From positions 1 through 61,362 of the forward strand of contig CABZEW010000007.1 of the NCBI GenBank assembly GCA_902524845.1: 61,362 nucleotides of DNA. Reading direction: 5' to 3'. Positions within the stretch are counted from its first letter, which is position 1. Each line of letters begins with the position of its first letter. A program made the translations under genes and the position numbers. Positions 1-61,362 of this stretch are shown one piece after another. Source of the stretch: an uncultured Alphaproteobacteria bacterium (GTDB lineage Bacteria > Pseudomonadota > Alphaproteobacteria > Rhodobacterales > Rhodobacteraceae). The notes beneath the pieces were generated by a model. The model was not told where the DNA came from. It saw only the letters and a list, made by a program, of their open reading frames with translations, and searched no databases.

Positions 1-37
1 ACTTCTCAAAATTCAAAACGGAAGATATTATTCCACT

Positions 38-634
38 ATGAGATTTACAGTGATTTTATTTTCCTTTCTCATCCTTTTGTTTGGAGGCTACGATATAAGT
101 AGGGGTAGTGAACTGCAAAGAGCCGCCGCTGCATACAAGAAGGATGATTATGACACTGCTTTGCAAATATTTATACCATTAGCAGAAAAGGCAGATATGA
201 TTGCGCAATTTAACTTGGCAAAGATGTATCGTAAGGGAACAGGCATTCCCAAAGATTATAAGACTGCTGTAAAATGGTTTACTCTTTCCGCAGAACAGGG
301 CAACGCTAAAGCGCAATATCACCTAGGAGTGGCACACAGTTTTGGACTCGGCGTAGTACCTGACTATAAAATTGCATTGAAATGGTTTAATAGGTCCGCG
401 GAACAAGGTGATACTTTTTCTCAGTATCATCTGTCTAGGTTATATTATTTAGGGAATGGAGTACCAGAAGATAAAGTGTATGCACTTATTTGGGCAAATC
501 TAGCTTCCTCAAGTGGATTTGAAATGGCTCAGCAACTTCGTCAACTACTAACAGAGAAAATGACCTCATATCAGATAGTGAAGGCCCAAGAATTAGCCAG
601 AGAATGCTTTAAGAAGAATTATAAAGGATGTTAG
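38..634 (+). CDS. Secreted Sel1-like repeat protein
   Basis: A 198-residue protein with a hydrophobic N-terminus (about residues 1-23) that looks like a signal peptide. It is followed by about four Sel1/TPR-like repeats (about residues 28-160) carrying the usual AxxxLxxxY...G.GVxxDyxxAxxWfxxaAeqG pattern; for example KGTGIPKDYKTAVKWF and GLGVVPDYKIALKWF are visible. Sel1 repeats form helical-hairpin solenoids that act as protein-interaction scaffolds, often in the envelope. No catalytic domain is seen and the partner is unknown. It stands alone upstream of a gene-poor patch, so the neighbours give no clue. Family assignment is firm; cellular role is not. Confidence 0.85.
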   Translation: MRFTVILFSFLILLFGGYDISRGSELQRAAAAYKKDDYDTALQIFIPLAEKADMIAQFNLAKMYRKGTGIPKDYKTAVKWFTLSAEQGNAKAQYHLGVAHSFGLGVVPDYKIALKWFNRSAEQGDTFSQYHLSRLYYLGNGVPEDKVYALIWANLASSSGFEMAQQLRQLLTEKMTSYQIVKAQELARECFKKNYKGC

Positions 635-1040
635 AAAACTAACTACTTATTACCTTTTTTCGCCTTCACCCTTACAAGCCTTGGCTGTTGCTTAGGCTTT
701 GCTCCAAGCTTTGTTACAAGAAGGATTGTGGCTAATGTTGCTATAAATATTATCATGACATACATGTAGTAGGCATTGGTGCTTTTACAAGTGAGGATTA
801 GCTACCATCTCTCATCTAGTTCCTTATTACTCCTAATATCATGCTTTGGTAGGCAATAGTAATATCGCCTTTGTTCGATGGGGTACATAACTTCTACTGC
901 TTTTTGTAATAGTAAATTGGCCCAAAAGTTTTAGTATTTATTTATAAAAAAGTAAAAATAGTCACCCAAGTAATGACCTGTGTAATGACCTAATCAATAT
1001 TTTTTCAATAAAATCAATACTTTATATATTTTAAAGGGGT
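635..1040. other. Gene-poor patch downstream of tRNA-Ser
   Basis: This is the only stretch over 300 bases here without a convincing gene. Seen on the minus strand, directly past the tRNA 3' end: an AT-rich leader, a doubled copy of the decamer GTAATGACCT (plus-strand reading, about 970-995), a 28-codon open frame at 888-802 (starts MYPIEQRRYYY), then a 40-codon frame at 765-643. The position next to a tRNA 3' end is where integrases insert, and the short frames could be eroded remains of one, but no integrase motif is complete. No clear RNA gene or strong hairpin was recognised. Confidence 0.5.
643..765 (-). CDS. Possible 40-residue single-span membrane protein
   Basis: An ATG-to-TAG frame of 40 codons. 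The first half is one hydrophobic stretch (MYVMIIFIATLATILLVTKL), and the second half is very basic, with many Lys/Arg. This is the layout of a small inner-membrane protein with its tail in the cytoplasm. The frame stays open upstream for 12 more codons without another start. No good ribosome binding site is visible before the ATG. It could be a real small protein or chance in a decayed region; I do not recognise a family. Confidence 0.25.
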   Translation of the reverse strand: MYVMIIFIATLATILLVTKLGAKPKQQPRLVRVKAKKGNK

Positions 1041-1130
1041 TGGCGGAGAGACAGGGATTCGAACCCTGGAGACGGTTTCCCGCCTACACACTTTCCAGGC
1101 GTGCGCCTTCGACCACTCGGCCACCTCTCC
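1041..1130 (-). tRNA. tRNA-Ser (anticodon GGA)
   Basis: On the minus strand a complete 90-base class II tRNA folds. The 5' acceptor strand is GGAGAGG. The anticodon stem CACGC/GTGTG encloses loop CTGGAAA, giving anticodon GGA. A long variable arm is present, as in serine tRNAs. The T arm contains GGTTCGAATCC, and the 3' end is encoded as discriminator G plus CCA. It reads UCC/UCU serine codons. Confidence 0.97.
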
Positions 1131-1158
1131 TATGATTTCAGCATTTTACGTATTTTTA

Positions 1159-1887
1159 TCAATCTTGCAAGACAACTGAAACACGTCTATTCATTCGACC
1201 TTTTTTTTCTATTTTTGAAACAAGGAGCTTACCTATCTCCGAAGTTGACTTAACATGAGTTCCTCCACAAGGCTGTAAATCAACGATTTTATTAGAGTTA
1301 CCTATCCTCACTAGTCGAACAAAGTCAACATTTTGTGGAGGTTTCACTGACATTGTTTTTATTAGTTGTGGCTTGCCTCTTAGTTCTTCTTGGGAGATTA
1401 GCTCATGAGAGACGGTATAGTCTTTCTCTACCATAGTATTCAATCTATCTGTAATTTGATCCTTATCCGGTGACTCAGGCATATCGAAATCAAGTCGACC
1501 TTTTTCAAAAGTAATTTGTCCACCTGTTACTGGGAAAGGTAGACATACGGACAGTAGGTGTAGCGCAGTGTGCGTTCTCATATATTTATACCTAGTATTC
1601 CAATCCAAAATTTGGGTTGTTAATGTACCATTTTCAAAATTAGTTGAATCATCCGCGTTATCAATTTTAACAAAAACCTGTCCTTCTGTATCCTTCACTA
1701 CCTGAATTACTTTAAAGCTACAACCATTAACTAGAAGAGTTCCCGAATCTCCAGGCTGGCCTCCTCCTTTGGGGTAAAAAATTGGCTCATCAAGCTTAAT
1801 ACCAAAATCAGTGGATTTACCAATAATTCTAGCCTCATGTTGTTTTTTGTAGGGTGTATCATTGTAGAGAAATATTTGATCACTCAT
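1159..1887 (-). CDS. Alanyl-tRNA editing protein, AlaX type
   Basis: A free-standing trans-editing hydrolase of the AlaX family, which removes wrongly attached serine (or glycine) from tRNA-Ala; the family corresponds to the editing domain of AlaRS. The zinc-binding motifs are both intact: HTALH at about residues 106-110 and CGGTH at about 207-211. An N-terminal glycine-rich segment ([13 protein letters not shown], about 38-49) matches the medium-length AlaX class, and 242 residues fits. It overlaps the 3' neighbour's partner gene by 8 bases (its start lies inside the end of the mechanosensitive channel gene), so the two are probably co-transcribed. Nothing suggests loss of function. Confidence 0.9.
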
Positions 1888-4222
1888 TTGTATTACCCTT
1901 TTTTTCCAAAAGGCTTTTACTAGTTTTTAGAGTTGAATTTCCTTTTATATTTAAGTCTCTCTGAGGGAATGGGATCTCGATACCCTCCTTTTTAAATAAT
2001 TCAAACACAGAATAATGGAGTTCAGATCGCACCTGAAACATATAGTTTTTATCCCTCACATAGATAATTAAATCAAAATCTAATGAACTATCACCAAACC
2101 GCTGAAATCTTACAAATGGCTCTGGGTTTTCGAGAGCCATCTCATGACTTTTACCAATTTTTAGTAATAATCTCTCTACCCTTTTTGGGTCAGTATCATA
2201 GGAAACACCTACCGAAACCCGTACTCTGCCTGTCTCGTTACTATGGGTCCAGTTTAGAACGGACCCTGCAATTAATTCCGAGTTCGGAACAACAACCATT
2301 GCTCGATCAAACGTTTCGATTTGCGTTGAACGCACAGATATCTTTTTAACAGTCCCTGAAAAACCTGAGGCTTCTATCCAATCTCCCTCTTTGATTGGTC
2401 TCTCGATAAGCAAAATAATTCCGGAAACAAAATTTGATACAATAGTCTGGAGACCAAAACCAATCCCTACACTTAGAGCTCCAGCAACAATAGCAATGCT
2501 TGACAAATTGAAACCAACTGAAGATAAGGCAACTACGGCTGCCAATGTATACCCAATATACCCAACACCAGACACCAATGCATTTTGACTTCCTTTATCC
2601 ATTTTAGTTTTGGGTAAAACAGTACCCCTTATAATTTTTTGAAAAACAGTTGTTGCAAAGTAACCTAGACCAAATATGATACCAAAGTTCAAAATGGAGA
2701 CTGGTGTTAAGTTGACATCTCCCAGAGTTAACCCTTCATTAAATCTCACCCAAAGCTCTACATATTGTGAAAACTCAACCCCTAGAGCTAAACCCAAAAG
2801 CAAGAGATTACCAATGAAATTAATCAAGCTAAAACCTACAAAATATGGGTTAATGTCATTGTTCTTCTTTTTCCTTTCCGACAAGAACAGTACGCGTAAG
2901 AAAAAGTCGATCAAAACTGCAAAGATCATTATTCCTGTCATGTAACTCATCACTTTTATTATCTCAAAGGCAATTAGAAGATAGCCAAAAATACCTCCTA
3001 TTAAAAACACCCAAGTCAGAGCAATGGCTCCTTTTGCAATATAATCGACTGACAAAAAGCTTAAACCTCTCTCCCTATCTGGCAGAAGACTTGCTAATGA
3101 GAAAATAAGAGTTTGTACACTTCTCAAACCATAATTCAATACACTCGCAATTATAACTAAACCTATAGCGTTTAAGGTTACCTCAGCTTCATGAGAAAGA
3201 TACGATCTCTCGGTCAAGTAGCTAATTACAGTAAAAAACCCTAAAGCAATAGCAATGCAAAATATAGTTCTCTGTAACCGTAACAGATCCAAGGAGTAGC
3301 CAAAATTATCATTTGATAATCTACTTTTTGCCTCTGCAACAACGGCTTGTAGAAAATAGCCCAGCAGAAAAACTAGTGCTGCTTTAGGTAATACATCTAT
3401 TAATATCGGCAGCCCATAATTTCCACTAAGAATTTGTAGAAAATTTATTATAAGTGCAGCACCAATTGATTGAGCAATTAAGCGTAGAAAAGGTTTTAAA
3501 AAAATTTGTGTTTCTTTTCTTTTTGTAATTGGCGAAATGACAGTGTTTACAAATAAAATTATTTTGTTTTGAAACACTATTATTAAAAAGCCAATGAAAA
3601 ATAATGCCAGCTGAGGAAGTGAAACGGACAACACCCTAATCCACCTAGCTTGAGTGTTAAAGTTTTGATAAAAATCCTCTGCAAATTTTCCAACTAAATT
3701 AAAAAAATCAGATGTTCCCTCGGCGTATGTAGTAGGTAATAAAACTTGTTTATTAAATGAGAAGAACCTTTCATTGAATCGTACCTTCTTTAGTGTATCA
3801 ATTTCTTTGATCAGTCTTTCCGCTTTTCTTAGAGAAAGCTTTGTATTTGCCAATTTGAACGTAGTTTTTTCTAAAGTACTTACTAGTTTTTGCCGCTTCA
3901 ACGCAATATATGTTCCTTGAATCGAACTATCTGCAATCAGGTCATCGATAAGCTTTAGCTCAGCTCTTTGTACCAAATACATGTCATTTATCTTTTTCTG
4001 CAAAAGGAGAGCTTTATTTCTATCTTCGAATAAATCCGCTCTCAAATAACTGAGAGACTCATTGGATGCTTCTCCCTTAGATAGAATCTCAGTAGCTCTT
4101 TCAGCGTTTTTGTTGAAACTGCCAAAAATAATTTCAAGCGGCTCTCCCTTTACATGTATCGGGATAAGGAAGAGTAACAAAGCGGCAAAGAACTTAATAA
4201 ATAGCTTATTTAGTTTACTCAT
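1880..4222 (-). CDS. Large MscS-family mechanosensitive channel with DUF3772-like N-terminus
   Basis: A 780-residue inner-membrane protein. It has a signal-like N-terminus, then a helical, charged periplasmic region (about residues 30-180) resembling DUF3772. About ten membrane spans follow, then the MscS core near residues 555-780. The core shows the pore helix (SVGIGFGLQTIVSNFVSGI) and the beta domain (IKEGDWIEASGFSGTVKKI) with the VPNSEL motif. Channels of this type open under osmotic downshock. The size and N-terminal domain match the large MscK/YbiO-like group rather than the small MscS. It shares an 8-base overlap with the AlaX gene downstream. Confidence 0.88.
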   Translation of the reverse strand: MSKLNKLFIKFFAALLLFLIPIHVKGEPLEIIFGSFNKNAERATEILSKGEASNESLSYLRADLFEDRNKALLLQKKINDMYLVQRAELKLIDDLIADSSIQGTYIALKRQKLVSTLEKTTFKLANTKLSLRKAERLIKEIDTLKKVRFNERFFSFNKQVLLPTTYAEGTSDFFNLVGKFAEDFYQNFNTQARWIRVLSVSLPQLALFFIGFLIIVFQNKIILFVNTVISPITKRKETQIFLKPFLRLIAQSIGAALIINFLQILSGNYGLPILIDVLPKAALVFLLGYFLQAVVAEAKSRLSNDNFGYSLDLLRLQRTIFCIAIALGFFTVISYLTERSYLSHEAEVTLNAIGLVIIASVLNYGLRSVQTLIFSLASLLPDRERGLSFLSVDYIAKGAIALTWVFLIGGIFGYLLIAFEIIKVMSYMTGIMIFAVLIDFFLRVLFLSERKKKNNDINPYFVGFSLINFIGNLLLLGLALGVEFSQYVELWVRFNEGLTLGDVNLTPVSILNFGIIFGLGYFATTVFQKIIRGTVLPKTKMDKGSQNALVSGVGYIGYTLAAVVALSSVGFNLSSIAIVAGALSVGIGFGLQTIVSNFVSGIILLIERPIKEGDWIEASGFSGTVKKISVRSTQIETFDRAMVVVPNSELIAGSVLNWTHSNETGRVRVSVGVSYDTDPKRVERLLLKIGKSHEMALENPEPFVRFQRFGDSSLDFDLIIYVRDKNYMFQVRSELHYSVFELFKKEGIEIPFPQRDLNIKGNSTLKTSKSLLEKKGNTNE

Positions 4223-4427
4223 GTGCAGAACTTACCTACCTTAAAGAGGATTAACAACAGTTACTTTAATTCATAAAATTGACCCAATTCATACAGAAAT
4301 CTCAGTAGAATTCCACACTTTTTAATTTATTACCGAGTATCAATTAATGTGTAAATTGATGCGATCGGAATAATATAGTATTACTTATTATACTTGCTTA
4401 TTAATTTTAAGAGTGATTTTTAGCAAA

Positions 4428-5105
4428 ATGAAAAGAAGACATTTTCTTATTTCTAGCGTTTTTTCGTTAGGCTTGATTTCGCAGCAAGCGTATGGTTCAA
4501 CTGCAAACACTTATATCAGCTTTGATGTACTATTAAATGATGAAATAGTTGGGTATTCAAATCTAACTTACAAAAAGCTCAAAAGTGGCTTAGAAGTCTT
4601 AGTTGATGTTGAAATAACGCCAAAATTTTTAGGGCTTAAATTTATGAAATACACTTTAAAAAATCGCGAGGTTTGGAGAAAGAAAGCGCTAATATCCATA
4701 GATGCTAATTCATCTTGGTTTGGTAAAAAATATTATGTAAAAGGCCTGCGAGAAGAAGGTGGTTTTAGAATTGAAGGCTCAGCTTTTTCAGGGGTTATTA
4801 AAGACACTTTTGCAACTACGAGTTATTTCACTCCAGAGTTTTTAAAACGAAAAATTTGGGTTAGTACACAGGATGGAACACCTCTAGAGATAAAAACTCG
4901 AAAGTTGAAGAATAAAAAAATATCCTTTAATGAGAAAAATTACTCAGTAACACAATGGGAAATATCAGGCGATTTGGAATTAACCCTGCAATATGACGAA
5001 CAAAAAAATTGGGTCGGGAGTGACTTTACTGTCGGAAACTATCCAGCTAGTTTTATTTTGAAAAACAGAAAAAATAATATCCACAAGATATGGAAAAACA
5101 GTTGA
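4428..5105 (+). CDS. Exported DUF6134-type protein with a twin-arginine-like signal
   Basis: The chosen ATG gives 225 residues beginning MKRRHFLISSVFSLG; an in-frame GTG lies five codons upstream at 4413. The RRHFLI stretch followed by a hydrophobic segment resembles a Tat signal, suggesting folding before export. The rest is beta-rich and lacks catalytic motifs I recognise; it resembles the DUF6134 family. It overlaps the following dehydrogenase gene by 16 bases, so the two form a small operon. Similar proteins accompany MFS, SDR and CFA-like genes in Rhodobacter relatives, and the same genes lie just beyond here. Function unknown; an envelope or lipid role is inference. Confidence 0.7.
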   Translation: MKRRHFLISSVFSLGLISQQAYGSTANTYISFDVLLNDEIVGYSNLTYKKLKSGLEVLVDVEITPKFLGLKFMKYTLKNREVWRKKALISIDANSSWFGKKYYVKGLREEGGFRIEGSAFSGVIKDTFATTSYFTPEFLKRKIWVSTQDGTPLEIKTRKLKNKKISFNEKNYSVTQWEISGDLELTLQYDEQKNWVGSDFTVGNYPASFILKNRKNNIHKIWKNS

Positions 5106-5947
5106 ATAAGTCAATCTTGATCACAGGCTGTTCAACAGGTATTGGTGCAGCACTTGTCATGAAGTTTCTGAAGCAGGGCTTTCTTGTATTTGGATCGATA
5201 AGAGACAAAAAACTAGAAGCGCCTCTTAAAAAGAAATATGGTAATAATTTCGTACCTTTAGTTTTTGATGTAACCAACTATTCACAGATCACCAAAGCAT
5301 ACAAAAAAGTTAAATTAACTTTAAAAGGGGCTAATCTAGGTATTTTGATTAATAATGCAGGAATTGCAAAATTGGGGCCTGTTGAACACATTTCTAGTGA
5401 AGAATTTGATCTTCACTTGAAAACAATGGTTTCAGGAACTTTTAACTGTGTTCAAATATTTCTGCCATTGCTTGGCACGAAAAACAAACGTTATCCTGGG
5501 AAAATTATAAATATAAGCTCTGGTGGCGGATCAATTGGACAGCCTTTTATGGCGTCCTATTGTTCAAGTAAACACGCTCTTGAAGGGTTTTCCGAGTCTC
5601 TTCGTCGGGAACTATTAATTCACAGAATCAAAGTAATAATTATTGCACCAAGAGCTTTTAAAACTGCAATTTGGGATAAATCAAATGCAGACGGAAGAGC
5701 CGCTGATTTTAAAAAGACAGTATATAATAATGCCTTCGCTAAGTTTACAAATTATATCAAAGAATTATCAGAGCAAGGACAAGATGTTCAGTTTTTAGCT
5801 CAAAAAATCTACAAAATTTCAATGGAAAAAAATCCTAAAGTCAAATATTCAATGGGACCATCAGGACTTCAGTTTTACCTTATAAGCAAATTGCCTAAAA
5901 GGTTTATAGATAACTTGCTGGGTAAATACTTTCTTCTTATGAAGTAG
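5090..5947 (+). CDS. Short-chain dehydrogenase/reductase
   Basis: A classical SDR of 285 residues. The NAD(P)-binding TGCSTGIG motif lies at about 12-19, NNAG at 88-91, the catalytic Ser at 143-144 and the YCSSK catalytic pair (Tyr157, Lys161). The basic residue pattern after the second strand (SIRDK) is compatible with NADP use. Substrate cannot be read from sequence. It overlaps the DUF6134 gene upstream and ends 11 bases inside the convergent MFS gene. Genes of this type sit in the related Rhodobacter stress cluster beside fatty-acid-modifying enzymes, so a lipid or aldehyde substrate is plausible but inferred. Confidence 0.87.
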   Translation: MEKQLNKSILITGCSTGIGAALVMKFLKQGFLVFGSIRDKKLEAPLKKKYGNNFVPLVFDVTNYSQITKAYKKVKLTLKGANLGILINNAGIAKLGPVEHISSEEFDLHLKTMVSGTFNCVQIFLPLLGTKNKRYPGKIINISSGGGSIGQPFMASYCSSKHALEGFSESLRRELLIHRIKVIIIAPRAFKTAIWDKSNADGRAADFKKTVYNNAFAKFTNYIKELSEQGQDVQFLAQKIYKISMEKNPKVKYSMGPSGLQFYLISKLPKRFIDNLLGKYFLLMK

Positions 5948-7217
5948 GTTTATGGGTATTTTTTTCAGAATACCCAAACATTAGTACTAATGGCAAAACC
6001 TTAAGAGTAATCGGCGCAGCAGCGTACAAACAAGTCAACCAAAATAGTACCTCTTCTGGATTGCCTCCTAAAGGATCAAAGTCGATAACATAAAGGAATA
6101 ATAAAACAAATCCCCCTGAAAATGCTGCAGCGGATTTATTGATAATAGACAAAATTGAAAAAAAGGTTCCTGAGCGATTACTCTTCATTTTATTAAAATC
6201 TTCGTCCAATAAATCCGCTTGAATAGACGTTGGAAGTGCAGAATCAGCACTTACACATACGCCCGTGAAGATGCATACAATTGAGAAGAGAAAAATACTT
6301 TCTTTGTCTAAAAAGAATACTAATAAAAAAACAGACATAGACAAAAACATCGAAAAACACCATAAATTACTTTTCTTGAAAAACCTACTGACATTAATCC
6401 ATAAAGGTACTGCTAATACCCCCGATACCAAGTAAATGAGCATTAGCACTCCAACTAGGTCCTCTCTTTGTAGCTTATGGATCACAAAAAAAGCAAATAG
6501 TGCTCCTGGTATGCCATTTGCCGCGGCGTTAAAAAACTGACTTAGAAAAAAGTACTTTAGCTTTCTGTCTACTAGTATGGTTGTCACTACGCTAAATATC
6601 CCTGATTTATTTTGCGGCACCATATCCTTTTCCCTTACGAAAAAAATAGATGCTACTATAGTTACGGGATGACAAATGCAAATCACAATCGCAATATTTT
6701 TTAAAGCTTGCGTAGATCCCTCAGCCAAGGCATATAACAGAGCTGCCAGAATTGTTCCGAGAAGAAAGAACCCTTCTCGGAAAAATGTAATCCGAGATCT
6801 CTCAACATATTTTTCACTTAATTCGGCACCCAGGCTATAAAATGGAGGAGTAAAAAGTGACAAGCCTATTGTCAGTAAAACAATATTAAATACAAAGTAT
6901 TGAAAGGCAAATGCACCGTCGAGATTAGACCCAAAAAGACCCCAAACACCAACCAGAGTGAATGGTAAAGATATCAATAGCCAGAATTTTCTTTTTCCAA
7001 CAGGGAAGTTCAAATTATCACTTGCTAACCCCACTAAAGGATCTAAAAGACCATCTAACAATCGGACAAGTATAAATATTAATCCAATTCCGAGGAGGGA
7101 GATACCAAATTGACTAGCATAATGTTCTCCCACAAAAACAAATAGTGGAAATATAATTAAAGCTAAAGAAAGTGCATTGGAGGAATAAATAAGAGGTGCT
7201 AGATAATTATTGTTCAA
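5937..7217 (-). CDS. MFS / GPH-type sugar-cation symporter-like transporter
   Basis: A 426-residue protein with about twelve membrane spans. An early loop motif, RLLDGLLDPLVGLASDN (about residues 51-67), is typical of the glycoside-pentoside-hexuronide/MFS_2 group. Substrate is not deducible. It is the last gene of the long minus-strand run, 6 bases after the CFA-like methyltransferase. Its 3' end overlaps the convergent dehydrogenase by 11 bases. MFS_2 genes at this position in relatives are associated with lipid-modification genes, and some MFS_2 proteins move lysolipids. That is a suggestion only. Confidence 0.82.
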   Translation of the reverse strand: MNNNYLAPLIYSSNALSLALIIFPLFVFVGEHYASQFGISLLGIGLIFILVRLLDGLLDPLVGLASDNLNFPVGKRKFWLLISLPFTLVGVWGLFGSNLDGAFAFQYFVFNIVLLTIGLSLFTPPFYSLGAELSEKYVERSRITFFREGFFLLGTILAALLYALAEGSTQALKNIAIVICICHPVTIVASIFFVREKDMVPQNKSGIFSVVTTILVDRKLKYFFLSQFFNAAANGIPGALFAFFVIHKLQREDLVGVLMLIYLVSGVLAVPLWINVSRFFKKSNLWCFSMFLSMSVFLLVFFLDKESIFLFSIVCIFTGVCVSADSALPTSIQADLLDEDFNKMKSNRSGTFFSILSIINKSAAAFSGGFVLLFLYVIDFDPLGGNPEEVLFWLTCLYAAAPITLKVLPLVLMFGYSEKNTHKPTS

Positions 7218-7223
7218 AGGACA

Positions 7224-8450
7224 TTAATTTCTCTTTAGAGTTACTTGTGTTACATCACCAGCACCAGAAAAAAAGAATGATGCACATGATGTTAAGTAAA
7301 AGTTCCACATTCGCCTAAACCTATCATCGAACCCTAACTGCGAGATGTTATCCCATTTTGTGTTGAAACTCTGAGACCAAATGCGTAGCGTTTTCGAATA
7401 ACTTTGTCCAAATTCCTTACTTTTTATAAATTCCAAGTCTGCATTACGTATTTGTTCGATAAGTGCTGTATAGCTTGGAAGCATACCCCCAGGAAAAATA
7501 TACTTTTGAAGAAAATCAACACTTTTCCGGTAGTGAGGGAAATACTTGTCGTCTATAGTAATAACTTGTAGGCACCCAAGCCCACCACTCTTAAGCGAGT
7601 TTTTTACAGTATTGAAGTATACTGGCCAATATTTTTCTCCAACAGCTTCAAACATCTCTATTGAAACGACTCCATCATAAAGTCCTTTTTCATCTCTATA
7701 ATCTTGCAAAAAAAATGAGCTTTTATCTGCCATTCCCAATTCAAACATTCTTTTTTTAGAATAATTTAACTGCTCTTTAGACAATGTAAGGCCGGTAAGA
7801 TTAATGCCTCTAGTCTTAATGGCATGCTCAGCAAAGCCTCCCCAACCGCAGCCAATTTCCAAAACATTATCACCCTCCTGCAAATTTAAACTTTTGCAAA
7901 TCGACTCATATTTATTTGTCTGAGCGGAAGATAACATTTCCTTTTTGCTTTTAAAAAGAGCAGACGAATACGTCATAGTTTTATCCAACCATTCCCTATA
8001 AAATTGATTGCCTAAATCATAATGGTAGGAAATGTTTTTCTTAGCCTGAAATTTCCAGTTTGACCGCAACCAGTGGTTTAGTCTTTCGTATACTCGCACG
8101 AAATTAGTGCCAATTAACTCATTATAGACATCATCTCCTGCTAAAAGAAAAAAATCTAAGACTTCTTGAAGATCTGGAGTATCCCACCACCCGTCCATAT
8201 ATGCCTCTGAAAATCCATTTTGTCCCTCACGGACAAGTCTTGAGAAAAAATTTTCATTTCTTACAATTATATGGGCGTTAGCACCTGGTTTTTCACTTTC
8301 CACATAAAACTTTCGTCCATCAGGAAGTTGAATGATTAAACTTCCTGACTTAGGATTCATTATCATTTTGAATATCGAAGAAAACCATCTGGGGAGTTTT
8401 GAATGCCCCTTCACATCTCTAATAAATAAGTCAATCATACTTTTTTTCAC
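7224..8450 (-). CDS. Cyclopropane-fatty-acid-synthase-like SAM methyltransferase
   Basis: A 408-residue member of the CFA synthase family, which transfers methyl from SAM to the double bond of phospholipid acyl chains. Visible: HYDLGNQFY (about 143-151), the SAM-binding EIGCGWGGFA (about 198-207), SIEMFEAVG (about 263-271) and KYIFPGG (about 316-322). Compared with E. coli Cfa from memory, two bicarbonate ligands differ: Cys139 becomes Ser163 and His266 becomes Gln295. The Glu (268) and Tyr (351) are kept. Loss of that general base would favour methylated rather than cyclopropane products, as proposed for branched or furan fatty acid enzymes. It sits directly after the DUF1365 and flavoprotein genes. 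Confidence 0.9.
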   Translation of the reverse strand: MKKSMIDLFIRDVKGHSKLPRWFSSIFKMIMNPKSGSLIIQLPDGRKFYVESEKPGANAHIIVRNENFFSRLVREGQNGFSEAYMDGWWDTPDLQEVLDFFLLAGDDVYNELIGTNFVRVYERLNHWLRSNWKFQAKKNISYHYDLGNQFYREWLDKTMTYSSALFKSKKEMLSSAQTNKYESICKSLNLQEGDNVLEIGCGWGGFAEHAIKTRGINLTGLTLSKEQLNYSKKRMFELGMADKSSFFLQDYRDEKGLYDGVVSIEMFEAVGEKYWPVYFNTVKNSLKSGGLGCLQVITIDDKYFPHYRKSVDFLQKYIFPGGMLPSYTALIEQIRNADLEFIKSKEFGQSYSKTLRIWSQSFNTKWDNISQLGFDDRFRRMWNFYLTSCASFFFSGAGDVTQVTLKRN

Positions 8451-8463
8451 CCCTTAATCTGCA

Positions 8464-9192
8464 TTAACTATAAGGGACGATTTTAACCCTCTTCAAGTAT
8501 AAAATTAAAGCATTCCAATGGATCAAAATCAATACTTTTGCTAGCATTAAAGGATAACATAACAATGCTTTACTAAGGGTCCAGTCATTAAAATCTTTCG
8601 ATCTACCAGTTTGACTAGCAATTAGTAAGAGACCATCTTTATCTTTTTCGTTAATTCTTATCGATAGCTTCTCATCTGGAGGTAAAATCGTAAAATGATA
8701 AGTCTGATCCATATCAATAAACGGTGATACATACATATTTTTTTCATGTGAGTGCCTGATCCTTCCATCAGTATCAGGTTGACTGTCAACTACGTATTCA
8801 ATTTGATCTCCATATGTATTTTTTACTTCGTAGATAATAGAATTTAACCTGTCTTTAGAGTAACAGAAGAAAACAGATAATGGGCTGAAGCCAAGTCCTA
8901 AAACTCTTGGAAAACTCAATAAATAGACTTTTTCTGGTTTTATTAATCCTGCTGAAAAATGTTTTTCATTTACCCAGTCTCTCAATTTTAACGTGCTCCT
9001 ATCTCCATGATCTTTTTGATAGAGAGATATCATTCCCCATTTATTTAACCTAAAAAACCAGGAGGTCTTATCGAACTCAGCTAATCTATCAATATCTAAA
9101 AACAGACTAAAAACTTTGTAACGGAAAAAGTGTCTTGTGGGTTTTAAACGCATGTGCATAACAGAGCCAAAATAAACACACGATTTATCCAT
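8464..9192 (-). CDS. DUF1365 protein
   Basis: A DUF1365 (COG3496) protein. I chose the ATG at 9192; an in-frame TTG at 9219 would overlap the previous gene by 22 bases. Conserved elements are the start VYFGSVMHMRLKPTRHFFRYKVF and the middle LGFSPLSVFFCY. DUF1365 genes are almost always beside a flavin amine-oxidase-like gene and a CFA-type methyltransferase, exactly as here. The biochemical role is not established; participation in unusual fatty acid synthesis is the usual inference. A C-terminal hydrophobic segment (about 30 residues) suggests membrane association. Confidence 0.85.
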   Translation of the reverse strand: MDKSCVYFGSVMHMRLKPTRHFFRYKVFSLFLDIDRLAEFDKTSWFFRLNKWGMISLYQKDHGDRSTLKLRDWVNEKHFSAGLIKPEKVYLLSFPRVLGLGFSPLSVFFCYSKDRLNSIIYEVKNTYGDQIEYVVDSQPDTDGRIRHSHEKNMYVSPFIDMDQTYHFTILPPDEKLSIRINEKDKDGLLLIASQTGRSKDFNDWTLSKALLCYPLMLAKVLILIHWNALILYLKRVKIVPYS

Positions 9193-9197
9193 AATTT

Positions 9198-10481
9198 TTA
9201 TATCTTTCTTCGAGACCAACTAGGCTCACAACCTAATAACTTTGCTACATTTAAGGCTGAGTTTAAGCCATCTTCATGAAAACCAAAACCCATTTTTGCC
9301 CCCGCAAAGTACAATGAATTTTTACCCTGAATAGCATTTAGCTTTATTTGTGCATTCAATGTATTTGAGTCAAAAATTGGGTGAGAGTATGAAGTTTCGT
9401 AGTGTATTAAACTACGATCAATTTTTTTGCTAGGATTAAGCGAAACAAAATACTGGTTTTTACTTTTTATATTCTGTAACTTATTCATCCAGTAGGTAAC
9501 CTCAATAGGTTTCTTTCTAGCGTCGTTAATGTTATTCGTAATAAAATTCCAACTGGACCATACCTTTTTCAGCTTTGGCATATGGGTCTCATCAGAGTGA
9601 AGCGCCACCTTATTCTCAGATACCTTAAACATTTTTAAAATACCCTCTTCTTCTTTAGTGAGATCTTTAATTAACTTTAAAGTTTGTGGACCATCACAGG
9701 CTAAAACTACTTTATCAAAGGCCATGTTACCAAAACCATTTCCAGCATGGAGAATGCATTTTTTCTGCCTTCTCGTAATTGTTTTTACCGGTGTGTTTAA
9801 AAAAACATTTTTTCCCAATTTTTTGATAATTTTATCTACATATTGTTTTGAGCCCCCATCCACGGTTCTCCATTCAATTTGTGTAGTTATAAGATCAAGT
9901 AAGCTGTGATTTTCGAAGAATTTTAAATAACTATGTGCTGGAAAATCTAATATATTATCCGTTGGCACAGACCAAATAGCAGCACCCATAGGAACAATAA
10001 ACATTTCTGAAAACCAGTTACCAAAGTTGTATTGCCTAAGAAATTGACGCATATTGAAATGTGCAAATTTGCTCGTTTCCATAAATTTTTTGGCTATATT
10101 TTTAAATCTAAAAATGTCGTAGAGACCTCTCAAGTGCTTTATGCTAAATAAGTTTTTCCGTTGTGCAAAAAAAGAGTTAAAATTTTCACCAGCGTACTCT
10201 AATCTTCCGTCGTCAAGGGACACCCCAAACGACATGTTTGAGCTTTTTGTAGTAACCATTAATTCATCGAATAACCTTACGAGGTTGGGATAATTTTTTT
10301 CATTGAAAACAATAAACCCAGTATCTACATACATACTTTCCGTTTTCAGTTTTATTTTAACAGTATTTGAATGCCCCCCAAAGTAGCTATTTTTTTCAAA
10401 TAAGAACACCTCATATTTTTCCGAAAGCGCCAAGGCTGCCCCAAGCCCAGATATCCCTGACCCTACCACCGCAATTTTCAT
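9198..10481 (-). CDS. NAD(P)/FAD-binding amine-oxidase-like protein (COG2907)
   Basis: A 427-residue flavoprotein. The N-terminus shows a Rossmann dinucleotide-binding fold (AVVGSGISGLGAALAL, about residues 4-19) ending in an acidic residue for the ribose, and the C-terminus has the second FAD contact (YFAGAKMGFGFHEDGLNSAL). It belongs to the group that travels with DUF1365 and CFA-like genes. Relatives are thought to oxidise or desaturate acyl chains in fatty-acid modification. It starts 1 base after the photolyase stop, indicating tight co-expression. Confidence 0.88.
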   Translation of the reverse strand: MKIAVVGSGISGLGAALALSEKYEVFLFEKNSYFGGHSNTVKIKLKTESMYVDTGFIVFNEKNYPNLVRLFDELMVTTKSSNMSFGVSLDDGRLEYAGENFNSFFAQRKNLFSIKHLRGLYDIFRFKNIAKKFMETSKFAHFNMRQFLRQYNFGNWFSEMFIVPMGAAIWSVPTDNILDFPAHSYLKFFENHSLLDLITTQIEWRTVDGGSKQYVDKIIKKLGKNVFLNTPVKTITRRQKKCILHAGNGFGNMAFDKVVLACDGPQTLKLIKDLTKEEEGILKMFKVSENKVALHSDETHMPKLKKVWSSWNFITNNINDARKKPIEVTYWMNKLQNIKSKNQYFVSLNPSKKIDRSLIHYETSYSHPIFDSNTLNAQIKLNAIQGKNSLYFAGAKMGFGFHEDGLNSALNVAKLLGCEPSWSRRKI

Positions 10482-10482
10482 T

Positions 10483-11901
10483 TTATAGATCCGCTATGAT
10501 TTTCTTAAATTTAGAATATGAATGAAGAGCTCTATCACGTCCAAACTTTAAATCAACGATAGACGAAGCGGGACGACTTTTTTGATTAATATTCCAGCTT
10601 TTCGGTGCCATTCTGTAAAATTTGTCGCTCTCGTGAGTGGACGAGGAACTTAGACCCAAGTATTTCATTTGATATCTACCGTCTGGATCAAATTTTTTTG
10701 CTTGCAATTCAGGGTTAAATACTCGAAAAAAAGGGCTGGCGTCTGGACCGGATCCAGCCACCCATTGCCAACCCATAGCATTTGATGCCGGGTCCCAGTC
10801 AATCAAGCATTCTTCAAACCATTTAAGCCCCTTTCTCCAATCAATGAGGAGATGTTTGGTTAAATATGATGCTACTATCATCCTAACCCTATTGTGCATC
10901 CTTCCTGTGATATACATCTCTCTCATTCCTGCGTCTACGATCGGCTGCCCAGTTAGCCCTCTTTTCCAACTATTCAAATCATCTTGATCTTCCCTCCAAG
11001 GAAAATGATCCCATTCCGATTTCCAATTTGTATGGATAATATGCGGACTGAAATAAGAAAGGTACCAAGCAAAATCACGCCATGCTAATTGTCTCATAAA
11101 CATCTCCTTATCCTTGAACTTAACCCCTTCCTGAGCAAGAGCGGAATGCCATATTTCTCGCGCAGAAATTTCACCATATGCTAGGTTCTCGGATAAGTTT
11201 GAACTTTCTGTTAAATCAACTCTATCTCTCGATTTTTCATAAATTTTTAACCTCTGACTAAGAAAATTATTAAGGCGTACTTTAGCTCTTTCCTCACCAA
11301 CATTTACTGCTTCAGTTAAATACTCTCTTCGTGAGCCTATTTCTTTTTCCAATTTCCACTCATTGACATTATCGCTCTCTGGCCATTTCATAGGTTTTAT
11401 AAGTGTAATTGGTTTTGGAAGTGTCCGCTCAACTTCTTGTTTCGAAAGAGCCTTCCAAAAAGGAGTGAAAACTTTATAGTGTGATCCCGAGTTAGTTTGC
11501 GTCTTCCACGGTGAATGCAAAAGCATTCCTTCTGTAGACGTAACTCTGACTCCTAGAGCCTCGAAATATGATTTAATTTCAGTATCTCTTTTAACAGAAT
11601 TTTTATCATACAATCTATTCCAAAAAATGCTTAAATCACCAAGGGAGATTTTCAATTCTTTTAATACGGTAAGAGGTTTACCCTTCCTTAAAATCAGCTT
11701 TGAATCATAATGCCTCAAATCCAAGGAAAGACTGTCTAAAGACAGTTTTAGCCTCCACTTAAACGCAGCTCCCGCACGCTCCGTATTCTCATCCAATATA
11801 AATAAGGGAATTAACGGCTTTCCATTTTGTGCCGCAGTATGGAGAGCCGGGTTATCACTAAGCCTGAGGTCTCTACGAAACCAAACTAAATTTACACTCA
11901 T
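10483..11901 (-). CDS. phrB: Deoxyribodipyrimidine photolyase (class I type)
   Basis: A 472-residue photolyase/cryptochrome family enzyme that uses blue light and FAD to split pyrimidine dimers. The N-terminal antenna domain begins NLVWFRRDLRLSDNPAL. The FAD domain contains RQLAWRDFAWY, the DAGMREMYITGRMHNRVRM segment and SNAMGWQWVAGSGPDASPFFRVFNP, all characteristic, including the tryptophans of the electron-transfer chain. Full length with no damage. It lies within the nine-gene run, between the class V aminotransferase-like gene (15-base gap) and the flavoprotein gene (1 base). In Rhodobacter a photolyase gene belongs to the singlet-oxygen regulon, consistent with a light-stress role for the block. 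Confidence 0.95.
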   Translation of the reverse strand: MSVNLVWFRRDLRLSDNPALHTAAQNGKPLIPLFILDENTERAGAAFKWRLKLSLDSLSLDLRHYDSKLILRKGKPLTVLKELKISLGDLSIFWNRLYDKNSVKRDTEIKSYFEALGVRVTSTEGMLLHSPWKTQTNSGSHYKVFTPFWKALSKQEVERTLPKPITLIKPMKWPESDNVNEWKLEKEIGSRREYLTEAVNVGEERAKVRLNNFLSQRLKIYEKSRDRVDLTESSNLSENLAYGEISAREIWHSALAQEGVKFKDKEMFMRQLAWRDFAWYLSYFSPHIIHTNWKSEWDHFPWREDQDDLNSWKRGLTGQPIVDAGMREMYITGRMHNRVRMIVASYLTKHLLIDWRKGLKWFEECLIDWDPASNAMGWQWVAGSGPDASPFFRVFNPELQAKKFDPDGRYQMKYLGLSSSSTHESDKFYRMAPKSWNINQKSRPASSIVDLKFGRDRALHSYSKFKKIIADL

Positions 11902-11916
11902 AGTAAGTCCGATTAT

Positions 11917-13149
11917 TTAAAGGTGTTGATCAAGACCGCTTATTAATTTCTCAACATCACTGTCCGAGGTATAGTGCACGAAGCTCAACCTAACTACACC
12001 CTCATTAATATCAACATTTAGGGCATTAAGAAGACGAACCGCATAAAAGTCACCCGCACCTACTGAGATATCTAGTTCATTTAATTCTTTTGCAAGTGCG
12101 ATATTTGATTTTTTAATTGTTATAGAAACAGTTGGCACCCTATCTTCTACTTCGTAGGAACCAAGTAATCTAACGTTTGTTTTAGTTTTCAAAAAATCAA
12201 GAAGAGGCTTAAGAATTTTTTTTTCCTGACTAGCAATCAAATGATTTACATCGTAAGTAGAAAAACTCAATGGTGATTTGTTATTTAAATGATGGTTGGC
12301 AAGTGCTTCATAATAGTCATATATTCCCCCTAAAGCTGAAACTTGTGCATGATCGGGTCCAGCGGGAGTGAACCTTTTATTTGGGAATTCCTTATTAAAA
12401 TAGTGACATTGGCTTTCTAATTCTGCCGCCAAATTATCTGACACATACATCACGCCAAGATGTGGCCCAAAAGTTTTATAAGATGAGAATAGATAAATGT
12501 CCGGGTTGAAATCATTAATTTGAGGTATCCCATGAGGTGCATAACTTACTCCGTCCACACAGGTAAAGGCTCCTGATTCTCTAGCTAAATTGCAAATTTC
12601 TTCAACAGGATTAACTTGCCCTATTATATTAGAAACATGGGGCAACGCTATCAAGCAAACGGTGCAATCAATTAGTTGTTTTAAGTCTTCTAAATACAAA
12701 CTGCCATTTGACCTAACTCCCCACTCTCTAATCTCAAAGCCTTGGGTTGCTAAATTTCTCCATACCCCAGTATTTGCCTCATGATCCTGGTTAGAGACTA
12801 TGAGCGTCTTTCTTTTTGTTTTTGATAAGCGAAGTGCATTTGCTAAGACGTAAGTGTTTTGAGAAGTAGAAGGGCCCACATGAAGGTTGTTTGTAGGAAC
12901 TCTCAATAACCGTGCTAGCTTTTCGGTGCTCTTATCCATTTCTTCACCAGCCTCGATTGATCCATTAAAGTACCCATAGGGTTGCACTTTTTTGGTCTCA
13001 TAAAACCTTGTAAGTTTGTCAACGACAAACTTACAAGGGAAGCTCCCTCCGGCATTCTCAAAGAATGCTTTCTGGTAAAGAGGATTATCAGCATCAAACG
13101 CATAAAATTGCGATCTGACAAAGTCTAGGTCAAAATTTTTCATTTCCAA
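11917..13149 (-). CDS. Class V aminotransferase-like PLP protein (cysteine-desulfurase-like, no desulfurase Cys)
   Basis: A 410-residue fold-type I PLP enzyme. The PLP lysine is in SSYKTFGPHLG (Lys225) and the cofactor-contacting Asp in CVDG (about Asp199). It resembles the cysteine-desulfurase-like subfamily TIGR01976. At the place where true desulfurases of the SufS/CsdA type carry their persulfide cysteine (HHCAQP), this protein reads AGDFYA, so desulfurase activity is unlikely. Substrate unknown. It sits 9 bases after the Ccr-like gene and 15 before the photolyase. An in-frame start at codon 3 is also possible. Confidence 0.82.
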   Translation of the reverse strand: MEMKNFDLDFVRSQFYAFDADNPLYQKAFFENAGGSFPCKFVVDKLTRFYETKKVQPYGYFNGSIEAGEEMDKSTEKLARLLRVPTNNLHVGPSTSQNTYVLANALRLSKTKRKTLIVSNQDHEANTGVWRNLATQGFEIREWGVRSNGSLYLEDLKQLIDCTVCLIALPHVSNIIGQVNPVEEICNLARESGAFTCVDGVSYAPHGIPQINDFNPDIYLFSSYKTFGPHLGVMYVSDNLAAELESQCHYFNKEFPNKRFTPAGPDHAQVSALGGIYDYYEALANHHLNNKSPLSFSTYDVNHLIASQEKKILKPLLDFLKTKTNVRLLGSYEVEDRVPTVSITIKKSNIALAKELNELDISVGAGDFYAVRLLNALNVDINEGVVRLSFVHYTSDSDVEKLISGLDQHL

Positions 13150-13158
13150 AGAATGATT

Positions 13159-14412
13159 TTACTTTGTTCCTTGGCCTCTAGACGTTGCATTAACTAGACA
13201 CGCCATATTTCCGCTTGGATGTTTGTTCTCATGCATTAACTGATGCGCATGCCCAATTTGCTCAAACTCATATGTCTCTGACAGGCAAGGATCAACTTTT
13301 TTTTGGATGACGAGTTCATTAACTGCGCTTGCCTCATCATCGTTAGCAACATGAGATCCCTGTAATCGTTTTTGATGCATCCAGTGGTACCTTAGATCAA
13401 GTGTTACGTTGTAGCCAGTTGTACCTGCGCAAACGACGACCATACCACCAAGAGCACAAACAAATCCCGACGTAGGTAAAGTAGCCTCTCCCGGATGCTC
13501 GAAGACAATTTTTGGGTTTGTTCTCTCCCCTAATATGTCCCATATTGCTTTACCAAAAGCTCTAGCTCCTGCCATCCATTCATTAAAACTGGGGTCCTCT
13601 GTATCAGGAAGTGCGCCCCAGTGGCTGAAATCATTTCTATTTATTACACCTACAGCCCCCTTATCCATACAAAACTGACGCTTGCCTTCGTCAGATATTA
13701 CAGCTATTGGTTTTCCACCTAAAGCTGAGACAATTTGTAATGCCATTGCACCTAGACCACCCGCTGCGCCCCAAACAAGAACAACATCATCTTTTTCTAC
13801 AGTGTGGGGAGCCCAGCCCATAAGTTGCCTATAAGCAGTTGAAGCGCAAAGCATATAACAGGCAGACTCTTCCCAACTAAGATGAGTGGGTTTTTTTAGG
13901 ATCTGATGCGATTGGGCTTTAGCGAACTGACAGTATGAACCATAGTTAGTTTCATAGCCCCAAACCTTTGCCGAAGGAGCAAGCATTGGGTCCTTACCTG
14001 ATAAAACCCAGGGATCATCATTTTGCCAAGTACCTGAATGTATCACTACTTCATCACCAACCTTAATGTTTGAGACCTGCTCTCCTACTTTATATACTAT
14101 ACCTGAGGCATCAGAGCCACCTGCGTGGAACGTTTCCGGTTCGCCCTTCTTTTGACGCGTGGCTATAACATCCACAGGATACCCAAGCGCTGCCCATACA
14201 TTATTGTAATTTATTCCTGTAGCCATGACATAAACCAACACATCTTTAGGTCCAATGTCCGGCACACCAATAACCTCGCTTTTCCATGCATCTATTGGTT
14301 TACCAAATCTATCTTGTCGTACCATAAATGCATGCATTTTTGATGGAACCTCTCCAAGAGGTGGCTGGTCACCTAAATCATATAATTCTTTTGTGCTCAC
14401 ATTACTCTCCAT
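13159..14412 (-). CDS. Crotonyl-CoA carboxylase/reductase-like enzyme
   Basis: A 417-residue zinc-type medium-chain reductase of the crotonyl-CoA carboxylase/reductase branch, which reductively carboxylates enoyl-CoAs with NADPH and CO2. The nucleotide-binding site is [15 protein letters not shown] (about 213-227). Residues matching the CO2-binding set of characterised enzymes remain: the NYN motif (68-70), Glu154 in WGYETN, and His354 in QGSHVAN, with the Phe before the Glu replaced by Tyr153. No other ethylmalonyl-CoA pathway gene lies in the window. The enzyme may serve that pathway or supply branched extender units. The context in a light-stress and lipid operon is unusual. Confidence 0.85.
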
Positions 14413-14430
14413 AAATTGATATTTTAAAAA

Positions 14431-15051
14431 CTAGTGCGTTCCCCATTTAATTTTGCACAGTTCTGCGCTTCTACCTTCAAAATCCCACACACGACCAAAT
14501 GCTCGAACCCGTCCTTGTTCAGCGGTCGAAATAATAACCTCGGGCCCCATCCAATAAGTTGAGTTTTGAAAAGTTACGTTTTTCCCTTTCTCCAAACCCT
14601 CAATAGGCTTTATTACACCCTGAATTTTTTTCCCAACATTCACTATCCGTTTTTCACCTTCAGTTTTATACTCAACCGGAGATCGCTCACTTCCAAGGTA
14701 AGTTCCTGTCAAAATTGAAAAAAGACCTGTTGTACCACCAACTTTCCCAGAGAATATTTTATCGAGAGCGTCGAAGGCCTCTTCTCCTGCACTGTCATCT
14801 ATAAATGCCCCGATAGTCCAATTCCCTCTTGCCATTTTCCCTGGGATTTCCATCAGCATCCCCACATTAAGCCCTGAGAGATCGACATCCCTAAAATGTC
14901 CATTATCAATTCTTACAGCCAACCATGTTTGGCAGTAACCCTCAGTAGGAGGATGATCCCCAAGACTTACTGCACAAGGACAAAAAACTGTACAATTACA
15001 ATTAAGTGCGAGCTCACCATTTATAGCCCAATCAACTTTTTCCGAACCCAT
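14431..15051 (-). CDS. DUF1326 cysteine-motif protein
   Basis: A 206-residue DUF1326 protein. The N-terminus carries the family's signature cluster of cysteines, CNCTVFCPC (Cys18, 20, 24, 26), plus Cys40, which looks able to bind metal or undergo thiol chemistry. There is no signal peptide or membrane span. The family has no settled function. It is paired with a DUF2182 membrane protein 20 bases upstream, and the two families are repeatedly found together. The next gene begins 18 bases downstream. Confidence 0.85.
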   Translation of the reverse strand: MGSEKVDWAINGELALNCNCTVFCPCAVSLGDHPPTEGYCQTWLAVRIDNGHFRDVDLSGLNVGMLMEIPGKMARGNWTIGAFIDDSAGEEAFDALDKIFSGKVGGTTGLFSILTGTYLGSERSPVEYKTEGEKRIVNVGKKIQGVIKPIEGLEKGKNVTFQNSTYWMGPEVIISTAEQGRVRAFGRVWDFEGRSAELCKIKWGTH

Positions 15052-15071
15052 ATTCTATTACTCCTAAATTT

Positions 15072-15833
15072 TCAAAACCAAACTAACACGGTTCCAGAAC
15101 CAATCAAGATTAAAGATAAAGGTTTTGAAATATATTTACCGTAATCAGGTACTTTCTCTAAGATCATGAAAAGCGTCATTATAGCCATTAACACGATATT
15201 CATAACGCCTCCAACAAAAGCGAGCGCCATAAGTGCCCAACAGCAACCAAGACAATATAATCCGATCGATGAGCCCATGTTGAAAGATCCCACGTATCCA
15301 CTTTTCCAATTCTGAAGAAAAAAAGTAAAAGGTCTCTGACATTTGATAAGACACGCTTGCTTGTATGAGCTGAGTTGATATAAACCGGCCAGTACAAGAA
15401 AGGAGGAACTCAGTAGCGAGCTTACAAATACTCCTTGATCATTGAGCAGATAAAGCTTTCCCAGGAGCACTTGTACTAGGGACATTAAAACAGAAAAAAT
15501 CGTCCAGACGGCCATAAAACCTCCAATAAACCACCAAAAACTATTTTCTCTTTTTCCACCATTTTCTAATATATCCTCATAGGTCTTTAGGGTTGGGATT
15601 ATAGTAGGTGACATCATTGCGATGCTCATCAAAAGCCACATAAAAAAAACTCCAATTAAATTTAGATCTGAAACAGAACTACTACAGATCTCAAGCACAA
15701 TTTTTACAATATTTGCATTGCTTGGTAATAAGCTCTCAAACGCCATAGTCGCTACCCCAATCCATGCGAGAAGTAAGACACTGTAGAAGATAATCCAGTT
15801 GTTTATTTGCGAAAATTCTTTTGACATTGACAT
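15072..15833 (-). CDS. DUF2182 integral membrane protein
   Basis: A polytopic protein (about six to seven spans) of the DUF2182 family (COG5486), described in databases as a predicted metal-binding membrane protein. Conserved pieces are MSIAMMSP, YQLSSYKQACLIKCQ and YCLGCCWALMALAFVGGVMN, with cysteines poised near the membrane. The ATG at 15833 is chosen because it begins the family-like region; the frame is open to an ATG at 15935, which would add 34 unconserved residues. It heads the nine-gene minus-strand run and is divergent from the cytochrome c maturation operon. A role in metal or redox handling is inference. Confidence 0.82.
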   Translation of the reverse strand: MSMSKEFSQINNWIIFYSVLLLAWIGVATMAFESLLPSNANIVKIVLEICSSSVSDLNLIGVFFMWLLMSIAMMSPTIIPTLKTYEDILENGGKRENSFWWFIGGFMAVWTIFSVLMSLVQVLLGKLYLLNDQGVFVSSLLSSSFLVLAGLYQLSSYKQACLIKCQRPFTFFLQNWKSGYVGSFNMGSSIGLYCLGCCWALMALAFVGGVMNIVLMAIMTLFMILEKVPDYGKYISKPLSLILIGSGTVLVWF

Positions 15834-16122
15834 ATTATAAAATATAGACAGACCTTTTTTCGGTGAAATATAAATACCTGTAGACAGAAACCTTAGCCTT
15901 GCCTTATGTGTTACATGAAAGATTGAAATTTTCAAGGTCTTCAGTACTTACAAGTGAAGAGTTTTTTTGTTCTCACTTATTTTGTCTCTAAACCTCTCTT
16001 GCCTCTGTAAATCTCAGTAAATCTCTTTTTCATATTATCCTCTTTGTGCTATTGGTACTTATTACTAATTTGATATGAGAAACTACTATTCAATATATTT
16101 AAATTGCCTCATCAGAACAAAC
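15834..16122. promoter_or_regulatory. Divergent intergenic region between the DUF2182 operon and ccm operon
   Basis: About 290 bases that must hold the promoters of both long operons, the only sizeable space upstream of either. It is AT-rich and includes a short direct repeat (GTAAATCTCAGTAAATCTC, about 16006-16024). I did not find a convincing sigmaE/ChrR-type element (TGATCC with a matching -10), so the regulator of the nine-gene block cannot be named. Confidence 0.4.
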
Positions 16123-16761
16123 ATGGAAAAAATAAAAAAAATCTCTATCTCAATAAATTCGTTATCGTGTGCAGTTGACGGCAAAGTTATACTCGATGAT
16201 ATCAATTTTAGTCTAACTTCAGGGCAGTCGATTACGATCACAGGCCGAAATGGCGTTGGCAAGACCCTTCTTCTTAACACAATCATGGGGTTTAAAGCAA
16301 GTTTCAGGGGCAAGATATTTATAAACGGGGGAGATCTTTCTAGTAACCCTTCCAATAGGCAGGAACAAATTGGATACTTTGGGCACAAAGCCTCTCTCCA
16401 AATTGGGTTAACGCCTAGGGAGGTATTAAATTATTGGAAGGCATTTTACAGCTCAGATGCCATCACTTCAGATTTGATAAAGTTTTGGGAGTTACCAAAT
16501 AATGCTGTTGAAAACTGTTCTAAAGGTCAGCGAAAAAGAATAGCCTTAGCGAGGCTTTCTTTGATGCAAAGAAATATTTGGGTGCTGGACGAACCAACGA
16601 CAAACCTTGATCCTGTGGGTAAGGAAAAGTTCTTGGAACTGCATACCTTACACCTCAAATCGGGAGGCTTATCAATAATTACCACACATGAACCTGAACA
16701 ATTTAAGAAAAGCAAAATGATTAACCTAGATAGATATAGGGGCAATCTATCGCAATGTTAA
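16123..16761 (+). CDS. ccmA: Cytochrome c maturation ABC transporter ATP-binding protein CcmA
   Basis: The ATPase of the CcmABCD complex, which releases heme-loaded CcmE during c-type cytochrome assembly. Walker A is GRNGVGKT, the signature is CSKGQRKRIALARL, and Walker B is IWVLDEPTTNLD. The chosen ATG gives 212 residues, the usual CcmA length; an in-frame ATG at 16075 would add 16. It overlaps ccmB by 7 bases. The run ccmA-B-C-D-G is complete here, while ccmE, ccmF and ccmH are outside the window. Confidence 0.95.
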   Translation: MEKIKKISISINSLSCAVDGKVILDDINFSLTSGQSITITGRNGVGKTLLLNTIMGFKASFRGKIFINGGDLSSNPSNRQEQIGYFGHKASLQIGLTPREVLNYWKAFYSSDAITSDLIKFWELPNNAVENCSKGQRKRIALARLSLMQRNIWVLDEPTTNLDPVGKEKFLELHTLHLKSGGLSIITTHEPEQFKKSKMINLDRYRGNLSQC

Positions 16762-17405
16762 ATATCCTTCGATTAGAGTTTCTGTTGATATTAAGGTCTG
16801 GCTCACACGTAGTTTTAGCTTTTTCCTTTTTCCTATTTTTTATGCTTTTATTTGCTCTTTCGACATTTCGAGATAATTTTATTCTCAGTGGGATCGGCTT
16901 AACTGCAGTTTGGTTAAGCCTTTTGATGTCTACTTTGCTTACTCTTAATAAAGTCATTCATGAAGACTTCGAAAGTGGGGTTTTGGACTATCTTTTGATT
17001 GCCGATATTCCTATAGAGGTAACCCTTTTTTGTAAAACGATCGTTCACTGGATTTCAGTGGTTTTGCCACTTTTACTTATTACACCAATAGTCTTACTCA
17101 CATTCCAAATAAGCTCTTACAATATAATAAAAACAGTTTTAATATTACTACTAGGCTCTCCTTCACTGAGTTTTTTAGGCACAATGATTTCCTGTCTCAC
17201 ATTATCCAATCGCAGTAGTTTTCTCCTTACAACGATAACAATACCATTTTATTTTCCAACTCTTCTTTTAGGGGTTTTTTGCAGTAGCTCTACCACCACC
17301 AACTTATTTGCATTTGAATATTTGCTCCTTTACGCAAATACACTATTTACTGTAGTGCTTAGTCCATATATATCGTCTTACGCTATCAAATTGAATTATT
17401 CTTAA
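16755..17405 (+). CDS. ccmB: Heme exporter membrane protein CcmB
   Basis: A 216-residue membrane protein with about six spans, matching the CcmB family: LRLEFLLILRSGSHVVLAFSF-like start and the LLSTLLTLNKVIHEDFESGVLDYL region typical of the family. It is the membrane partner of CcmA. The start codon lies inside the end of ccmA, and ccmC begins 1 base after its stop, so the three are translationally coupled. Confidence 0.93.
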   Translation: MLNILRLEFLLILRSGSHVVLAFSFFLFFMLLFALSTFRDNFILSGIGLTAVWLSLLMSTLLTLNKVIHEDFESGVLDYLLIADIPIEVTLFCKTIVHWISVVLPLLLITPIVLLTFQISSYNIIKTVLILLLGSPSLSFLGTMISCLTLSNRSSFLLTTITIPFYFPTLLLGVFCSSSTTTNLFAFEYLLLYANTLFTVVLSPYISSYAIKLNYS

Positions 17406-17406
17406 A

Positions 17407-18135
17407 ATGGAAAACAGATTGTTAAATAAGTTTTGGAAGTTCTCAAACCCAGTACTTTTCAAAAAACTAGCAAAAATCATATCACCGTTGGCAGGTTTAA
17501 TAGCTGTCTTAACAATTATACCTGGCTTAGTTTGGGGGGTATTCTTTACAAGCCCAGACTATAAACAAATGGAGACTGTTAAAATAATATTTATCCACGT
17601 TCCTGCAGCATTCTTAGCAATAAACATATACCTTATGATGACCATAACATCACTTGTTTGGTTGATCAGACGTCACTTCGTAAGCGCGTTAGCAGCCAAA
17701 TCATCAGCAATGATTGGTGTAACAATGACTATTGTTACAATAATTACTGGAAGTCTATGGGGCAGCAGCACTTGGGGTACTTATTGGGTTTGGGACCCTC
17801 GGCTAACTTCATTCGCAATCCTTCTATGCTTTTACGTTGGATATATACTTTTATGGCAGTCAATAAAATCTTTAGAAACTGCAGCGAGTGTTACATCTTT
17901 ATTTTGTATAGTAGGGTCAGTTTTCGCCCTACTTTCGAGGTACATTGTTTTTTTTATAGACCAAGGTCTACACCAAGGCCCAACTTTGTCACTTGATCAG
18001 GAAAAAAATATTGATAATAGCTATTATTTTCCCCTTATTCTAACTATGGTAGGATTTTCTTCTCTTTTTGTTTATCTCGTACTCGTACGGACGACTACGG
18101 AGCTTTATAAATATAAACTCAAATTAATAGGTTAG
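17407..18135 (+). CDS. ccmC: Heme-handling membrane protein CcmC
   Basis: A 242-residue protein with six membrane spans. The tryptophan-rich periplasmic WWD-like heme motif is present as WGSSTWGTYWVWDPRLTS (about residues 118-135), along with conserved histidines (IFIHVPAAF early, and a later HQGPTLS). CcmC delivers heme to the chaperone CcmE. Position between ccmB and ccmD agrees. No anomaly seen. Confidence 0.95.
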   Translation: MENRLLNKFWKFSNPVLFKKLAKIISPLAGLIAVLTIIPGLVWGVFFTSPDYKQMETVKIIFIHVPAAFLAINIYLMMTITSLVWLIRRHFVSALAAKSSAMIGVTMTIVTIITGSLWGSSTWGTYWVWDPRLTSFAILLCFYVGYILLWQSIKSLETAASVTSLFCIVGSVFALLSRYIVFFIDQGLHQGPTLSLDQEKNIDNSYYFPLILTMVGFSSLFVYLVLVRTTTELYKYKLKLIG

Positions 18136-18146
18136 GTCAAATACGA

Positions 18147-18302
18147 ATGTTAGAAATATTTGGCAAGTTTTCCTTTGTAATTATTTCGTCCTATGCAAGC
18201 GCTATTTCCCTTATATTAGCTCTCATCGTACAGACCTTAATGTCCAATGTTAAGACGCATAGAGAACTAAGAAAAAAAGAAACTGAAAATGGATCAAATT
18301 AA
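18147..18302 (+). CDS. ccmD: Cytochrome c maturation small protein CcmD
   Basis: A 51-residue frame starting MLEIFGKFSFVIISSYA, with one hydrophobic segment (about residues 9-32) and a basic tail with the HRELRKKE pattern. This is the usual CcmD form: one membrane anchor plus a charged helix that stabilises CcmC-CcmE. It fills the gap between ccmC and ccmG and overlaps the start of ccmG by 14 bases. Identification rests on size, topology and location. Confidence 0.85.
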   Translation: MLEIFGKFSFVIISSYASAISLILALIVQTLMSNVKTHRELRKKETENGSN

Positions 18303-18855
18303 CTTCAAAATAATTTTAGTGATACCATTCTTTGTATTGCTTTGCCTTTCCTTATTTGTTTTTTACGCATACAAAATTGAGATCATAAATGGAAAGTTAA
18401 ATATTAAATCTAATATTTCTCAACAAATTAAAAGTAATTTAATTGGGCAAAAAAAGCCTAACTTTTATTTAACTTCTCTAAAGGGCTACGAGGTTCCTCA
18501 AGATAAGCACCTTGACATTGCGGACTTCAAACTGATTAACTTTTGGGCCAGCTGGTGTGCTCCTTGCAGAGCAGAACATAGCACTTTAATGTCGATACAA
18601 AAGAATGGCTACCCTATAATTGGGGTGAATTATAAAGATAGTTTTTCAAATGCTGAAGAGTTTCTTACGGAATTAGGCAACCCCTATATAGCAATCGGTT
18701 CTGACACATCGGGAAAAACGGCCATAGACTGGGGAGTTTACGGAATTCCTGAAACTTTTCTTCTCGATAAAGAGAACAAGATTTTGGTTAGAATTGCGGG
18801 CCCCATAACACGGACGATTTATGAGAACCAACTTAAAGAATACCTTGAGCGATAA
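18289..18855 (+). CDS. ccmG: Thiol:disulfide interchange protein CcmG/DsbE
   Basis: A 188-residue membrane-anchored thioredoxin-like protein: an N-terminal anchor (about residues 8-28), then a thioredoxin fold with the active site WASWCAPCRAEH (Cys90, Cys93), and the cis-Pro region GVYGIPETFLLD. It keeps the apocytochrome heme-binding cysteines reduced in the periplasm. Last gene of the ccm operon. It ends 2 bases before the convergent yciB gene. Confidence 0.94.
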   Translation: MDQINFKIILVIPFFVLLCLSLFVFYAYKIEIINGKLNIKSNISQQIKSNLIGQKKPNFYLTSLKGYEVPQDKHLDIADFKLINFWASWCAPCRAEHSTLMSIQKNGYPIIGVNYKDSFSNAEEFLTELGNPYIAIGSDTSGKTAIDWGVYGIPETFLLDKENKILVRIAGPITRTIYENQLKEYLER

Positions 18856-18857
18856 AT

Positions 18858-19460
18858 CTAATTTTCTTTATCAACAAGGTATTTTTGAAATAATCTATAT
18901 TGAAAAGCGAAGAAGAGTAAACTTAAAATTGGCATCCCAAAAGTTTTAAAGTTTACCCATTGATCTTGGCCAAAGAATCTCCACACCAACTCATTCAGAA
19001 AGGCAAGACAAATAAAGAATATTATTATTCTTTTTGTGAGGAGCACCCATCCTCTCTCTTCCAGGGCTAGTGTTGAACCCATTAGAGTTTTTAACAAGCT
19101 TCTATTTCTCATTAGACCTGCGATCAAAATAATCGCAAAACTTAGATAAATGATCGTAGGCTTCATTTTTATAAATGTAGGATCTCTAAACCAAATGGTT
19201 AATGCGCCAAAAAAAATAACTAAAAGCGCTGTAATAACCGACATTTTAGATATTGTTCGTAAAATTAGATAGCTCAAAACCGATGCTACCAAAAGGACGG
19301 GCACGAAAACCTTCGTCGCAAAGATTATCTTTTCAACAGATAGGTCCTCACCTGTTAGGTTGTTTGAGTTAGGAAAGTAGTAATAGGCTAGAAAAAACGT
19401 TATCAACGGTACAAATTCTAAGATGCTCTTTGTAAGTGAGTTTTCTTCTTTATTTTTCAT
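18858..19460 (-). CDS. yciB: Inner-membrane protein YciB (septation protein A / IspZ family)
   Basis: A polytopic protein of about 200 residues with five to six spans, containing family features PLITFFLAYYYFPN near the start, the GALTIWFRDPTFIKMKPTIIY segment and LNELVWRF. YciB is linked to envelope synthesis and cell division. The ATG at 19460 overlaps the end of ftsY by a few bases; another in-frame ATG lies at 19484. Adjacent to ftsY as in many Rhodobacterales. Confidence 0.9.
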   Translation of the reverse strand: MKNKEENSLTKSILEFVPLITFFLAYYYFPNSNNLTGEDLSVEKIIFATKVFVPVLLVASVLSYLILRTISKMSVITALLVIFFGALTIWFRDPTFIKMKPTIIYLSFAIILIAGLMRNRSLLKTLMGSTLALEERGWVLLTKRIIIFFICLAFLNELVWRFFGQDQWVNFKTFGMPILSLLFFAFQYRLFQKYLVDKEN

Positions 19461-19464
19461 GCGA

Positions 19465-20622
19465 TTACTCCCTAAAATCTCCAATCAAAGCTGTTGCAAA
19501 TTCTTCCGGATCAAAAGCTTGGAGATCATCCAATGTCTCGCCAACTCCGATCGCATGTATTGGCAACTTAAATCTGTCAGCAACCGATATGAGGATGCCC
19601 CCTTTTGCGCTACCATCCAGCTTAGTCATTATTATCCCAGTAACATTAACCATCTGTTGAAAAACCTCTACTTGAGAAATAATATTTTGTCCAGTAGTTG
19701 CATCGAGAACTAAAATAATATTTTCGGGAGCTTCATTTTTTACTTTTTTAATTACATTAACAACCTTTACCAACTCTTGCATCAGGTCTGTTTTGTTTTG
19801 CAATCTGCCTGCTGTATCAATAAACAAAAGGTCCATCTTGTCATGTATTGCTTTTTCTACAGACTTATAGGCTAATGAAGCTGGGTCAGATCCCTGCTCG
19901 GCTTTTATAATTGGTACATCCACCCTCTCAGCCCAAACAGACAGCTGCTCAATCGCAGCAGCTCGAAAAGTATCGCCTGCTCCGATCATTACTGATTTAC
20001 CCGCCATTTTGAATTGGGAGGCAAGCTTACCAATTGTTGTTGTCTTTCCAGAGCCATTCACGCCTACGACTAAAACTATTTGTGGGGTTGATTTATAAAT
20101 AGGAATTGGTTTAGCTATGGGCTCTAGTATCATTGTTATCTCTTCTATGAGATACTGCTTGAGCTGCGTCACCGCAATTTTTTTTCCGTATGCTTTCGAA
20201 AAAATTTTTTCTGAAATCTTTAAAGCTGTTTTACTACCCACATCGGATGAAATTAAAATATCTTCAAGTCTTTCTAAAAACTCTTCATCAAATAGGACTT
20301 TTCTTGCGTCTGTCTTGCTCCTCAATAAATCCAGAGCTTTTTTTACAACTGATTTAGCTGTTGCTTCTTTTGGAACGTCTTTGTTAGGATCCGAATTTTT
20401 GGTTATGTTTTCTTCTAGTGAAATTGTGCTTTGTTCAGGCCTATTTATTTCGTTTGACTTTACTTCATTTTTTTCTAGTTCTTCTTCAATAGATTTTTTG
20501 CCAAGATCTACCTCGACTTCAGTTTCTGAAACCTCGTTGACGACCTCATCTAAACTTTTTGTAAACTTTGAACTGGAATTAAATAATTTATTTGTGAGCT
20601 TTTTGAAAAATCCCGTTACCAT
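19465..20622 (-). CDS. ftsY: Signal recognition particle receptor FtsY
   Basis: A 385-residue SRP GTPase, receptor for Ffh-ribosome complexes at the inner membrane. The N-terminal A region (about residues 20-90) is acidic and lysine-rich. The NG domain follows with G1 GVNGSGKTTT (about 187-196), DTFRAAAIEQL (217-227), DTAGRLQNKTDL (269-280) and TKLDGSAKGG. All GTPase motifs are intact. Transcribed into yciB. Confidence 0.96.
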   Translation of the reverse strand: MVTGFFKKLTNKLFNSSSKFTKSLDEVVNEVSETEVEVDLGKKSIEEELEKNEVKSNEINRPEQSTISLEENITKNSDPNKDVPKEATAKSVVKKALDLLRSKTDARKVLFDEEFLERLEDILISSDVGSKTALKISEKIFSKAYGKKIAVTQLKQYLIEEITMILEPIAKPIPIYKSTPQIVLVVGVNGSGKTTTIGKLASQFKMAGKSVMIGAGDTFRAAAIEQLSVWAERVDVPIIKAEQGSDPASLAYKSVEKAIHDKMDLLFIDTAGRLQNKTDLMQELVKVVNVIKKVKNEAPENIILVLDATTGQNIISQVEVFQQMVNVTGIIMTKLDGSAKGGILISVADRFKLPIHAIGVGETLDDLQAFDPEEFATALIGDFRE

Positions 20623-20640
20623 TTTTTAACATCCAATTTT

Positions 20641-21987
20641 TTACTTGTCCGTTCTTACTTTTATTTTACCGTCAGACCATTCAACTGTAAGGGCACTTTC
20701 GCCCTTTAATTGAGATTTTGAGCTAACGATTTTTTTCTCTTCATCTCTTATGACAGAATATCCCCTAAACAAGACTTTTTTATAACTAACACTTTCCAGC
20801 AACCTGGATAAAGATAATAAGTCTTCAGACTTTTTACTAAAACCATTCGAAAGGTGCTTGATCGCAGCTTTATCTAGTAAGGCTACTCGCGTTTTTGTAT
20901 CATTTACAAAATAGAAAATTTGCTTCAGCTTGGATGACAGATCCTTATCTAATAGTTTAATCCTATTGGTCATCAGGGAAAATGCATCTTTAATAAGATT
21001 ATCGAGTTTCATTACGTTCATTGTAAGCGATTTCTTCATATCGTTAAGGTTTTGATATGGGTTCTTTAGTTTTGCAGCGAATTGGTTAAGCAAGGAAATT
21101 TTTAAAAATGTTCTTTTATCTACAATATGTTTCAAACTCGTTGAGAGATAATTTAATTGCCCCAAAATTTCAGTACGACTTGGCAGGGCGATCTCTACTG
21201 CTGCGGTTGGAGTTGGGGCTCTCTTGTCTGCTACAAGATCGATCAACGTTGTATCAGTTTCATGACCAATGGCTGATATGATAGGGATTTTTGCTTCTGA
21301 TACTGCTCTAACTAGTTTTTCGTCATTGAATGGCCATAAATCTTCAAATGAACCCCCTCCCCTGGCAATGATTAATAAGTCTGGCCTTAGCCCTCTAATT
21401 TCCACTTTTTCCTGATGGAAAAAATCGATTCCTTCTATTACTTCTGTCGCACAATTATCTCCTTGAACAGTAACTGGGAAAACAATAACTTTTACATGAA
21501 ATCTTGCTTCAACTCTATTTAGGATATCTTTTAAAACTGCTCCAGATATTGATGTTATGACGCCTACGCTAAGAGGATAATTTGGTAAATTTAATTTTTT
21601 TTCTTTACTAAATAACCCTTCACCCGCGAGTTTTTCTCTTCGCTTGTTTAACATTGCAAGGAGCGCACCAACTCCCGATGCTTGTATATCTTCTACAATT
21701 ATTTGATATCTGCTATGCCCAGGAAAAGACGATAATCGACCTACTAAAACCACTTCATTTCCTTCTTCGATAAGATCTCTTTCAGTTATTTTAGTGCCTC
21801 GCCATACCACGCTAGCTAATATTGATCTTTCATCTTTCAGATCAAAATATATGTGACCGGAGGCTGGCCTACTAACTCGTCCCAATTCACCCTTAACCCT
21901 TACATATTCAAATTGTGTTTCTAATGTCCTTTTTATTGATTGGGATAAGGTAGTAACGGTAAACTCTGGTATATTTTCTCTTTTCAT
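20641..21987 (-). CDS. xseA: Exodeoxyribonuclease VII large subunit
   Basis: A 448-residue XseA. It has the N-terminal OB-fold (VRVKGELGRVSRPASGHIYFDLKD), then the catalytic region with GVITSISGAVLKDILNR, LIIARGGGSFEDLWPFNDE and ISAIGHETDTTLIDLVAD, and a coiled-coil-rich C-terminus. With XseB it degrades single-stranded DNA during repair. Divergent from purD with an 82-base gap. The xseB partner is not in the window. Confidence 0.95.
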   Translation of the reverse strand: MKRENIPEFTVTTLSQSIKRTLETQFEYVRVKGELGRVSRPASGHIYFDLKDERSILASVVWRGTKITERDLIEEGNEVVLVGRLSSFPGHSRYQIIVEDIQASGVGALLAMLNKRREKLAGEGLFSKEKKLNLPNYPLSVGVITSISGAVLKDILNRVEARFHVKVIVFPVTVQGDNCATEVIEGIDFFHQEKVEIRGLRPDLLIIARGGGSFEDLWPFNDEKLVRAVSEAKIPIISAIGHETDTTLIDLVADKRAPTPTAAVEIALPSRTEILGQLNYLSTSLKHIVDKRTFLKISLLNQFAAKLKNPYQNLNDMKKSLTMNVMKLDNLIKDAFSLMTNRIKLLDKDLSSKLKQIFYFVNDTKTRVALLDKAAIKHLSNGFSKKSEDLLSLSRLLESVSYKKVLFRGYSVIRDEEKKIVSSKSQLKGESALTVEWSDGKIKVRTDK

Positions 21988-22069
21988 AACCTTTAAATAA
22001 TAGTTTCTTTTTTATTTCTTTATTTAATTAACTCTATGAGTATCATGACCGATAAGGATTGGAAAGAAC

Positions 22070-23326
22070 ATGAAAATTTTGGTTATTGGAAACGGCGCCC
22101 GCGAGCACGCATTGACTTGGGCTATATCCCAAAATCCAAGATGTACTAAAATTTACTGTAGCCCAGGTAACGCTGGAACTGCAATGCTAGCAACTAATTT
22201 AGATATCGATATAACATCGAATAACAAGATTATAGAAATATGTTTAAAGCATTCTATAGATATAGTAGTTGTAGGGCCCGAGAAGCAATTTGAGCAGGGA
22301 ATAACAAACGCCCTTAAAGAGAAAAAGATCTTAATTTTTGGGCCAACTAGAGAAGCCTCACAATTAGAAACCTCGAAATCCTTCACAAAAATTATGTGCA
22401 GGCACAAAAATATTCCTACTGGAAATTATGAAATTTTTTCAAGCGAAGATGAAGCAAAGAACTTTTTGAGGGCACAACCAAAACCATATGTAATTAAAGC
22501 AGACGGTCTGGCTGCAGGAAAGGGGGTTTTAGTTTCTAGCGATTTTGAGGAAGGCAAACAATTTATCAGTTCGATATTTAACGGAAAAATTGGAGCAGAA
22601 AAAAATAAAGTTATAATTGAAGAGTACCTTGAAGGGCATGAAATGAGCGTTTTTTTCGCTGTTGACAGAAATACAATTAAGTGCATTGGAAGTGCGCAAG
22701 ACTATAAGAGAGCCTTTGATCAGGATCGTGGCCCGAACACGGGTGGGATGGGTTCCTTTTCGCCATCCCCCTTACTAAATGAAAGAAATTTGGAAAGGAT
22801 AGTTAATAAAATAGTTAAACCAACCTTAGAATACATGAGAGAAATTGGCAGTGAATTTTCAGGGATACTCTATACCGGGCTAATTTTAAATAGTGGAGAG
22901 CCAAAGCTCATTGAATATAATGTCCGCTTTGGTGATCCTGAGTGTCAGACACTTTGTATTCGATTGGGTGCTCAGGTTTTAGATATATATTTTAGCGGTG
23001 CAAAAAATGAATTATCTAATTTATCTATTAATGAAGCCAATGATAGTGCAATAACTGTAATCGTCGCAGAAAAAGGATATCCTAGCAATCCAAAGAGTGG
23101 TTGTGAACTAAACGATATAGTAAACACAAAATATGATAATGAATTAAAAATTTTTCATGCGGGTACATATTTTGAAAACAACTCTTTGCGTAATACCGGA
23201 GGACGAATTTTTAGTTTCACAGTCAGAAGCACAGATTTGAATAAAGCCAGAGCTATAGCTTATAAACAGTTAAAAAGGATAAAAAATGAAAATGTTTTTT
23301 ATCGAACAGATATAGGCAGAGAGTAA
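22070..23326 (+). CDS. purD: Phosphoribosylamine-glycine ligase
   Basis: A 418-residue GAR synthetase, second enzyme of purine synthesis, joining glycine to phosphoribosylamine with ATP. It starts MKILVIGNGAREHAL. The ATP-grasp core shows VIKADGLAAGKGVLV, RGPNTGGMGSFSP and LIEYNVRFGDPECQ. Full length. The convergent ferredoxin gene ends 1 base past its stop. Confidence 0.97.
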   Translation: MKILVIGNGAREHALTWAISQNPRCTKIYCSPGNAGTAMLATNLDIDITSNNKIIEICLKHSIDIVVVGPEKQFEQGITNALKEKKILIFGPTREASQLETSKSFTKIMCRHKNIPTGNYEIFSSEDEAKNFLRAQPKPYVIKADGLAAGKGVLVSSDFEEGKQFISSIFNGKIGAEKNKVIIEEYLEGHEMSVFFAVDRNTIKCIGSAQDYKRAFDQDRGPNTGGMGSFSPSPLLNERNLERIVNKIVKPTLEYMREIGSEFSGILYTGLILNSGEPKLIEYNVRFGDPECQTLCIRLGAQVLDIYFSGAKNELSNLSINEANDSAITVIVAEKGYPSNPKSGCELNDIVNTKYDNELKIFHAGTYFENNSLRNTGGRIFSFTVRSTDLNKARAIAYKQLKRIKNENVFYRTDIGRE

Positions 23327-23327
23327 G

Positions 23328-23690
<363 letters not shown>

Positions 23691-23721
23691 CTAAATTTAA
23701 TCTGTTAAAAACAAAAAAAAT

Positions 23722-23736
23722 GTTCTACTTTTGTTC
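23722..23736 (+). promoter_or_regulatory. LexA (SOS) box of the alphaproteobacterial type
   Basis: The sequence GTTCTACTTTTGTTC is a perfect GTTC-N7-GTTC direct repeat, the LexA-binding site of alphaproteobacteria. It lies 1 base before the ATG at 23738 of the DnaE2-like fragment and about 70 bases from the divergent ferredoxin start. The motif itself could occur by chance about once in a window of this size, but its location ahead of a piece of an SOS polymerase is unlikely to be chance. Confidence 0.7.
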
Positions 23737-23737
23737 T

Positions 23738-24073
23738 ATGAGTAAACTCTTGGATAAAGATGCTATTTTGACTTGCGCCGAATTATGTTCTCTAGAGAAT
23801 AACTCTTTTGCATCAGTTGCAGGATTTGTGATTGTTAAACAAATGCCCTCAACTGCAAAGGGGACTGTCTTTCTAACATTGGAAGATGAAACGGGAACTT
23901 CAAATATTATTTGTTGGAATAATATTTACAGAAAGTTTAGAAATCAAGTTGTGTTCTCTTCATTTTTACTAGTACACGGAAAGCTGCAGAGAGCAAATGA
24001 AGTTTCTCACCTCATCGCTACCAACGTGAGAGACATCTCAAGTCTTCTAAAACTTATTCCTAACATTAAATAG
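23738..24073 (+). CDS. Orphan C-terminal OB domain of error-prone polymerase DnaE2/ImuC
   Basis: A protein of 111 residues from the chosen ATG (an in-frame ATG at 23720 adds six). It matches only the last about 100 residues of DnaE2/ImuC: VAGFVIVKQMPSTAKGTVFL, then TLEDETGTSNIICWNNIYRKFR and VHGKLQRANEVSHLIA. In DnaE2 this OB fold follows the polymerase domains, none of which are present. There is no room upstream for them. The frame is intact and a LexA box precedes it. Either a kept stand-alone single-strand-DNA-binding domain, or the last remnant of a lost imuA-imuB-dnaE2 operon. It ends 7 bases before degQ (convergent). Confidence 0.8.
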   Translation: MSKLLDKDAILTCAELCSLENNSFASVAGFVIVKQMPSTAKGTVFLTLEDETGTSNIICWNNIYRKFRNQVVFSSFLLVHGKLQRANEVSHLIATNVRDISSLLKLIPNIK

Positions 24074-24080
24074 CATAAAG

Positions 24081-25526
24081 CTACTGGGTAGGCAGGCCAA
24101 TAAATCTCCTCATACCATTTCTAAGTATAAGCATTAGCACAGACGTTTTCTTTGCCCTTTTTGCTTCTTCATTGAGCTTTTTTAGCTCATCCGTTGAAGA
24201 AATTTTAACTCGGTTTACCTGAATAATAACATCTCCCTTTTTTAAACCTTTTTCCTCTGCGACGGATCCTGTCTTTACATCTACTATAACAACGCCCTTA
24301 ATATTCGCATCAATATCAAACTCTTCTGCTACTTCTCTGTTCACATTTGACAAAGTCATTCCCGCGAACTCCACTTTTTTTGAACTTTTCCTCACTGGTT
24401 GACTTGATGCGATATTGTCCTCCAACCGCCCTAGCTTGACATATAACGCCACCTCTTTTCCATCTCTCAATACCTTCACTAACACCTTCTTACCAACGGA
24501 ACTGTCACCAACTATCCTTACTAATTCTCTGGTATCTTTTATTTTCTTATCATCAAATTCAATAATAACATCCCCAGATTTTAAGCCTCCGTTTTTTGCA
24601 GGCCCCTCAGGCACATCTGTAACCAAAGCCCCATCAGTTTTTTCAATACCTAAAGCCTCTGCCACATCTTCAGTGACATCTTGTATTCTAACTCCTAACC
24701 AACCTCTTCTTGTCTCGCCAAAGGTTTTAAGTTGCTCAACTACTTTTTCAACAACTGCTGATGACATAGAGAAACCTATGCCTATGGATCCTCCATTGGG
24801 AGAAAGTATCGCTGTATTAACGCCGATTACTTCTCCTTCCATGTTAAAGAGTGGCCCCCCTGAATTTCCCCTGTTTATAGCAGCATCTGTTTGGATAAAA
24901 TCATCATAGGATCCGCTTAAAGCTCTTCCTCTTGCCGAAATAATACCAGCAGAAACTGAGAACCCTTGCCCTAAAGGATTACCGATCGCTAACACCCAGT
25001 CACCCACTTTGGCTTTATTGCTATCTCCAAAGCTTACAAAATTTAATTTATCTTGCGCCCTAACCTTTAAGAGAGCTATGTCTGTTTTAGGGTCGGTGCC
25101 AACTACACTTGCTTCCATTAAGCGACCGTCAAAGAATTCAATTTCTATCTGGTCTGCATTTTCTATTACGTGATTGTTAGTTACAACATAACCATTATCA
25201 GAAATGATAAACCCCGACCCAAGAGCAGTACCTCTTCTCTGCCTTCTGGGCGCGCCGTTTTTCTCTCTATCCATAAAATCTCTAAATAGATCTTCAAACG
25301 GCGATCCGGGGGGAAGCTGCGGGTTTAGTTCCTGCCTATTAGGTACTGTTGAGCTAGTAGTTATGTTGACCACTGACGGGCTAAGTTTCTCAACTAGGTC
25401 GCTAAAACTGTATGGAGCTTCTTTTCCAAAACCTGCGTTGCTGTAAATAAGAAATACCAAAGCTAATAACGATCCTAGAATATGAGGATAATAAATTTCT
25501 ATGAATTTCTTTTTCAAAAAGTTCAT
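24081..25526 (-). CDS. degQ: Periplasmic serine protease, DegP/DegQ (Do) family
   Basis: A 481-residue Do-type protease: N-terminal membrane anchor or signal (about residues 15-33), trypsin-like domain with His119 (VVTNNHVIEN), Asp149 (KTDIALLKV) and Ser222 (RGNSGGPLFN), then two PDZ domains (about 280-370 and 390-475). It degrades or refolds damaged envelope proteins. It follows hflK-hflC-DUF2065 in the same direction, 12 bases on, so envelope quality-control genes are grouped. Confidence 0.95.
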   Translation of the reverse strand: MNFLKKKFIEIYYPHILGSLLALVFLIYSNAGFGKEAPYSFSDLVEKLSPSVVNITTSSTVPNRQELNPQLPPGSPFEDLFRDFMDREKNGAPRRQRRGTALGSGFIISDNGYVVTNNHVIENADQIEIEFFDGRLMEASVVGTDPKTDIALLKVRAQDKLNFVSFGDSNKAKVGDWVLAIGNPLGQGFSVSAGIISARGRALSGSYDDFIQTDAAINRGNSGGPLFNMEGEVIGVNTAILSPNGGSIGIGFSMSSAVVEKVVEQLKTFGETRRGWLGVRIQDVTEDVAEALGIEKTDGALVTDVPEGPAKNGGLKSGDVIIEFDDKKIKDTRELVRIVGDSSVGKKVLVKVLRDGKEVALYVKLGRLEDNIASSQPVRKSSKKVEFAGMTLSNVNREVAEEFDIDANIKGVVIVDVKTGSVAEEKGLKKGDVIIQVNRVKISSTDELKKLNEEAKRAKKTSVLMLILRNGMRRFIGLPTQ

Positions 25527-25538
25527 TGTGATCCCATT

Positions 25539-25727
25539 TTAAATATCTGTAACACCAATAAGTATTATCCCAATAGCCATCATAAGTAAGCCTATTCTTG
25601 ATAAGTACTTATTAGAAACAATCGAGATTTGACTCAGGGTTCTTTTGAGTCTCTCAGGTACAATAGCTAAAAAAAACCCCTCAAATACAATGACTGATCC
25701 TAGGGCAAACAGCACTTTTTGTATCAC
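25539..25727 (-). CDS. DUF2065 small membrane protein
   Basis: A 62-residue protein with two hydrophobic spans and the central motif ALGSVIVFEGFFLAIVPERLK typical of DUF2065 (YjeT-like). Its start overlaps the hflC stop by 4 bases (ATGA). It is found next to hflKC in many proteobacteria; function unknown, but co-expression with HflKC suggests a part in that membrane complex. Confidence 0.88.
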   Translation of the reverse strand: MIQKVLFALGSVIVFEGFFLAIVPERLKRTLSQISIVSNKYLSRIGLLMMAIGIILIGVTDI

Positions 25728-26590
25728 TCCTTTTCGCTTTCTTTAATGTAGTCAAAAAACTCTGAATTAGGACTTATGACCATTGTCGTATTCGAGCCTG
25801 TCATCGACTGCTCATAAGCAATCAAAGATCTCGTAAAAGCATAAAATTCTGGATCTCTACCGAACGCATCTGCAAAAATCTTAGTTGTTAAGGCGTCAGC
25901 TGTACCCCTTATAATTTCAGCTTCTTTCTTTGCCTCGGAAACAGTCTCAACAGCCTTCCTGTCGGCCTCCGCTCTTACTATCTGAGCCGCTTCTTGACCT
26001 CTAGCTCTCTCGTCAGCAGCCATTCTTTCCCTTTCGGCCTGCATCCTCCTAAACGTGGCAGCCAAGTTCTGAGTAGGCAGATCCGCCCGCTTTATTCTGA
26101 CATCAACTATCTCGACGCCCAAGCCTTTCGACTCTATCTTTGCGCTCTCGGTTATTCTTGTCATGAGCTCAATTCTGTCTGTTGATAAGACTGCATTCGA
26201 CGTAACTGACCCAAGAACCTCTCTCAAAGCTGCATTTAAAATTCTTTCGAGCCGGCTCTCGGCTGTAACTATGCCACCGGTTCCAACAGCTTGTCTAAAT
26301 TGAACAACGTTTATAATCCTATATCTCGCAAACGCATCTACTACCAATCTTCTGTCATCAAGAGGTGTCACCTCCAGTGGCATTGTGTCAAGGGACAATA
26401 TCCTGTCGTCGTATCTAACTACCTGTTGTATGAATGGGATTTTAAAGGCCAAACCGGGATCTTCTTTAACATCTGAAACTTGTCCAAACTGCAAAACAAG
26501 CGCCTTCTGTCGCTCATCAACCACGAACACCGAAGAGTAGGCGACAAGTGCTGTAAGTACTACTACTATTGATATAATTCGTAAAAACAT
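25724..26590 (-). CDS. hflC: HflC, regulator of FtsH protease
   Basis: A 288-residue SPFH/prohibitin-domain protein with one N-terminal membrane span, periplasmic SPFH domain and a helical region (RRMQAERERMAADERARGQEAAQIVRAE is recognisable). With HflK it forms a large cage around FtsH at the inner membrane. Its start overlaps the hflK stop by 1 base. Intact. Confidence 0.95.
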   Translation of the reverse strand: MFLRIISIVVVLTALVAYSSVFVVDERQKALVLQFGQVSDVKEDPGLAFKIPFIQQVVRYDDRILSLDTMPLEVTPLDDRRLVVDAFARYRIINVVQFRQAVGTGGIVTAESRLERILNAALREVLGSVTSNAVLSTDRIELMTRITESAKIESKGLGVEIVDVRIKRADLPTQNLAATFRRMQAERERMAADERARGQEAAQIVRAEADRKAVETVSEAKKEAEIIRGTADALTTKIFADAFGRDPEFYAFTRSLIAYEQSMTGSNTTMVISPNSEFFDYIKESEKE

Positions 26591-27729
26591 TAATTACTAC
26601 CTCCTGCTCTCAGCTGGTTGAGTGGAAGATACGGAACAACTCCCTGATCCCCTCCAACGTTTTGATCTAAAATTACTTTATCAACCTCACGAAAAATTGA
26701 CTCCATCTTCTCTAGGTACAATCTCTTTCGGGTTACATCTTTGGCTTTAACGTACTCTTCGTAAACTGAAACAAATCTTGCCGCTTCACCTTCACTTTCA
26801 TTCACTACTCTAGCCTTATACCCTTCCGCTTCTTGCACTAATTGAGCAGCCTCTCCTCGAGCTTTAGCCAAAGCCTGATTAGCATAAGCGTCTGCTTGTT
26901 TTTCTAACGTGTCCTTTTCCTGCTCGGCCGCCTGAACATCTCTGAACGCATCGATAACTTCAGCGGGAGGATCTGCCTTATCAAAATTCAGACGTACGAT
27001 ATTTACCCCGCTGTCATAACTGTCCAGCGTGGTCTGTATCAGCGTTCTGACTTCTGCGCTAATCACTGCCCTGTCTCTATTTAAAATTGGCGCAAGCTCT
27101 GACTTGGCTATAACTTCTCTCATTGCAGATTCTGACACCGCTTGTATAGTCTCTCGAGGTTGGGCCAAGTTAAACAAAAATTTTGCCGGATCCGCAATAT
27201 TCCACACCACTGAGAAATCAATATCGACAATGTTTTCATCTCCTGTAAGCATCAACCCTTCGTCTTGGTTGGATGATCTAATTCCTACACCGATGTCCTC
27301 TGTATTTTCCCTCGTAACTGTCAAAACCTCATGAGATATAAGAGGCCATGGCGCGAAATTTAATCCTGACTGACCAGTCCTGTAATATTCTCCTAGCAGA
27401 AGTTCAATAGATTTCTCCTCCGGTTTGACTGTGTAGAAAGATGCGTAAGCCCAAAGCAAGATAGCCGCTACCGCGATTAAACCGTATGAACCCTTCCCTA
27501 TTCCGGGCGATTTTTGTCCTCTTCCACCTCTGCCACCTGATCCACCACCTCCTAGCAGAACCTTAAGCCTTTCTTGTCCCTTTCGTACCATATCATCTAT
27601 CTCGGGAATATTCGTCGGTCTGTCATCTCGAGGCCCCTTGCCACCGCTGCCGTTGCTATTACCCCATGGGCTCTTATTTTCAGAACTTTTTCCCCCACCC
27701 CAAGGGTTCTCATTATCATCGTTCGGCAT
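26590..27729 (-). CDS. hflK: HflK, regulator of FtsH protease
   Basis: A 379-residue SPFH protein. The N-terminal about 75 residues are rich in Gly, Asn, Ser and Pro (NPWGGGKSSENKSPWG), as usual for HflK. A membrane span lies at about 82-100, then the SPFH domain and a coiled helical tail (EAAQLVQEAEGYKARVVNES). First gene of hflK-hflC-DUF2065-degQ. The 70 bases between it and gor probably hold the promoter. Confidence 0.95.
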   Translation of the reverse strand: MPNDDNENPWGGGKSSENKSPWGNSNGSGGKGPRDDRPTNIPEIDDMVRKGQERLKVLLGGGGSGGRGGRGQKSPGIGKGSYGLIAVAAILLWAYASFYTVKPEEKSIELLLGEYYRTGQSGLNFAPWPLISHEVLTVTRENTEDIGVGIRSSNQDEGLMLTGDENIVDIDFSVVWNIADPAKFLFNLAQPRETIQAVSESAMREVIAKSELAPILNRDRAVISAEVRTLIQTTLDSYDSGVNIVRLNFDKADPPAEVIDAFRDVQAAEQEKDTLEKQADAYANQALAKARGEAAQLVQEAEGYKARVVNESEGEAARFVSVYEEYVKAKDVTRKRLYLEKMESIFREVDKVILDQNVGGDQGVVPYLPLNQLRAGGSN

Positions 27730-27799
27730 AGTTATTCCTTTTTAAAAACTGTTGTGTCGTATAGATGCTTATTAATTTCAGAATTTCAAGTGTATGTGA

Positions 27800-29131
27800 T
27801 CAATTTAAAGTAACTAGTTCTTCTGCCGCAGTTGGATGCACCGCGCAAGTAGCATCAAAATCGCTTTTTGTTGCTCCCATTTTGACAGCTACAGCAGCTA
27901 TTTGTATAAGTTCAGCCGCACCATCGCCAACAATGTGCACACCTAGTATTTTGTCCGATTTTTTTTCCACTATCATTTTCATGAGAGTTTTTTGTGGATT
28001 GCCTGATAATTGATTTTTCATAGGCTTAAACTCAGTCTTGTATACTACGAAAATAATACCTTTCTTTTCTACCTCTAGCTCTGACAAACCAACCGTTCCA
28101 ACCTCGGGCTTAGTAAAAACTGCTTTAGGAACCAAATGGTGGTCGGGGATAGTTGGTTTGTTATTGAAAACCGTGTTTACGAAAGCTATGCCGTCACGTA
28201 TGGCTACTGGTGTGAGGTTTAATCTATCAGTTACATCACCTATAGCATAAACATTTGAGATGTTTGTCCTTTGATATTCATCAACTAAAACTGCATCTTT
28301 TTCCAAATTAACACCCAGCTTTTCAAGACCAAGATTTTCTATATTTGGCTTCCTGCCAGTAGCGCAAACAACTTCGTTAACTACTAATTGTTGATTGTTG
28401 CTCAAAGCCGCTGAAAGTCCCTTAGAACATTTCGTAACACTTTCGATCATTGTATTAAGTACAACATTAACACCTTTATCTTCAAGCCCTTGCCTTACTA
28501 AAGATGAAATATCACAATCAAACCCTCTTAACAAATTATCCCCCCTGTGAACAAGTGTAACCTCGGCCCCCAGCCCATTAAAAATTGAGGCGAACTCACA
28601 AGCTATATACCCAGCACCATAAATTACTATTTTTTTTGGAAGATTTTTCATCATGAAAATATCATCAGATGACTTTGTGAGCTGGACACCATGGAACTTG
28701 GGTTTCTTAGGCTTTCCACCGGTAGCTAAAAGAATGTGTTTTGCTTCTATAACTTTCTTGTTATCCAGCTCGATCGCATTTAACCCTTTTAACTTTGCGA
28801 AATTTTCATAGATCTCGACTCCAGAGTTTTCCAGGTTTTTTTTATATGCTACCTCTAATCTGTCTATCTCGTTATTTCTAGCTGCCACCATCTGTTGCCA
28901 GTCAAAATTCACACCTTTAATATTCCATCCATACCCTTTACTGTCACTGAAATATTGACTGAACTCTGCGGCATAAACCATTAACTTTTTAGGGACGCAT
29001 CCTCGTATTACACAAGTCCCTCCAACACGAGACGATTCAGCTATACCAACGCTGAACCCCTGTGACGCAGCTAGTCTTGCTGAACGAACTCCTCCTGACC
29101 CTGCACCTATAACGAATAAATCATACATCAA
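27800..29131 (-). CDS. gor: Glutathione-disulfide reductase
   Basis: A 443-residue FAD disulfide reductase. The redox-active pair is in GGTCVIRGCVPKK (Cys40, Cys45). FAD site GAGSGG (10-14), NADP site YGAGYIACEFASIFNGLG, and C-terminal HPTAAEELV with the catalytic His. It regenerates glutathione. Starts 6 bases after the rpiA stop, an arrangement shared with many Rhodobacterales. Confidence 0.94.
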   Translation of the reverse strand: MMYDLFVIGAGSGGVRSARLAASQGFSVGIAESSRVGGTCVIRGCVPKKLMVYAAEFSQYFSDSKGYGWNIKGVNFDWQQMVAARNNEIDRLEVAYKKNLENSGVEIYENFAKLKGLNAIELDNKKVIEAKHILLATGGKPKKPKFHGVQLTKSSDDIFMMKNLPKKIVIYGAGYIACEFASIFNGLGAEVTLVHRGDNLLRGFDCDISSLVRQGLEDKGVNVVLNTMIESVTKCSKGLSAALSNNQQLVVNEVVCATGRKPNIENLGLEKLGVNLEKDAVLVDEYQRTNISNVYAIGDVTDRLNLTPVAIRDGIAFVNTVFNNKPTIPDHHLVPKAVFTKPEVGTVGLSELEVEKKGIIFVVYKTEFKPMKNQLSGNPQKTLMKMIVEKKSDKILGVHIVGDGAAELIQIAAVAVKMGATKSDFDATCAVHPTAAEELVTLN

Positions 29132-29137
29132 AGTCTC

Positions 29138-29827
29138 CTAAATGATCCTACAACTTCCATCATTTTCTCCAATAATAACTTTAGTGGCCATCTCTATGAA
29201 CAAACCTATTTCAACAACCCCAACAATTCTACACAAACCTTGATATAGTAAATTCATATCTTGAATTTCATTCAAATGTAAATCCAGAATATAATTTTGT
29301 TGATCGGTTACGTATTTACCAGAAGAAGAGCTCCTGAAATAAACTTTGGGCATTTTATAGCCCAATCTAATTAACAATCTTTCCACAGCATCTCTTGTCC
29401 TCTCAGAACCAAATCGTATGATTTCGACTGGAAGGGGAAATTTTCCTAGTTTGGAAACAATTTTTGAGCCATCAACTATGACTATAAACTGCTTAGAATA
29501 ACTCGCAACGATCTTTTCCATTAAAAGCGCGCCACCACCACCTTTAATTAAATTGCTTTTGGGATCCACCTCATCTGCACCATCGATAACCACATCAAGT
29601 TCGTCAACTTGATCTAAATCTATAATATTGATACCAAGTCTTGTTGCAAGACTCGTTGTTTCCCTAGAAGTTGAAACTGCACTTATTGATAGTCCTTTTG
29701 CAACAAAAGTTTCATGAATTTCTTTAATTAGAAAATTTACTGTTGATCCAGTACCAAGTCCAAAAACTTTATAAGGATCTATAAACTTAATAGATTTTGA
29801 AGCTGCAATTTGCTTACCAGAAATTAT
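29138..29827 (-). CDS. rpiA: Ribose-5-phosphate isomerase A, no standard start codon
   Basis: Interconverts ribose-5-phosphate and ribulose-5-phosphate. The frame contains the RpiA signatures GLGTGSTVNF, VVIDGADEVDP and LIKGGGGALL, and runs unbroken from just after a TAA at 29858-29860. Between that stop and the conserved region there is no in-frame ATG, GTG or TTG. The best candidates are ATA at 29827 or ATT at 29824, with GGAGA a good distance upstream, giving about 229 residues (normal size). An ATG at 29832 is out of frame and hits TAA after two codons; one extra base there would restore a normal N-terminus. Same frame as the thiN-like gene before it. Confidence 0.85.
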   Translation of the reverse strand: MISGKQIAASKSIKFIDPYKVFGLGTGSTVNFLIKEIHETFVAKGLSISAVSTSRETTSLATRLGINIIDLDQVDELDVVIDGADEVDPKSNLIKGGGGALLMEKIVASYSKQFIVIVDGSKIVSKLGKFPLPVEIIRFGSERTRDAVERLLIRLGYKMPKVYFRSSSSGKYVTDQQNYILDLHLNEIQDMNLLYQGLCRIVGVVEIGLFIEMATKVIIGENDGSCRII

Positions 29828-29857
29828 CTCATCTCTCCACTTTTCTGAGTTCCAAGC

Positions 29858-30544
29858 TTACATCGAATTATAAAGTAAATCTAGATGCCGACTAGAAAAT
29901 ATACCAAGCATACCTGATCCCTTGTAAGAAATTTTTACATTTTTACTCGTAGACACATTGGAGGTTCCAATCTTACCAACAGAGGAGAAAATAATATTTT
30001 CAACAGGATATTTTAGACCAATTGCCTCAACATTTTTTATATCTTTAAGAGGATATAAAGATACTCTTGAATTGATAGGAAGTTTAATTGAAAATTCATT
30101 TGGTAGATGAAAAATAATATCTCTTTTCCCAACCAAAAAAATCAGGCGTTTATGCCTTGCAAGCGAGGTACAAGCAGCCAGAAAGTGGTCAAGTCTTTGA
30201 TCCATAAAGCCTAGAGCTATTATTTTTTTTGATTTAATGGAAGAGATACACTTATCAAAATCAGTTGAGTCTTGTTCCTTAATTTTAATTAACTTACTTC
30301 CCTTGCCAACCCACTTTTCAGGAGATACTACAGAATCTAAATCCCCTATTATATATTTTGGCACTGATTGAGTTGGAAGGAAATTTGCCCCTCCATCTGC
30401 TGCCACCAGATCCTCAGTTAGATTTAAGCTTCTTGAAAGAAGAGTTTTAGAGAAGCCAGCCCCACCTACTAGCGTAACGTTATCTCTTAATTCAAGTACT
30501 TCTATCAATTTATTAGACATGGTAAAGATGCTTCTCTTTGGCAT
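29858..30544 (-). CDS. Thiamine diphosphokinase
   Basis: A 228-residue protein of the thiamin pyrophosphokinase family, which makes thiamine diphosphate from thiamine and ATP. Motifs: VAADGGANF, YIIGDLDSV, EQDSTDFDKC (the substrate- and metal-binding Asp set) and GFMDQRLDH. An internal ATG at codon 9 is an alternative start. It ends with ATG-TAA and the rpiA frame continues in phase directly after that stop. No TPP riboswitch was recognised. Confidence 0.85.
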   Translation of the reverse strand: MPKRSIFTMSNKLIEVLELRDNVTLVGGAGFSKTLLSRSLNLTEDLVAADGGANFLPTQSVPKYIIGDLDSVVSPEKWVGKGSKLIKIKEQDSTDFDKCISSIKSKKIIALGFMDQRLDHFLAACTSLARHKRLIFLVGKRDIIFHLPNEFSIKLPINSRVSLYPLKDIKNVEAIGLKYPVENIIFSSVGKIGTSNVSTSKNVKISYKGSGMLGIFSSRHLDLLYNSM

Positions 30545-30552
30545 TGATGTTT

Positions 30553-30765
30553 TTATTTTTTTTTGTTTGGTGCCCCTATTCCTTTAAACAGAGCTTTGAA
30601 GGGCCACGCCCAGAATACTCCTGCTATAACATATACTAGTAGTTCAATTAATAAGTTTGGTCTTTCAAAATACGCAAGGAGGTTCAACACCAATACTATA
30701 TAAATAGGCAGCCAAAGTAACAAAACTAGAAGAACAAATACTCGTTTTAATTTGTAAAAAAACAT
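30553..30765 (-). CDS. DUF2842 membrane protein
   Basis: A 70-residue protein with two membrane spans and the conserved C-terminal WAWPFKALFKGIG of DUF2842, a small family common in alphaproteobacteria. Function unknown. Located 18 bases after purA and 8 before the thiamine kinase gene, all in the same direction. Confidence 0.82.
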   Translation of the reverse strand: MFFYKLKRVFVLLVLLLWLPIYIVLVLNLLAYFERPNLLIELLVYVIAGVFWAWPFKALFKGIGAPNKKK

Positions 30766-30783
30766 CTTTTTGCTGCTCGATAC

Positions 30784-32070
30784 TTAAAATGGGTTAGTTA
30801 TCAAAATTGTTTGATTTCTTTCTGGCCCTGTTGAAATAATCGAAACAGTGGTTTCAGTTAGCTCCTCGATCCTCTGAACATAAGCCCTTGCCTTCGTAGG
30901 CATCTGGTCAATTTTTTCTAATCCTACCGTACTGGTATTCCACCCATCAATTTCCTCAAAAATTGGTATAAGTCTATTAGCCGTTGAAGTGGTGACAGGA
31001 AAATCCGCAAACTCTTCTTCCTCAACTCTATAACCAATACAAATCTTTATTTTTTCAAGCTTATCTAAAACATCAATTTTTGTAAGTGCCAGACTAGTAA
31101 TACCATTAAGTAAGCAACTTCTTCTAACTAGAGGCGCATCGAACCAACCACATCTTCTGTCTCGACCTGTAACAGTCCCCTTCTCATTTCCCTCTTCTGC
31201 CAAATACTGACCAATATCATCGAACAACTCAGTGGGCATCGGTCCCTCTCCGACTCGAGTGGTATATGCCTTAGTGATTCCTAGAACAGAGTTAATTTTA
31301 TTATGAGCGATCCCACTACCAAGAGCTGCTGAAGCCGCATTTGTTGAAGAAGAAGTAACAAAAGGGTAGGTACCAAAATCTACATCTAGCATAGAGCCTT
31401 GCGCTCCCTCAAATAAAATATTTTTATTTTTTGCAATTTGCTCATTTAAAAGTTTCCAAACTGGTTTTATAAAACCACAAATTTTATTGCCTACTTTCAT
31501 TAATTCATTAAAAAGTTCTTCCTCGTCAATAGCGTGAGCACCTAAGCCCACTCTTAGGATATCGTGATGCGCTTTTATGACATTTAATTTTCTTTTTACT
31601 TCACTTATGTCTTTTAGATCACAAGCTCTTAATGCCCTTCTTCCAACCTTATCTTCATAAGCTGGTCCAATTCCCCTACCGGTTGTACCTATTTTTTCTT
31701 TTCCAGCTTTTTGTTCGCGTAAAAGATCTAGATCTTTGTGGAAGGGTAGTATAAGCGGAGTATTCTCAGAAATTATAAGCCGATCGCTACCAACCTTTAT
31801 GCCCCTAGCGTTTAGTTGGTCAATTTCTTCTAATAATTTCCATGGATCTAACACTACTCCATTTCCGATTACCACAATCTTATTATTTCGTATGATACCA
31901 GACGGTAATAGGGAAAGCTTGAATACTTGATCACCTATAACCAATGTGTGACCAGCATTGTGTCCACCTTGAAATCTAACTATTGTGTCTGCTTCCGAAG
32001 AAAGCAAATCCACAATTTTTCCCTTCCCCTCGTCGCCCCATTGCGTTCCTATGACAATTAAATTGCTCAT
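30784..32070 (-). CDS. purA: Adenylosuccinate synthetase
   Basis: A 428-residue GTP-dependent enzyme that converts IMP and aspartate to adenylosuccinate, the first step to AMP. N-terminal P-loop GTQWGDEGKGKIVDLL, GGHNAGHTL, IGTTGRGIGPAYEDK, FEGAQGSMLDVDFGTYPFVTSS and GRDRRCGWFDAP are all present. Follows serA by 12 bases. Confidence 0.97.
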   Translation of the reverse strand: MSNLIVIGTQWGDEGKGKIVDLLSSEADTIVRFQGGHNAGHTLVIGDQVFKLSLLPSGIIRNNKIVVIGNGVVLDPWKLLEEIDQLNARGIKVGSDRLIISENTPLILPFHKDLDLLREQKAGKEKIGTTGRGIGPAYEDKVGRRALRACDLKDISEVKRKLNVIKAHHDILRVGLGAHAIDEEELFNELMKVGNKICGFIKPVWKLLNEQIAKNKNILFEGAQGSMLDVDFGTYPFVTSSSTNAASAALGSGIAHNKINSVLGITKAYTTRVGEGPMPTELFDDIGQYLAEEGNEKGTVTGRDRRCGWFDAPLVRRSCLLNGITSLALTKIDVLDKLEKIKICIGYRVEEEEFADFPVTTSTANRLIPIFEEIDGWNTSTVGLEKIDQMPTKARAYVQRIEELTETTVSIISTGPERNQTILITNPF

Positions 32071-32082
32071 TCCGTGACCTAA

Positions 32083-33693
32083 TCAGATTTCAAAACTTAA
32101 CGTTTTTGCCTCTTTTACTCCCTTAAGACGCTTTATTCTATCCAAATTCTTTGAGTCTATTTTTTCATCAATCCCTAGTAGAGCCAGTGCTAAGCCAGCT
32201 TTTTCCTTTCGACCTAGAGAAAAAGTTGCTATGTTCACGTTCATCTCTCCCAAAGTCATTCCTAATAGTCCAATAAAGCCCGGCGTATCGATATTTGATG
32301 TATAAAGCATAAAATTCTGCGGCATTGTATCCATATCAATTCCATTTATTTGAATAAATCTGGGCTGTCCATCGGAATAGACCGTCCCAGCTGCGGATCT
32401 TATGGAGTTCTCCGTTTTCACCAAAATTCTAATATACGATCCAAACGCTCCCTGCGAGCTTTTTTTAATTTCACTAATTGATATCCCTCGTTCTCTAGCA
32501 AAAATCAAGGATGACACAAGATTTACAGAACCAACACCAACAATTGGGTTAAGAATTGCAGCTACGATTGAGCACGTCAATGGTCTCGTATTCAATTCAC
32601 CAACTGAGCCCACATATTCAATATTTATCTCTTCAAGACCTGTTTCGATAAGCTGACCTATAAAACCACCCAACACATTAGAGAGTTTTACCCAAGGTTT
32701 AAGCAAAGGTGCCTCTGCGGCAGAAATAGATGGTGAGTTTATAGAATTTGTAATTGCACCTTCTTGCAAATAATCTGCTATCTGTTCAGCAACTTGCTGG
32801 GCAACCTTATCCTGAGCTTCCGAAGTAGAAGCACCAAGATGCGGCGTGCACACCACATTCTCTAAGGCAAACAAAGGGTTGCCTACTGCCGGCTCTGTGC
32901 TAAATACGTCAAAAGCAGCTGCCGCAATTGATTTTTCTTTCAATGCGTTTGCAAGCGCCGTCTCATCTACTAGACCTCCTCTCGCACAATTAACCAGGAT
33001 AGCTGTATCTTTCATTTTTTTTATGAGCGCCGTATTTATTATATTTGTAGTTTTATCGGTCTTTGGTACATGTAATGAAATTATGTCACTTTCGCTCACT
33101 AGCTTTTCTAGGGTCTTAACTTTTTCAATACCAAGACGTTGCACCCTCTCGTCTGTTAAAAAAGGATCGAAAGCCTTAACTTTGAGTTTAAGCCCCAAAG
33201 CACGATCTGCAACAATAGAACCGATATTCCCAACCCCAATTAACCCCAAGGTTTTCCCTGTTAATTCTTGTCCCATAAATCTTGATTTTTCCCACTTTCC
33301 ATTTTTTGTTGATTGATCAGCTGCGGGAATTTGTCTACAAGCAGCAAAAATCATGGCCAGAGTATGTTCTGCTGTGGTTATTGCATTGCCATGGGGAGTA
33401 TTCATTACCACTATACCCTTCAAGGATGCCGCTTTTAGATCAATATTATCAATCCCTATGCCTGCTCTGCCAATAACCTGCAAATTTTTCCCCCTATCTA
33501 TGACTTCTTTAGAGACTTTACTAGCAGATCTGATTATCAGTCCCGCATAAGGTTCAATAACTTCAATAAGTTTATTACTTGTTCCACAATCTGGCATGTA
33601 ATCAAACTCTATATTATTTTTCTGAAGAGTTTCTAACGCCTTCTTTGAAATCTTATCAGATAGTAAAACTTTATTTTTTACTTTCATTGCCAT
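32083..33693 (-). CDS. serA: D-3-phosphoglycerate dehydrogenase
   Basis: A 536-residue SerA of the long type: substrate domain, NAD domain (GLIGVGNIGSIVADRA), catalytic Arg (NCARGGLVDE), Glu and His (CTPHLGAST), an intervening domain (about 320-450) and a C-terminal ACT domain (about 460-535) that usually mediates serine feedback. First step of serine synthesis. It follows serC by 6 bases, so serine synthesis is one unit with purA behind it. Confidence 0.96.
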   Translation of the reverse strand: MAMKVKNKVLLSDKISKKALETLQKNNIEFDYMPDCGTSNKLIEVIEPYAGLIIRSASKVSKEVIDRGKNLQVIGRAGIGIDNIDLKAASLKGIVVMNTPHGNAITTAEHTLAMIFAACRQIPAADQSTKNGKWEKSRFMGQELTGKTLGLIGVGNIGSIVADRALGLKLKVKAFDPFLTDERVQRLGIEKVKTLEKLVSESDIISLHVPKTDKTTNIINTALIKKMKDTAILVNCARGGLVDETALANALKEKSIAAAAFDVFSTEPAVGNPLFALENVVCTPHLGASTSEAQDKVAQQVAEQIADYLQEGAITNSINSPSISAAEAPLLKPWVKLSNVLGGFIGQLIETGLEEINIEYVGSVGELNTRPLTCSIVAAILNPIVGVGSVNLVSSLIFARERGISISEIKKSSQGAFGSYIRILVKTENSIRSAAGTVYSDGQPRFIQINGIDMDTMPQNFMLYTSNIDTPGFIGLLGMTLGEMNVNIATFSLGRKEKAGLALALLGIDEKIDSKNLDRIKRLKGVKEAKTLSFEI

Positions 33694-33699
33694 TTATCT

Positions 33700-34860
33700 T
33701 TAGTAACTTGATATTATTTCGTAAAAACACCAATCTAACCAGGGTAATAATTTTTTAATATCATCCAGGTCAATTGTTGCTCCACACCAAATTCTTAAAC
33801 CTGGTGGAGCATTTCTGTGACCTTTGATATCAAAGGCAGCTTTTTCAGCTTCTAAAAGCCCAACAAATTCTTTAACAAAGTGATTTTTTTGATCTTGGTT
33901 AAGTGCAACAAACCTATGGTCTGAAAACTTCAAACATACTGAAGTATTCGACCGATTACCTGGATCACTTGCGAGATTTTCTATCCAAGATCTCTGATCG
34001 ACCCACCCTTGTAAGCATTCAAAGTTTTCGTTACTTCTTCGAATTGTTTCTGTCAAACCACCAAGCTCCTTTATCCACAACAGGCTATCCAGTGCGTCCG
34101 CAACACAAAACATAGAGGGAGTATTTAGAGTTTCTCCCTGATAAACTCCCTCAATCAAACTATTATCTTTAACTAATCTAAATATCTTTGGCAGTGGCCT
34201 TTCAGGATTATATGTTGTGAGGCGTTTGAGAGCATTAGGGCTTAAGACAATAACACCATGCCCTCCTTCACCACCGAGAACCTTTTGCCAAGAAAAAGAA
34301 ACTGCATCGAGTTTCTCCCAGTCTAATTCTTGTGAAAACACTGCGGAAGTAGCATCACAAAGCACTAATCTATCGTCATTCTTTTCAATCCAGTTTGCAT
34401 TGGGAACACGAACCCCGGAAGTGGTTCCATTCCATGTAAAACAAACGTCTGAATTCCTTGCAACTGAAGTAAGTTTTGGCAAATCTCCGTATCCCGCTCT
34501 GTGAACTCTACAATCAGCTAAATTTAATTGATCAACTGCGTCCTCAGCCCAATCGTTACCAAATGACTCCCATGCCAACATAGTGGTCTCATTTTTACCT
34601 AATAGCGACCACATCAATAGCTCAAAAGCTCCTGTATCAGAGCCTGGAACTATCGCGACCCGGTAGCCTTTAGGCAGTTCGAGTATTTCTCCTGTTAATT
34701 CGATTAACGTTTTGATTTGTTGAAGTGGTTTTTTTGCTCTATGAGACCTTCCTAGATAGGCTAGTTTCTCAATTGCATTGGCGTTCCATCCAGGTCTTTT
34801 TGGACATGGACCTGACGAGAATAAGGGCCTGGAAGGCTTTAGTAATGGCTTCGTATTCAC
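33700..34860 (-). CDS. serC: Phosphoserine aminotransferase
   Basis: A 386-residue PLP enzyme converting phosphohydroxypyruvate to phosphoserine. The start (RPLFSSGPCPKRPGW), PLP lysine region (VSFSWQKVLGGEGGHGV) and C-terminal GLRIWCGATI match the alphaproteobacterial SerC group. The 46-base leader after glmM contains a weak AAGTTA/TAACTT stem; no firm RNA motif is claimed. Confidence 0.94.
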   Translation of the reverse strand: MNTKPLLKPSRPLFSSGPCPKRPGWNANAIEKLAYLGRSHRAKKPLQQIKTLIELTGEILELPKGYRVAIVPGSDTGAFELLMWSLLGKNETTMLAWESFGNDWAEDAVDQLNLADCRVHRAGYGDLPKLTSVARNSDVCFTWNGTTSGVRVPNANWIEKNDDRLVLCDATSAVFSQELDWEKLDAVSFSWQKVLGGEGGHGVIVLSPNALKRLTTYNPERPLPKIFRLVKDNSLIEGVYQGETLNTPSMFCVADALDSLLWIKELGGLTETIRRSNENFECLQGWVDQRSWIENLASDPGNRSNTSVCLKFSDHRFVALNQDQKNHFVKEFVGLLEAEKAAFDIKGHRNAPPGLRIWCGATIDLDDIKKLLPWLDWCFYEIISSY

Positions 34861-34906
34861 AACTATCCTGTTTTCATTAATATTTAAAGAAGTTATTTTT
34901 TTAACT

Positions 34907-36244
34907 TTAGTTCTTTTTCAATATAGATAAGCAAGTGTCAATAGTTTCTTGCAACATTTCTTTTTCTTTGTGTTCAACCATTAATCTGACAACGTCTTCG
35001 GTACCAGATTTCCTAATGAGAATACGGCCTTTACCCCTCAATGAATGCTCAACGTTTCCCAGCATATTTCTTATTTGCTCATTTTTTTCAAAATCATTGC
35101 ATTTTTGAGCATCTATATTAATTAACGATTGAGGAAACGGATTAAATAAATCGAAAATCTGGCTTGCTCTTTTTTGACTCTCCACCAAAATACATAGTAC
35201 TTGCAACGAAGTTATTAAGCCGTCACCCGCGTTAGAATAATCGGTCAGGATTAAGTGACCCGATTGCTCACCCCCTAAGTTTAACCCTTCCTTTTTCATA
35301 CGCTTTGAGACATTTTTGTCACCTACCTGGGTACGAATTAACCTTACTCCTATTTTTTCTAAGTATAGTTCAAGGGCAAGGTTAGACATAACTGTTGCTA
35401 CTACAGTGTTTTTATTTAGGAAATTTTTATCTATCCAGGCTTTGGCTAGAAGCCCAAGAACTTGATCTCCATTGGCGCATAGTCCTTTCTCATCTATAAA
35501 TAAGACCCTGTCAGCATCCCCATCCAGACAAATTCCTATATCCGCTCCAGTTTCCAAAACAGCTTTTTGTGCTTTTTCTGGTTTGGTAGAACCACACTCC
35601 TCGTTAATATTAAACCCATCTGGATTGACAGCAACAGAGAAAACCTCTGCACCAAGCTCACTCAGAATTTGGGGCAAAATCTTGTATGCAGCGCCATTGG
35701 CACAATCCGCTACTATCTTCATTCCATTTAGGGTTAAACTAGTTGGAACAGTGATCTTTGCAAATTCTGTATAACGACCAAGAACATCGTTTATTCTACT
35801 TGCTTTACCCAGTTTACTTGGAACCACCAATTGTGGTTTGTTTATAACCTCCTTGCTTATCAGTTCTTCAATTTTTGTATCTATTTTCAAACCATCATTA
35901 TCAAAAAACTTTATACCATTGTCTTCGTATGGGTTATGGGATGCTGAAATCATAATCCCTAGGTCTGCTCTTAAGGATTTTGTAAGAAAACTTACTGCTG
36001 GCGTTGGCAAAGGCCCAAGTAAGTTCACCTCCCAGCCCATAGAGATGAACCCAGCGGTTAGTGCGTTCTCAACCATGTAACCAGACCTTCTAGTATCTTT
36101 ACCTATAAGAACCTTTGGAAATTTTAAATTTTTTCCTATCACATGACCTGTTGATATAGCAATTTTCAGAATCGTTTCTGCGTCAATTGGATAAGTATTT
36201 GTCTTTCCCCTTATTCCATCAGTTCCGAATATATTCACTGCCAT
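34907..36244 (-). CDS. glmM: Phosphoglucosamine mutase
   Basis: A 445-residue alpha-D-phosphohexomutase making glucosamine-1-phosphate for peptidoglycan and LPS. Start FGTDGIRG, phosphoserine loop ISASHNPYEDNGIKFF (Ser102), metal loop CLDGDADRV, sugar loop GGEQSGH and phosphate loop RKSGTEDVVRLMVE. Located 15 bases after folP, a common alphaproteobacterial pairing. Confidence 0.96.
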   Translation of the reverse strand: MAVNIFGTDGIRGKTNTYPIDAETILKIAISTGHVIGKNLKFPKVLIGKDTRRSGYMVENALTAGFISMGWEVNLLGPLPTPAVSFLTKSLRADLGIMISASHNPYEDNGIKFFDNDGLKIDTKIEELISKEVINKPQLVVPSKLGKASRINDVLGRYTEFAKITVPTSLTLNGMKIVADCANGAAYKILPQILSELGAEVFSVAVNPDGFNINEECGSTKPEKAQKAVLETGADIGICLDGDADRVLFIDEKGLCANGDQVLGLLAKAWIDKNFLNKNTVVATVMSNLALELYLEKIGVRLIRTQVGDKNVSKRMKKEGLNLGGEQSGHLILTDYSNAGDGLITSLQVLCILVESQKRASQIFDLFNPFPQSLINIDAQKCNDFEKNEQIRNMLGNVEHSLRGKGRILIRKSGTEDVVRLMVEHKEKEMLQETIDTCLSILKKN

Positions 36245-36259
36245 TTCTGCAACCTTATT

Positions 36260-37264
36260 TCATTTTAAAATATTCCAAACTTTTATTGCATCCGCTGTCT
36301 CTTTCACATCATGCACTCTTAAAATATTTACTCCGTTACTTTGTGCTTTAAGCATTGCTGCTATCGAGCCAACTAATCTTCCTGCCGGTAGCCTTTCATT
36401 GGTAATTTCGCCGATTAAACTCTTTCGTGACAACCCTACCATAAGTGGACACCCTAATCCAAGTAACAGACTGATTTTTTTTAATATTTCGATATTATGG
36501 TAGAAACTTTTTCCAAAGCCAATTCCTGGGTCTATTATAATCTTTTCTCTTGATATTCCTTTATTTTGAGCTTCATTTATCTTCTTCTCGAGATAATCAT
36601 AAATATCGAGTACTACATTTTCATAATACGGTTTATCCTGCATGTTTTCTGGCAAACCAGAGGAGTGCATTAAACAAACACCCGCTTTATGTTTTGCTAC
36701 CACATTAAACATTTTTTCATCAAATGATCCTGCAGAGATATCGTTCACGATAGAGGCCCCTGCTTGTAAAGCTTTCTCTGCCACAATTGCCTTTCTCGTA
36801 TCTACTGAAATTATGGCAGAAGGGACATATTTTTTTATTTTTTTGATTACTCCTACCACTCTTTCTATTTCTTCCTCGAACGCCACCTCTCTGGCTCCCG
36901 GCCTAGTTGATTCACCGCCTATATCTAAAATACTACACCCAGTTTTAAGGAGACTTAGACCTTTTTCAACAAACTGCTCATCTGAAAAAGAATCTTCTCC
37001 ATCATAAAAGCTATCAGGAGTAACATTCAAAATTCCCATAACAATGGGCGTCTCAAAATTTAGTCCTAGTGTCGGATTTGGCCTTGATATGAAACTATTG
37101 AGAAAATCCTTTTTTACTTTAGAAGTTGAAATAACTTTTGCTTCTTTATTCCTCTCTATTACTCTAAACGAATTAAAAGCTGTATCTCCATCATTTATAA
37201 AGTGAATATGCTCTTCTCCATTTTGGAGACAGTTTATCTCTGGGAAAAAGTAACGCATTTTCAA
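36260..37264 (-). CDS. folP: Dihydropteroate synthase
   Basis: A 334-residue enzyme joining para-aminobenzoate to the pterin in folate synthesis. Core motifs MGILNVTPDSFYDGE (about 75-89), DIGGESTRPGA, SVDTRKAIVA, NDISAG and IIDPGIGFGKSF are intact. An N-terminal extension of about 70 residues before the barrel is a feature of this order. The start overlaps the stop of the HAD gene by 4 bases (ATGA). Confidence 0.95.
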   Translation of the reverse strand: MKMRYFFPEINCLQNGEEHIHFINDGDTAFNSFRVIERNKEAKVISTSKVKKDFLNSFISRPNPTLGLNFETPIVMGILNVTPDSFYDGEDSFSDEQFVEKGLSLLKTGCSILDIGGESTRPGAREVAFEEEIERVVGVIKKIKKYVPSAIISVDTRKAIVAEKALQAGASIVNDISAGSFDEKMFNVVAKHKAGVCLMHSSGLPENMQDKPYYENVVLDIYDYLEKKINEAQNKGISREKIIIDPGIGFGKSFYHNIEILKKISLLLGLGCPLMVGLSRKSLIGEITNERLPAGRLVGSIAAMLKAQSNGVNILRVHDVKETADAIKVWNILK

Positions 37265-37926
37265 GCCAGATTTTTTTCAAAGTGACGCATTAACTGACCA
37301 AAACTGTCAAAGCTAAAATCAATGCCGGCTTTTTTCAAGGTTTGGGGTGCGTAACCATTTTTATGAAAATAAAAGCTTGCGCCAACAGCTTTTGCTAAAA
37401 GTAAATCAATAGCGGTATCGCCGATATAAAAATACTTTCCATTACTTAATCCTTGTACAGAATGATAAAAAACCTTTGGATCAGGCTTGAGAACTCCTGT
37501 GCTATCCCCATAGGCAAATCCATCGAAGTATTGATAAATGTTTAGGTGTAACAAAACTTTTTTTGCACTTTCTTCGAACTTCTGGGTACATATGGTCGAT
37601 TTTATACCTTTTTTTCTCAAGAACTCTAGTAGCTCTAAAACTCCTTCATAAAGAGAACAACCTTTAACGGGATCTGCGTAGTATCGATCTTGAAATAACT
37701 TAAAATAGAAATCTAATCCAAGATCCGGAATGCCACCAGTGGAAATCAAGAGATTCTCTACCTGTTTTTTTGTTCCACCACCAATAAACCCTTTATACTG
37801 CTCTAACTTTATTGGTTTCCTCCCAATATTTTTCAAAACCTGATTTCCTGCATCTAGCAGCGCTGGTGCTGTATCTGCCAGAGTTCCGTCTAAATCAAAA
37901 ACAAAAATTTTATCTTTTCCTGTCAT
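37261..37926 (-). CDS. HAD phosphatase, phosphoglycolate-phosphatase-like
   Basis: HAD hydrolase of about 221 residues from the chosen ATG (an in-frame TTG at 37947 would overlap folB). Motif I FVFDLDGTLADT, motif III LKPDP and motif IV YIGDTAIDLLLA are present with a cap domain between. Best match is the Gph group, which clears 2-phosphoglycolate, but HAD substrates are not safely read from sequence. It sits between folB and folP; dephosphorylating a pterin intermediate is a possible alternative. Confidence 0.8.
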   Translation of the reverse strand: MTGKDKIFVFDLDGTLADTAPALLDAGNQVLKNIGRKPIKLEQYKGFIGGGTKKQVENLLISTGGIPDLGLDFYFKLFQDRYYADPVKGCSLYEGVLELLEFLRKKGIKSTICTQKFEESAKKVLLHLNIYQYFDGFAYGDSTGVLKPDPKVFYHSVQGLSNGKYFYIGDTAIDLLLAKAVGASFYFHKNGYAPQTLKKAGIDFSFDSFGQLMRHFEKNLA

Positions 37927-37934
37927 AAAAAAAT

Positions 37935-38891
37935 TTACTCTAAGCAATATTCAACGGTTAATCCCTTGTTTTCGATGTTTTCTGTTAATATGTCGGCCAA
38001 TTTATCTTGTTGAAATAAGTAAACCTTTTGCATTAGCAGGCCCTTAGTAAGTTTGCAAGCCATGCTTAGAGCAAATTCTTTTTTAAGAAATACATCCTTT
38101 TTAGAAAACTTAAAGAGATCAGATGGACACCAAATACAATTTACACCCTCTTTTAACAAAAAAGCTACCTCTGTCTTACTTCGCGCTAGTTTCCAATTGT
38201 TGATTTTTTTATTAAGCATATAGGCATTCTGCGCAACCGACATTCTCAGTATTTCGATGTGATTTTCTGGTTTCATTTTAGAAAATTCTGAGAAGATCTC
38301 TGATACGCAGATAACCCATGTCATTTTGGAAGTAGAGATAAATTTCTTTAAACGATTAATATTTTCAGGTCCGGGAATCCTGTTCGAAATAAATAACAGG
38401 CCAGTATTTGGGATCTTTGTTTTTAAAACTAAATTACCCCTACGCAGTGTTTTCATATTTGTTTCAGACTCATTTGGTTGCTCTTTCGTTCTACTTATCT
38501 GAACCCCAAGCTTTCCCATACCTCTGTCAAGCTTTTCTAAACGCACGGTAACATTAACCACACTATCCAGACATAGACAGGAAAGAGCGATATGCTCTGC
38601 TAATGTTTCAAGAAGCGCAACTCTTTTCTGTCCGATCTCATCCTTAATAACTTCAATTATATTGTCGTACGACAACACCAGGTCGACATTATCATGCATT
38701 GGATAACTGTTAGTATCCACCTCCAAAATGACATTGAAAGATACTCTTTGTTTAACACCGTATTCCGACTGGAAGGCACCTATGTCAACCTCTCTGACAT
38801 AGTCTCTTACTAGAATATGATCTACATTTGCTTTTTTATTCTTGCCGCCTTGGTCTAGAAAGACTTTTTTCTTAAATTCTTCAGTTAACAA
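37935..38891 (-). CDS. folB: Dihydroneopterin aldolase with long C-terminal extension
   Basis: A 318-residue protein starting at TTG. The N-terminal about 25-135 is a FolB domain: DHILVRDYVREVDIGAFQSEYGVKQ-like start, DNVDLVLSYDNI and LLETLAEHIA, then VRLEKLDRGMGKLGVQI. Ordinary FolB is about 120 residues; the remaining about 180 residues form a tail I do not recognise, possibly a degenerate repeat of the fold, seen also in related Rhodobacterales. The folB-folP-glmM order supports a folate role. Confidence 0.88.
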   Translation of the reverse strand: MLTEEFKKKVFLDQGGKNKKANVDHILVRDYVREVDIGAFQSEYGVKQRVSFNVILEVDTNSYPMHDNVDLVLSYDNIIEVIKDEIGQKRVALLETLAEHIALSCLCLDSVVNVTVRLEKLDRGMGKLGVQISRTKEQPNESETNMKTLRRGNLVLKTKIPNTGLLFISNRIPGPENINRLKKFISTSKMTWVICVSEIFSEFSKMKPENHIEILRMSVAQNAYMLNKKINNWKLARSKTEVAFLLKEGVNCIWCPSDLFKFSKKDVFLKKEFALSMACKLTKGLLMQKVYLFQQDKLADILTENIENKGLTVEYCLE

Positions 38892-38924
38892 TGGATAATC
38901 CTAATTCGTTGAAAGTTCATATTT

Positions 38925-39623
38925 TTAATTCTTATAAAATATATGCCTACCTATTTTTCTAGTCTTTTTAAATTTTTTTGACCAACTAGGACTTACTTCG
39001 GATGCATGAAAAAATGTTGCTCCATTTGTTATATCAGAAAAAGCCCCATTTAAAATCATTGATGAAAGTTTGACTATCCTTCCGTAGGTTTTTTTGTCAT
39101 AGATCAGCTCTAGTTTTCCGTCACAATTATAGGAAAATTGACACGCGTGTCTTTTGTGTGATCCCTCAGAAACCACGCCGCAAATGGTACCAGGGAATCT
39201 GCTAGAGTTTTTACGATTTATAATTACGTCAGCTACAGCAATCTGACCCTCTATTTGTTCACCTCTTGCCTCAAAATATAAGGCCTCAGATAAGCATTTC
39301 AGTTCCCTATACATTTTGGGCATTCGGAGACTGTCGAGAGCTCCCTTAGAAAAAAACTGTTTTTCACTGTTTATTGACAAATAAGCTCTATCGTAATCTA
39401 CCAGACCGGAAAGTTTTGTTAAATACCTCTCGTCAATTTTATTCAGGCGCATCATCCCTTCTTCAACTGTCTCCCTCAAACTCACAATTAACTGCTCAAA
39501 CCTTAAATTGCTTTCTTTGTTGGTAATTGCATTATTTTGGGGGAAGACGTTATGACTTGTTAGCAATAGATACGTGAAGAAGATGGGAAGAATTTTTATT
39601 TTTTTAAAAAGCAAAGGTTTCAT
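38925..39623 (-). CDS. SleB-type cell wall hydrolase
   Basis: A 232-residue exported protein with a signal-like N-terminus (about residues 8-28) and a C-terminal Hydrolase_2/SleB domain: CLSEALYFEARGEQIEGQIAVA (catalytic Glu region), FPGTICGVV, CQFSYNCDGK and ATFFHA. The family cleaves peptidoglycan glycan strands (lytic transglycosylase-like). Lies 14 bases after the PPDK-like gene upstream. Probably periplasmic wall remodelling. Confidence 0.9.
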   Translation of the reverse strand: MKPLLFKKIKILPIFFTYLLLTSHNVFPQNNAITNKESNLRFEQLIVSLRETVEEGMMRLNKIDERYLTKLSGLVDYDRAYLSINSEKQFFSKGALDSLRMPKMYRELKCLSEALYFEARGEQIEGQIAVADVIINRKNSSRFPGTICGVVSEGSHKRHACQFSYNCDGKLELIYDKKTYGRIVKLSSMILNGAFSDITNGATFFHASEVSPSWSKKFKKTRKIGRHIFYKN

Positions 39624-39637
39624 AATTATGCCCGTTT

Positions 39638-42187
39638 CTAATTTGTATTTCTTATTTTTGATTGAGCAGCTGCCAATCTAGCTATTGGTACCCTGTAGGG
39701 CGAACATGATATGTACTCAAAACCAACAGACCGACAAAAGTTTATAGATAAAGGGTCACCACCATGCTCTCCACATAAGCCCGTTATAATCCTTGAATTT
39801 GTATTTCTAGCCCTCTGCACTGCTATTTTAAGTAATTCGCCCACTCCCTCGACATCAATAGTTTTGAAGGGGTCGCTACTAAAAAGCTCTTTTTCTATGT
39901 ACTCTTTCATAAATCTGTTAGAGTCATCTCGGCTCAAGCCGTACGTCATTTGAGTTAGATCATTGGTGCCAAAACTCAAAAAATCGCATGATTGCGCTAT
40001 ATCACCAGCTCTTAATGCAGCTCTAGGGGTTTCGACCATTACTCCTAACTTATATTTAAGATCTACAAAACTATTTTTATTTAGTTGCGAAAAAACTTTT
40101 TTGATTCTCTCTCTCACCAAATCAACCTCTTTATTCGCGGAAATCAATGGAATCATTATTTCGGGGTTTACTACTATCTTGTGTTTGTTGAAAACCTCAA
40201 TCGCTGCGAGAAAAATAGCTTGCACCTGCATATCGTATATCTCAGGAACCATCACACCAAGCCTGACGCCTCTGGTGCCTAACATTGGATTAAACTCAGA
40301 TAGATCTTTTATGCGATCAGCCAATTGTTGTTCCGATATAGCCATAAGCTTTGCCGTCCTCAGGATCTCTTGTTGTGAATTCGGGAGAAACTCATGCAGT
40401 GGTGGATCCAAAAGCCTTATCGTTACAGGCAGGCTTGACATCTCTCTGAATATTTCAACGAAATCATCTTTTTGTATAGGTAAAAGCCTTTCAATTATTG
40501 AACCTCGTTCTTCGTTGCTGTTTGTTAGTATCATTTGTCTTACTAGATTTATGCGATTGAAGTCAGTAAACATATGCTCCGTTCTACACAAACCTATTCC
40601 ATCTACTTTATAAAACAAAGCTACTTTAGCCTCTTCTACCGTATCTGCATTAGCTCTTATTTTAATATCACAAAACTCATCGGCCCAATGCAAAAGAGTG
40701 CTAAATGTGCTCGTAGTCTCAGGTGGTCTTAATTTTACTTTTTCAATATAGATGGCCCCTGTAGACCCATCTATTGTAATTTCATCACCTTCAGAGATTA
40801 CATTGCCATTATCTAATATGATTATTTTCTCCTGTTCCTTAACAACTACATTTCGTACTCCTACAACACAGGGTATTCCCATACCTCTAGCTATAACGGC
40901 AGCATGGCTGGTCATCCCTCCCTTTACGGTTAAAACACCTTGAGATAGAGACATAGCATTAATGTCATCAGATATCGTTTCGGTTTTAATTAATATTGCA
41001 TCGGTTTCGGTTGAGTTATATTCAATTACTTTATTGGTAGACATTGCTACCTTTCCGGAAGCAGCCCCTGGGCTTGCTGGCACTCCCAAAAGAGCTACGT
41101 TCGGTGTTACGTCCTCCGAGACCGATGGATGGAGAAAAATATCTAGATATTCCGGATTTATGAGTAAAAGGCCATCTTTCTTTTCAATTATTTTTTCCTG
41201 AACTGATGAAACAACAAACTCGATAAACTTCTTTTGAGGTAATGTTACCTCCCTTAGACCAATCAAAAATAATGTATCTTTGTCTAACAGAAAATCTACC
41301 TCTAGTGGTGATTTAACTTTCTTTGTTAAACTTTGAATAAGATTGTGCAATTTTTTAAGTTTGAGTGCCTTTCCTACAGCTTCTTCACTAACTTGATTGA
41401 GAGAAGACCCACCCATATTTTTATCCGATCGAAAGCACTTATAGCTCGACTTTCCTGTTTTATCATCAAAGTTCTGAACCTTAAAATATTCCACCGGCTT
41501 ATCTTCTAAACCGAACCGCATTTCTTGGAGAATTACTGGAATTAACTCATCGCTCTTCCTACCACTGACGTCTCGTAATATTCTCTGAGTAGGACTAATC
41601 CAACTTCTGGAAATTGAATCTATTACTGCTATTAATTGATCTGAAGTATTTCTCGGAAAGCTAGACCCCATTTCTAATGAGATCAATTGTTTTATTCTGC
41701 TTATTTTACTAAGACTATTTTCAACAAAGACGGGCTCTTGGCTTTTTGAGCTTTCTAACAACCCTCTAAGTTCATCACAGTTTTCAAGGTCTAGACTATA
41801 TACAGTCAAAGCAAACATTCTTAGGAATCTTAAATAAATTTCTAATGCTTTATTAACCCCTAACCTATGTCTAAGGCCATCATAACTTTCATCGTCCAGC
41901 CCAATATAAAGAAAAGGCTCATTTTTTTTGAACTGGTCTATGACTGGACTTGGCCTGATTGCGAGGAATTTATTCTTTAAGTGTAGTAGAATTTCGGCAG
42001 GAATGTGTTTTTTCTCAAAGATTTCTTTAACCAAATCACCAGAAAGAAAGACGGTGTCAGGCACAGCAAATTGCCACTTTTTAGCTAAACTGATCTTGCA
42101 TGCTTTGTGCCCAAACTGATCTATTTTTTTTTTATCCTCTGGTATCTCATTGAAAAAATATCTAGATGTCAATTTGATGGAGCTCAT
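39638..42187 (-). CDS. PPDK-like PEP-binding protein with decayed ATP-grasp domain
   Basis: An 849-residue relative of pyruvate phosphate dikinase. The middle swivelling His domain is intact (VKGGMTSHAAVIARGMG, His428). So is the PEP domain: GLCRTEHMF, NPMLGTRGVRLG, MVETPRAALRAGDIA, FGTNDLTQMTYG and CGEHGGDP (Cys805). The N-terminal nucleotide-binding half (1-320) is poorly conserved: the usual RSGAxxSMPGMMDT stretch reads IRPSPVIDQFKKNE and the catalytic LQTR near the end reads IGLREV. True ATP-dependent PPDK activity is therefore doubtful. Start overlaps glyS by 4 bases. Some Rhodobacterales carry a similar putative PEP-binding protein beside glyS. Confidence 0.85.
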   Translation of the reverse strand: MSSIKLTSRYFFNEIPEDKKKIDQFGHKACKISLAKKWQFAVPDTVFLSGDLVKEIFEKKHIPAEILLHLKNKFLAIRPSPVIDQFKKNEPFLYIGLDDESYDGLRHRLGVNKALEIYLRFLRMFALTVYSLDLENCDELRGLLESSKSQEPVFVENSLSKISRIKQLISLEMGSSFPRNTSDQLIAVIDSISRSWISPTQRILRDVSGRKSDELIPVILQEMRFGLEDKPVEYFKVQNFDDKTGKSSYKCFRSDKNMGGSSLNQVSEEAVGKALKLKKLHNLIQSLTKKVKSPLEVDFLLDKDTLFLIGLREVTLPQKKFIEFVVSSVQEKIIEKKDGLLLINPEYLDIFLHPSVSEDVTPNVALLGVPASPGAASGKVAMSTNKVIEYNSTETDAILIKTETISDDINAMSLSQGVLTVKGGMTSHAAVIARGMGIPCVVGVRNVVVKEQEKIIILDNGNVISEGDEITIDGSTGAIYIEKVKLRPPETTSTFSTLLHWADEFCDIKIRANADTVEEAKVALFYKVDGIGLCRTEHMFTDFNRINLVRQMILTNSNEERGSIIERLLPIQKDDFVEIFREMSSLPVTIRLLDPPLHEFLPNSQQEILRTAKLMAISEQQLADRIKDLSEFNPMLGTRGVRLGVMVPEIYDMQVQAIFLAAIEVFNKHKIVVNPEIMIPLISANKEVDLVRERIKKVFSQLNKNSFVDLKYKLGVMVETPRAALRAGDIAQSCDFLSFGTNDLTQMTYGLSRDDSNRFMKEYIEKELFSSDPFKTIDVEGVGELLKIAVQRARNTNSRIITGLCGEHGGDPLSINFCRSVGFEYISCSPYRVPIARLAAAQSKIRNTN

Positions 42188-44241
42188 TTTTTGTCCAATT
42201 CTGAGAAAACTAAAACTCTGTCCATATTTTGGAGGATTTCATTCAATAGCGCATATCGTAAACTACGGAGTGCATTATCCTCACAATTTACCTGAACATT
42301 ATCAAGAAACTGGTTAACGGAGTCCACCATAGATCCCAGCACAAATAAAGCAGTGTTAAAATCTTTGCTTTGTAAGCTCCTTTCAACCCGTTCTTTGGTC
42401 GAAATCAGTTGTTCTTGTACTATTTGATCCTCCTCAGTAATGTGATCTTTAGAAATTTTTTCTTCGTAACTAAAGAGTTTTTTATTAGAGCTCAGAAAAT
42501 TAGAAACTCGCTTGTATACCGCCAAAGCTTTTTTTCCAGATTCAGAGGAAATAAATTCGGTTATCTCAGCTATCACTCTTGGTAGGATGGGTAAAAGATC
42601 TAGCTTGTATTGTTGGACCACGGCCTTCACTACATTTTTTTGATAATTTTTTTCTGTTAGGTAGTATGCTATTCGTTCTTTTAAAAACAGCTGCAAATCG
42701 GTCTTGTCAAAGTTTACTTCTGTTAAATCAATCAAATAATCTAAATCAACGTTTAATTTGTTCTCTAATATAATTCTTATTATTCCCAAAGAGGTTCTCC
42801 TGAGCGCAAATGGATCTTTATTACCTGTTGGCTTTATACCAATTCTCCAAAGGCAGGTTAAGTAATCAATTTTATCACTGAGTGCTAGTACAATTGAAAG
42901 CAAGCGTTTTGGAACGACATCGTTGGAACCAACCGGCAGGTAATGATCTCTTATAGCTTCAGAAACCATTTCTTCGCATCCTGCAATTTTCGCATAATGA
43001 GCTCCCATACTACCCTGCAAAGAGGGAAATTCTACTACGAGATCTGAAACAAGGTCAGCCTTAATAAGTGAAGCGGCTTTGGATACCTCATCTCGTTCCA
43101 GATCAAATTGCTTCGCTAACAAAATTGCAATTTTCACTATTCTTTCTACCCTGTCATACTGAGAACCTAACTTTTCATGAAACCTAACACTTTTCAATTT
43201 GTCATTCCACGCCCTCATTCCCTGCCGTTTTACCAATTCTTGATCATTTTTATAAAAGAAAATCGCGTCTTTTAATCTTGAATTTAAAACGCGTATGTTG
43301 CCAGACAGAATGGTCTTTTGCTTATCTTGAGTTTGAATGTCAGCAACCATCAGAAATGCTTCAACTTTTCCATTCGCTTTGCTTCTTAGAGATAAGAACT
43401 TTTGGTGTTCTCTCATTGAAGTAATGATCACTTCTTCCGGTAACGAGAGTAATTCTTTAGGAATTTCGCCCAATATTGGGTTAGGAAATTCTGTTAATCC
43501 TATGATTTCATCCAAGAGTTTTTCATCCTTCACTAGGTAAAAACCCCTTGCTTCAGCCAGCCTTTTACCTTCTTGTAGAACTCTTGTTTTTCGGTCTTTA
43601 GGTTGAAGAATAACCTTGCCCTTTAAAAGCTTCTCTTGGTAGTCCTCTACAGAATTAAAATCAAAAAATGCTGGATGCATTACTTGATGTGCCCTCGTAG
43701 TAATATCTGACTCAATATCTCTTATATTCAGAGGAACCCTTTTCCTTTTTCCTTTTTCAAAGAGAACGGCGACTATGCTTCTAAGTGGTCTTACCCATCT
43801 GAGAGAATAATTGTCTCCCCAGTACATAGATTTTGGCCAATTAAACTCATGAACAATCTCTGTGAAAATACCAGCTAACACATTTGATATGGGTTGAGCG
43901 CTAATCTTTATGGTATAAAAATAAAATTCACCTTTATCTGTCTTTTTCTCTTGTAAGTCACTCCTTTCAATCTTGTTTTTTTTCAAAAACCCCAGAATGG
44001 CATTTTCAGATGCTCCTATCCTAGGCCCACGTATTTCTTTTATGCTTTCATTCACTTCTGTTGATATGTTTTGAATAATAATTCCCAATCTCATTGGTGT
44101 GACAAATGGCATCAATTCTTCCGCTGTAAGACCGTTTTCAGCAACTTTTTTTAACGTTAAAGTCTCAAGTTGAAGCATGGCGGGTGCTTGCATTTTTGCG
44201 GGTATCTCTTCAGAGATCAGTTCAAATATAAAATCGCTCAA
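42184..44241 (-). CDS. glyS: Glycyl-tRNA synthetase beta subunit
   Basis: A 685-residue GlyS of the bacterial two-subunit type: SDFIFELISEEIPAKMQ start, an HD-like domain (VTSMREHQKFLSLR; LGSQYDRVERIVKI), DKIDYLTCLWRIGIKPTGNKDPFALRR and a C-terminal anticodon-binding helical domain. Works with GlyQ. Separated from glyQ by a DUF6446 gene. Confidence 0.96.
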   Translation of the reverse strand: MSDFIFELISEEIPAKMQAPAMLQLETLTLKKVAENGLTAEELMPFVTPMRLGIIIQNISTEVNESIKEIRGPRIGASENAILGFLKKNKIERSDLQEKKTDKGEFYFYTIKISAQPISNVLAGIFTEIVHEFNWPKSMYWGDNYSLRWVRPLRSIVAVLFEKGKRKRVPLNIRDIESDITTRAHQVMHPAFFDFNSVEDYQEKLLKGKVILQPKDRKTRVLQEGKRLAEARGFYLVKDEKLLDEIIGLTEFPNPILGEIPKELLSLPEEVIITSMREHQKFLSLRSKANGKVEAFLMVADIQTQDKQKTILSGNIRVLNSRLKDAIFFYKNDQELVKRQGMRAWNDKLKSVRFHEKLGSQYDRVERIVKIAILLAKQFDLERDEVSKAASLIKADLVSDLVVEFPSLQGSMGAHYAKIAGCEEMVSEAIRDHYLPVGSNDVVPKRLLSIVLALSDKIDYLTCLWRIGIKPTGNKDPFALRRTSLGIIRIILENKLNVDLDYLIDLTEVNFDKTDLQLFLKERIAYYLTEKNYQKNVVKAVVQQYKLDLLPILPRVIAEITEFISSESGKKALAVYKRVSNFLSSNKKLFSYEEKISKDHITEEDQIVQEQLISTKERVERSLQSKDFNTALFVLGSMVDSVNQFLDNVQVNCEDNALRSLRYALLNEILQNMDRVLVFSELDKK

Positions 44242-44243
44242 CT

Positions 44244-44687
44244 TTATTCTTTCGTATACTTACTATTTAATTGCCTCCAACGATAAACTTTTCCGTCTGG
44301 ATAAACGGCGATCACATCGTCGATTCCGTCAAACTCTTCCTTTTTTAATAAAAAGGCAGATGCTGTACCATCGGATAAATCTTTAGTTATTTTTTCAGCA
44401 TTAAAACACTTGAACCAAAAAGGCGCAGTGAGGGGAGTCGGTTTCTTATATTTCGATAAATCAAAATTATCCAAGCTATCGATAACAAAACATTCTCTAA
44501 GCTTTAAAGCTGAACTCTCGGAGTCAATTCCTTGGTATTTAGAAATATTATACCTCTTATTTCCTAACAAAAAATCTTGTCGAATATCTGCTGAGTCATA
44601 ATAGGCATAATTCTGAAAGTAAAACAACGCTGCAGTGAAAACGACAACACCACTCAAAAACAAAAAGATAAAACTTTTTCCGTTCAT
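44244..44687 (-). CDS. DUF6446 membrane-anchored protein
   Basis: A 147-residue protein with an N-terminal membrane anchor (about residues 6-27), then a compact domain with conserved YQGIDSESSALKLRECF, LTAPFWFKCF and DDVIAVYPDGKVYRWRQL. It corresponds to the DUF6446 family of Rhodobacterales, always between glyQ and glyS as far as I recall. It overlaps glyQ by 1 base and precedes glyS by 2. Function unknown; the location hints at co-translation with the synthetase rather than a demonstrated role. Confidence 0.75.
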   Translation of the reverse strand: MNGKSFIFLFLSGVVVFTAALFYFQNYAYYDSADIRQDFLLGNKRYNISKYQGIDSESSALKLRECFVIDSLDNFDLSKYKKPTPLTAPFWFKCFNAEKITKDLSDGTASAFLLKKEEFDGIDDVIAVYPDGKVYRWRQLNSKYTKE

Positions 44688-45601
44688 TATACTCTCGATG
44701 AGACTTCATCTATATAAGCATCAGCGCACAACTTTGCCAATGCTCTTACTCTGCCGATGTACACTTGCCTTTGAGCGGTCGAGATTACACCTCTTGAGTC
44801 TAATAAATTAAATAGGTGTGAAGCTTTTATACACTGATCATAGGCCGGTTGGACAAGCTTATTATTTTTCGATAAAGATTTATTTAGGGATACTGCCGCT
44901 CCTAGTATTTCTTGACACATTTTCTCTGCATCATCAAAATGGCGAAAAATAACCTCCGTATTTGCTAAACTAAAGTTCCATTCACTGTACTGCTTTTCTG
45001 CTTCCAAAAAAATATCTGAATATTTTAATGGTCTTGGGCTATTGGGAGAGTTGTAGGGTAAATCCATTACGGATTCACAATCCAAAATAAACATAGCCAG
45101 TCTTTCGAGGCCATAAGTGATCTCTCCCATGACAGGTTTGCAATCATGTCCTCCTACCTGCTGGAAGTAAGTGAATTGGCTTATTTCCATACCATCACAC
45201 CAAACTTCCCAACCTAGTCCCCATGCACCAAGAGTAGGGCTTTCCCAGTCGTCTTCCACAAATCTGATGTCGTGAACCGATCGATCAATGCCCAACTCGC
45301 TAAGACTTTCCAAATACATTTCTTTGAATGTTACAGGTGAGGGCTTCATAACAACTTGAAACTGATAATAGTGTTGCAATCTATTTGGACTATCTCCATA
45401 ACGGCCATCAGAGGGTCGCCGGCATGGCTGTACATAGGCAGCCGACCAATCATCAGGGCCTAGACTTTTAAGAGTTGTCGCGGGATGAAAGGTTCCTGCT
45501 CCTACCTCTAGGTCATAGGGCTGAAGAATTACACATCCTTTGTAAGACCAAAAGTTCTGAAGCAATAGAATTATTTGTTGAAAACAATCTGGCTTTGGCA
45601 T
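44687..45601 (-). CDS. glyQ: Glycyl-tRNA synthetase alpha subunit
   Basis: A 304-residue GlyQ with the class II core: [64 protein letters not shown] and [10 protein letters not shown]. It forms the aminoacylation site, adding glycine to tRNA-Gly. First gene of the glyQ-DUF6446-glyS-PPDK-like run. Confidence 0.97.
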
Positions 45602-45650
45602 TAGTTGGTTTTTTTCATTATATCTGGGCTTGCGTCTAGTCCAAGGTTTT

Positions 45651-46313
45651 TCAGCTTATGGATCCCATAAACTCTGTCCTCTTATCTGGGTCACTTAGAA
45701 TTACACCGGTGAAGTGCATGGTCTTCATGACCGATCCCTGTTTTTTTATACCTCTAGAACACATACAATGGTGTTCAGCCTCAACTACCACCCCTACCCC
45801 TAAACAATCTAAGTGATTTTGTAAAGTATTACCTATCTCAGCGGTCATCTTTTCCTGTACCTGTAAACGTCTAGCAAACATCTCGATAAGTCTAGCGAGT
45901 TTTGATAGGCCCACCACTTTCTTGTTTGGAATATACCCAATGTGTACCTTGCCTATAATTGGGGCAAAATGATGTTCGCAGAAACTATGGAACTCGACAT
46001 CCCTTAAACTTATCATTTCTCTATAACCTTCTACTTCTTCAAAAGTTTTACTAAGAATTTCAACAGGATTCTGATTGTAGCCAGCAAACCACTCTTTATA
46101 CGCTTTTAAAACCCTCTTTGGCGTCTCTTTGAGCCCCTCTCTCTGGGGGTTCTCTCCTATCCATTTTAACAGCAACTCAAGCGCCTTTTTTGCATCATCA
46201 TTTGACACGCCATTTCTAAACTTATTTTCTGGAGTTCCAGAAAGACTTTTTTCCACAATATTCAATTGATTTTCCTCGTAACCTTTCATCTTGGTGCGAT
46301 TAATGACTCTCAT
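45651..46313 (-). CDS. folE: GTP cyclohydrolase I
   Basis: A 220-residue FolE, first enzyme of folate/pterin synthesis (GTP to dihydroneopterin triphosphate). Zinc ligands and catalytic residues are kept: [22 protein letters not shown] and [20 protein letters not shown]. The N-terminus (about 40 residues) is variable. Same direction as glyQ, but a 49-base gap separates them. Divergent from pyrC. Confidence 0.96.
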
Positions 46314-46458
46314 TAGTATATAAACTAGTAATCACTATTTTGAAATAGATTAAGATATTTTTTACACAAGAACATAAAATTCTTTTTAAGATACTTAATA
46401 AGTTGTATGAATAAAGAACAAAATCATCGTTACAATATGAAAAATTGATCTCTGCTCG

Positions 46459-47508
46459 ATGGAAAAAACCTATCTCGATATTCTAAAACCAGATGATTGG
46501 CATGTGCATTTGCGTGAAGGCGACATTCTATCACGTGTTTTGCCTTTTACTTATAATAACTTTGGCTCAGCGCTTGTAATGCCAAATTTGGATAATCCCG
46601 TTACAAATATTTCTTTAGCCGAAACTTATTATGCTGAAATCTGCAGACAGATCCCCAAGGGAATAAAGTTTACGCCACATATGACCCTCTATTTAACAAA
46701 CTATCTGAACAAAGATGAGATCAAAAGAGTCAGCAATCACCAATATATCAAAGCCATTAAGATGTATCCGAAAGGAGCAACGACGAATTCTGACTCAGGG
46801 ATTTCTAATGTTATAGAATTCTATCCCTTATTTGAAGCCATGGAAAAAAATGAGGTTATACTATCTATACATGGGGAAGTTACTGACGAAAATGTTGATG
46901 TGTTTGAACGAGAGAAAATTTTTATTGAAAGAGTTTTAACCAAAGTAATCAATAATTTTCCAAATTTGAGAATTGTCTTAGAACATATCACTTCTGCAGA
47001 TGCAGTAAGATTTATTAAAAAACATAAAAACATATCTGCGACAATCACCAACCATCACTTAATGGTAAATAGGAACATAATGCTGTCGAAAGGAATAAGA
47101 CCAGATTTCTACTGTGCCCCGATACTTAAAACCGAACATGATCGCCTTGCTTTAGTGCAAGCCGCAATATCTGGTAATTGTAAATTTTTTCTTGGTACAG
47201 ACAGTGCTCCTCATGTTAATAGTAAAAAGATTGCCGCCTGTGGTTGCGCTGGAATATTTAGCAGTCCGCTCGCAATTCCACTTTTGATACAACTATTTGA
47301 AGAACATGGTTCTTTAAGCAATATAGAAAAATTCATATCAAAAAATGGTCGAGAATTTTATGGAATGAAGCAACAAGAAGAAAGGGTCCAATATATTAAA
47401 AAGTCTAAATCGATTAATACAATAAAAAATATCGAAACCATAGAGGGGAAAATAGCTGTTTTTAATCCCTTTAAGGACTTGTATTGGGAAAAAGCAAATG
47501 AGGTTTAG
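46459..47508 (+). CDS. pyrC: Dihydroorotase (PyrC type II)
   Basis: A 349-residue zinc amidohydrolase of pyrimidine synthesis. Metal motif DDWHVHLREGD, the carbamylated lysine in IKAIKMYPKGATTNSDSG, then LSIHGE, LEHITSADAV and the Asp in FLGTDSAPH. Type II (E. coli PyrC-like). Followed 14 bases later by pyrE, so two steps of pyrimidine synthesis are co-expressed. Confidence 0.96.
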   Translation: MEKTYLDILKPDDWHVHLREGDILSRVLPFTYNNFGSALVMPNLDNPVTNISLAETYYAEICRQIPKGIKFTPHMTLYLTNYLNKDEIKRVSNHQYIKAIKMYPKGATTNSDSGISNVIEFYPLFEAMEKNEVILSIHGEVTDENVDVFEREKIFIERVLTKVINNFPNLRIVLEHITSADAVRFIKKHKNISATITNHHLMVNRNIMLSKGIRPDFYCAPILKTEHDRLALVQAAISGNCKFFLGTDSAPHVNSKKIAACGCAGIFSSPLAIPLLIQLFEEHGSLSNIEKFISKNGREFYGMKQQEERVQYIKKSKSINTIKNIETIEGKIAVFNPFKDLYWEKANEV

Positions 47509-47522
47509 CCTTGTGAGGGAAA

Positions 47523-48194
47523 ATGGGCAAAAGTGAACGATCCAAAGTTACAGCTAAAATTCTTATTGAAATTGGGGCGGTCAATTTTAGTCTAGTGTCT
47601 CCTTTTAAACTTTCCTCTGGTTTTTTGTCACCAAGCTATATCGACTGCAGGAAGATAATTGCATATCCATCAGCTTTCAAAGCGATAACAAATATGATGA
47701 TAGATTCCATTAAATCCGATATGGCTCTCCAATCACCGAGTTACATAATAGGAGGTGAGACGGCAGGAATACCTTTTGCTGCTGTTATTGCTGAAAAAAT
47801 GGGATTTCCTTTATCTTACGTAAGGAAAAAACCCAAGGAACATGGAAAGAATAAATTAATCGAAGGAGAGATTTTAACTGGAAAGAATAGTGTATTAGTT
47901 GAAGACTTAATGACAGATGGAAAATCTAAAATAAACTTTGTGAACAACATAAGAGAACACGCTATTCCATGTAATCTAAGTTTAGTAGTTTTTAAATATA
48001 ACATATTTAAGGATGCTGATACTTCCTTAAAAAGAAATAATATCGAAGTACACCATTTAACAGATTGGGAACATGTTTATAATGAAATGTGCAATATGAG
48101 CAAATTTGAAGCTGCTATTCTTTCAGAAATCAGAAGATTTTTGGATGATCCTGTTACTTGGTCAAATGATAAAAAGCAAGATTCCGGATCGTAA
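47523..48194 (+). CDS. pyrE: Orotate phosphoribosyltransferase
   Basis: A 223-residue enzyme adding PRPP to orotate. The PRPP-binding loop reads VLVEDLMTDGKSK (the standard form has TTG at the centre; here TDG). Start AKILIEIGAVNFS, SSGFLSPSYIDCRKI, and YVRKKPKEHGKNKLIEG fit. Ends 7 bases before the convergent OlsB-like gene. Confidence 0.94.
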   Translation: MGKSERSKVTAKILIEIGAVNFSLVSPFKLSSGFLSPSYIDCRKIIAYPSAFKAITNMMIDSIKSDMALQSPSYIIGGETAGIPFAAVIAEKMGFPLSYVRKKPKEHGKNKLIEGEILTGKNSVLVEDLMTDGKSKINFVNNIREHAIPCNLSLVVFKYNIFKDADTSLKRNNIEVHHLTDWEHVYNEMCNMSKFEAAILSEIRRFLDDPVTWSNDKKQDSGS

Positions 48195-48201
48195 CTAGCA
48201 T

Positions 48202-48891
48202 TCAATCAAATTTTCTTCCTTTTAAATCTATATAAGTAAAAACATGTAATGTGTCTAAGTCTCTGTCAATAACTGCATGATCAGAGACTTTCCCACCTAG
48301 GCTAAGGTAAAATTTAAGTAGCGGTGGCAACCCATTCTTTACTGTTTTATTCTCAACGGTGTTGTTAATTTCTTTTTTGATATCCAAGATGGTTTGTGAT
48401 TTTTTTTTAATTGGGAAGTTTGAGTCCGCGAGTTGGTTTTTTTTCAAAGAATTTAATGACTCTAAATGCCGCGGATTGTCTGCACCAGCAAAACTAGTAC
48501 ACCCAAATATGAAATCTATTCGACTGCTCAAGACTAATGATCGAAGATATTTGAAAGCACTCAAAAGTAGAAATGGGTCACTAACTTTTTGATCAATACA
48601 TAGTCTTCCAATCTCCATTGGTTTGAAAGGTAAAGTTGAAAGCTTTGTTAAATCATAATGTTGGGCAGAATAACTACTAAGGATATCTTCCATACTGGAA
48701 AATGTCCTTGATCTAAAAACTAATACCAGCCTATCCTCATTGCTTTTATCAAATATAAGGCAATGGTCAGATGCCGCATCGAACTTATCGTCATCCAACC
48801 CAACTTCAGAGTCTCTGAAAATTTTTTGTCTAAATTTTTGGGCTTTTAATCGATTGGCATCTGATTGGCCAAACTCTATCCGATATCTCAT
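48202..48891 (-). CDS. OlsB-like acyltransferase (GNAT, hemolysin-related)
   Basis: A 229-residue GNAT-like protein of the OlsB/hemolysin-like group: RLKAQKFRQKIF near the start with D-x-FDAASDHCLIFD, then MEIGRLCIDQKV and DFIFGCTSFAGAD. OlsB transfers a 3-hydroxyacyl group to ornithine in ornithine-lipid synthesis, which lets marine bacteria replace phospholipids under phosphate limitation. No OlsA partner is nearby. Family fairly sure, exact activity inferred. Confidence 0.78.
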   Translation of the reverse strand: MRYRIEFGQSDANRLKAQKFRQKIFRDSEVGLDDDKFDAASDHCLIFDKSNEDRLVLVFRSRTFSSMEDILSSYSAQHYDLTKLSTLPFKPMEIGRLCIDQKVSDPFLLLSAFKYLRSLVLSSRIDFIFGCTSFAGADNPRHLESLNSLKKNQLADSNFPIKKKSQTILDIKKEINNTVENKTVKNGLPPLLKFYLSLGGKVSDHAVIDRDLDTLHVFTYIDLKGRKFD

Positions 48892-48954
48892 TATTTGAAC
48901 TTTTTTATTTCCGCGCTATATAGGTAATGTGTTCTGTTATATTATAGAGAAGCA

Positions 48955-49317
48955 ATGGAAAGTAAAAAATTATCTCATATGGCACATGCTGTTACCCAGC
49001 TCGGCGAGACTGAACCACCTTTCTCACATCCAGGTTTTCCGTCAAAAAAGGGTCTATTTTCATGTGTTTGTTGTTCAAATAAGTTGTTTTCATCATCCAA
49101 AAAGTTTGAAAGCGGATCAGGCTGGCCTAGCTTCAGCAGTCCTATAACTAATGATGCTGTTGCGACTGAAGTTGATCTCTCGCATGGAATGAAAAGAACA
49201 GAGGTACACTGTAGTAGTTGCGAAGCCCACTTGGGCCACGTATTTGAAGACGGCCCCGCTCCCACTGGCCTAAGGTTTTGTATTAATGGTGTCGCGTTAA
49301 AATTTCAGCAAACTTAA
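48955..49317 (+). CDS. msrB: Peptide methionine-(R)-S-oxide reductase
   Basis: A 120-residue MsrB that repairs oxidised methionine. GSGWPSF (54-60), zinc cysteines Cys37/Cys40 and Cys86/Cys89, HLGHVFEDGPAPTGLRFCINGVAL with the catalytic Cys109. An ATG at 48982 would remove nine residues. Its stop overlaps the convergent bamE gene by 4 bases. Confidence 0.95.
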   Translation: MESKKLSHMAHAVTQLGETEPPFSHPGFPSKKGLFSCVCCSNKLFSSSKKFESGSGWPSFSSPITNDAVATEVDLSHGMKRTEVHCSSCEAHLGHVFEDGPAPTGLRFCINGVALKFQQT

Positions 49318-49754
49318 TCCGGCACTCTTACACCGCCGATACCAACGTTTGAAAAGATTGACGCAAGCAATGACATCTCTTTTTCCTTTAGTTTTGTTGT
49401 ACCCATATTTAGGTCAATATACTTTCCATCATCTAGGTTAAACTTATCAAGCTTCTTTAATTTCTTTTTTTTATTAAAATATAGTACGAGTACGTCCCTT
49501 GAAATCACTTTGGGTTCGAAAAACAATACTCGATCAGTGATCTGTGAAGAATAAATAAATATAGGCTCTCGTTTACCTAAAATCAACGCAGGCTCTCCTA
49601 AAATAGATTTTGCCGTCGAAGACTTCGTTACATTTACTTTAAGTTGATCAACGTTAGCTTTCACTGGCATGTATCCATTATTGCTTTTAATGCCGGAACA
49701 AGTACTTAGAAAAAAAAATGTGACCGTTAGCAATAAAATTTTTTGTTTAAACAT
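49314..49754 (-). CDS. bamE: Outer membrane assembly lipoprotein BamE (SmpA/OmlA)
   Basis: About 146 residues from the ATG at 49754, giving a lipoprotein signal MFKQKILLLTVTFFFLSTC with lipid-attachment Cys19; an upstream in-frame start at 49790 would add 12 residues. The SmpA/OmlA domain is present (KSSTAKSILGEPALI, ISRDVLVLYFNKKKKL). BamE is part of the Bam complex. Divergent from the DUF177 gene with about 50 bases between, an alphaproteobacterial arrangement. Confidence 0.87.
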   Translation of the reverse strand: MFKQKILLLTVTFFFLSTCSGIKSNNGYMPVKANVDQLKVNVTKSSTAKSILGEPALILGKREPIFIYSSQITDRVLFFEPKVISRDVLVLYFNKKKKLKKLDKFNLDDGKYIDLNMGTTKLKEKEMSLLASIFSNVGIGGVRVPD

Positions 49755-49807
49755 TTTAAAATTGTTGATAAGCATTCTTATTATTTCCAATAGCGTAATG
49801 ATATATC

Positions 49808-50338
49808 ATGAAAAAATACCAAGAAATACACAATTTTTCTTATATAATCTCATTAGAGCAACTGAAGAGAGAAATTGAGTACGAGTTTAACCTCGTTTGT
49901 TCAAAGGGTGATCTGAAGCAATTTCCTAGTAAATTGAATGTTTTAGTAGCAAAAAAAGCTGGCATTAAAGGAACACTAAAATTCCAAACGGCAAACCAAA
50001 TATTTATGACATGCAATGTCACAGCTAAACTTATACAACCTTGCTCACTTACGCTTGAACCTTTAGTAACCAATATATCCAAACAAATTCTAAGAACATT
50101 TACTATCGAATCAAAGAAAAATATGCCTACAGCGAAAAATACTGTGGAGTTAACTGAAAAATCATTTGATGATGATATAATTGTCGATGAGATAAACTTG
50201 GGGGAAGTCTTAATGGAGACTATAAGCCTCGAAACACCGGATTACCCTAAGAGATCTGGTGCATCATTACGCTTGACACCAACAAGTAGTACTAGTCCTG
50301 TGAACCCCTTTTCAATTTTGAGAAAGCTAAAAAAGTAA
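49808..50338 (+). CDS. DUF177 (YceD-type) protein
   Basis: A 176-residue protein of the DUF177/YceD family, linked to large-subunit rRNA accumulation in other organisms. Core: FMTCNVTAKLIQPCSLTLEPL (the two cysteines), then a helix rich in acid residues and the terminal FSILRKLKK. Head of the run DUF177-rpmF-plsX-ihfA-merR. Confidence 0.87.
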   Translation: MKKYQEIHNFSYIISLEQLKREIEYEFNLVCSKGDLKQFPSKLNVLVAKKAGIKGTLKFQTANQIFMTCNVTAKLIQPCSLTLEPLVTNISKQILRTFTIESKKNMPTAKNTVELTEKSFDDDIIVDEINLGEVLMETISLETPDYPKRSGASLRLTPTSSTSPVNPFSILRKLKK

Positions 50339-50417
50339 TTGCAAGATTTTTCTTGCGCTGTGCGCAATTTTGCTTATGGTGCTTTTCAGAAACTCAATAA
50401 TACGGTGAGGAATCCTA

Positions 50418-50633
50418 ATGGGCGTGCCCAAGAGTAAAATCACGAGATCCAAGAGAGGTTTTAGGAGAGCACACGATAGCATCTTATCTAGCCAATATGG
50501 TGAATGCAATAATTGTGGGGAATTAAAGTTATCTCATCACGTATGTGGTGCGTGTGGTTACTATGGTTCCGGTAACAAGCAAAGAAGAGTAATAAATAAA
50601 GTAGAACCTGAAGTTGGTGATGACGAAGATTGA
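50418..50633 (+). CDS. rpmF: 50S ribosomal protein L32
   Basis: A 71-residue L32: [20 protein letters not shown], then a zinc-ribbon with Cys30, Cys33, Cys43, Cys46 ([18 protein letters not shown]). All four cysteines retained. The acidic C-terminus (EVGDDED) is a little longer than usual. An RBS-like GAGGAA precedes the ATG. Confidence 0.95.
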
Positions 50634-50668
50634 TTTAAATTAGCTCGATCAGGTATGCCTCAAAGCTA

Positions 50669-51691
50669 ATGAAAAAAGAAACAAAAATCACACTATCGGT
50701 TGATTGTATGGGCGGAGATAATTCCATAGATGATATAATAGGAGGGGTTAGCCAGTTCTGTTCTGAAAATAACAACGACAATTTCCTTCTACACGGGAAC
50801 AAAAAGGTAATAGGCGAGGCCCTGGATAAATATCCCAAGATAAAACAGATGTGTAAAATTCGGCACTGTGACAAAGTTATTGAGATGGAAGATAAGCCCT
50901 CTCAATCGCTCAGGGGGGGGAAGAACTCAAGCATGTGGAACTCAATAGAAAGCGTTAAAAACGCTAAAGCAAAAGTTGCAATATCGTGTGGAAATACTGG
51001 CTCATTGATGGCCATTTCGACCCTTGTTTTAAGAAAGTTGCCTAACGTAAAAAGACCTGCAATAGCTATTTTTTGGCCTTCAACTTCTCAAAAGGGTTTT
51101 AATGTTGTTCTAGATGCGGGGGCTGACATTAAGGCACAACCAGCTGATCTGCTTGCCTACGCAAAATTTGGATCGGACATATTTTCGAAAGCTTTTAACT
51201 CCCAAAAGGTTAAAGTAGGTTTGTTGAATGTAGGCACAGAAACACATAAAGGGAATGAACAGCTACAAAAAGCATCCGAAATGCTAGTAGAAACTTTCAG
51301 TGAAGGATTGCAGGAATATGTTGGGTTTGTAGAAGGAAGTGATTTTTCTTCCAACAAAGCTGATGTCATAGTGACGGATGGCTTCAGTGGGAATATTGCG
51401 CTTAAAACAGCTGAAGGTACGGCCAATTTGATCAAAAAGTTTTTTATGGATGAATTCAGCTTATCGATTTCTGGATTATTTGTTGGCCTTCTCATGAAGA
51501 AAAAACTTAGACGGCTCAAAGAGCGGATGGATCCTAGAACTTTAAATGGTGGAGTCTTCGTTGGATTAAACGGACTGGTAATAAAATCACATGGAAGCTC
51601 TGACTCGAAAAGCTTTTACTCAGCACTAAAGCTGGCCAAGAATATGTGTAAAACACAATCGAACAAGAATACTTCAAAAAACTTAAGTTGA
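50669..51691 (+). CDS. plsX: Phosphate acyltransferase PlsX
   Basis: A 340-residue PlsX, which makes acyl-phosphate from acyl-ACP for phospholipid synthesis. It has DCMGGDNSIDDIIGGV, ISCGNTGSLMAIS, VLDAGAD, LNVGTETHKGNEQL and TDGFSGNIALKTAEG. In most alphaproteobacteria fabH follows; here only 42 bases separate it from ihfA. Confidence 0.95.
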   Translation: MKKETKITLSVDCMGGDNSIDDIIGGVSQFCSENNNDNFLLHGNKKVIGEALDKYPKIKQMCKIRHCDKVIEMEDKPSQSLRGGKNSSMWNSIESVKNAKAKVAISCGNTGSLMAISTLVLRKLPNVKRPAIAIFWPSTSQKGFNVVLDAGADIKAQPADLLAYAKFGSDIFSKAFNSQKVKVGLLNVGTETHKGNEQLQKASEMLVETFSEGLQEYVGFVEGSDFSSNKADVIVTDGFSGNIALKTAEGTANLIKKFFMDEFSLSISGLFVGLLMKKKLRRLKERMDPRTLNGGVFVGLNGLVIKSHGSSDSKSFYSALKLAKNMCKTQSNKNTSKNLS

Positions 51692-51733
51692 CATCTTAAT
51701 AATACTTAAATTATTTTGTATGGAGAGGTTAAT

Positions 51734-52036
51734 ATGGATCGGAAAACATTAACTCGCCAAGATATTAGCGAAGCTCTTTATAGACATATTGGGCTTTCAA
51801 AACATGAATCAGGCTTAATGTTAGAGTCTGTTTTGGAACATATATCTAGTGCACTAATATATGGTGAAAGCGTAAAGCTTTCTACATTTGGCACCTTCTA
51901 TCCAAGGCAAAAAGAGGAGCGGATTGGTAGAAACCCGAAGACTGGAGTTACAGCTACTATAAATGCGAGGCGCGTTATAAGCTTTAAACCATCCAAGTTG
52001 ATGAAAGAGCGCATTAACAAGACTGCAAAACAGTGA
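51734..52036 (+). CDS. ihfA: Integration host factor alpha subunit
   Basis: About 100 residues from the ATG chosen because GGAGAGGTT lies before it; an in-frame ATG at 51716 would add six. HU/IHF fold with [37 protein letters not shown] and the DNA arm [19 protein letters not shown]. Bends DNA at replication, recombination and promoter sites. Its stop overlaps the merR GTG. Confidence 0.94.
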
Positions 52037-52500
52037 CGACAAAATTTGAAATGAAAAAGGCACCAAAAGCTTTTCGTACCATATCCGAGGTCGCAGGTGA
52101 GTTAAACTTACAACCTTACGTAATCCGCTTCTGGGAAAGCCAATTTAAACAAATAAAGCCAATGAGAAGAAAAGGAGGACGGAGGTATTACAGGCCAAGG
52201 GACATTGATTTTCTCAGAGGTCTTAAGCACCTACTACATGAGAAAAATCAAACTATAAAGAAGGTTAAAGACACCATTGTAAAAAATGGTAAAGAGTTTA
52301 TAGTTTCCCATCCAAAAAAGAGAACTGTAGAAGCGTCAATAATTAAAAACCATCAATTAGAGATAAAATTTAGCCATACCAGTGAAAAAACTCTAGAAAT
52401 TAAACAGATTGTCACTGAAGAAAAGAAACAAAAAATTAATTCCCTATTAAAATCTTTGAGTGGATTAAGAGAACAAATGCTATCAAGAACAAATATTTGA
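52033..52500 (+). CDS. MerR-family transcriptional regulator
   Basis: A 155-residue protein starting at GTG (an ATG at 52051 is an alternative). N-terminal MerR helix-turn-helix with wing: [32 protein letters not shown]... and [20 protein letters not shown]. The C-terminal region is charged helix without obvious metal ligand cysteines. Always next to ihfA in alphaproteobacteria; the target is unknown. tRNA-Pro follows 7 bases later. Confidence 0.9.
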
Positions 52501-52507
52501 ATAACAA

Positions 52508-52584
52508 CGGGCTATGGCGCAGTCTGGTAGCGCGTTCGTCTGGGGGACGAAAGGTCGTGAGTTCAAATCTCGCTAGCCCGACCA
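52508..52584 (+). tRNA. tRNA-Pro (anticodon GGG)
   Basis: A complete 77-base cloverleaf. Acceptor CGGGCTA/TAGCCCG, D arm with GCGC stems, anticodon stem TTCGT/ACGAA around CTGGGGG giving anticodon GGG, T arm GTTCAAATC, discriminator A and encoded CCA. Located between merR and the dCTP deaminase gene. Confidence 0.97.
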
Positions 52585-52600
52585 AAAAACGAGTAAACTA

Positions 52601-53695
52601 ATGCTTTTTAAAAAAAAAGGTGCGCTGTCCGCAGAGCAAATAATAGCTTTACATAAGCGATCTTTTATAACGTGTTTGCAACCCTTCACAGGTAGCCAGA
52701 TCCAGCCTGCTAGCATGGATTTACGGTTATCTAAAAAATGTTGGGAGGTAGAAGCCTCTTTTTTACCTGGACAGAAAACCTCAGTTGGACAAAAGCTATC
52801 AAAATTAAAAACAAGAGAAATAGATCTTGGTGACTTTAAGACACTGAAAAAAGGTAAAATCTACATCATTGAAATCCAAGAGCAATTAAATTTGCCTGAT
52901 AACATTTCAGCAGTAGCCAATGCCAAAAGTTCAACAGGAAGATTGGACATATTGACCAGATTAATTTCGGATAACTCTAGCTGCTTTGATCTCGTTAGGA
53001 AAGGTTATGAAGGCAGAGTTTATGTGGAAATCGCTCCAATATCTTTTTCCATAATCATCAAAGAAGGAATAACGTTGAACCAGCTGCGATTTCATAATGA
53101 GCAACAAATTATTACTGATCTACAGCTCGAAAAGCTTAACACTAAATTCAATATTGTGGAGAACGCAACACAAATAGATATGGGCATTACAATCTCAGTA
53201 AACTTAAAAAGTAAAGGAAATGAGCCAATTGGTTTCAAGGCAAAAAAAAACTGCCCAGCGATTAACTTAAGTAAGCTAAACTTTTACAAAGTAGAAACTT
53301 TTTGGGAAAGGCTATTCTCAAAAAAAGGTTACATAACTTTAACGCCTGGAGCATTCTATATTCTTAGAAGCAAAGAATACATTACCATACCGCCCCAAAC
53401 TGCTGCAGAGATGGTTCCTTATGAAGTGAAAATGGGTGAGTTTCGAGTACATTATGCTGGATTTTTTGACCCCGGTTTTGGTTTTAAAAAGAATAAAAGA
53501 GACAAACGGTCAAAGGCTGTGCTTGAAATAAGATGTCATGAAACTCCTTTTATACTGGAAGATAGTCAGATTATTGGCAAGTTGATATATGAGACGTTAG
53601 CCAGCAAACCAAATACTACGTATGGAGAATTAATAGGATCTAATTACCAAGGCCAAACGCTTAAACTTTCAAAACATTTTGAAAACTGGCAGTAG
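52601..53695 (+). CDS. dcd: Double-length dCTP deaminase
   Basis: A 364-residue 2'-deoxycytidine 5'-triphosphate deaminase of the long alphaproteobacterial form (ordinary Dcd is about 190). Two dUTPase-like halves are visible: the first with IQPASMDLRLSKKCWEV, AKSSTGRLDIL and EGRVYVEIAPIS; the second with HYAGFFDPGFGF and AVLEIRCHETPF. Both keep the acidic residue of the LE motif. It makes dUTP for dTMP synthesis. Ends 1 base before the convergent scpB. Confidence 0.9.
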   Translation: MLFKKKGALSAEQIIALHKRSFITCLQPFTGSQIQPASMDLRLSKKCWEVEASFLPGQKTSVGQKLSKLKTREIDLGDFKTLKKGKIYIIEIQEQLNLPDNISAVANAKSSTGRLDILTRLISDNSSCFDLVRKGYEGRVYVEIAPISFSIIIKEGITLNQLRFHNEQQIITDLQLEKLNTKFNIVENATQIDMGITISVNLKSKGNEPIGFKAKKNCPAINLSKLNFYKVETFWERLFSKKGYITLTPGAFYILRSKEYITIPPQTAAEMVPYEVKMGEFRVHYAGFFDPGFGFKKNKRDKRSKAVLEIRCHETPFILEDSQIIGKLIYETLASKPNTTYGELIGSNYQGQTLKLSKHFENWQ

Positions 53696-53696
53696 C

Positions 53697-54236
53697 TTAA
53701 GCTCGATTTAATTTTTTTACGGACAACCCAAGATCTCTAAGTTCCTTAACTCCCGGTAAATCCTTCTCGCTACTCAAATCAAAATAATCAAGAAATTTGT
53801 CAGTTATTTGAAAAGTGATTGGACGACCTGGGCTTGATTTTCTTCTACCAAACTTTATCCAATCCAAATCTATCAAAAGATCAATAGTGCCAGACCCCAC
53901 ACTTACCCCCCTGATTTCTTCAATTTCTAGCTTAGTAACTGGTTGGTGATATGCGATAATAGCCAAAGTTTCTCTTGCTGCCCTTGATAAGTTCCGTTTG
54001 GTTACTTCCTTTGTAATAAACAGATGATGTAGATCTTTAGCAGTTCGGAAAACGATCGCGCCGCCCACACGCTTTAAATTAATACCCCTTTTTTCATAAT
54101 GTTTTTGTAACGTTTCTATCACTGCCCCAATATCAATGCTGTGGGGCAACTTTTTCTTTAAACCATTAATAGAAAGTGGCTCAGATGAAGTAAATAATAA
54201 GGCTTCAATAACTCTCTCTGCATCATTTTTATTCAA
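53697..54236 (-). CDS. scpB: Segregation and condensation protein ScpB
   Basis: A 179-residue winged-helix protein that with ScpA and SMC forms the bacterial condensin. Features: VIEALLFTSSEPLSINGLKKKLP, RAARETLAIIAYHQPVTKLEIEEIRGVSVGSGTIDLLIDLDWIKFGRRKSSPGRP-type region and TDKFLDYFDLSSEKDLPGV. Follows scpA by 11 bases. Confidence 0.95.
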   Translation of the reverse strand: MNKNDAERVIEALLFTSSEPLSINGLKKKLPHSIDIGAVIETLQKHYEKRGINLKRVGGAIVFRTAKDLHHLFITKEVTKRNLSRAARETLAIIAYHQPVTKLEIEEIRGVSVGSGTIDLLIDLDWIKFGRRKSSPGRPITFQITDKFLDYFDLSSEKDLPGVKELRDLGLSVKKLNRA

Positions 54237-54247
54237 AATCTACTCCA

Positions 54248-55024
54248 CTAACCATTAATTCCATTTATGACTTTAGCTAACTCTAAATTAGCGAAGGTCT
54301 TTTTTTGCTTCATTTGAATTTTTCCTAATTTTGTATATTCTAGCAGCCCACAAAAAATAGACGCTGCACAGAATTTTGCATTAATTCCTGATGACAAATG
54401 GATTTTCTTAACTAAATTCGAAAAACTTATTAATGTTTTTGACTCCTTTACCTGCTGCTCAATGAAATGAATAGCCTTGTCTAAAAACAAATACTCCTCC
54501 TTGGAGCCTGATGATATTACATAATTCTTCTTATCTGCAATTCCTACATATGCTTTCAAGATATCAGCAATCTGAACTTTCAATAAATCCTCTTTGATCA
54601 CTTTTTCATCTCTGTCGATATTACTCGGAAAAAAATCTTGCATTAGCTGAGGTCTATCAAATAGCCACTTAGCCTTTTCTCTTATTAAGGATAATCTTTG
54701 GAGCCTGAGTGCCAATAATTCATTGACTCTATCCACATCATCTCCATTATTTTCATCCTCAGGAATGATTAACTGACTTTTCAAAAAAGTGAGCCATGAA
54801 GCCATAACTAGATAGTCTCCAGCGAATTCTAATTTAGATTTAAATCTCTGATCCCTGAGATAGCCTAAGAACTGCTCGGCTAGAATACCTACCTGTAATT
54901 TTTTAAGATCCACCTTATGGCTCTTCGCAAGTGTAAGCAAAAGGTCCAGTGGGCCCTCAAATCCCTCTAAACTCACATGTAACTCTGGTTTGAGGTCATC
55001 ATAATATTTTGTAGTGTCATCCAT
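54248..55024 (-). CDS. scpA: Segregation and condensation protein ScpA
   Basis: A 258-residue kleisin. N-terminal FEGPLDLLLTLAKSHKVDLKKL and FAGDYLVMASWLTFLKSQLIIP bind the SMC neck; the C-terminal FCGLLEYTKLGKIQMKQKKTFANLEL binds the SMC head. Middle linker variable. Adjacent SPOR gene upstream by 15 bases; nagZ, usual between them, is absent. Confidence 0.94.
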   Translation of the reverse strand: MDDTTKYYDDLKPELHVSLEGFEGPLDLLLTLAKSHKVDLKKLQVGILAEQFLGYLRDQRFKSKLEFAGDYLVMASWLTFLKSQLIIPEDENNGDDVDRVNELLALRLQRLSLIREKAKWLFDRPQLMQDFFPSNIDRDEKVIKEDLLKVQIADILKAYVGIADKKNYVISSGSKEEYLFLDKAIHFIEQQVKESKTLISFSNLVKKIHLSSGINAKFCAASIFCGLLEYTKLGKIQMKQKKTFANLELAKVINGING

Positions 55025-55039
55025 TTATTATTTAATACC

Positions 55040-55759
55040 TCATTCCTTAAACAGTATGCAGGAGAACTGTCTTTTGGAGAGTATTGAACACAAATTTTCG
55101 CCTTCTTCTTTAGAGTTAATATTTATCAATTGAACTTTAAATAATTTTTTTTCACCCTCCAATCTCTCAAAAATTTTTAAGTTGTTAGCTTTCAGCAAAG
55201 GATCATTTCTTTTTTCTACAAATTTTTTAAACTCAGCGGCTTCTGGAAGAGAGCTGAATGTCCCTAAATAAAGTTTGAGAATTCCACTTTCTTCATTTTT
55301 TGTCTTAAATTTATTCTTTTCTTCAACGGCATTGACAACCTCTTTAAGAGCATCTTCAATAGCTAAACTTAAGTCCTTCTTATCACTTTTAGTGAGTTGA
55401 TTGGTCTTTATTTCTTTTCTAAGGTTTACAAAATTTTGATCAGTTTTATTCAAAACGATGGCATGTTTTTCTGGTATCTTGGGCGCATTTTCAAGACCTT
55501 TATAAATTGATAAATCTTCGTCGTTGAATGATTTTCCGCCTGGGTTGGCCGGTTCAACCCTAATATTTCCCTCTATAGCATTTATTATAGGCAAACTATT
55601 CACATTTTTTTCTGGAATTTTAATAGCCCAGTATACTATGAGCCCTATTACCACTAATGATATACAGCTCACCATCCAACCTCCAACTAATAATAAATAG
55701 TATAATGCGGTCTTTTTTTCTACCGTGTAGGATGTTATGTTGTCTGCCCGTTCGCTCAT
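55040..55759 (-). CDS. SPOR-domain envelope protein
   Basis: A 239-residue protein with one membrane span (about 23-46), a low-complexity periplasmic linker rich in Lys, Glu and Asn, and a C-terminal SPOR domain (about 163-237: ILKLYLGTFSSLPEAAEF ... LFKVQLINI ... CSILSKRQFSCILFK). SPOR domains bind denuded peptidoglycan at division sites. Located just after argS, as in many alphaproteobacteria. Confidence 0.87.
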   Translation of the reverse strand: MSERADNITSYTVEKKTALYYLLLVGGWMVSCISLVVIGLIVYWAIKIPEKNVNSLPIINAIEGNIRVEPANPGGKSFNDEDLSIYKGLENAPKIPEKHAIVLNKTDQNFVNLRKEIKTNQLTKSDKKDLSLAIEDALKEVVNAVEEKNKFKTKNEESGILKLYLGTFSSLPEAAEFKKFVEKRNDPLLKANNLKIFERLEGEKKLFKVQLININSKEEGENLCSILSKRQFSCILFKE

Positions 55760-55771
55760 TTTTTAATGATG

Positions 55772-57517
55772 TTAGTACATTTCGTCCAAAGGAACAATAC
55801 CTAGAAGAGATAGCCCATTCCTTATGACTATCTGAGTGGAATTTGCCAACGCCAAACGATTGGCACACAATTCTTGTGCTCCCTCAACAATAAACCTGTA
55901 GGAGCCAGATTCATATGAGGACTGGTATAAACTATGAAAAGAGGAAGCAACCTCATTTAAATAAAAAGCTATTCTATGAGGTTCATGAAATTTCGCTGAT
56001 TGTCTGACTACATTTGGCCACTCTGATAGCTTTTTTACCAAAGTAAGCTCGTTCTCTATTAATGGAAATGTTCTTTTCTCTAAATCCTCTACCTTAGATA
56101 ATGGCCACATATTTAATTCTTTTGCACGCTTTAAGACCGATGAAATTCTAGCGTGAGCATAATTCACGTAAAACACAGGGTTATCTTTTGACTTTGACAG
56201 CATTAAATCAATATCGAAATCTAACGGAACATCGTTGTTTCTAGTTAACATAACAAATCGTATAAAGTCAGAGTTAACCTCCTCTAAGAGATCTTGAATA
56301 AGTATATAGTCGCCTGCTCTTTTTGACATTTTCAGGACTTTCTCATTTTTTATAAGTTTAACTAGTTGGACAAGTTTGACTTCGAATTCAACTCTCTTTT
56401 CCGCAAACGCATTAATTACAGCTTTTAAACGGCTTACATAGCCGCTGTGGTCTGCCCCAAGAATATCTATAACCACGTCAAAGCCCCTTTTAAGTTTGTC
56501 AGCATGATAGGCAAGGTCAGGAGCAAAGTAGGTCCATGATCCATCTGATTTTTTGATGGGTCGATCGATATCATCATCAAATTTAGTTGATTTAAATAAC
56601 ATTTGTTCTCTTGCCTCCCAGTCAGTGTGAGTTTTACCCTTAGGTGCCTCGATAATTCCATTATAAATCAATCCCTTATCTTTAAGTGTGCTAAGAGCTG
56701 TCTCTATTGCGTTGGAATTAATCATTGTTTGCTCGGAGAAAAAGTTATCCATCTCAATGTTCAAAGATGCTAGATCTGACTTGATCACTTTCATCATATA
56801 TTCTAAAGAAAATTCACGAATAATTTTATCTCGTTCAAACTCTTCGGTATTTTTGAGTTCCTCTCCGTATTTATCTAAAAGTTTTTCAGCTACCGGTAAT
56901 AAATAGTCCCCTGGATATGAGTCCTCTGGAAGAGCAATGTCGTCTCCCAAAGTTTGAAGGTATCTGTAATATACAGTTCTTACTAAAATGCCAATTTGTG
57001 CTCCACCATCATTTACATAATATTCCTTAGTAACTTGGAAACCCACAAATTCCAAAAGTCTGGCGAGAGCATCCCCAAACACCGCCCCTCTTACATGTCC
57101 AAGATGAAGGGGGCCTGTCGGATTAGCAGATACAAATTCTAAATTTACTTTTCTTCCTCTACCAAATCTATCTTCCCCATAGGATTTGTCGTTTGACATA
57201 ATCTCGATGATAAGACTATCCCAAAATTTAAGATTGATTTTGATATTTAGAAAACCTGGGCCATCAAGTGATACAGCATCTATGATATCTTCATCACCCA
57301 TCTTAGATTTAATCAATTCACCTATGTCTCTTGGATTAGAAGACAGCGCTTTTCCAAGAACCATAGCCACGTTTGTGGAATAATCTCCCTGATGTTGTTT
57401 TTTTGGCCGCTCTACCACAATATTGTCGATGTTAAAGGGTTTCTGGATTTTTTTTTCCTCAACCAACTCATCCACACTATTAAGAATTTTATCTCGTAAA
57501 ATATTGACAATATCCAA
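55772..57517 (-). CDS. argS: Arginyl-tRNA synthetase
   Basis: A 581-residue class I enzyme charging tRNA-Arg. HIGH motif in ANPTGPLHLGHVRG (131-144), KMSK-like VLKMSKRAGDYI, YVNDGGAQI and the DALR anticodon domain at the C-terminus (FYLNEVASSFHSLYQ). Full length. Next to dgt (23 bases) and the SPOR gene (12 bases). Confidence 0.97.
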   Translation of the reverse strand: MDIVNILRDKILNSVDELVEEKKIQKPFNIDNIVVERPKKQHQGDYSTNVAMVLGKALSSNPRDIGELIKSKMGDEDIIDAVSLDGPGFLNIKINLKFWDSLIIEIMSNDKSYGEDRFGRGRKVNLEFVSANPTGPLHLGHVRGAVFGDALARLLEFVGFQVTKEYYVNDGGAQIGILVRTVYYRYLQTLGDDIALPEDSYPGDYLLPVAEKLLDKYGEELKNTEEFERDKIIREFSLEYMMKVIKSDLASLNIEMDNFFSEQTMINSNAIETALSTLKDKGLIYNGIIEAPKGKTHTDWEAREQMLFKSTKFDDDIDRPIKKSDGSWTYFAPDLAYHADKLKRGFDVVIDILGADHSGYVSRLKAVINAFAEKRVEFEVKLVQLVKLIKNEKVLKMSKRAGDYILIQDLLEEVNSDFIRFVMLTRNNDVPLDFDIDLMLSKSKDNPVFYVNYAHARISSVLKRAKELNMWPLSKVEDLEKRTFPLIENELTLVKKLSEWPNVVRQSAKFHEPHRIAFYLNEVASSFHSLYQSSYESGSYRFIVEGAQELCANRLALANSTQIVIRNGLSLLGIVPLDEMY

Positions 57518-57540
57518 TTTTCACTCCCTCAAATTTCTTT

Positions 57541-58692
57541 CTATTTAACTTTTGTTCTTATTTTATCAAAAGCCTCTAGCGCCTCTTTGTCAGTCATGCC
57601 TGCGATGAAATCTCCAACTAGATTTAATTTTCTATGTCTCAAGCTTTTGAATTTTGTATAAAATTTATTTTCCAAAAGTGATTTTGGTATATCATTCATG
57701 CAATCTAAATAGTAGTCAAATAACACATTCACTACATCCGCCGCTTCTCTCCTCATAAAATTAATCTCTTCACTTCTGTATAAGTTGTTAAAAAGATATT
57801 TCTTTAATTTCATTATTTTTTTTCTTGCCTTAGAGGAAAATTCGATAAGATTTCCTACATGTAAATTAGGAGAGTTATTTTCGATATTTTTTATGTTCTC
57901 ACATGAATGAAAAATTAAATCATTCACTAAATAACTAATTAAGTCTCTACATCCCTGAGCCACCGAAAGTGTTTCTGAGCCTTTAAGCGGTTGTTCTAAA
58001 CATAATAACTCTCCAAAAAATGGAGCTTTTTTTAAGTTCATAAAAGATAAAATTCCTGCTTCATGCCCGTCGGCAACATCATGCGCACAATAGGCAATAT
58101 CATCAGATAAAGACGCAACTTGAGCTTCTAAAGATGGGAATAGATTAAGGCCTATGCCCTTTTCTTTTCCCAAAGATATATTTTCATCCCAAAACACCTT
58201 AATAGTTTCATTTTTTTGATCTACGGGCCCATTGTGCTTAACTATTCCATCTAAAGACTCAAAACACAAATTAAGCCCACAAAACGTTGAATACTGCTGC
58301 TCCAATACAGTTACCACTTTAAGGGTTTGGAAATTATGGTCAAATCCTCCTACCTCTTTCATAAGACTATTCAAGCTCTCTTCGCCGGTATGGCCAAAAG
58401 GTGGATGACCTAGGTCATGTGCAAGAGCGACAGTCTCACAAAGATCAACATTTAAACCAAGATGTTTGGCAATAGTCCTTGCTATCTGACTCACTTCAAT
58501 CGTATGTGTCAGTCGTGTTCTAAAAACATCATTAGTAGTAGAAAAGAAAACCTGAGATTTATTTTGTAACTTTCTAAAGGCTTTGGAGTGGATAATTCTA
58601 TCCCTGTCTCTCTGGAAAATGGATCTTATAGAACAAGGTTCTTCTTGATACACTCTTCCTAACGATTTATCGGGATCAGACGCTATGTTCAA
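57541..58692 (-). CDS. dgt: dNTP triphosphohydrolase (dGTPase-like)
   Basis: A 383-residue HD-domain enzyme that hydrolyses dNTPs to nucleoside and triphosphate. Metal ligands: His63 in RLTHTIEVSQIA, His92-Asp93 in AHDLGHPPFGHTGEE, and the later Asp in DDIAYCAHDVADG. Start near RSIFQRDRDRIIHSKAFRKLQNKSQVF. Head of the dgt-argS-SPOR run; divergent from the Fe-S carrier. Confidence 0.94.
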   Translation of the reverse strand: MNIASDPDKSLGRVYQEEPCSIRSIFQRDRDRIIHSKAFRKLQNKSQVFFSTTNDVFRTRLTHTIEVSQIARTIAKHLGLNVDLCETVALAHDLGHPPFGHTGEESLNSLMKEVGGFDHNFQTLKVVTVLEQQYSTFCGLNLCFESLDGIVKHNGPVDQKNETIKVFWDENISLGKEKGIGLNLFPSLEAQVASLSDDIAYCAHDVADGHEAGILSFMNLKKAPFFGELLCLEQPLKGSETLSVAQGCRDLISYLVNDLIFHSCENIKNIENNSPNLHVGNLIEFSSKARKKIMKLKKYLFNNLYRSEEINFMRREAADVVNVLFDYYLDCMNDIPKSLLENKFYTKFKSLRHRKLNLVGDFIAGMTDKEALEAFDKIRTKVK

Positions 58693-58768
58693 AAAAATGC
58701 TCGCTACTTGCCTATTTAACTAGACCAGTATATATTACGCTATAGCTGTATATGCAAAGAAAGAAAAT

Positions 58769-59107
58769 ATGAATTTGAGAATACCTCCAACTGTAACTGA
58801 CAGAGCATTTAAAAAAATAGATAGTTCTTGTGAGAGCAAGACTTTGAGAGTTGCCGTAAAAGGTGGAGGTTGCTCTGGCTTCCAGTACGTTTTTAATATG
58901 GTAGACCAAGTTAATGAAGACGACCAAGTTTTTGAGAAATACGAGTGTAAGGTCATTATAGATAAAATCTCTTTAGAGTTTCTGCAGGGCGCCGAAATTG
59001 ACTATAGGGAAGAGCTTATAGGTTCAAGTTTTAAAATTAGCAACCCTAACGCCAGCTCATCATGCGGATGTGGCACAAGTTTTTCATTCTCACCCTCATT
59101 TGAATAG
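58769..59107 (+). CDS. erpA: A-type iron-sulfur carrier (ErpA/IscA)
   Basis: A 112-residue A-type carrier. The three cluster cysteines are kept: Cys35 in VKGGGCSGFQY and Cys99/Cys101 in SCGCGTSFS. It delivers Fe-S clusters to target enzymes. Placement between dgt and xth, divergent from dgt, is common in Rhodobacterales. ErpA versus IscA cannot be told apart by eye. Confidence 0.92.
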   Translation: MNLRIPPTVTDRAFKKIDSSCESKTLRVAVKGGGCSGFQYVFNMVDQVNEDDQVFEKYECKVIIDKISLEFLQGAEIDYREELIGSSFKISNPNASSSCGCGTSFSFSPSFE

Positions 59108-59114
59108 ATTGCAG

Positions 59115-59888
59115 ATGAAAATTGTCACCTTTAACGTTAACGGTGTACGAGCGAGGATGGACACGCTAATTGAGTGGCTTAAAGATACCAACCCCGATGT
59201 GGTAGCCCTTCAAGAAATAAAAATTCAGGATGTAGACTTTCCCAGAACTATATTTGAAAAACTTGGTTACAACTGTTACCTGAACGGACAAAAATCATTT
59301 AATGGAGTTGCGATCCTAACAAAAGGGGAAGCTAAGTTGTCAAGCAAGGTTTTACCTGGCAATAACGATGATCAACAAGCACGCTTCATAGAAGTCTATT
59401 ATAAGAGAAAAAGATTTATGTGTATTTATCTACCAAATGGCAACCCAAAAGATACGGAAAAGTTTGTTTATAAATTGGAATGGATGGATAGACTGGTTGA
59501 ATATTGTAATGAGGCACTTAAGTCAGAGGAAGAGATTATTGTTCTGGGAGACTTTAATGTTATTCCTCAATATGACGACTGCATGTCTCCTAAGCAATGG
59601 GCGAAAGATGCATTATTTGATTCTGAAGTTAGAACAAAATTTCATTACTTACTTAATTTGGGATACTTGGATGCAATCAGAATATTGGATAACTCTAATT
59701 CAATCTATACTCAATGGGATTACAGAGATCGAGCTTGGGAAGAAAATAATGGGGTTAGAATTGATCATATACTTTTAAGCCCAACTGCCGCTGACAACTT
59801 GGAAGATAGCTGGATTGAGTCGACTTTGAGAAGCCATGCGAAACCATCGGACCACGTTCCTGTTTGGGTTTTACTTGGTGACAAGTAA
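59115..59888 (+). CDS. xth: Exodeoxyribonuclease III
   Basis: A 257-residue AP endonuclease from the ATG before KIVTFNVNGVRAR (an earlier in-frame ATG at 59070 would overlap the Fe-S carrier gene and add 15 unlikely residues). Motifs: ALQEIKIQD (metal Glu), VLGDFNVIP, GVRIDHILLSP and SDHVPVWV. Repairs abasic sites in DNA. Ends 1 base before the convergent flavin monooxygenase. Confidence 0.95.
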   Translation: MKIVTFNVNGVRARMDTLIEWLKDTNPDVVALQEIKIQDVDFPRTIFEKLGYNCYLNGQKSFNGVAILTKGEAKLSSKVLPGNNDDQQARFIEVYYKRKRFMCIYLPNGNPKDTEKFVYKLEWMDRLVEYCNEALKSEEEIIVLGDFNVIPQYDDCMSPKQWAKDALFDSEVRTKFHYLLNLGYLDAIRILDNSNSIYTQWDYRDRAWEENNGVRIDHILLSPTAADNLEDSWIESTLRSHAKPSDHVPVWVLLGDK

Positions 59889-59889
59889 A

Positions 59890-61155
59890 TCAACCTTTAT
59901 ACCTGTAAATCCAATCAAGCCTTTTGAAAAAAAAATTTGGAAAGAGACTTGTTATGCATCTCAAAAAAAGAAACAACCCCTTTCTAAACACTTTTTGCTC
60001 CAAATGATATACCTTTTCATTAAACCTCGAAACTCGATCTAATTGGTATATTCTTTTAATTCTCTTTTTGGAGTATTTGATTAATCCTTTCTTTAGGTCT
60101 AATGGAAACTCCTTTACACAATTGGCTAATTCAAAACTGTCCTCTAAAGCCTTATTAGCACCCTGAGCCATATAAGGTAGCATCCCATGAGCAGCATCGC
60201 CTACCATCACTACATTTTTTTTTTGTATTGTAACAGGTATTCCGCTCTCAATTACGGGCCACCTATAGATCTTTTTTACATCAGGGATGTAAGGCTTGAG
60301 AATCTCATTTAGTTCAAAATCATTTAAGAATTTCTGCTTTGCAACCTTTTCCTTCCAATGGTTAACCGTATGCCCACTTTCTCTTTTACAAAAAACAAAG
60401 TTAATCATTCCATTCTTTCCAGTTGGATATGTTACAAAATGTCTACCTTTACCAAAGAATAGATTGATGTTATTTTCTGAAAAAATAGGAGGTAAGTTTT
60501 TGTTGCTCAATACAAATCGATAAGCAGATTGTGTAATGTTACGAGTCTTATTTTCCCTAAAAATAGTACTTTTCCATGATGAACCTACTCCATCTGCAAC
60601 TACTATGAGGTCTTTTTCGATTTTCTTACCTTTGTATGATATATAAATATTTTCATGATCTTTTTTTACTAAGGGGAGTGCTCTCGAACCAAAGTTCACT
60701 CGAATTTTTTTCTCTCTTACTTTTTCAAACAGTATTTTTACAAGAAGCGATCTATGAAGAGTAATAAATGACTTGCCATAGCGGCGCTTTAATCGGTGCC
60801 GAATTTCCAAACACCCAATACTTTTCAAGTCACTCTCATCTATCAAGCACAACTTATTAGGTTTCAATCCAGCTTCAACTACTGGCCTATCCAGATCCAA
60901 CTTCTTGAGAACAAACAAGCCATTGGAGGTAATTTGTATGCCTGCTCCTTCACTTTTTATGTACTTATCTTTTTCAAATACGATAACGTTGCAGCCTAGC
61001 CGCTCCAAAAGAAGTGCAGAGCATAAGCCAGATATTCCAGCTCCAATTATCGCTACGTCCAACTTCTTTGGTTTTATGCGCCTAGAATTTTCTTTTAGCC
61101 TAATCGTCCCTATGATCTCTTTCGCGCCTCTCGTGTCGCTCCTGAGCTTCGACAC
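59890..61155 (-). CDS. FAD-dependent monooxygenase (salicylate-hydroxylase-like)
   Basis: A group A flavin monooxygenase of about 390-421 residues. FAD site VAIIGAGISGLCSALLLERLG, DG motif VVADGVGSSWK and GD motif VMVGDAAHGMLPYMAQGANKALED are all intact. The ATG at 61155 overlaps dksA by 56 bases, and the first 32 residues are not family-like; a TTG at 61062 would start right at the FAD fold. The C-terminus is basic and hydrophobic. Substrate unknown; ring hydroxylation is the family norm. Confidence 0.85.
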   Translation of the reverse strand: MSKLRSDTRGAKEIIGTIRLKENSRRIKPKKLDVAIIGAGISGLCSALLLERLGCNVIVFEKDKYIKSEGAGIQITSNGLFVLKKLDLDRPVVEAGLKPNKLCLIDESDLKSIGCLEIRHRLKRRYGKSFITLHRSLLVKILFEKVREKKIRVNFGSRALPLVKKDHENIYISYKGKKIEKDLIVVADGVGSSWKSTIFRENKTRNITQSAYRFVLSNKNLPPIFSENNINLFFGKGRHFVTYPTGKNGMINFVFCKRESGHTVNHWKEKVAKQKFLNDFELNEILKPYIPDVKKIYRWPVIESGIPVTIQKKNVVMVGDAAHGMLPYMAQGANKALEDSFELANCVKEFPLDLKKGLIKYSKKRIKRIYQLDRVSRFNEKVYHLEQKVFRKGLFLFLRCITSLFPNFFFKRLDWIYRYKG

Positions 61156-61362
61156 TAAACGTAGCTATAGGACGGGCATCCAATCTTTTCAAAGATATAG
61201 GTTCGCCAGTTTCATCGCAATAGCCGTAGGATCCGTCATCTATTCTCCTTAATGCAGAGTCAATTTTGGAAATAAGTTTTCTCTGTCTATCTCTAGTCCT
61301 TAGCTCTAATGCGCGATCTGTTTCCTCTGAAGCTCTATCGGCAACATCTGGAATATTTCTGG
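61100..61362 (-). CDS. dksA: DksA-type RNA polymerase regulator, 3' part (N-terminus beyond the window)
   Basis: Reading from the window edge, the minus strand encodes about 86 residues ending in a TAG at 61100: a coiled-coil part (ASEETDRALELRTRDRQRKL) then SYGYCDETGEPISLKRLDARP and SVEAQERHERRERDH. This is the C-terminal globular part of DksA, which with ppGpp tunes rRNA promoters. The zinc-finger region holds only one cysteine, as in the alphaproteobacterial form. The start lies outside the window. Confidence 0.92.
   Translation of the reverse strand, partial: RNIPDVADRASEETDRALELRTRDRQRKLISKIDSALRRIDDGSYGYCDETGEPISLKRLDARPIATFSVEAQERHERRERDHRDD

What the first reader, a model, noticed from the sequence alone, without database searches (positions are those of the whole stretch)
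23720..24073. Stand-alone OB domain of DnaE2/ImuC behind a perfect LexA box
The gene encodes only the final OB fold of the SOS polymerase DnaE2, yet its frame is intact, and a GTTC-N7-GTTC box ends 1 base before the ATG. A LexA site kept in front of such a short piece argues that it is still used, perhaps as a stand-alone single-strand-DNA or ImuB-binding factor, rather than being plain debris. The box abutting the ATG suggests an almost leaderless transcript.
Basis: partly seen in the sequence, partly recalled or inferred. Interest (0 to 1): 0.72.

Follow-up and report, generated by a model that had tools for sequence, protein, structure and literature searches.

The report
Mutagenic polymerase split into two genes
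In many marine bacteria the last domain of a DNA-damage-induced, error-prone DNA polymerase has become a tiny gene of its own with its own damage-controlled switch, while the rest of the polymerase is encoded elsewhere, which suggests a two-part enzyme.

Summary
The ORF is real and encodes only the C-terminal OB fold of DnaE2/ImuC. It is not debris: the same genome carries the rest of DnaE2 on another contig, 951 aa, ending where the OB domain should begin. dnaE2 is split into two genes.

The split is old. Among 149 family genomes (one per genus), 58 have a body without OB, 66 a fused dnaE2 (one has both), 18 no dnaE2 row listed, 8 only pieces. A stand-alone OB gene occurs in 56 of 58 split genomes and 2 of 18 without dnaE2. 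Split bodies fall on one side of one branch. The same ferredoxin gene lies near the OB in 72 of 74 loci; in 18 of 18 fused or dnaE2-less genomes tested that locus lacks OB and box.

GTTC-N7-GTTC precedes 70 of 74 OB genes (shuffle mean 0.39), usually ending 1-3 bases before the chosen start, with a -10-like TATNTT inside: probably a LexA-controlled, leaderless promoter. The gene is under purifying selection.

Best reading: a two-subunit SOS polymerase with the OB acting in trans. The split is well supported; assembly in trans is inferred. Nine literature searches found no description. New variant of a known kind.

The parts
23738..24073 (+). Stand-alone OB-domain gene (111 aa), the displaced C-terminal domain of DnaE2/ImuC
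   Evidence: NF004225 positions 936-1037, E 4.7e-29; PF01336; own-genome body ends at profile position 943; AlphaFold2 mean pLDDT 91.7
23722..23736 (+). LexA-type box GTTC-N7-GTTC, one base before the ATG
   Evidence: conserved at 70 of 74 OB loci; motif GTTC-N7-GTTC for alpha-proteobacterial LexA from passages of PMC3323433
23726..23731 (+). -10-like element TACTTT inside the box (column consensus TATNTT)
   Evidence: columns 4-9 of the box; a clear -35 (CTTG) is seen outside the genus only; promoter function inferred
23720..23722 (+).
   Evidence: overlaps the box; the corresponding ATG is out of frame in genus relatives
23328..23651 (-). 2Fe-2S ferredoxin gene, divergent neighbour that marks the conserved locus
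   Evidence: PF00111; tblastn match in 72 of 74 OB loci
24081..25526 (-). DegQ/HtrA-type protease gene, convergent neighbour
   Evidence: Trypsin_2 and PDZ domains; match in view in 50 of 74 OB loci

Best explanation
The gene is the missing C-terminal OB domain of the SOS translesion polymerase DnaE2/ImuC, which this lineage encodes in two pieces. Once, in an ancestor within this Rhodobacteraceae-like family, an OB-coding end of dnaE2 became a separate gene between a ferredoxin gene and a degQ gene, with a LexA-box promoter of its own, while dnaE2 lost the domain. On DNA damage LexA leaves the box; because the box holds the -10 element, the small mRNA begins at or beside the ATG. The OB protein is made together with the body, which has its own LexA-like site or, in this genus, follows imuB. 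The halves assemble in trans, with ImuB, into a two-subunit mutasome polymerase in which the OB handles single-stranded template. Shown: the split, one locus and box conserved across the clade, co-occurrence with the body, purifying selection. Supported: a single origin. Inferred: LexA binding, leaderless transcription, assembly in trans, the ssDNA role.
For: Body without OB in the same genome (no OB domain by Pfam). 58 split genera of 149, OB present in 56 of 58 but in 2 of 18 without a listed dnaE2 (Fisher 2e-12, kinship not corrected). 42 of the 58 split bodies were read in DNA; each stops after the conserved HPxxxxR stretch with a short or unlike tail. Split bodies lie on one side of a branch, SH-aLRT 93; one clade of stand-alone OBs is not rejected, p-AU 0.884. 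Same ferredoxin neighbour in 72 of 74; 18 of 18 fused or dnaE2-less genomes have the ferredoxin locus without OB or box. Box at 70 of 74 OB loci; LexA-like site (7 or 8 of 8 core bases) upstream of 17 of 18 split bodies outside the genus. Median dN/dS 0.144 for OB, 0.111 for body.
Against: No interaction was tested. G051 and G061 keep OB and imuB but no body was found; G044 and G064 have a body but no OB even by profile. In the genus, G155, G160 and G162 have a body but no OB match and G157 and G168 an OB but no body, all in incomplete genomes. The SRDFH tail is missing from both halves. OB evolves faster relative to the body in split than in fused forms (1.43 against 1.16). The correlation of OB and body distances (r 0.93) is as expected from species descent (fused 0.92). 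Ten of the 17 body sites are one base off, singly no better than chance in most shuffles (p 0.045-0.14), and one (L152) lies far upstream. The 93 support is below the 95 mark and the tree carries long-branch and composition warnings.
Confidence: 0.74

Rival explanations
1. The OB piece has become an independent SOS factor (ssDNA-binding, ImuB-binding, or an add-on to the replicative DnaE1), and the truncated DnaE2 works without it.
For: G051 and G061 keep a boxed OB gene and imuB without a detected body, and G044 and G064 the body without OB. An N-terminal W-P-x-P-P motif is in 52 of 59 stand-alone OBs outside the genus and 0 of 57 fused ones, so something new was gained. PMC3919608 (passage) notes DnaE2 proteins that lack the OB.
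Against: OB is found in 56 of 58 split genomes but in 2 of 18 without a listed dnaE2, so it rarely outlives the body.
Confidence: 0.2
2. Debris: a leftover 3' end of dnaE2 that happens to be open, with a chance box.
For: The box alone is expected about once per window, and the pattern is not enriched in the genome.
Against: Open frame and box at one locus across genera; median dN/dS 0.144 in the genus; complete OB fold in the model.
Confidence: 0.02
3. A trans-splicing split intein joins the two halves into one polypeptide, as in cyanobacterial DnaE.
For: Cyanobacterial DnaE genes split by an intein are known (passage of PMC3919608).
Against: No room for intein halves in the own genome: the body ends a few residues after its last matched position and the OB protein starts about 20 residues before the fold; tails elsewhere are short and unlike one another. 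No intein model was run.
Confidence: 0.01

Closest known systems
[quoted passage not shown]
   Same: Same polymerase family; same OB domain by profile; LexA-type boxes; imuB linked to the body in this genus
   Different: Here the OB is a separate gene at another locus with its own box, and both halves lack the SRDFH tail of most fused forms
[quoted passage not shown] passage)
   Same: Same truncated body
   Different: The passages and sections I read do not mention a separate OB gene, its locus or its LexA box
Intein-split DnaE of cyanobacteria (mentioned in PMC3919608)
   Same: A C-family polymerase encoded by two genes
   Different: Split inside the polymerase and rejoined by an intein (recalled); here the cut is at a domain border and there is no room for an intein in the own-genome halves
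Stand-alone ImuB-C domain (PMC3765255, passages)
   Same: A C-terminal domain of a mutasome protein that also occurs as a separate SOS-linked gene
   Different: Another domain, reported in conserved neighbourhoods with polymerase genes; the OB gene here lies beside ferredoxin and degQ

Membership tests
DnaE2/ImuC (as one split protein) | PHP, polymerase and helix-hairpin-helix core of DnaE2 | tested here: met
   Met by the body on C1, not by the window gene: NF004225 1124 bits over a cut-off of 939; Pfam domains
DnaE2/ImuC (as one split protein) | C-terminal OB fold of the DnaE2 type | tested here: met
   Met by the window gene: profile positions 936-1037, best other polymerase model 4.1e-7
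DnaE2/ImuC (as one split protein) | SRDF[H/R] at the C-terminus (about 77% of DnaE2, PMC3919608 section 21) | tested here: not met
   In neither half of the genomes read; not universal in the family, so not decisive
DnaE2/ImuC (as one split protein) | LexA control | tested here: inconclusive
   Sites conserved, binding not tested
DnaE2/ImuC (as one split protein) | The two halves act as one enzyme with ImuB | not testable with these tools
   Co-occurrence only
Intein-split DnaE | Intein halves at the junction | tested here: not met
   Read by eye at the junctions: no room in the own-genome halves; no intein model was run
[quoted passage not shown]
   No SSB model among the 5 Pfam matches up to E 1; best is PF01336

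The most novel reading that the evidence does not exclude
The OB is a dissociable, separately induced specificity subunit. Its leaderless SOS promoter and its own W-P-x-P-P motif let the cell set how much OB meets the DnaE2 body, ImuB or even the replicative DnaE1, so that the mutagenic polymerase is switched on or handed over in trans rather than being one fixed enzyme.
Probability: 0.2. Interest if true: 0.82.

Novelty: new variant of a known kind. Interest (0 to 1): 0.66.

Why it matters
As far as I know (recalled) the job of the OB domain in ImuC/DnaE2 is not settled. Here it is naturally separate: a protein of about 110-150 residues could be deleted, added back or titrated without touching the catalytic part, in genera such as Ruegeria, Shimia, Marivita and Roseovarius. 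It also means that the dnaE2 genes of 58 of 149 sampled genera of this family look truncated only because the last domain lies at another locus, and it adds a one-gene LexA target to their regulons.

Tried and rejected
Chance box: not significant by count, highly conserved by position. Debris: rejected. Split intein: rejected by eye. Apparent split in G009: its OB row (L125, with SRDFH) begins at the first bases of a contig whose other end holds the body (L146), so I counted it as fused, its other dnaE2 copies being fused anyway. G085, listed as 3-918, is fused (L142). L145 (G125) was labelled 'full' by length but is a split body with a long tail and a separate OB gene (L103); the tree was not re-run with the label mended. 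Before counting OB loci I dropped four rows that are ends of fused genes (L122, L123, L125, L134) and two duplicates (L034, L096): 80 rows to 74. G468 as an independent split: its two pieces lie side by side in different frames, an in-place break. Phage link: the single-sequence viral scan found none; the profile scan gave 14 loci that I did not read. The fold search gives generic OB folds; top hit human CST, E 3.9e-6; M. tuberculosis polymerase 7pu7 at rank 50, TMq 0.73. phmmer against the PDB: no match up to E 1. Rfam on the window: two tRNAs.

Literature: searches; no title or passage that I read describes a separate DnaE2 OB gene. Of PMC3919608 I saw the abstract, passages, section 21 and the first part of section 23; of PMC6473078, PMC9426580, PMC3765255, PMC3323433, PMC10421592 and PMC10883770 only passages. 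Supplements were not open to me, and most subscription papers are not held.

Full report
What is there. The window gene at 23738-24073 encodes a 111-residue OB fold. It matches only the end (936-1037 of 1047) of the DnaE2 model NF004225, E 4.7e-29; the best replicative alpha-subunit model scores 4.1e-7. AlphaFold2 on an alignment of 40 proteins gives a full OB fold, mean pLDDT 91.7; Foldseek finds many kinds of OB fold, with the M. tuberculosis polymerase 7pu7 at TMq 0.73, rank 50. The box GTTCTACTTTTGTTC at 23722-23736 ends one base before the ATG at 23738. The upstream ATG at 23720 overlaps the box and its counterpart is out of frame in genus relatives, so it is probably not the start.

The other half. 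The same genome (1.95 Mb, 74.4% complete) has a dnaE2 gene on contig C1, 108528-111383, that matches profile positions 4-943 and then stops. Pfam finds PHP, polymerase, finger and helix-hairpin-helix domains and no OB. It follows imuB and a methyltransferase gene, and the imuB start codon lies inside a GAAC-N7-GAAC box. A weak imuA candidate (NF033429, E 8.1e-4, 19 bits against a cut-off of 150) stands on contig C5, 18 bases behind another such box.

How widespread. I sorted by hand the rows (149 genomes, one per genus; weak rows were not all listed): 58 with a body lacking the OB, 66 with a fused gene (G035 has both), 18 with no dnaE2 row listed, 8 with pieces only. I read 42 of the 58 split bodies in DNA; each stops after the conserved HPxxxxR stretch with a short or unlike tail. 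A stand-alone OB gene was found in 56 of the 58 split genomes and in 2 of the 18 (G051, G061), Fisher 2e-12 without correction for kinship. Exceptions: G044 and G064 have a split body and imuB but no OB even by profile; G051 and G061 have OB and imuB but no body. In the genus, 22 genomes, most of them incomplete, gave 17 bodies over the cut-off, none passing position 943, and 15 OB rows; G155, G160 and G162 have a body without an OB match and G157 and G168 an OB without a body. A profile search of 149 genomes of the order, all in this family, gave 52 stand-alone OBs (frames of 128-330 aa, E at most 6.3e-48) against fused frames of over 1000 aa, one weak short row (G612) and 4 genomes without a match. 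In 385 genomes of the class the listing is capped; in the listed rows outside the family the short frames (under 450 aa) lie near contig starts, except G468, whose pieces lie side by side in different frames. Named records with stand-alone OBs include Ruegeria, Shimia, Marivita, Roseovarius, Tritonibacter, Pelagimonas, Roseivivax, Mameliella and Tropicimonas, so I take the family for Rhodobacteraceae.

One origin. On a tree of 76 bodies (925 columns, midpoint root) the split forms lie on one side of one branch, SH-aLRT 93, once L145 (a split body mislabelled by length) is counted as split; the tree carries warnings for long branches and composition. The OB tree has few columns; the free tree needs two changes, but a tree with all stand-alone OBs together scores better and is not rejected (p-AU 0.884). 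The ferredoxin gene matches in 72 of 74 OB loci, about 110-135 bases away in the printed cases I checked, and degQ is in view in 50 of 74. In 18 genomes with a fused dnaE2 (14) or none listed (4), the ferredoxin gene is found in 18 of 18, with no OB relative by tblastn at E 1e-3 and no box in the 600 bases beside it; degQ is in view in 11. So the OB gene arrived once at this site or, less simply, was lost from it elsewhere. G083, the first branch of the split side, has an OB protein that ends in a worn form of the fused tail (THPRDQSKLLF against HPRDQAKKLFPSRDFH), which fits descent from the 3' part of a fused gene.

Regulation. 70 of 74 OB loci have GTTC-N7-GTTC near the start (shuffle mean 0.39, maximum 3; reversed pattern 0 of 74), and the box ends 1-3 bases before the chosen start in 61 of 74; starts were chosen as those nearest the box, which favours the second number. 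In the 56 boxed loci outside the genus the columns read T-A-T-N-T-T inside the box and C-T-(T/G)-G at about 16-19 bases before it: a sigma-70-like promoter whose first base would be at or beside the start codon. The genus itself shows no clear -35. Split bodies outside the genus have a LexA-like site with 7 or 8 of 8 core bases in 17 of 18 cases (8 in 7, 7 in 10), about 30-40 bases before the matched start in 14 of them and almost the same sequence in the ten that are one base off; singly those ten are weak against shuffles. In the genus no such site precedes the body (16 of 16 without), which there follows imuB.

Selection. In the genus the median dN/dS is 0.144 for the OB (90 of 105 pairs usable) and 0.111 for the body (120 pairs). 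OB and body distances correlate in split genomes (r 0.93, 21 pairs) as in fused ones (0.92, 49), which species descent alone could give. Relative to the body the OB evolves somewhat faster in split forms (1.43 against 1.16).

Something new in the small protein. Outside the genus 52 of 59 stand-alone OBs carry W-P-x-P-P (pattern W[PI][RKL]PP) near the start; 0 of 57 fused ones do. The SRDFH tail that most fused forms keep is missing from the split bodies and stand-alone OBs read. PMC3919608, section 21, suggests it as an interaction motif of unknown function.

Verdict. That the halves meet is not shown.

Noticed in passing
L003:9622-10503 (own genome C1), also body loci L064-L079: A SAM-methyltransferase gene lies between imuB and the dnaE2 body; it matches in 16 of 16 genus body loci. 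Its link to mutagenesis is unknown.
   Followed up: partly
stand-alone OB proteins, N-terminus (alignment A1): Conserved W-P-x-P-P motif in 52 of 59 outside the genus and 0 of 57 fused forms: a possible docking motif gained after the split.
   Followed up: partly
L294 (G133), L139 (G126), L136 (G064): body C-terminus: These split bodies end in HPRxVRxF plus one residue, like the start of the fused tail HPRxVR...SRDFH; perhaps the OB was cut out from within the gene.
   Followed up: no
L121 (G083): A 372-residue boxed OB protein with a long low-complexity insert and a worn fused-type tail, from the first branch of the split side.
   Followed up: partly
L003:3582-3887 (-), box at L003:3902-3916: A small protein of about 100 aa stands 11 bases behind a GTTC-N7-GTTC box; no Pfam match up to E 1.
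   Followed up: partly
L309:1613-2245 (own genome C5): Weak imuA candidate behind its own box: in this genome the mutasome genes would lie at three separate boxed loci.
   Followed up: partly
L327 (G043), L325 and L326 (G148): In these split genomes imuB is not next to the dnaE2 body: about 3.2 kb apart in G043, about 155 kb apart in G148.
   Followed up: no
G035: contig C1 (split body and OB) and contig C4, 126 kb (fused dnaE2): One genome holds both forms, the fused one on a small contig that may be a plasmid.
   Followed up: no
L311:1409-1434 (own genome C50): Two GTTC-N7-GTTC boxes overlap in register just behind a recG-like helicase frame, with no gene start found within 120 bases.
   Followed up: no
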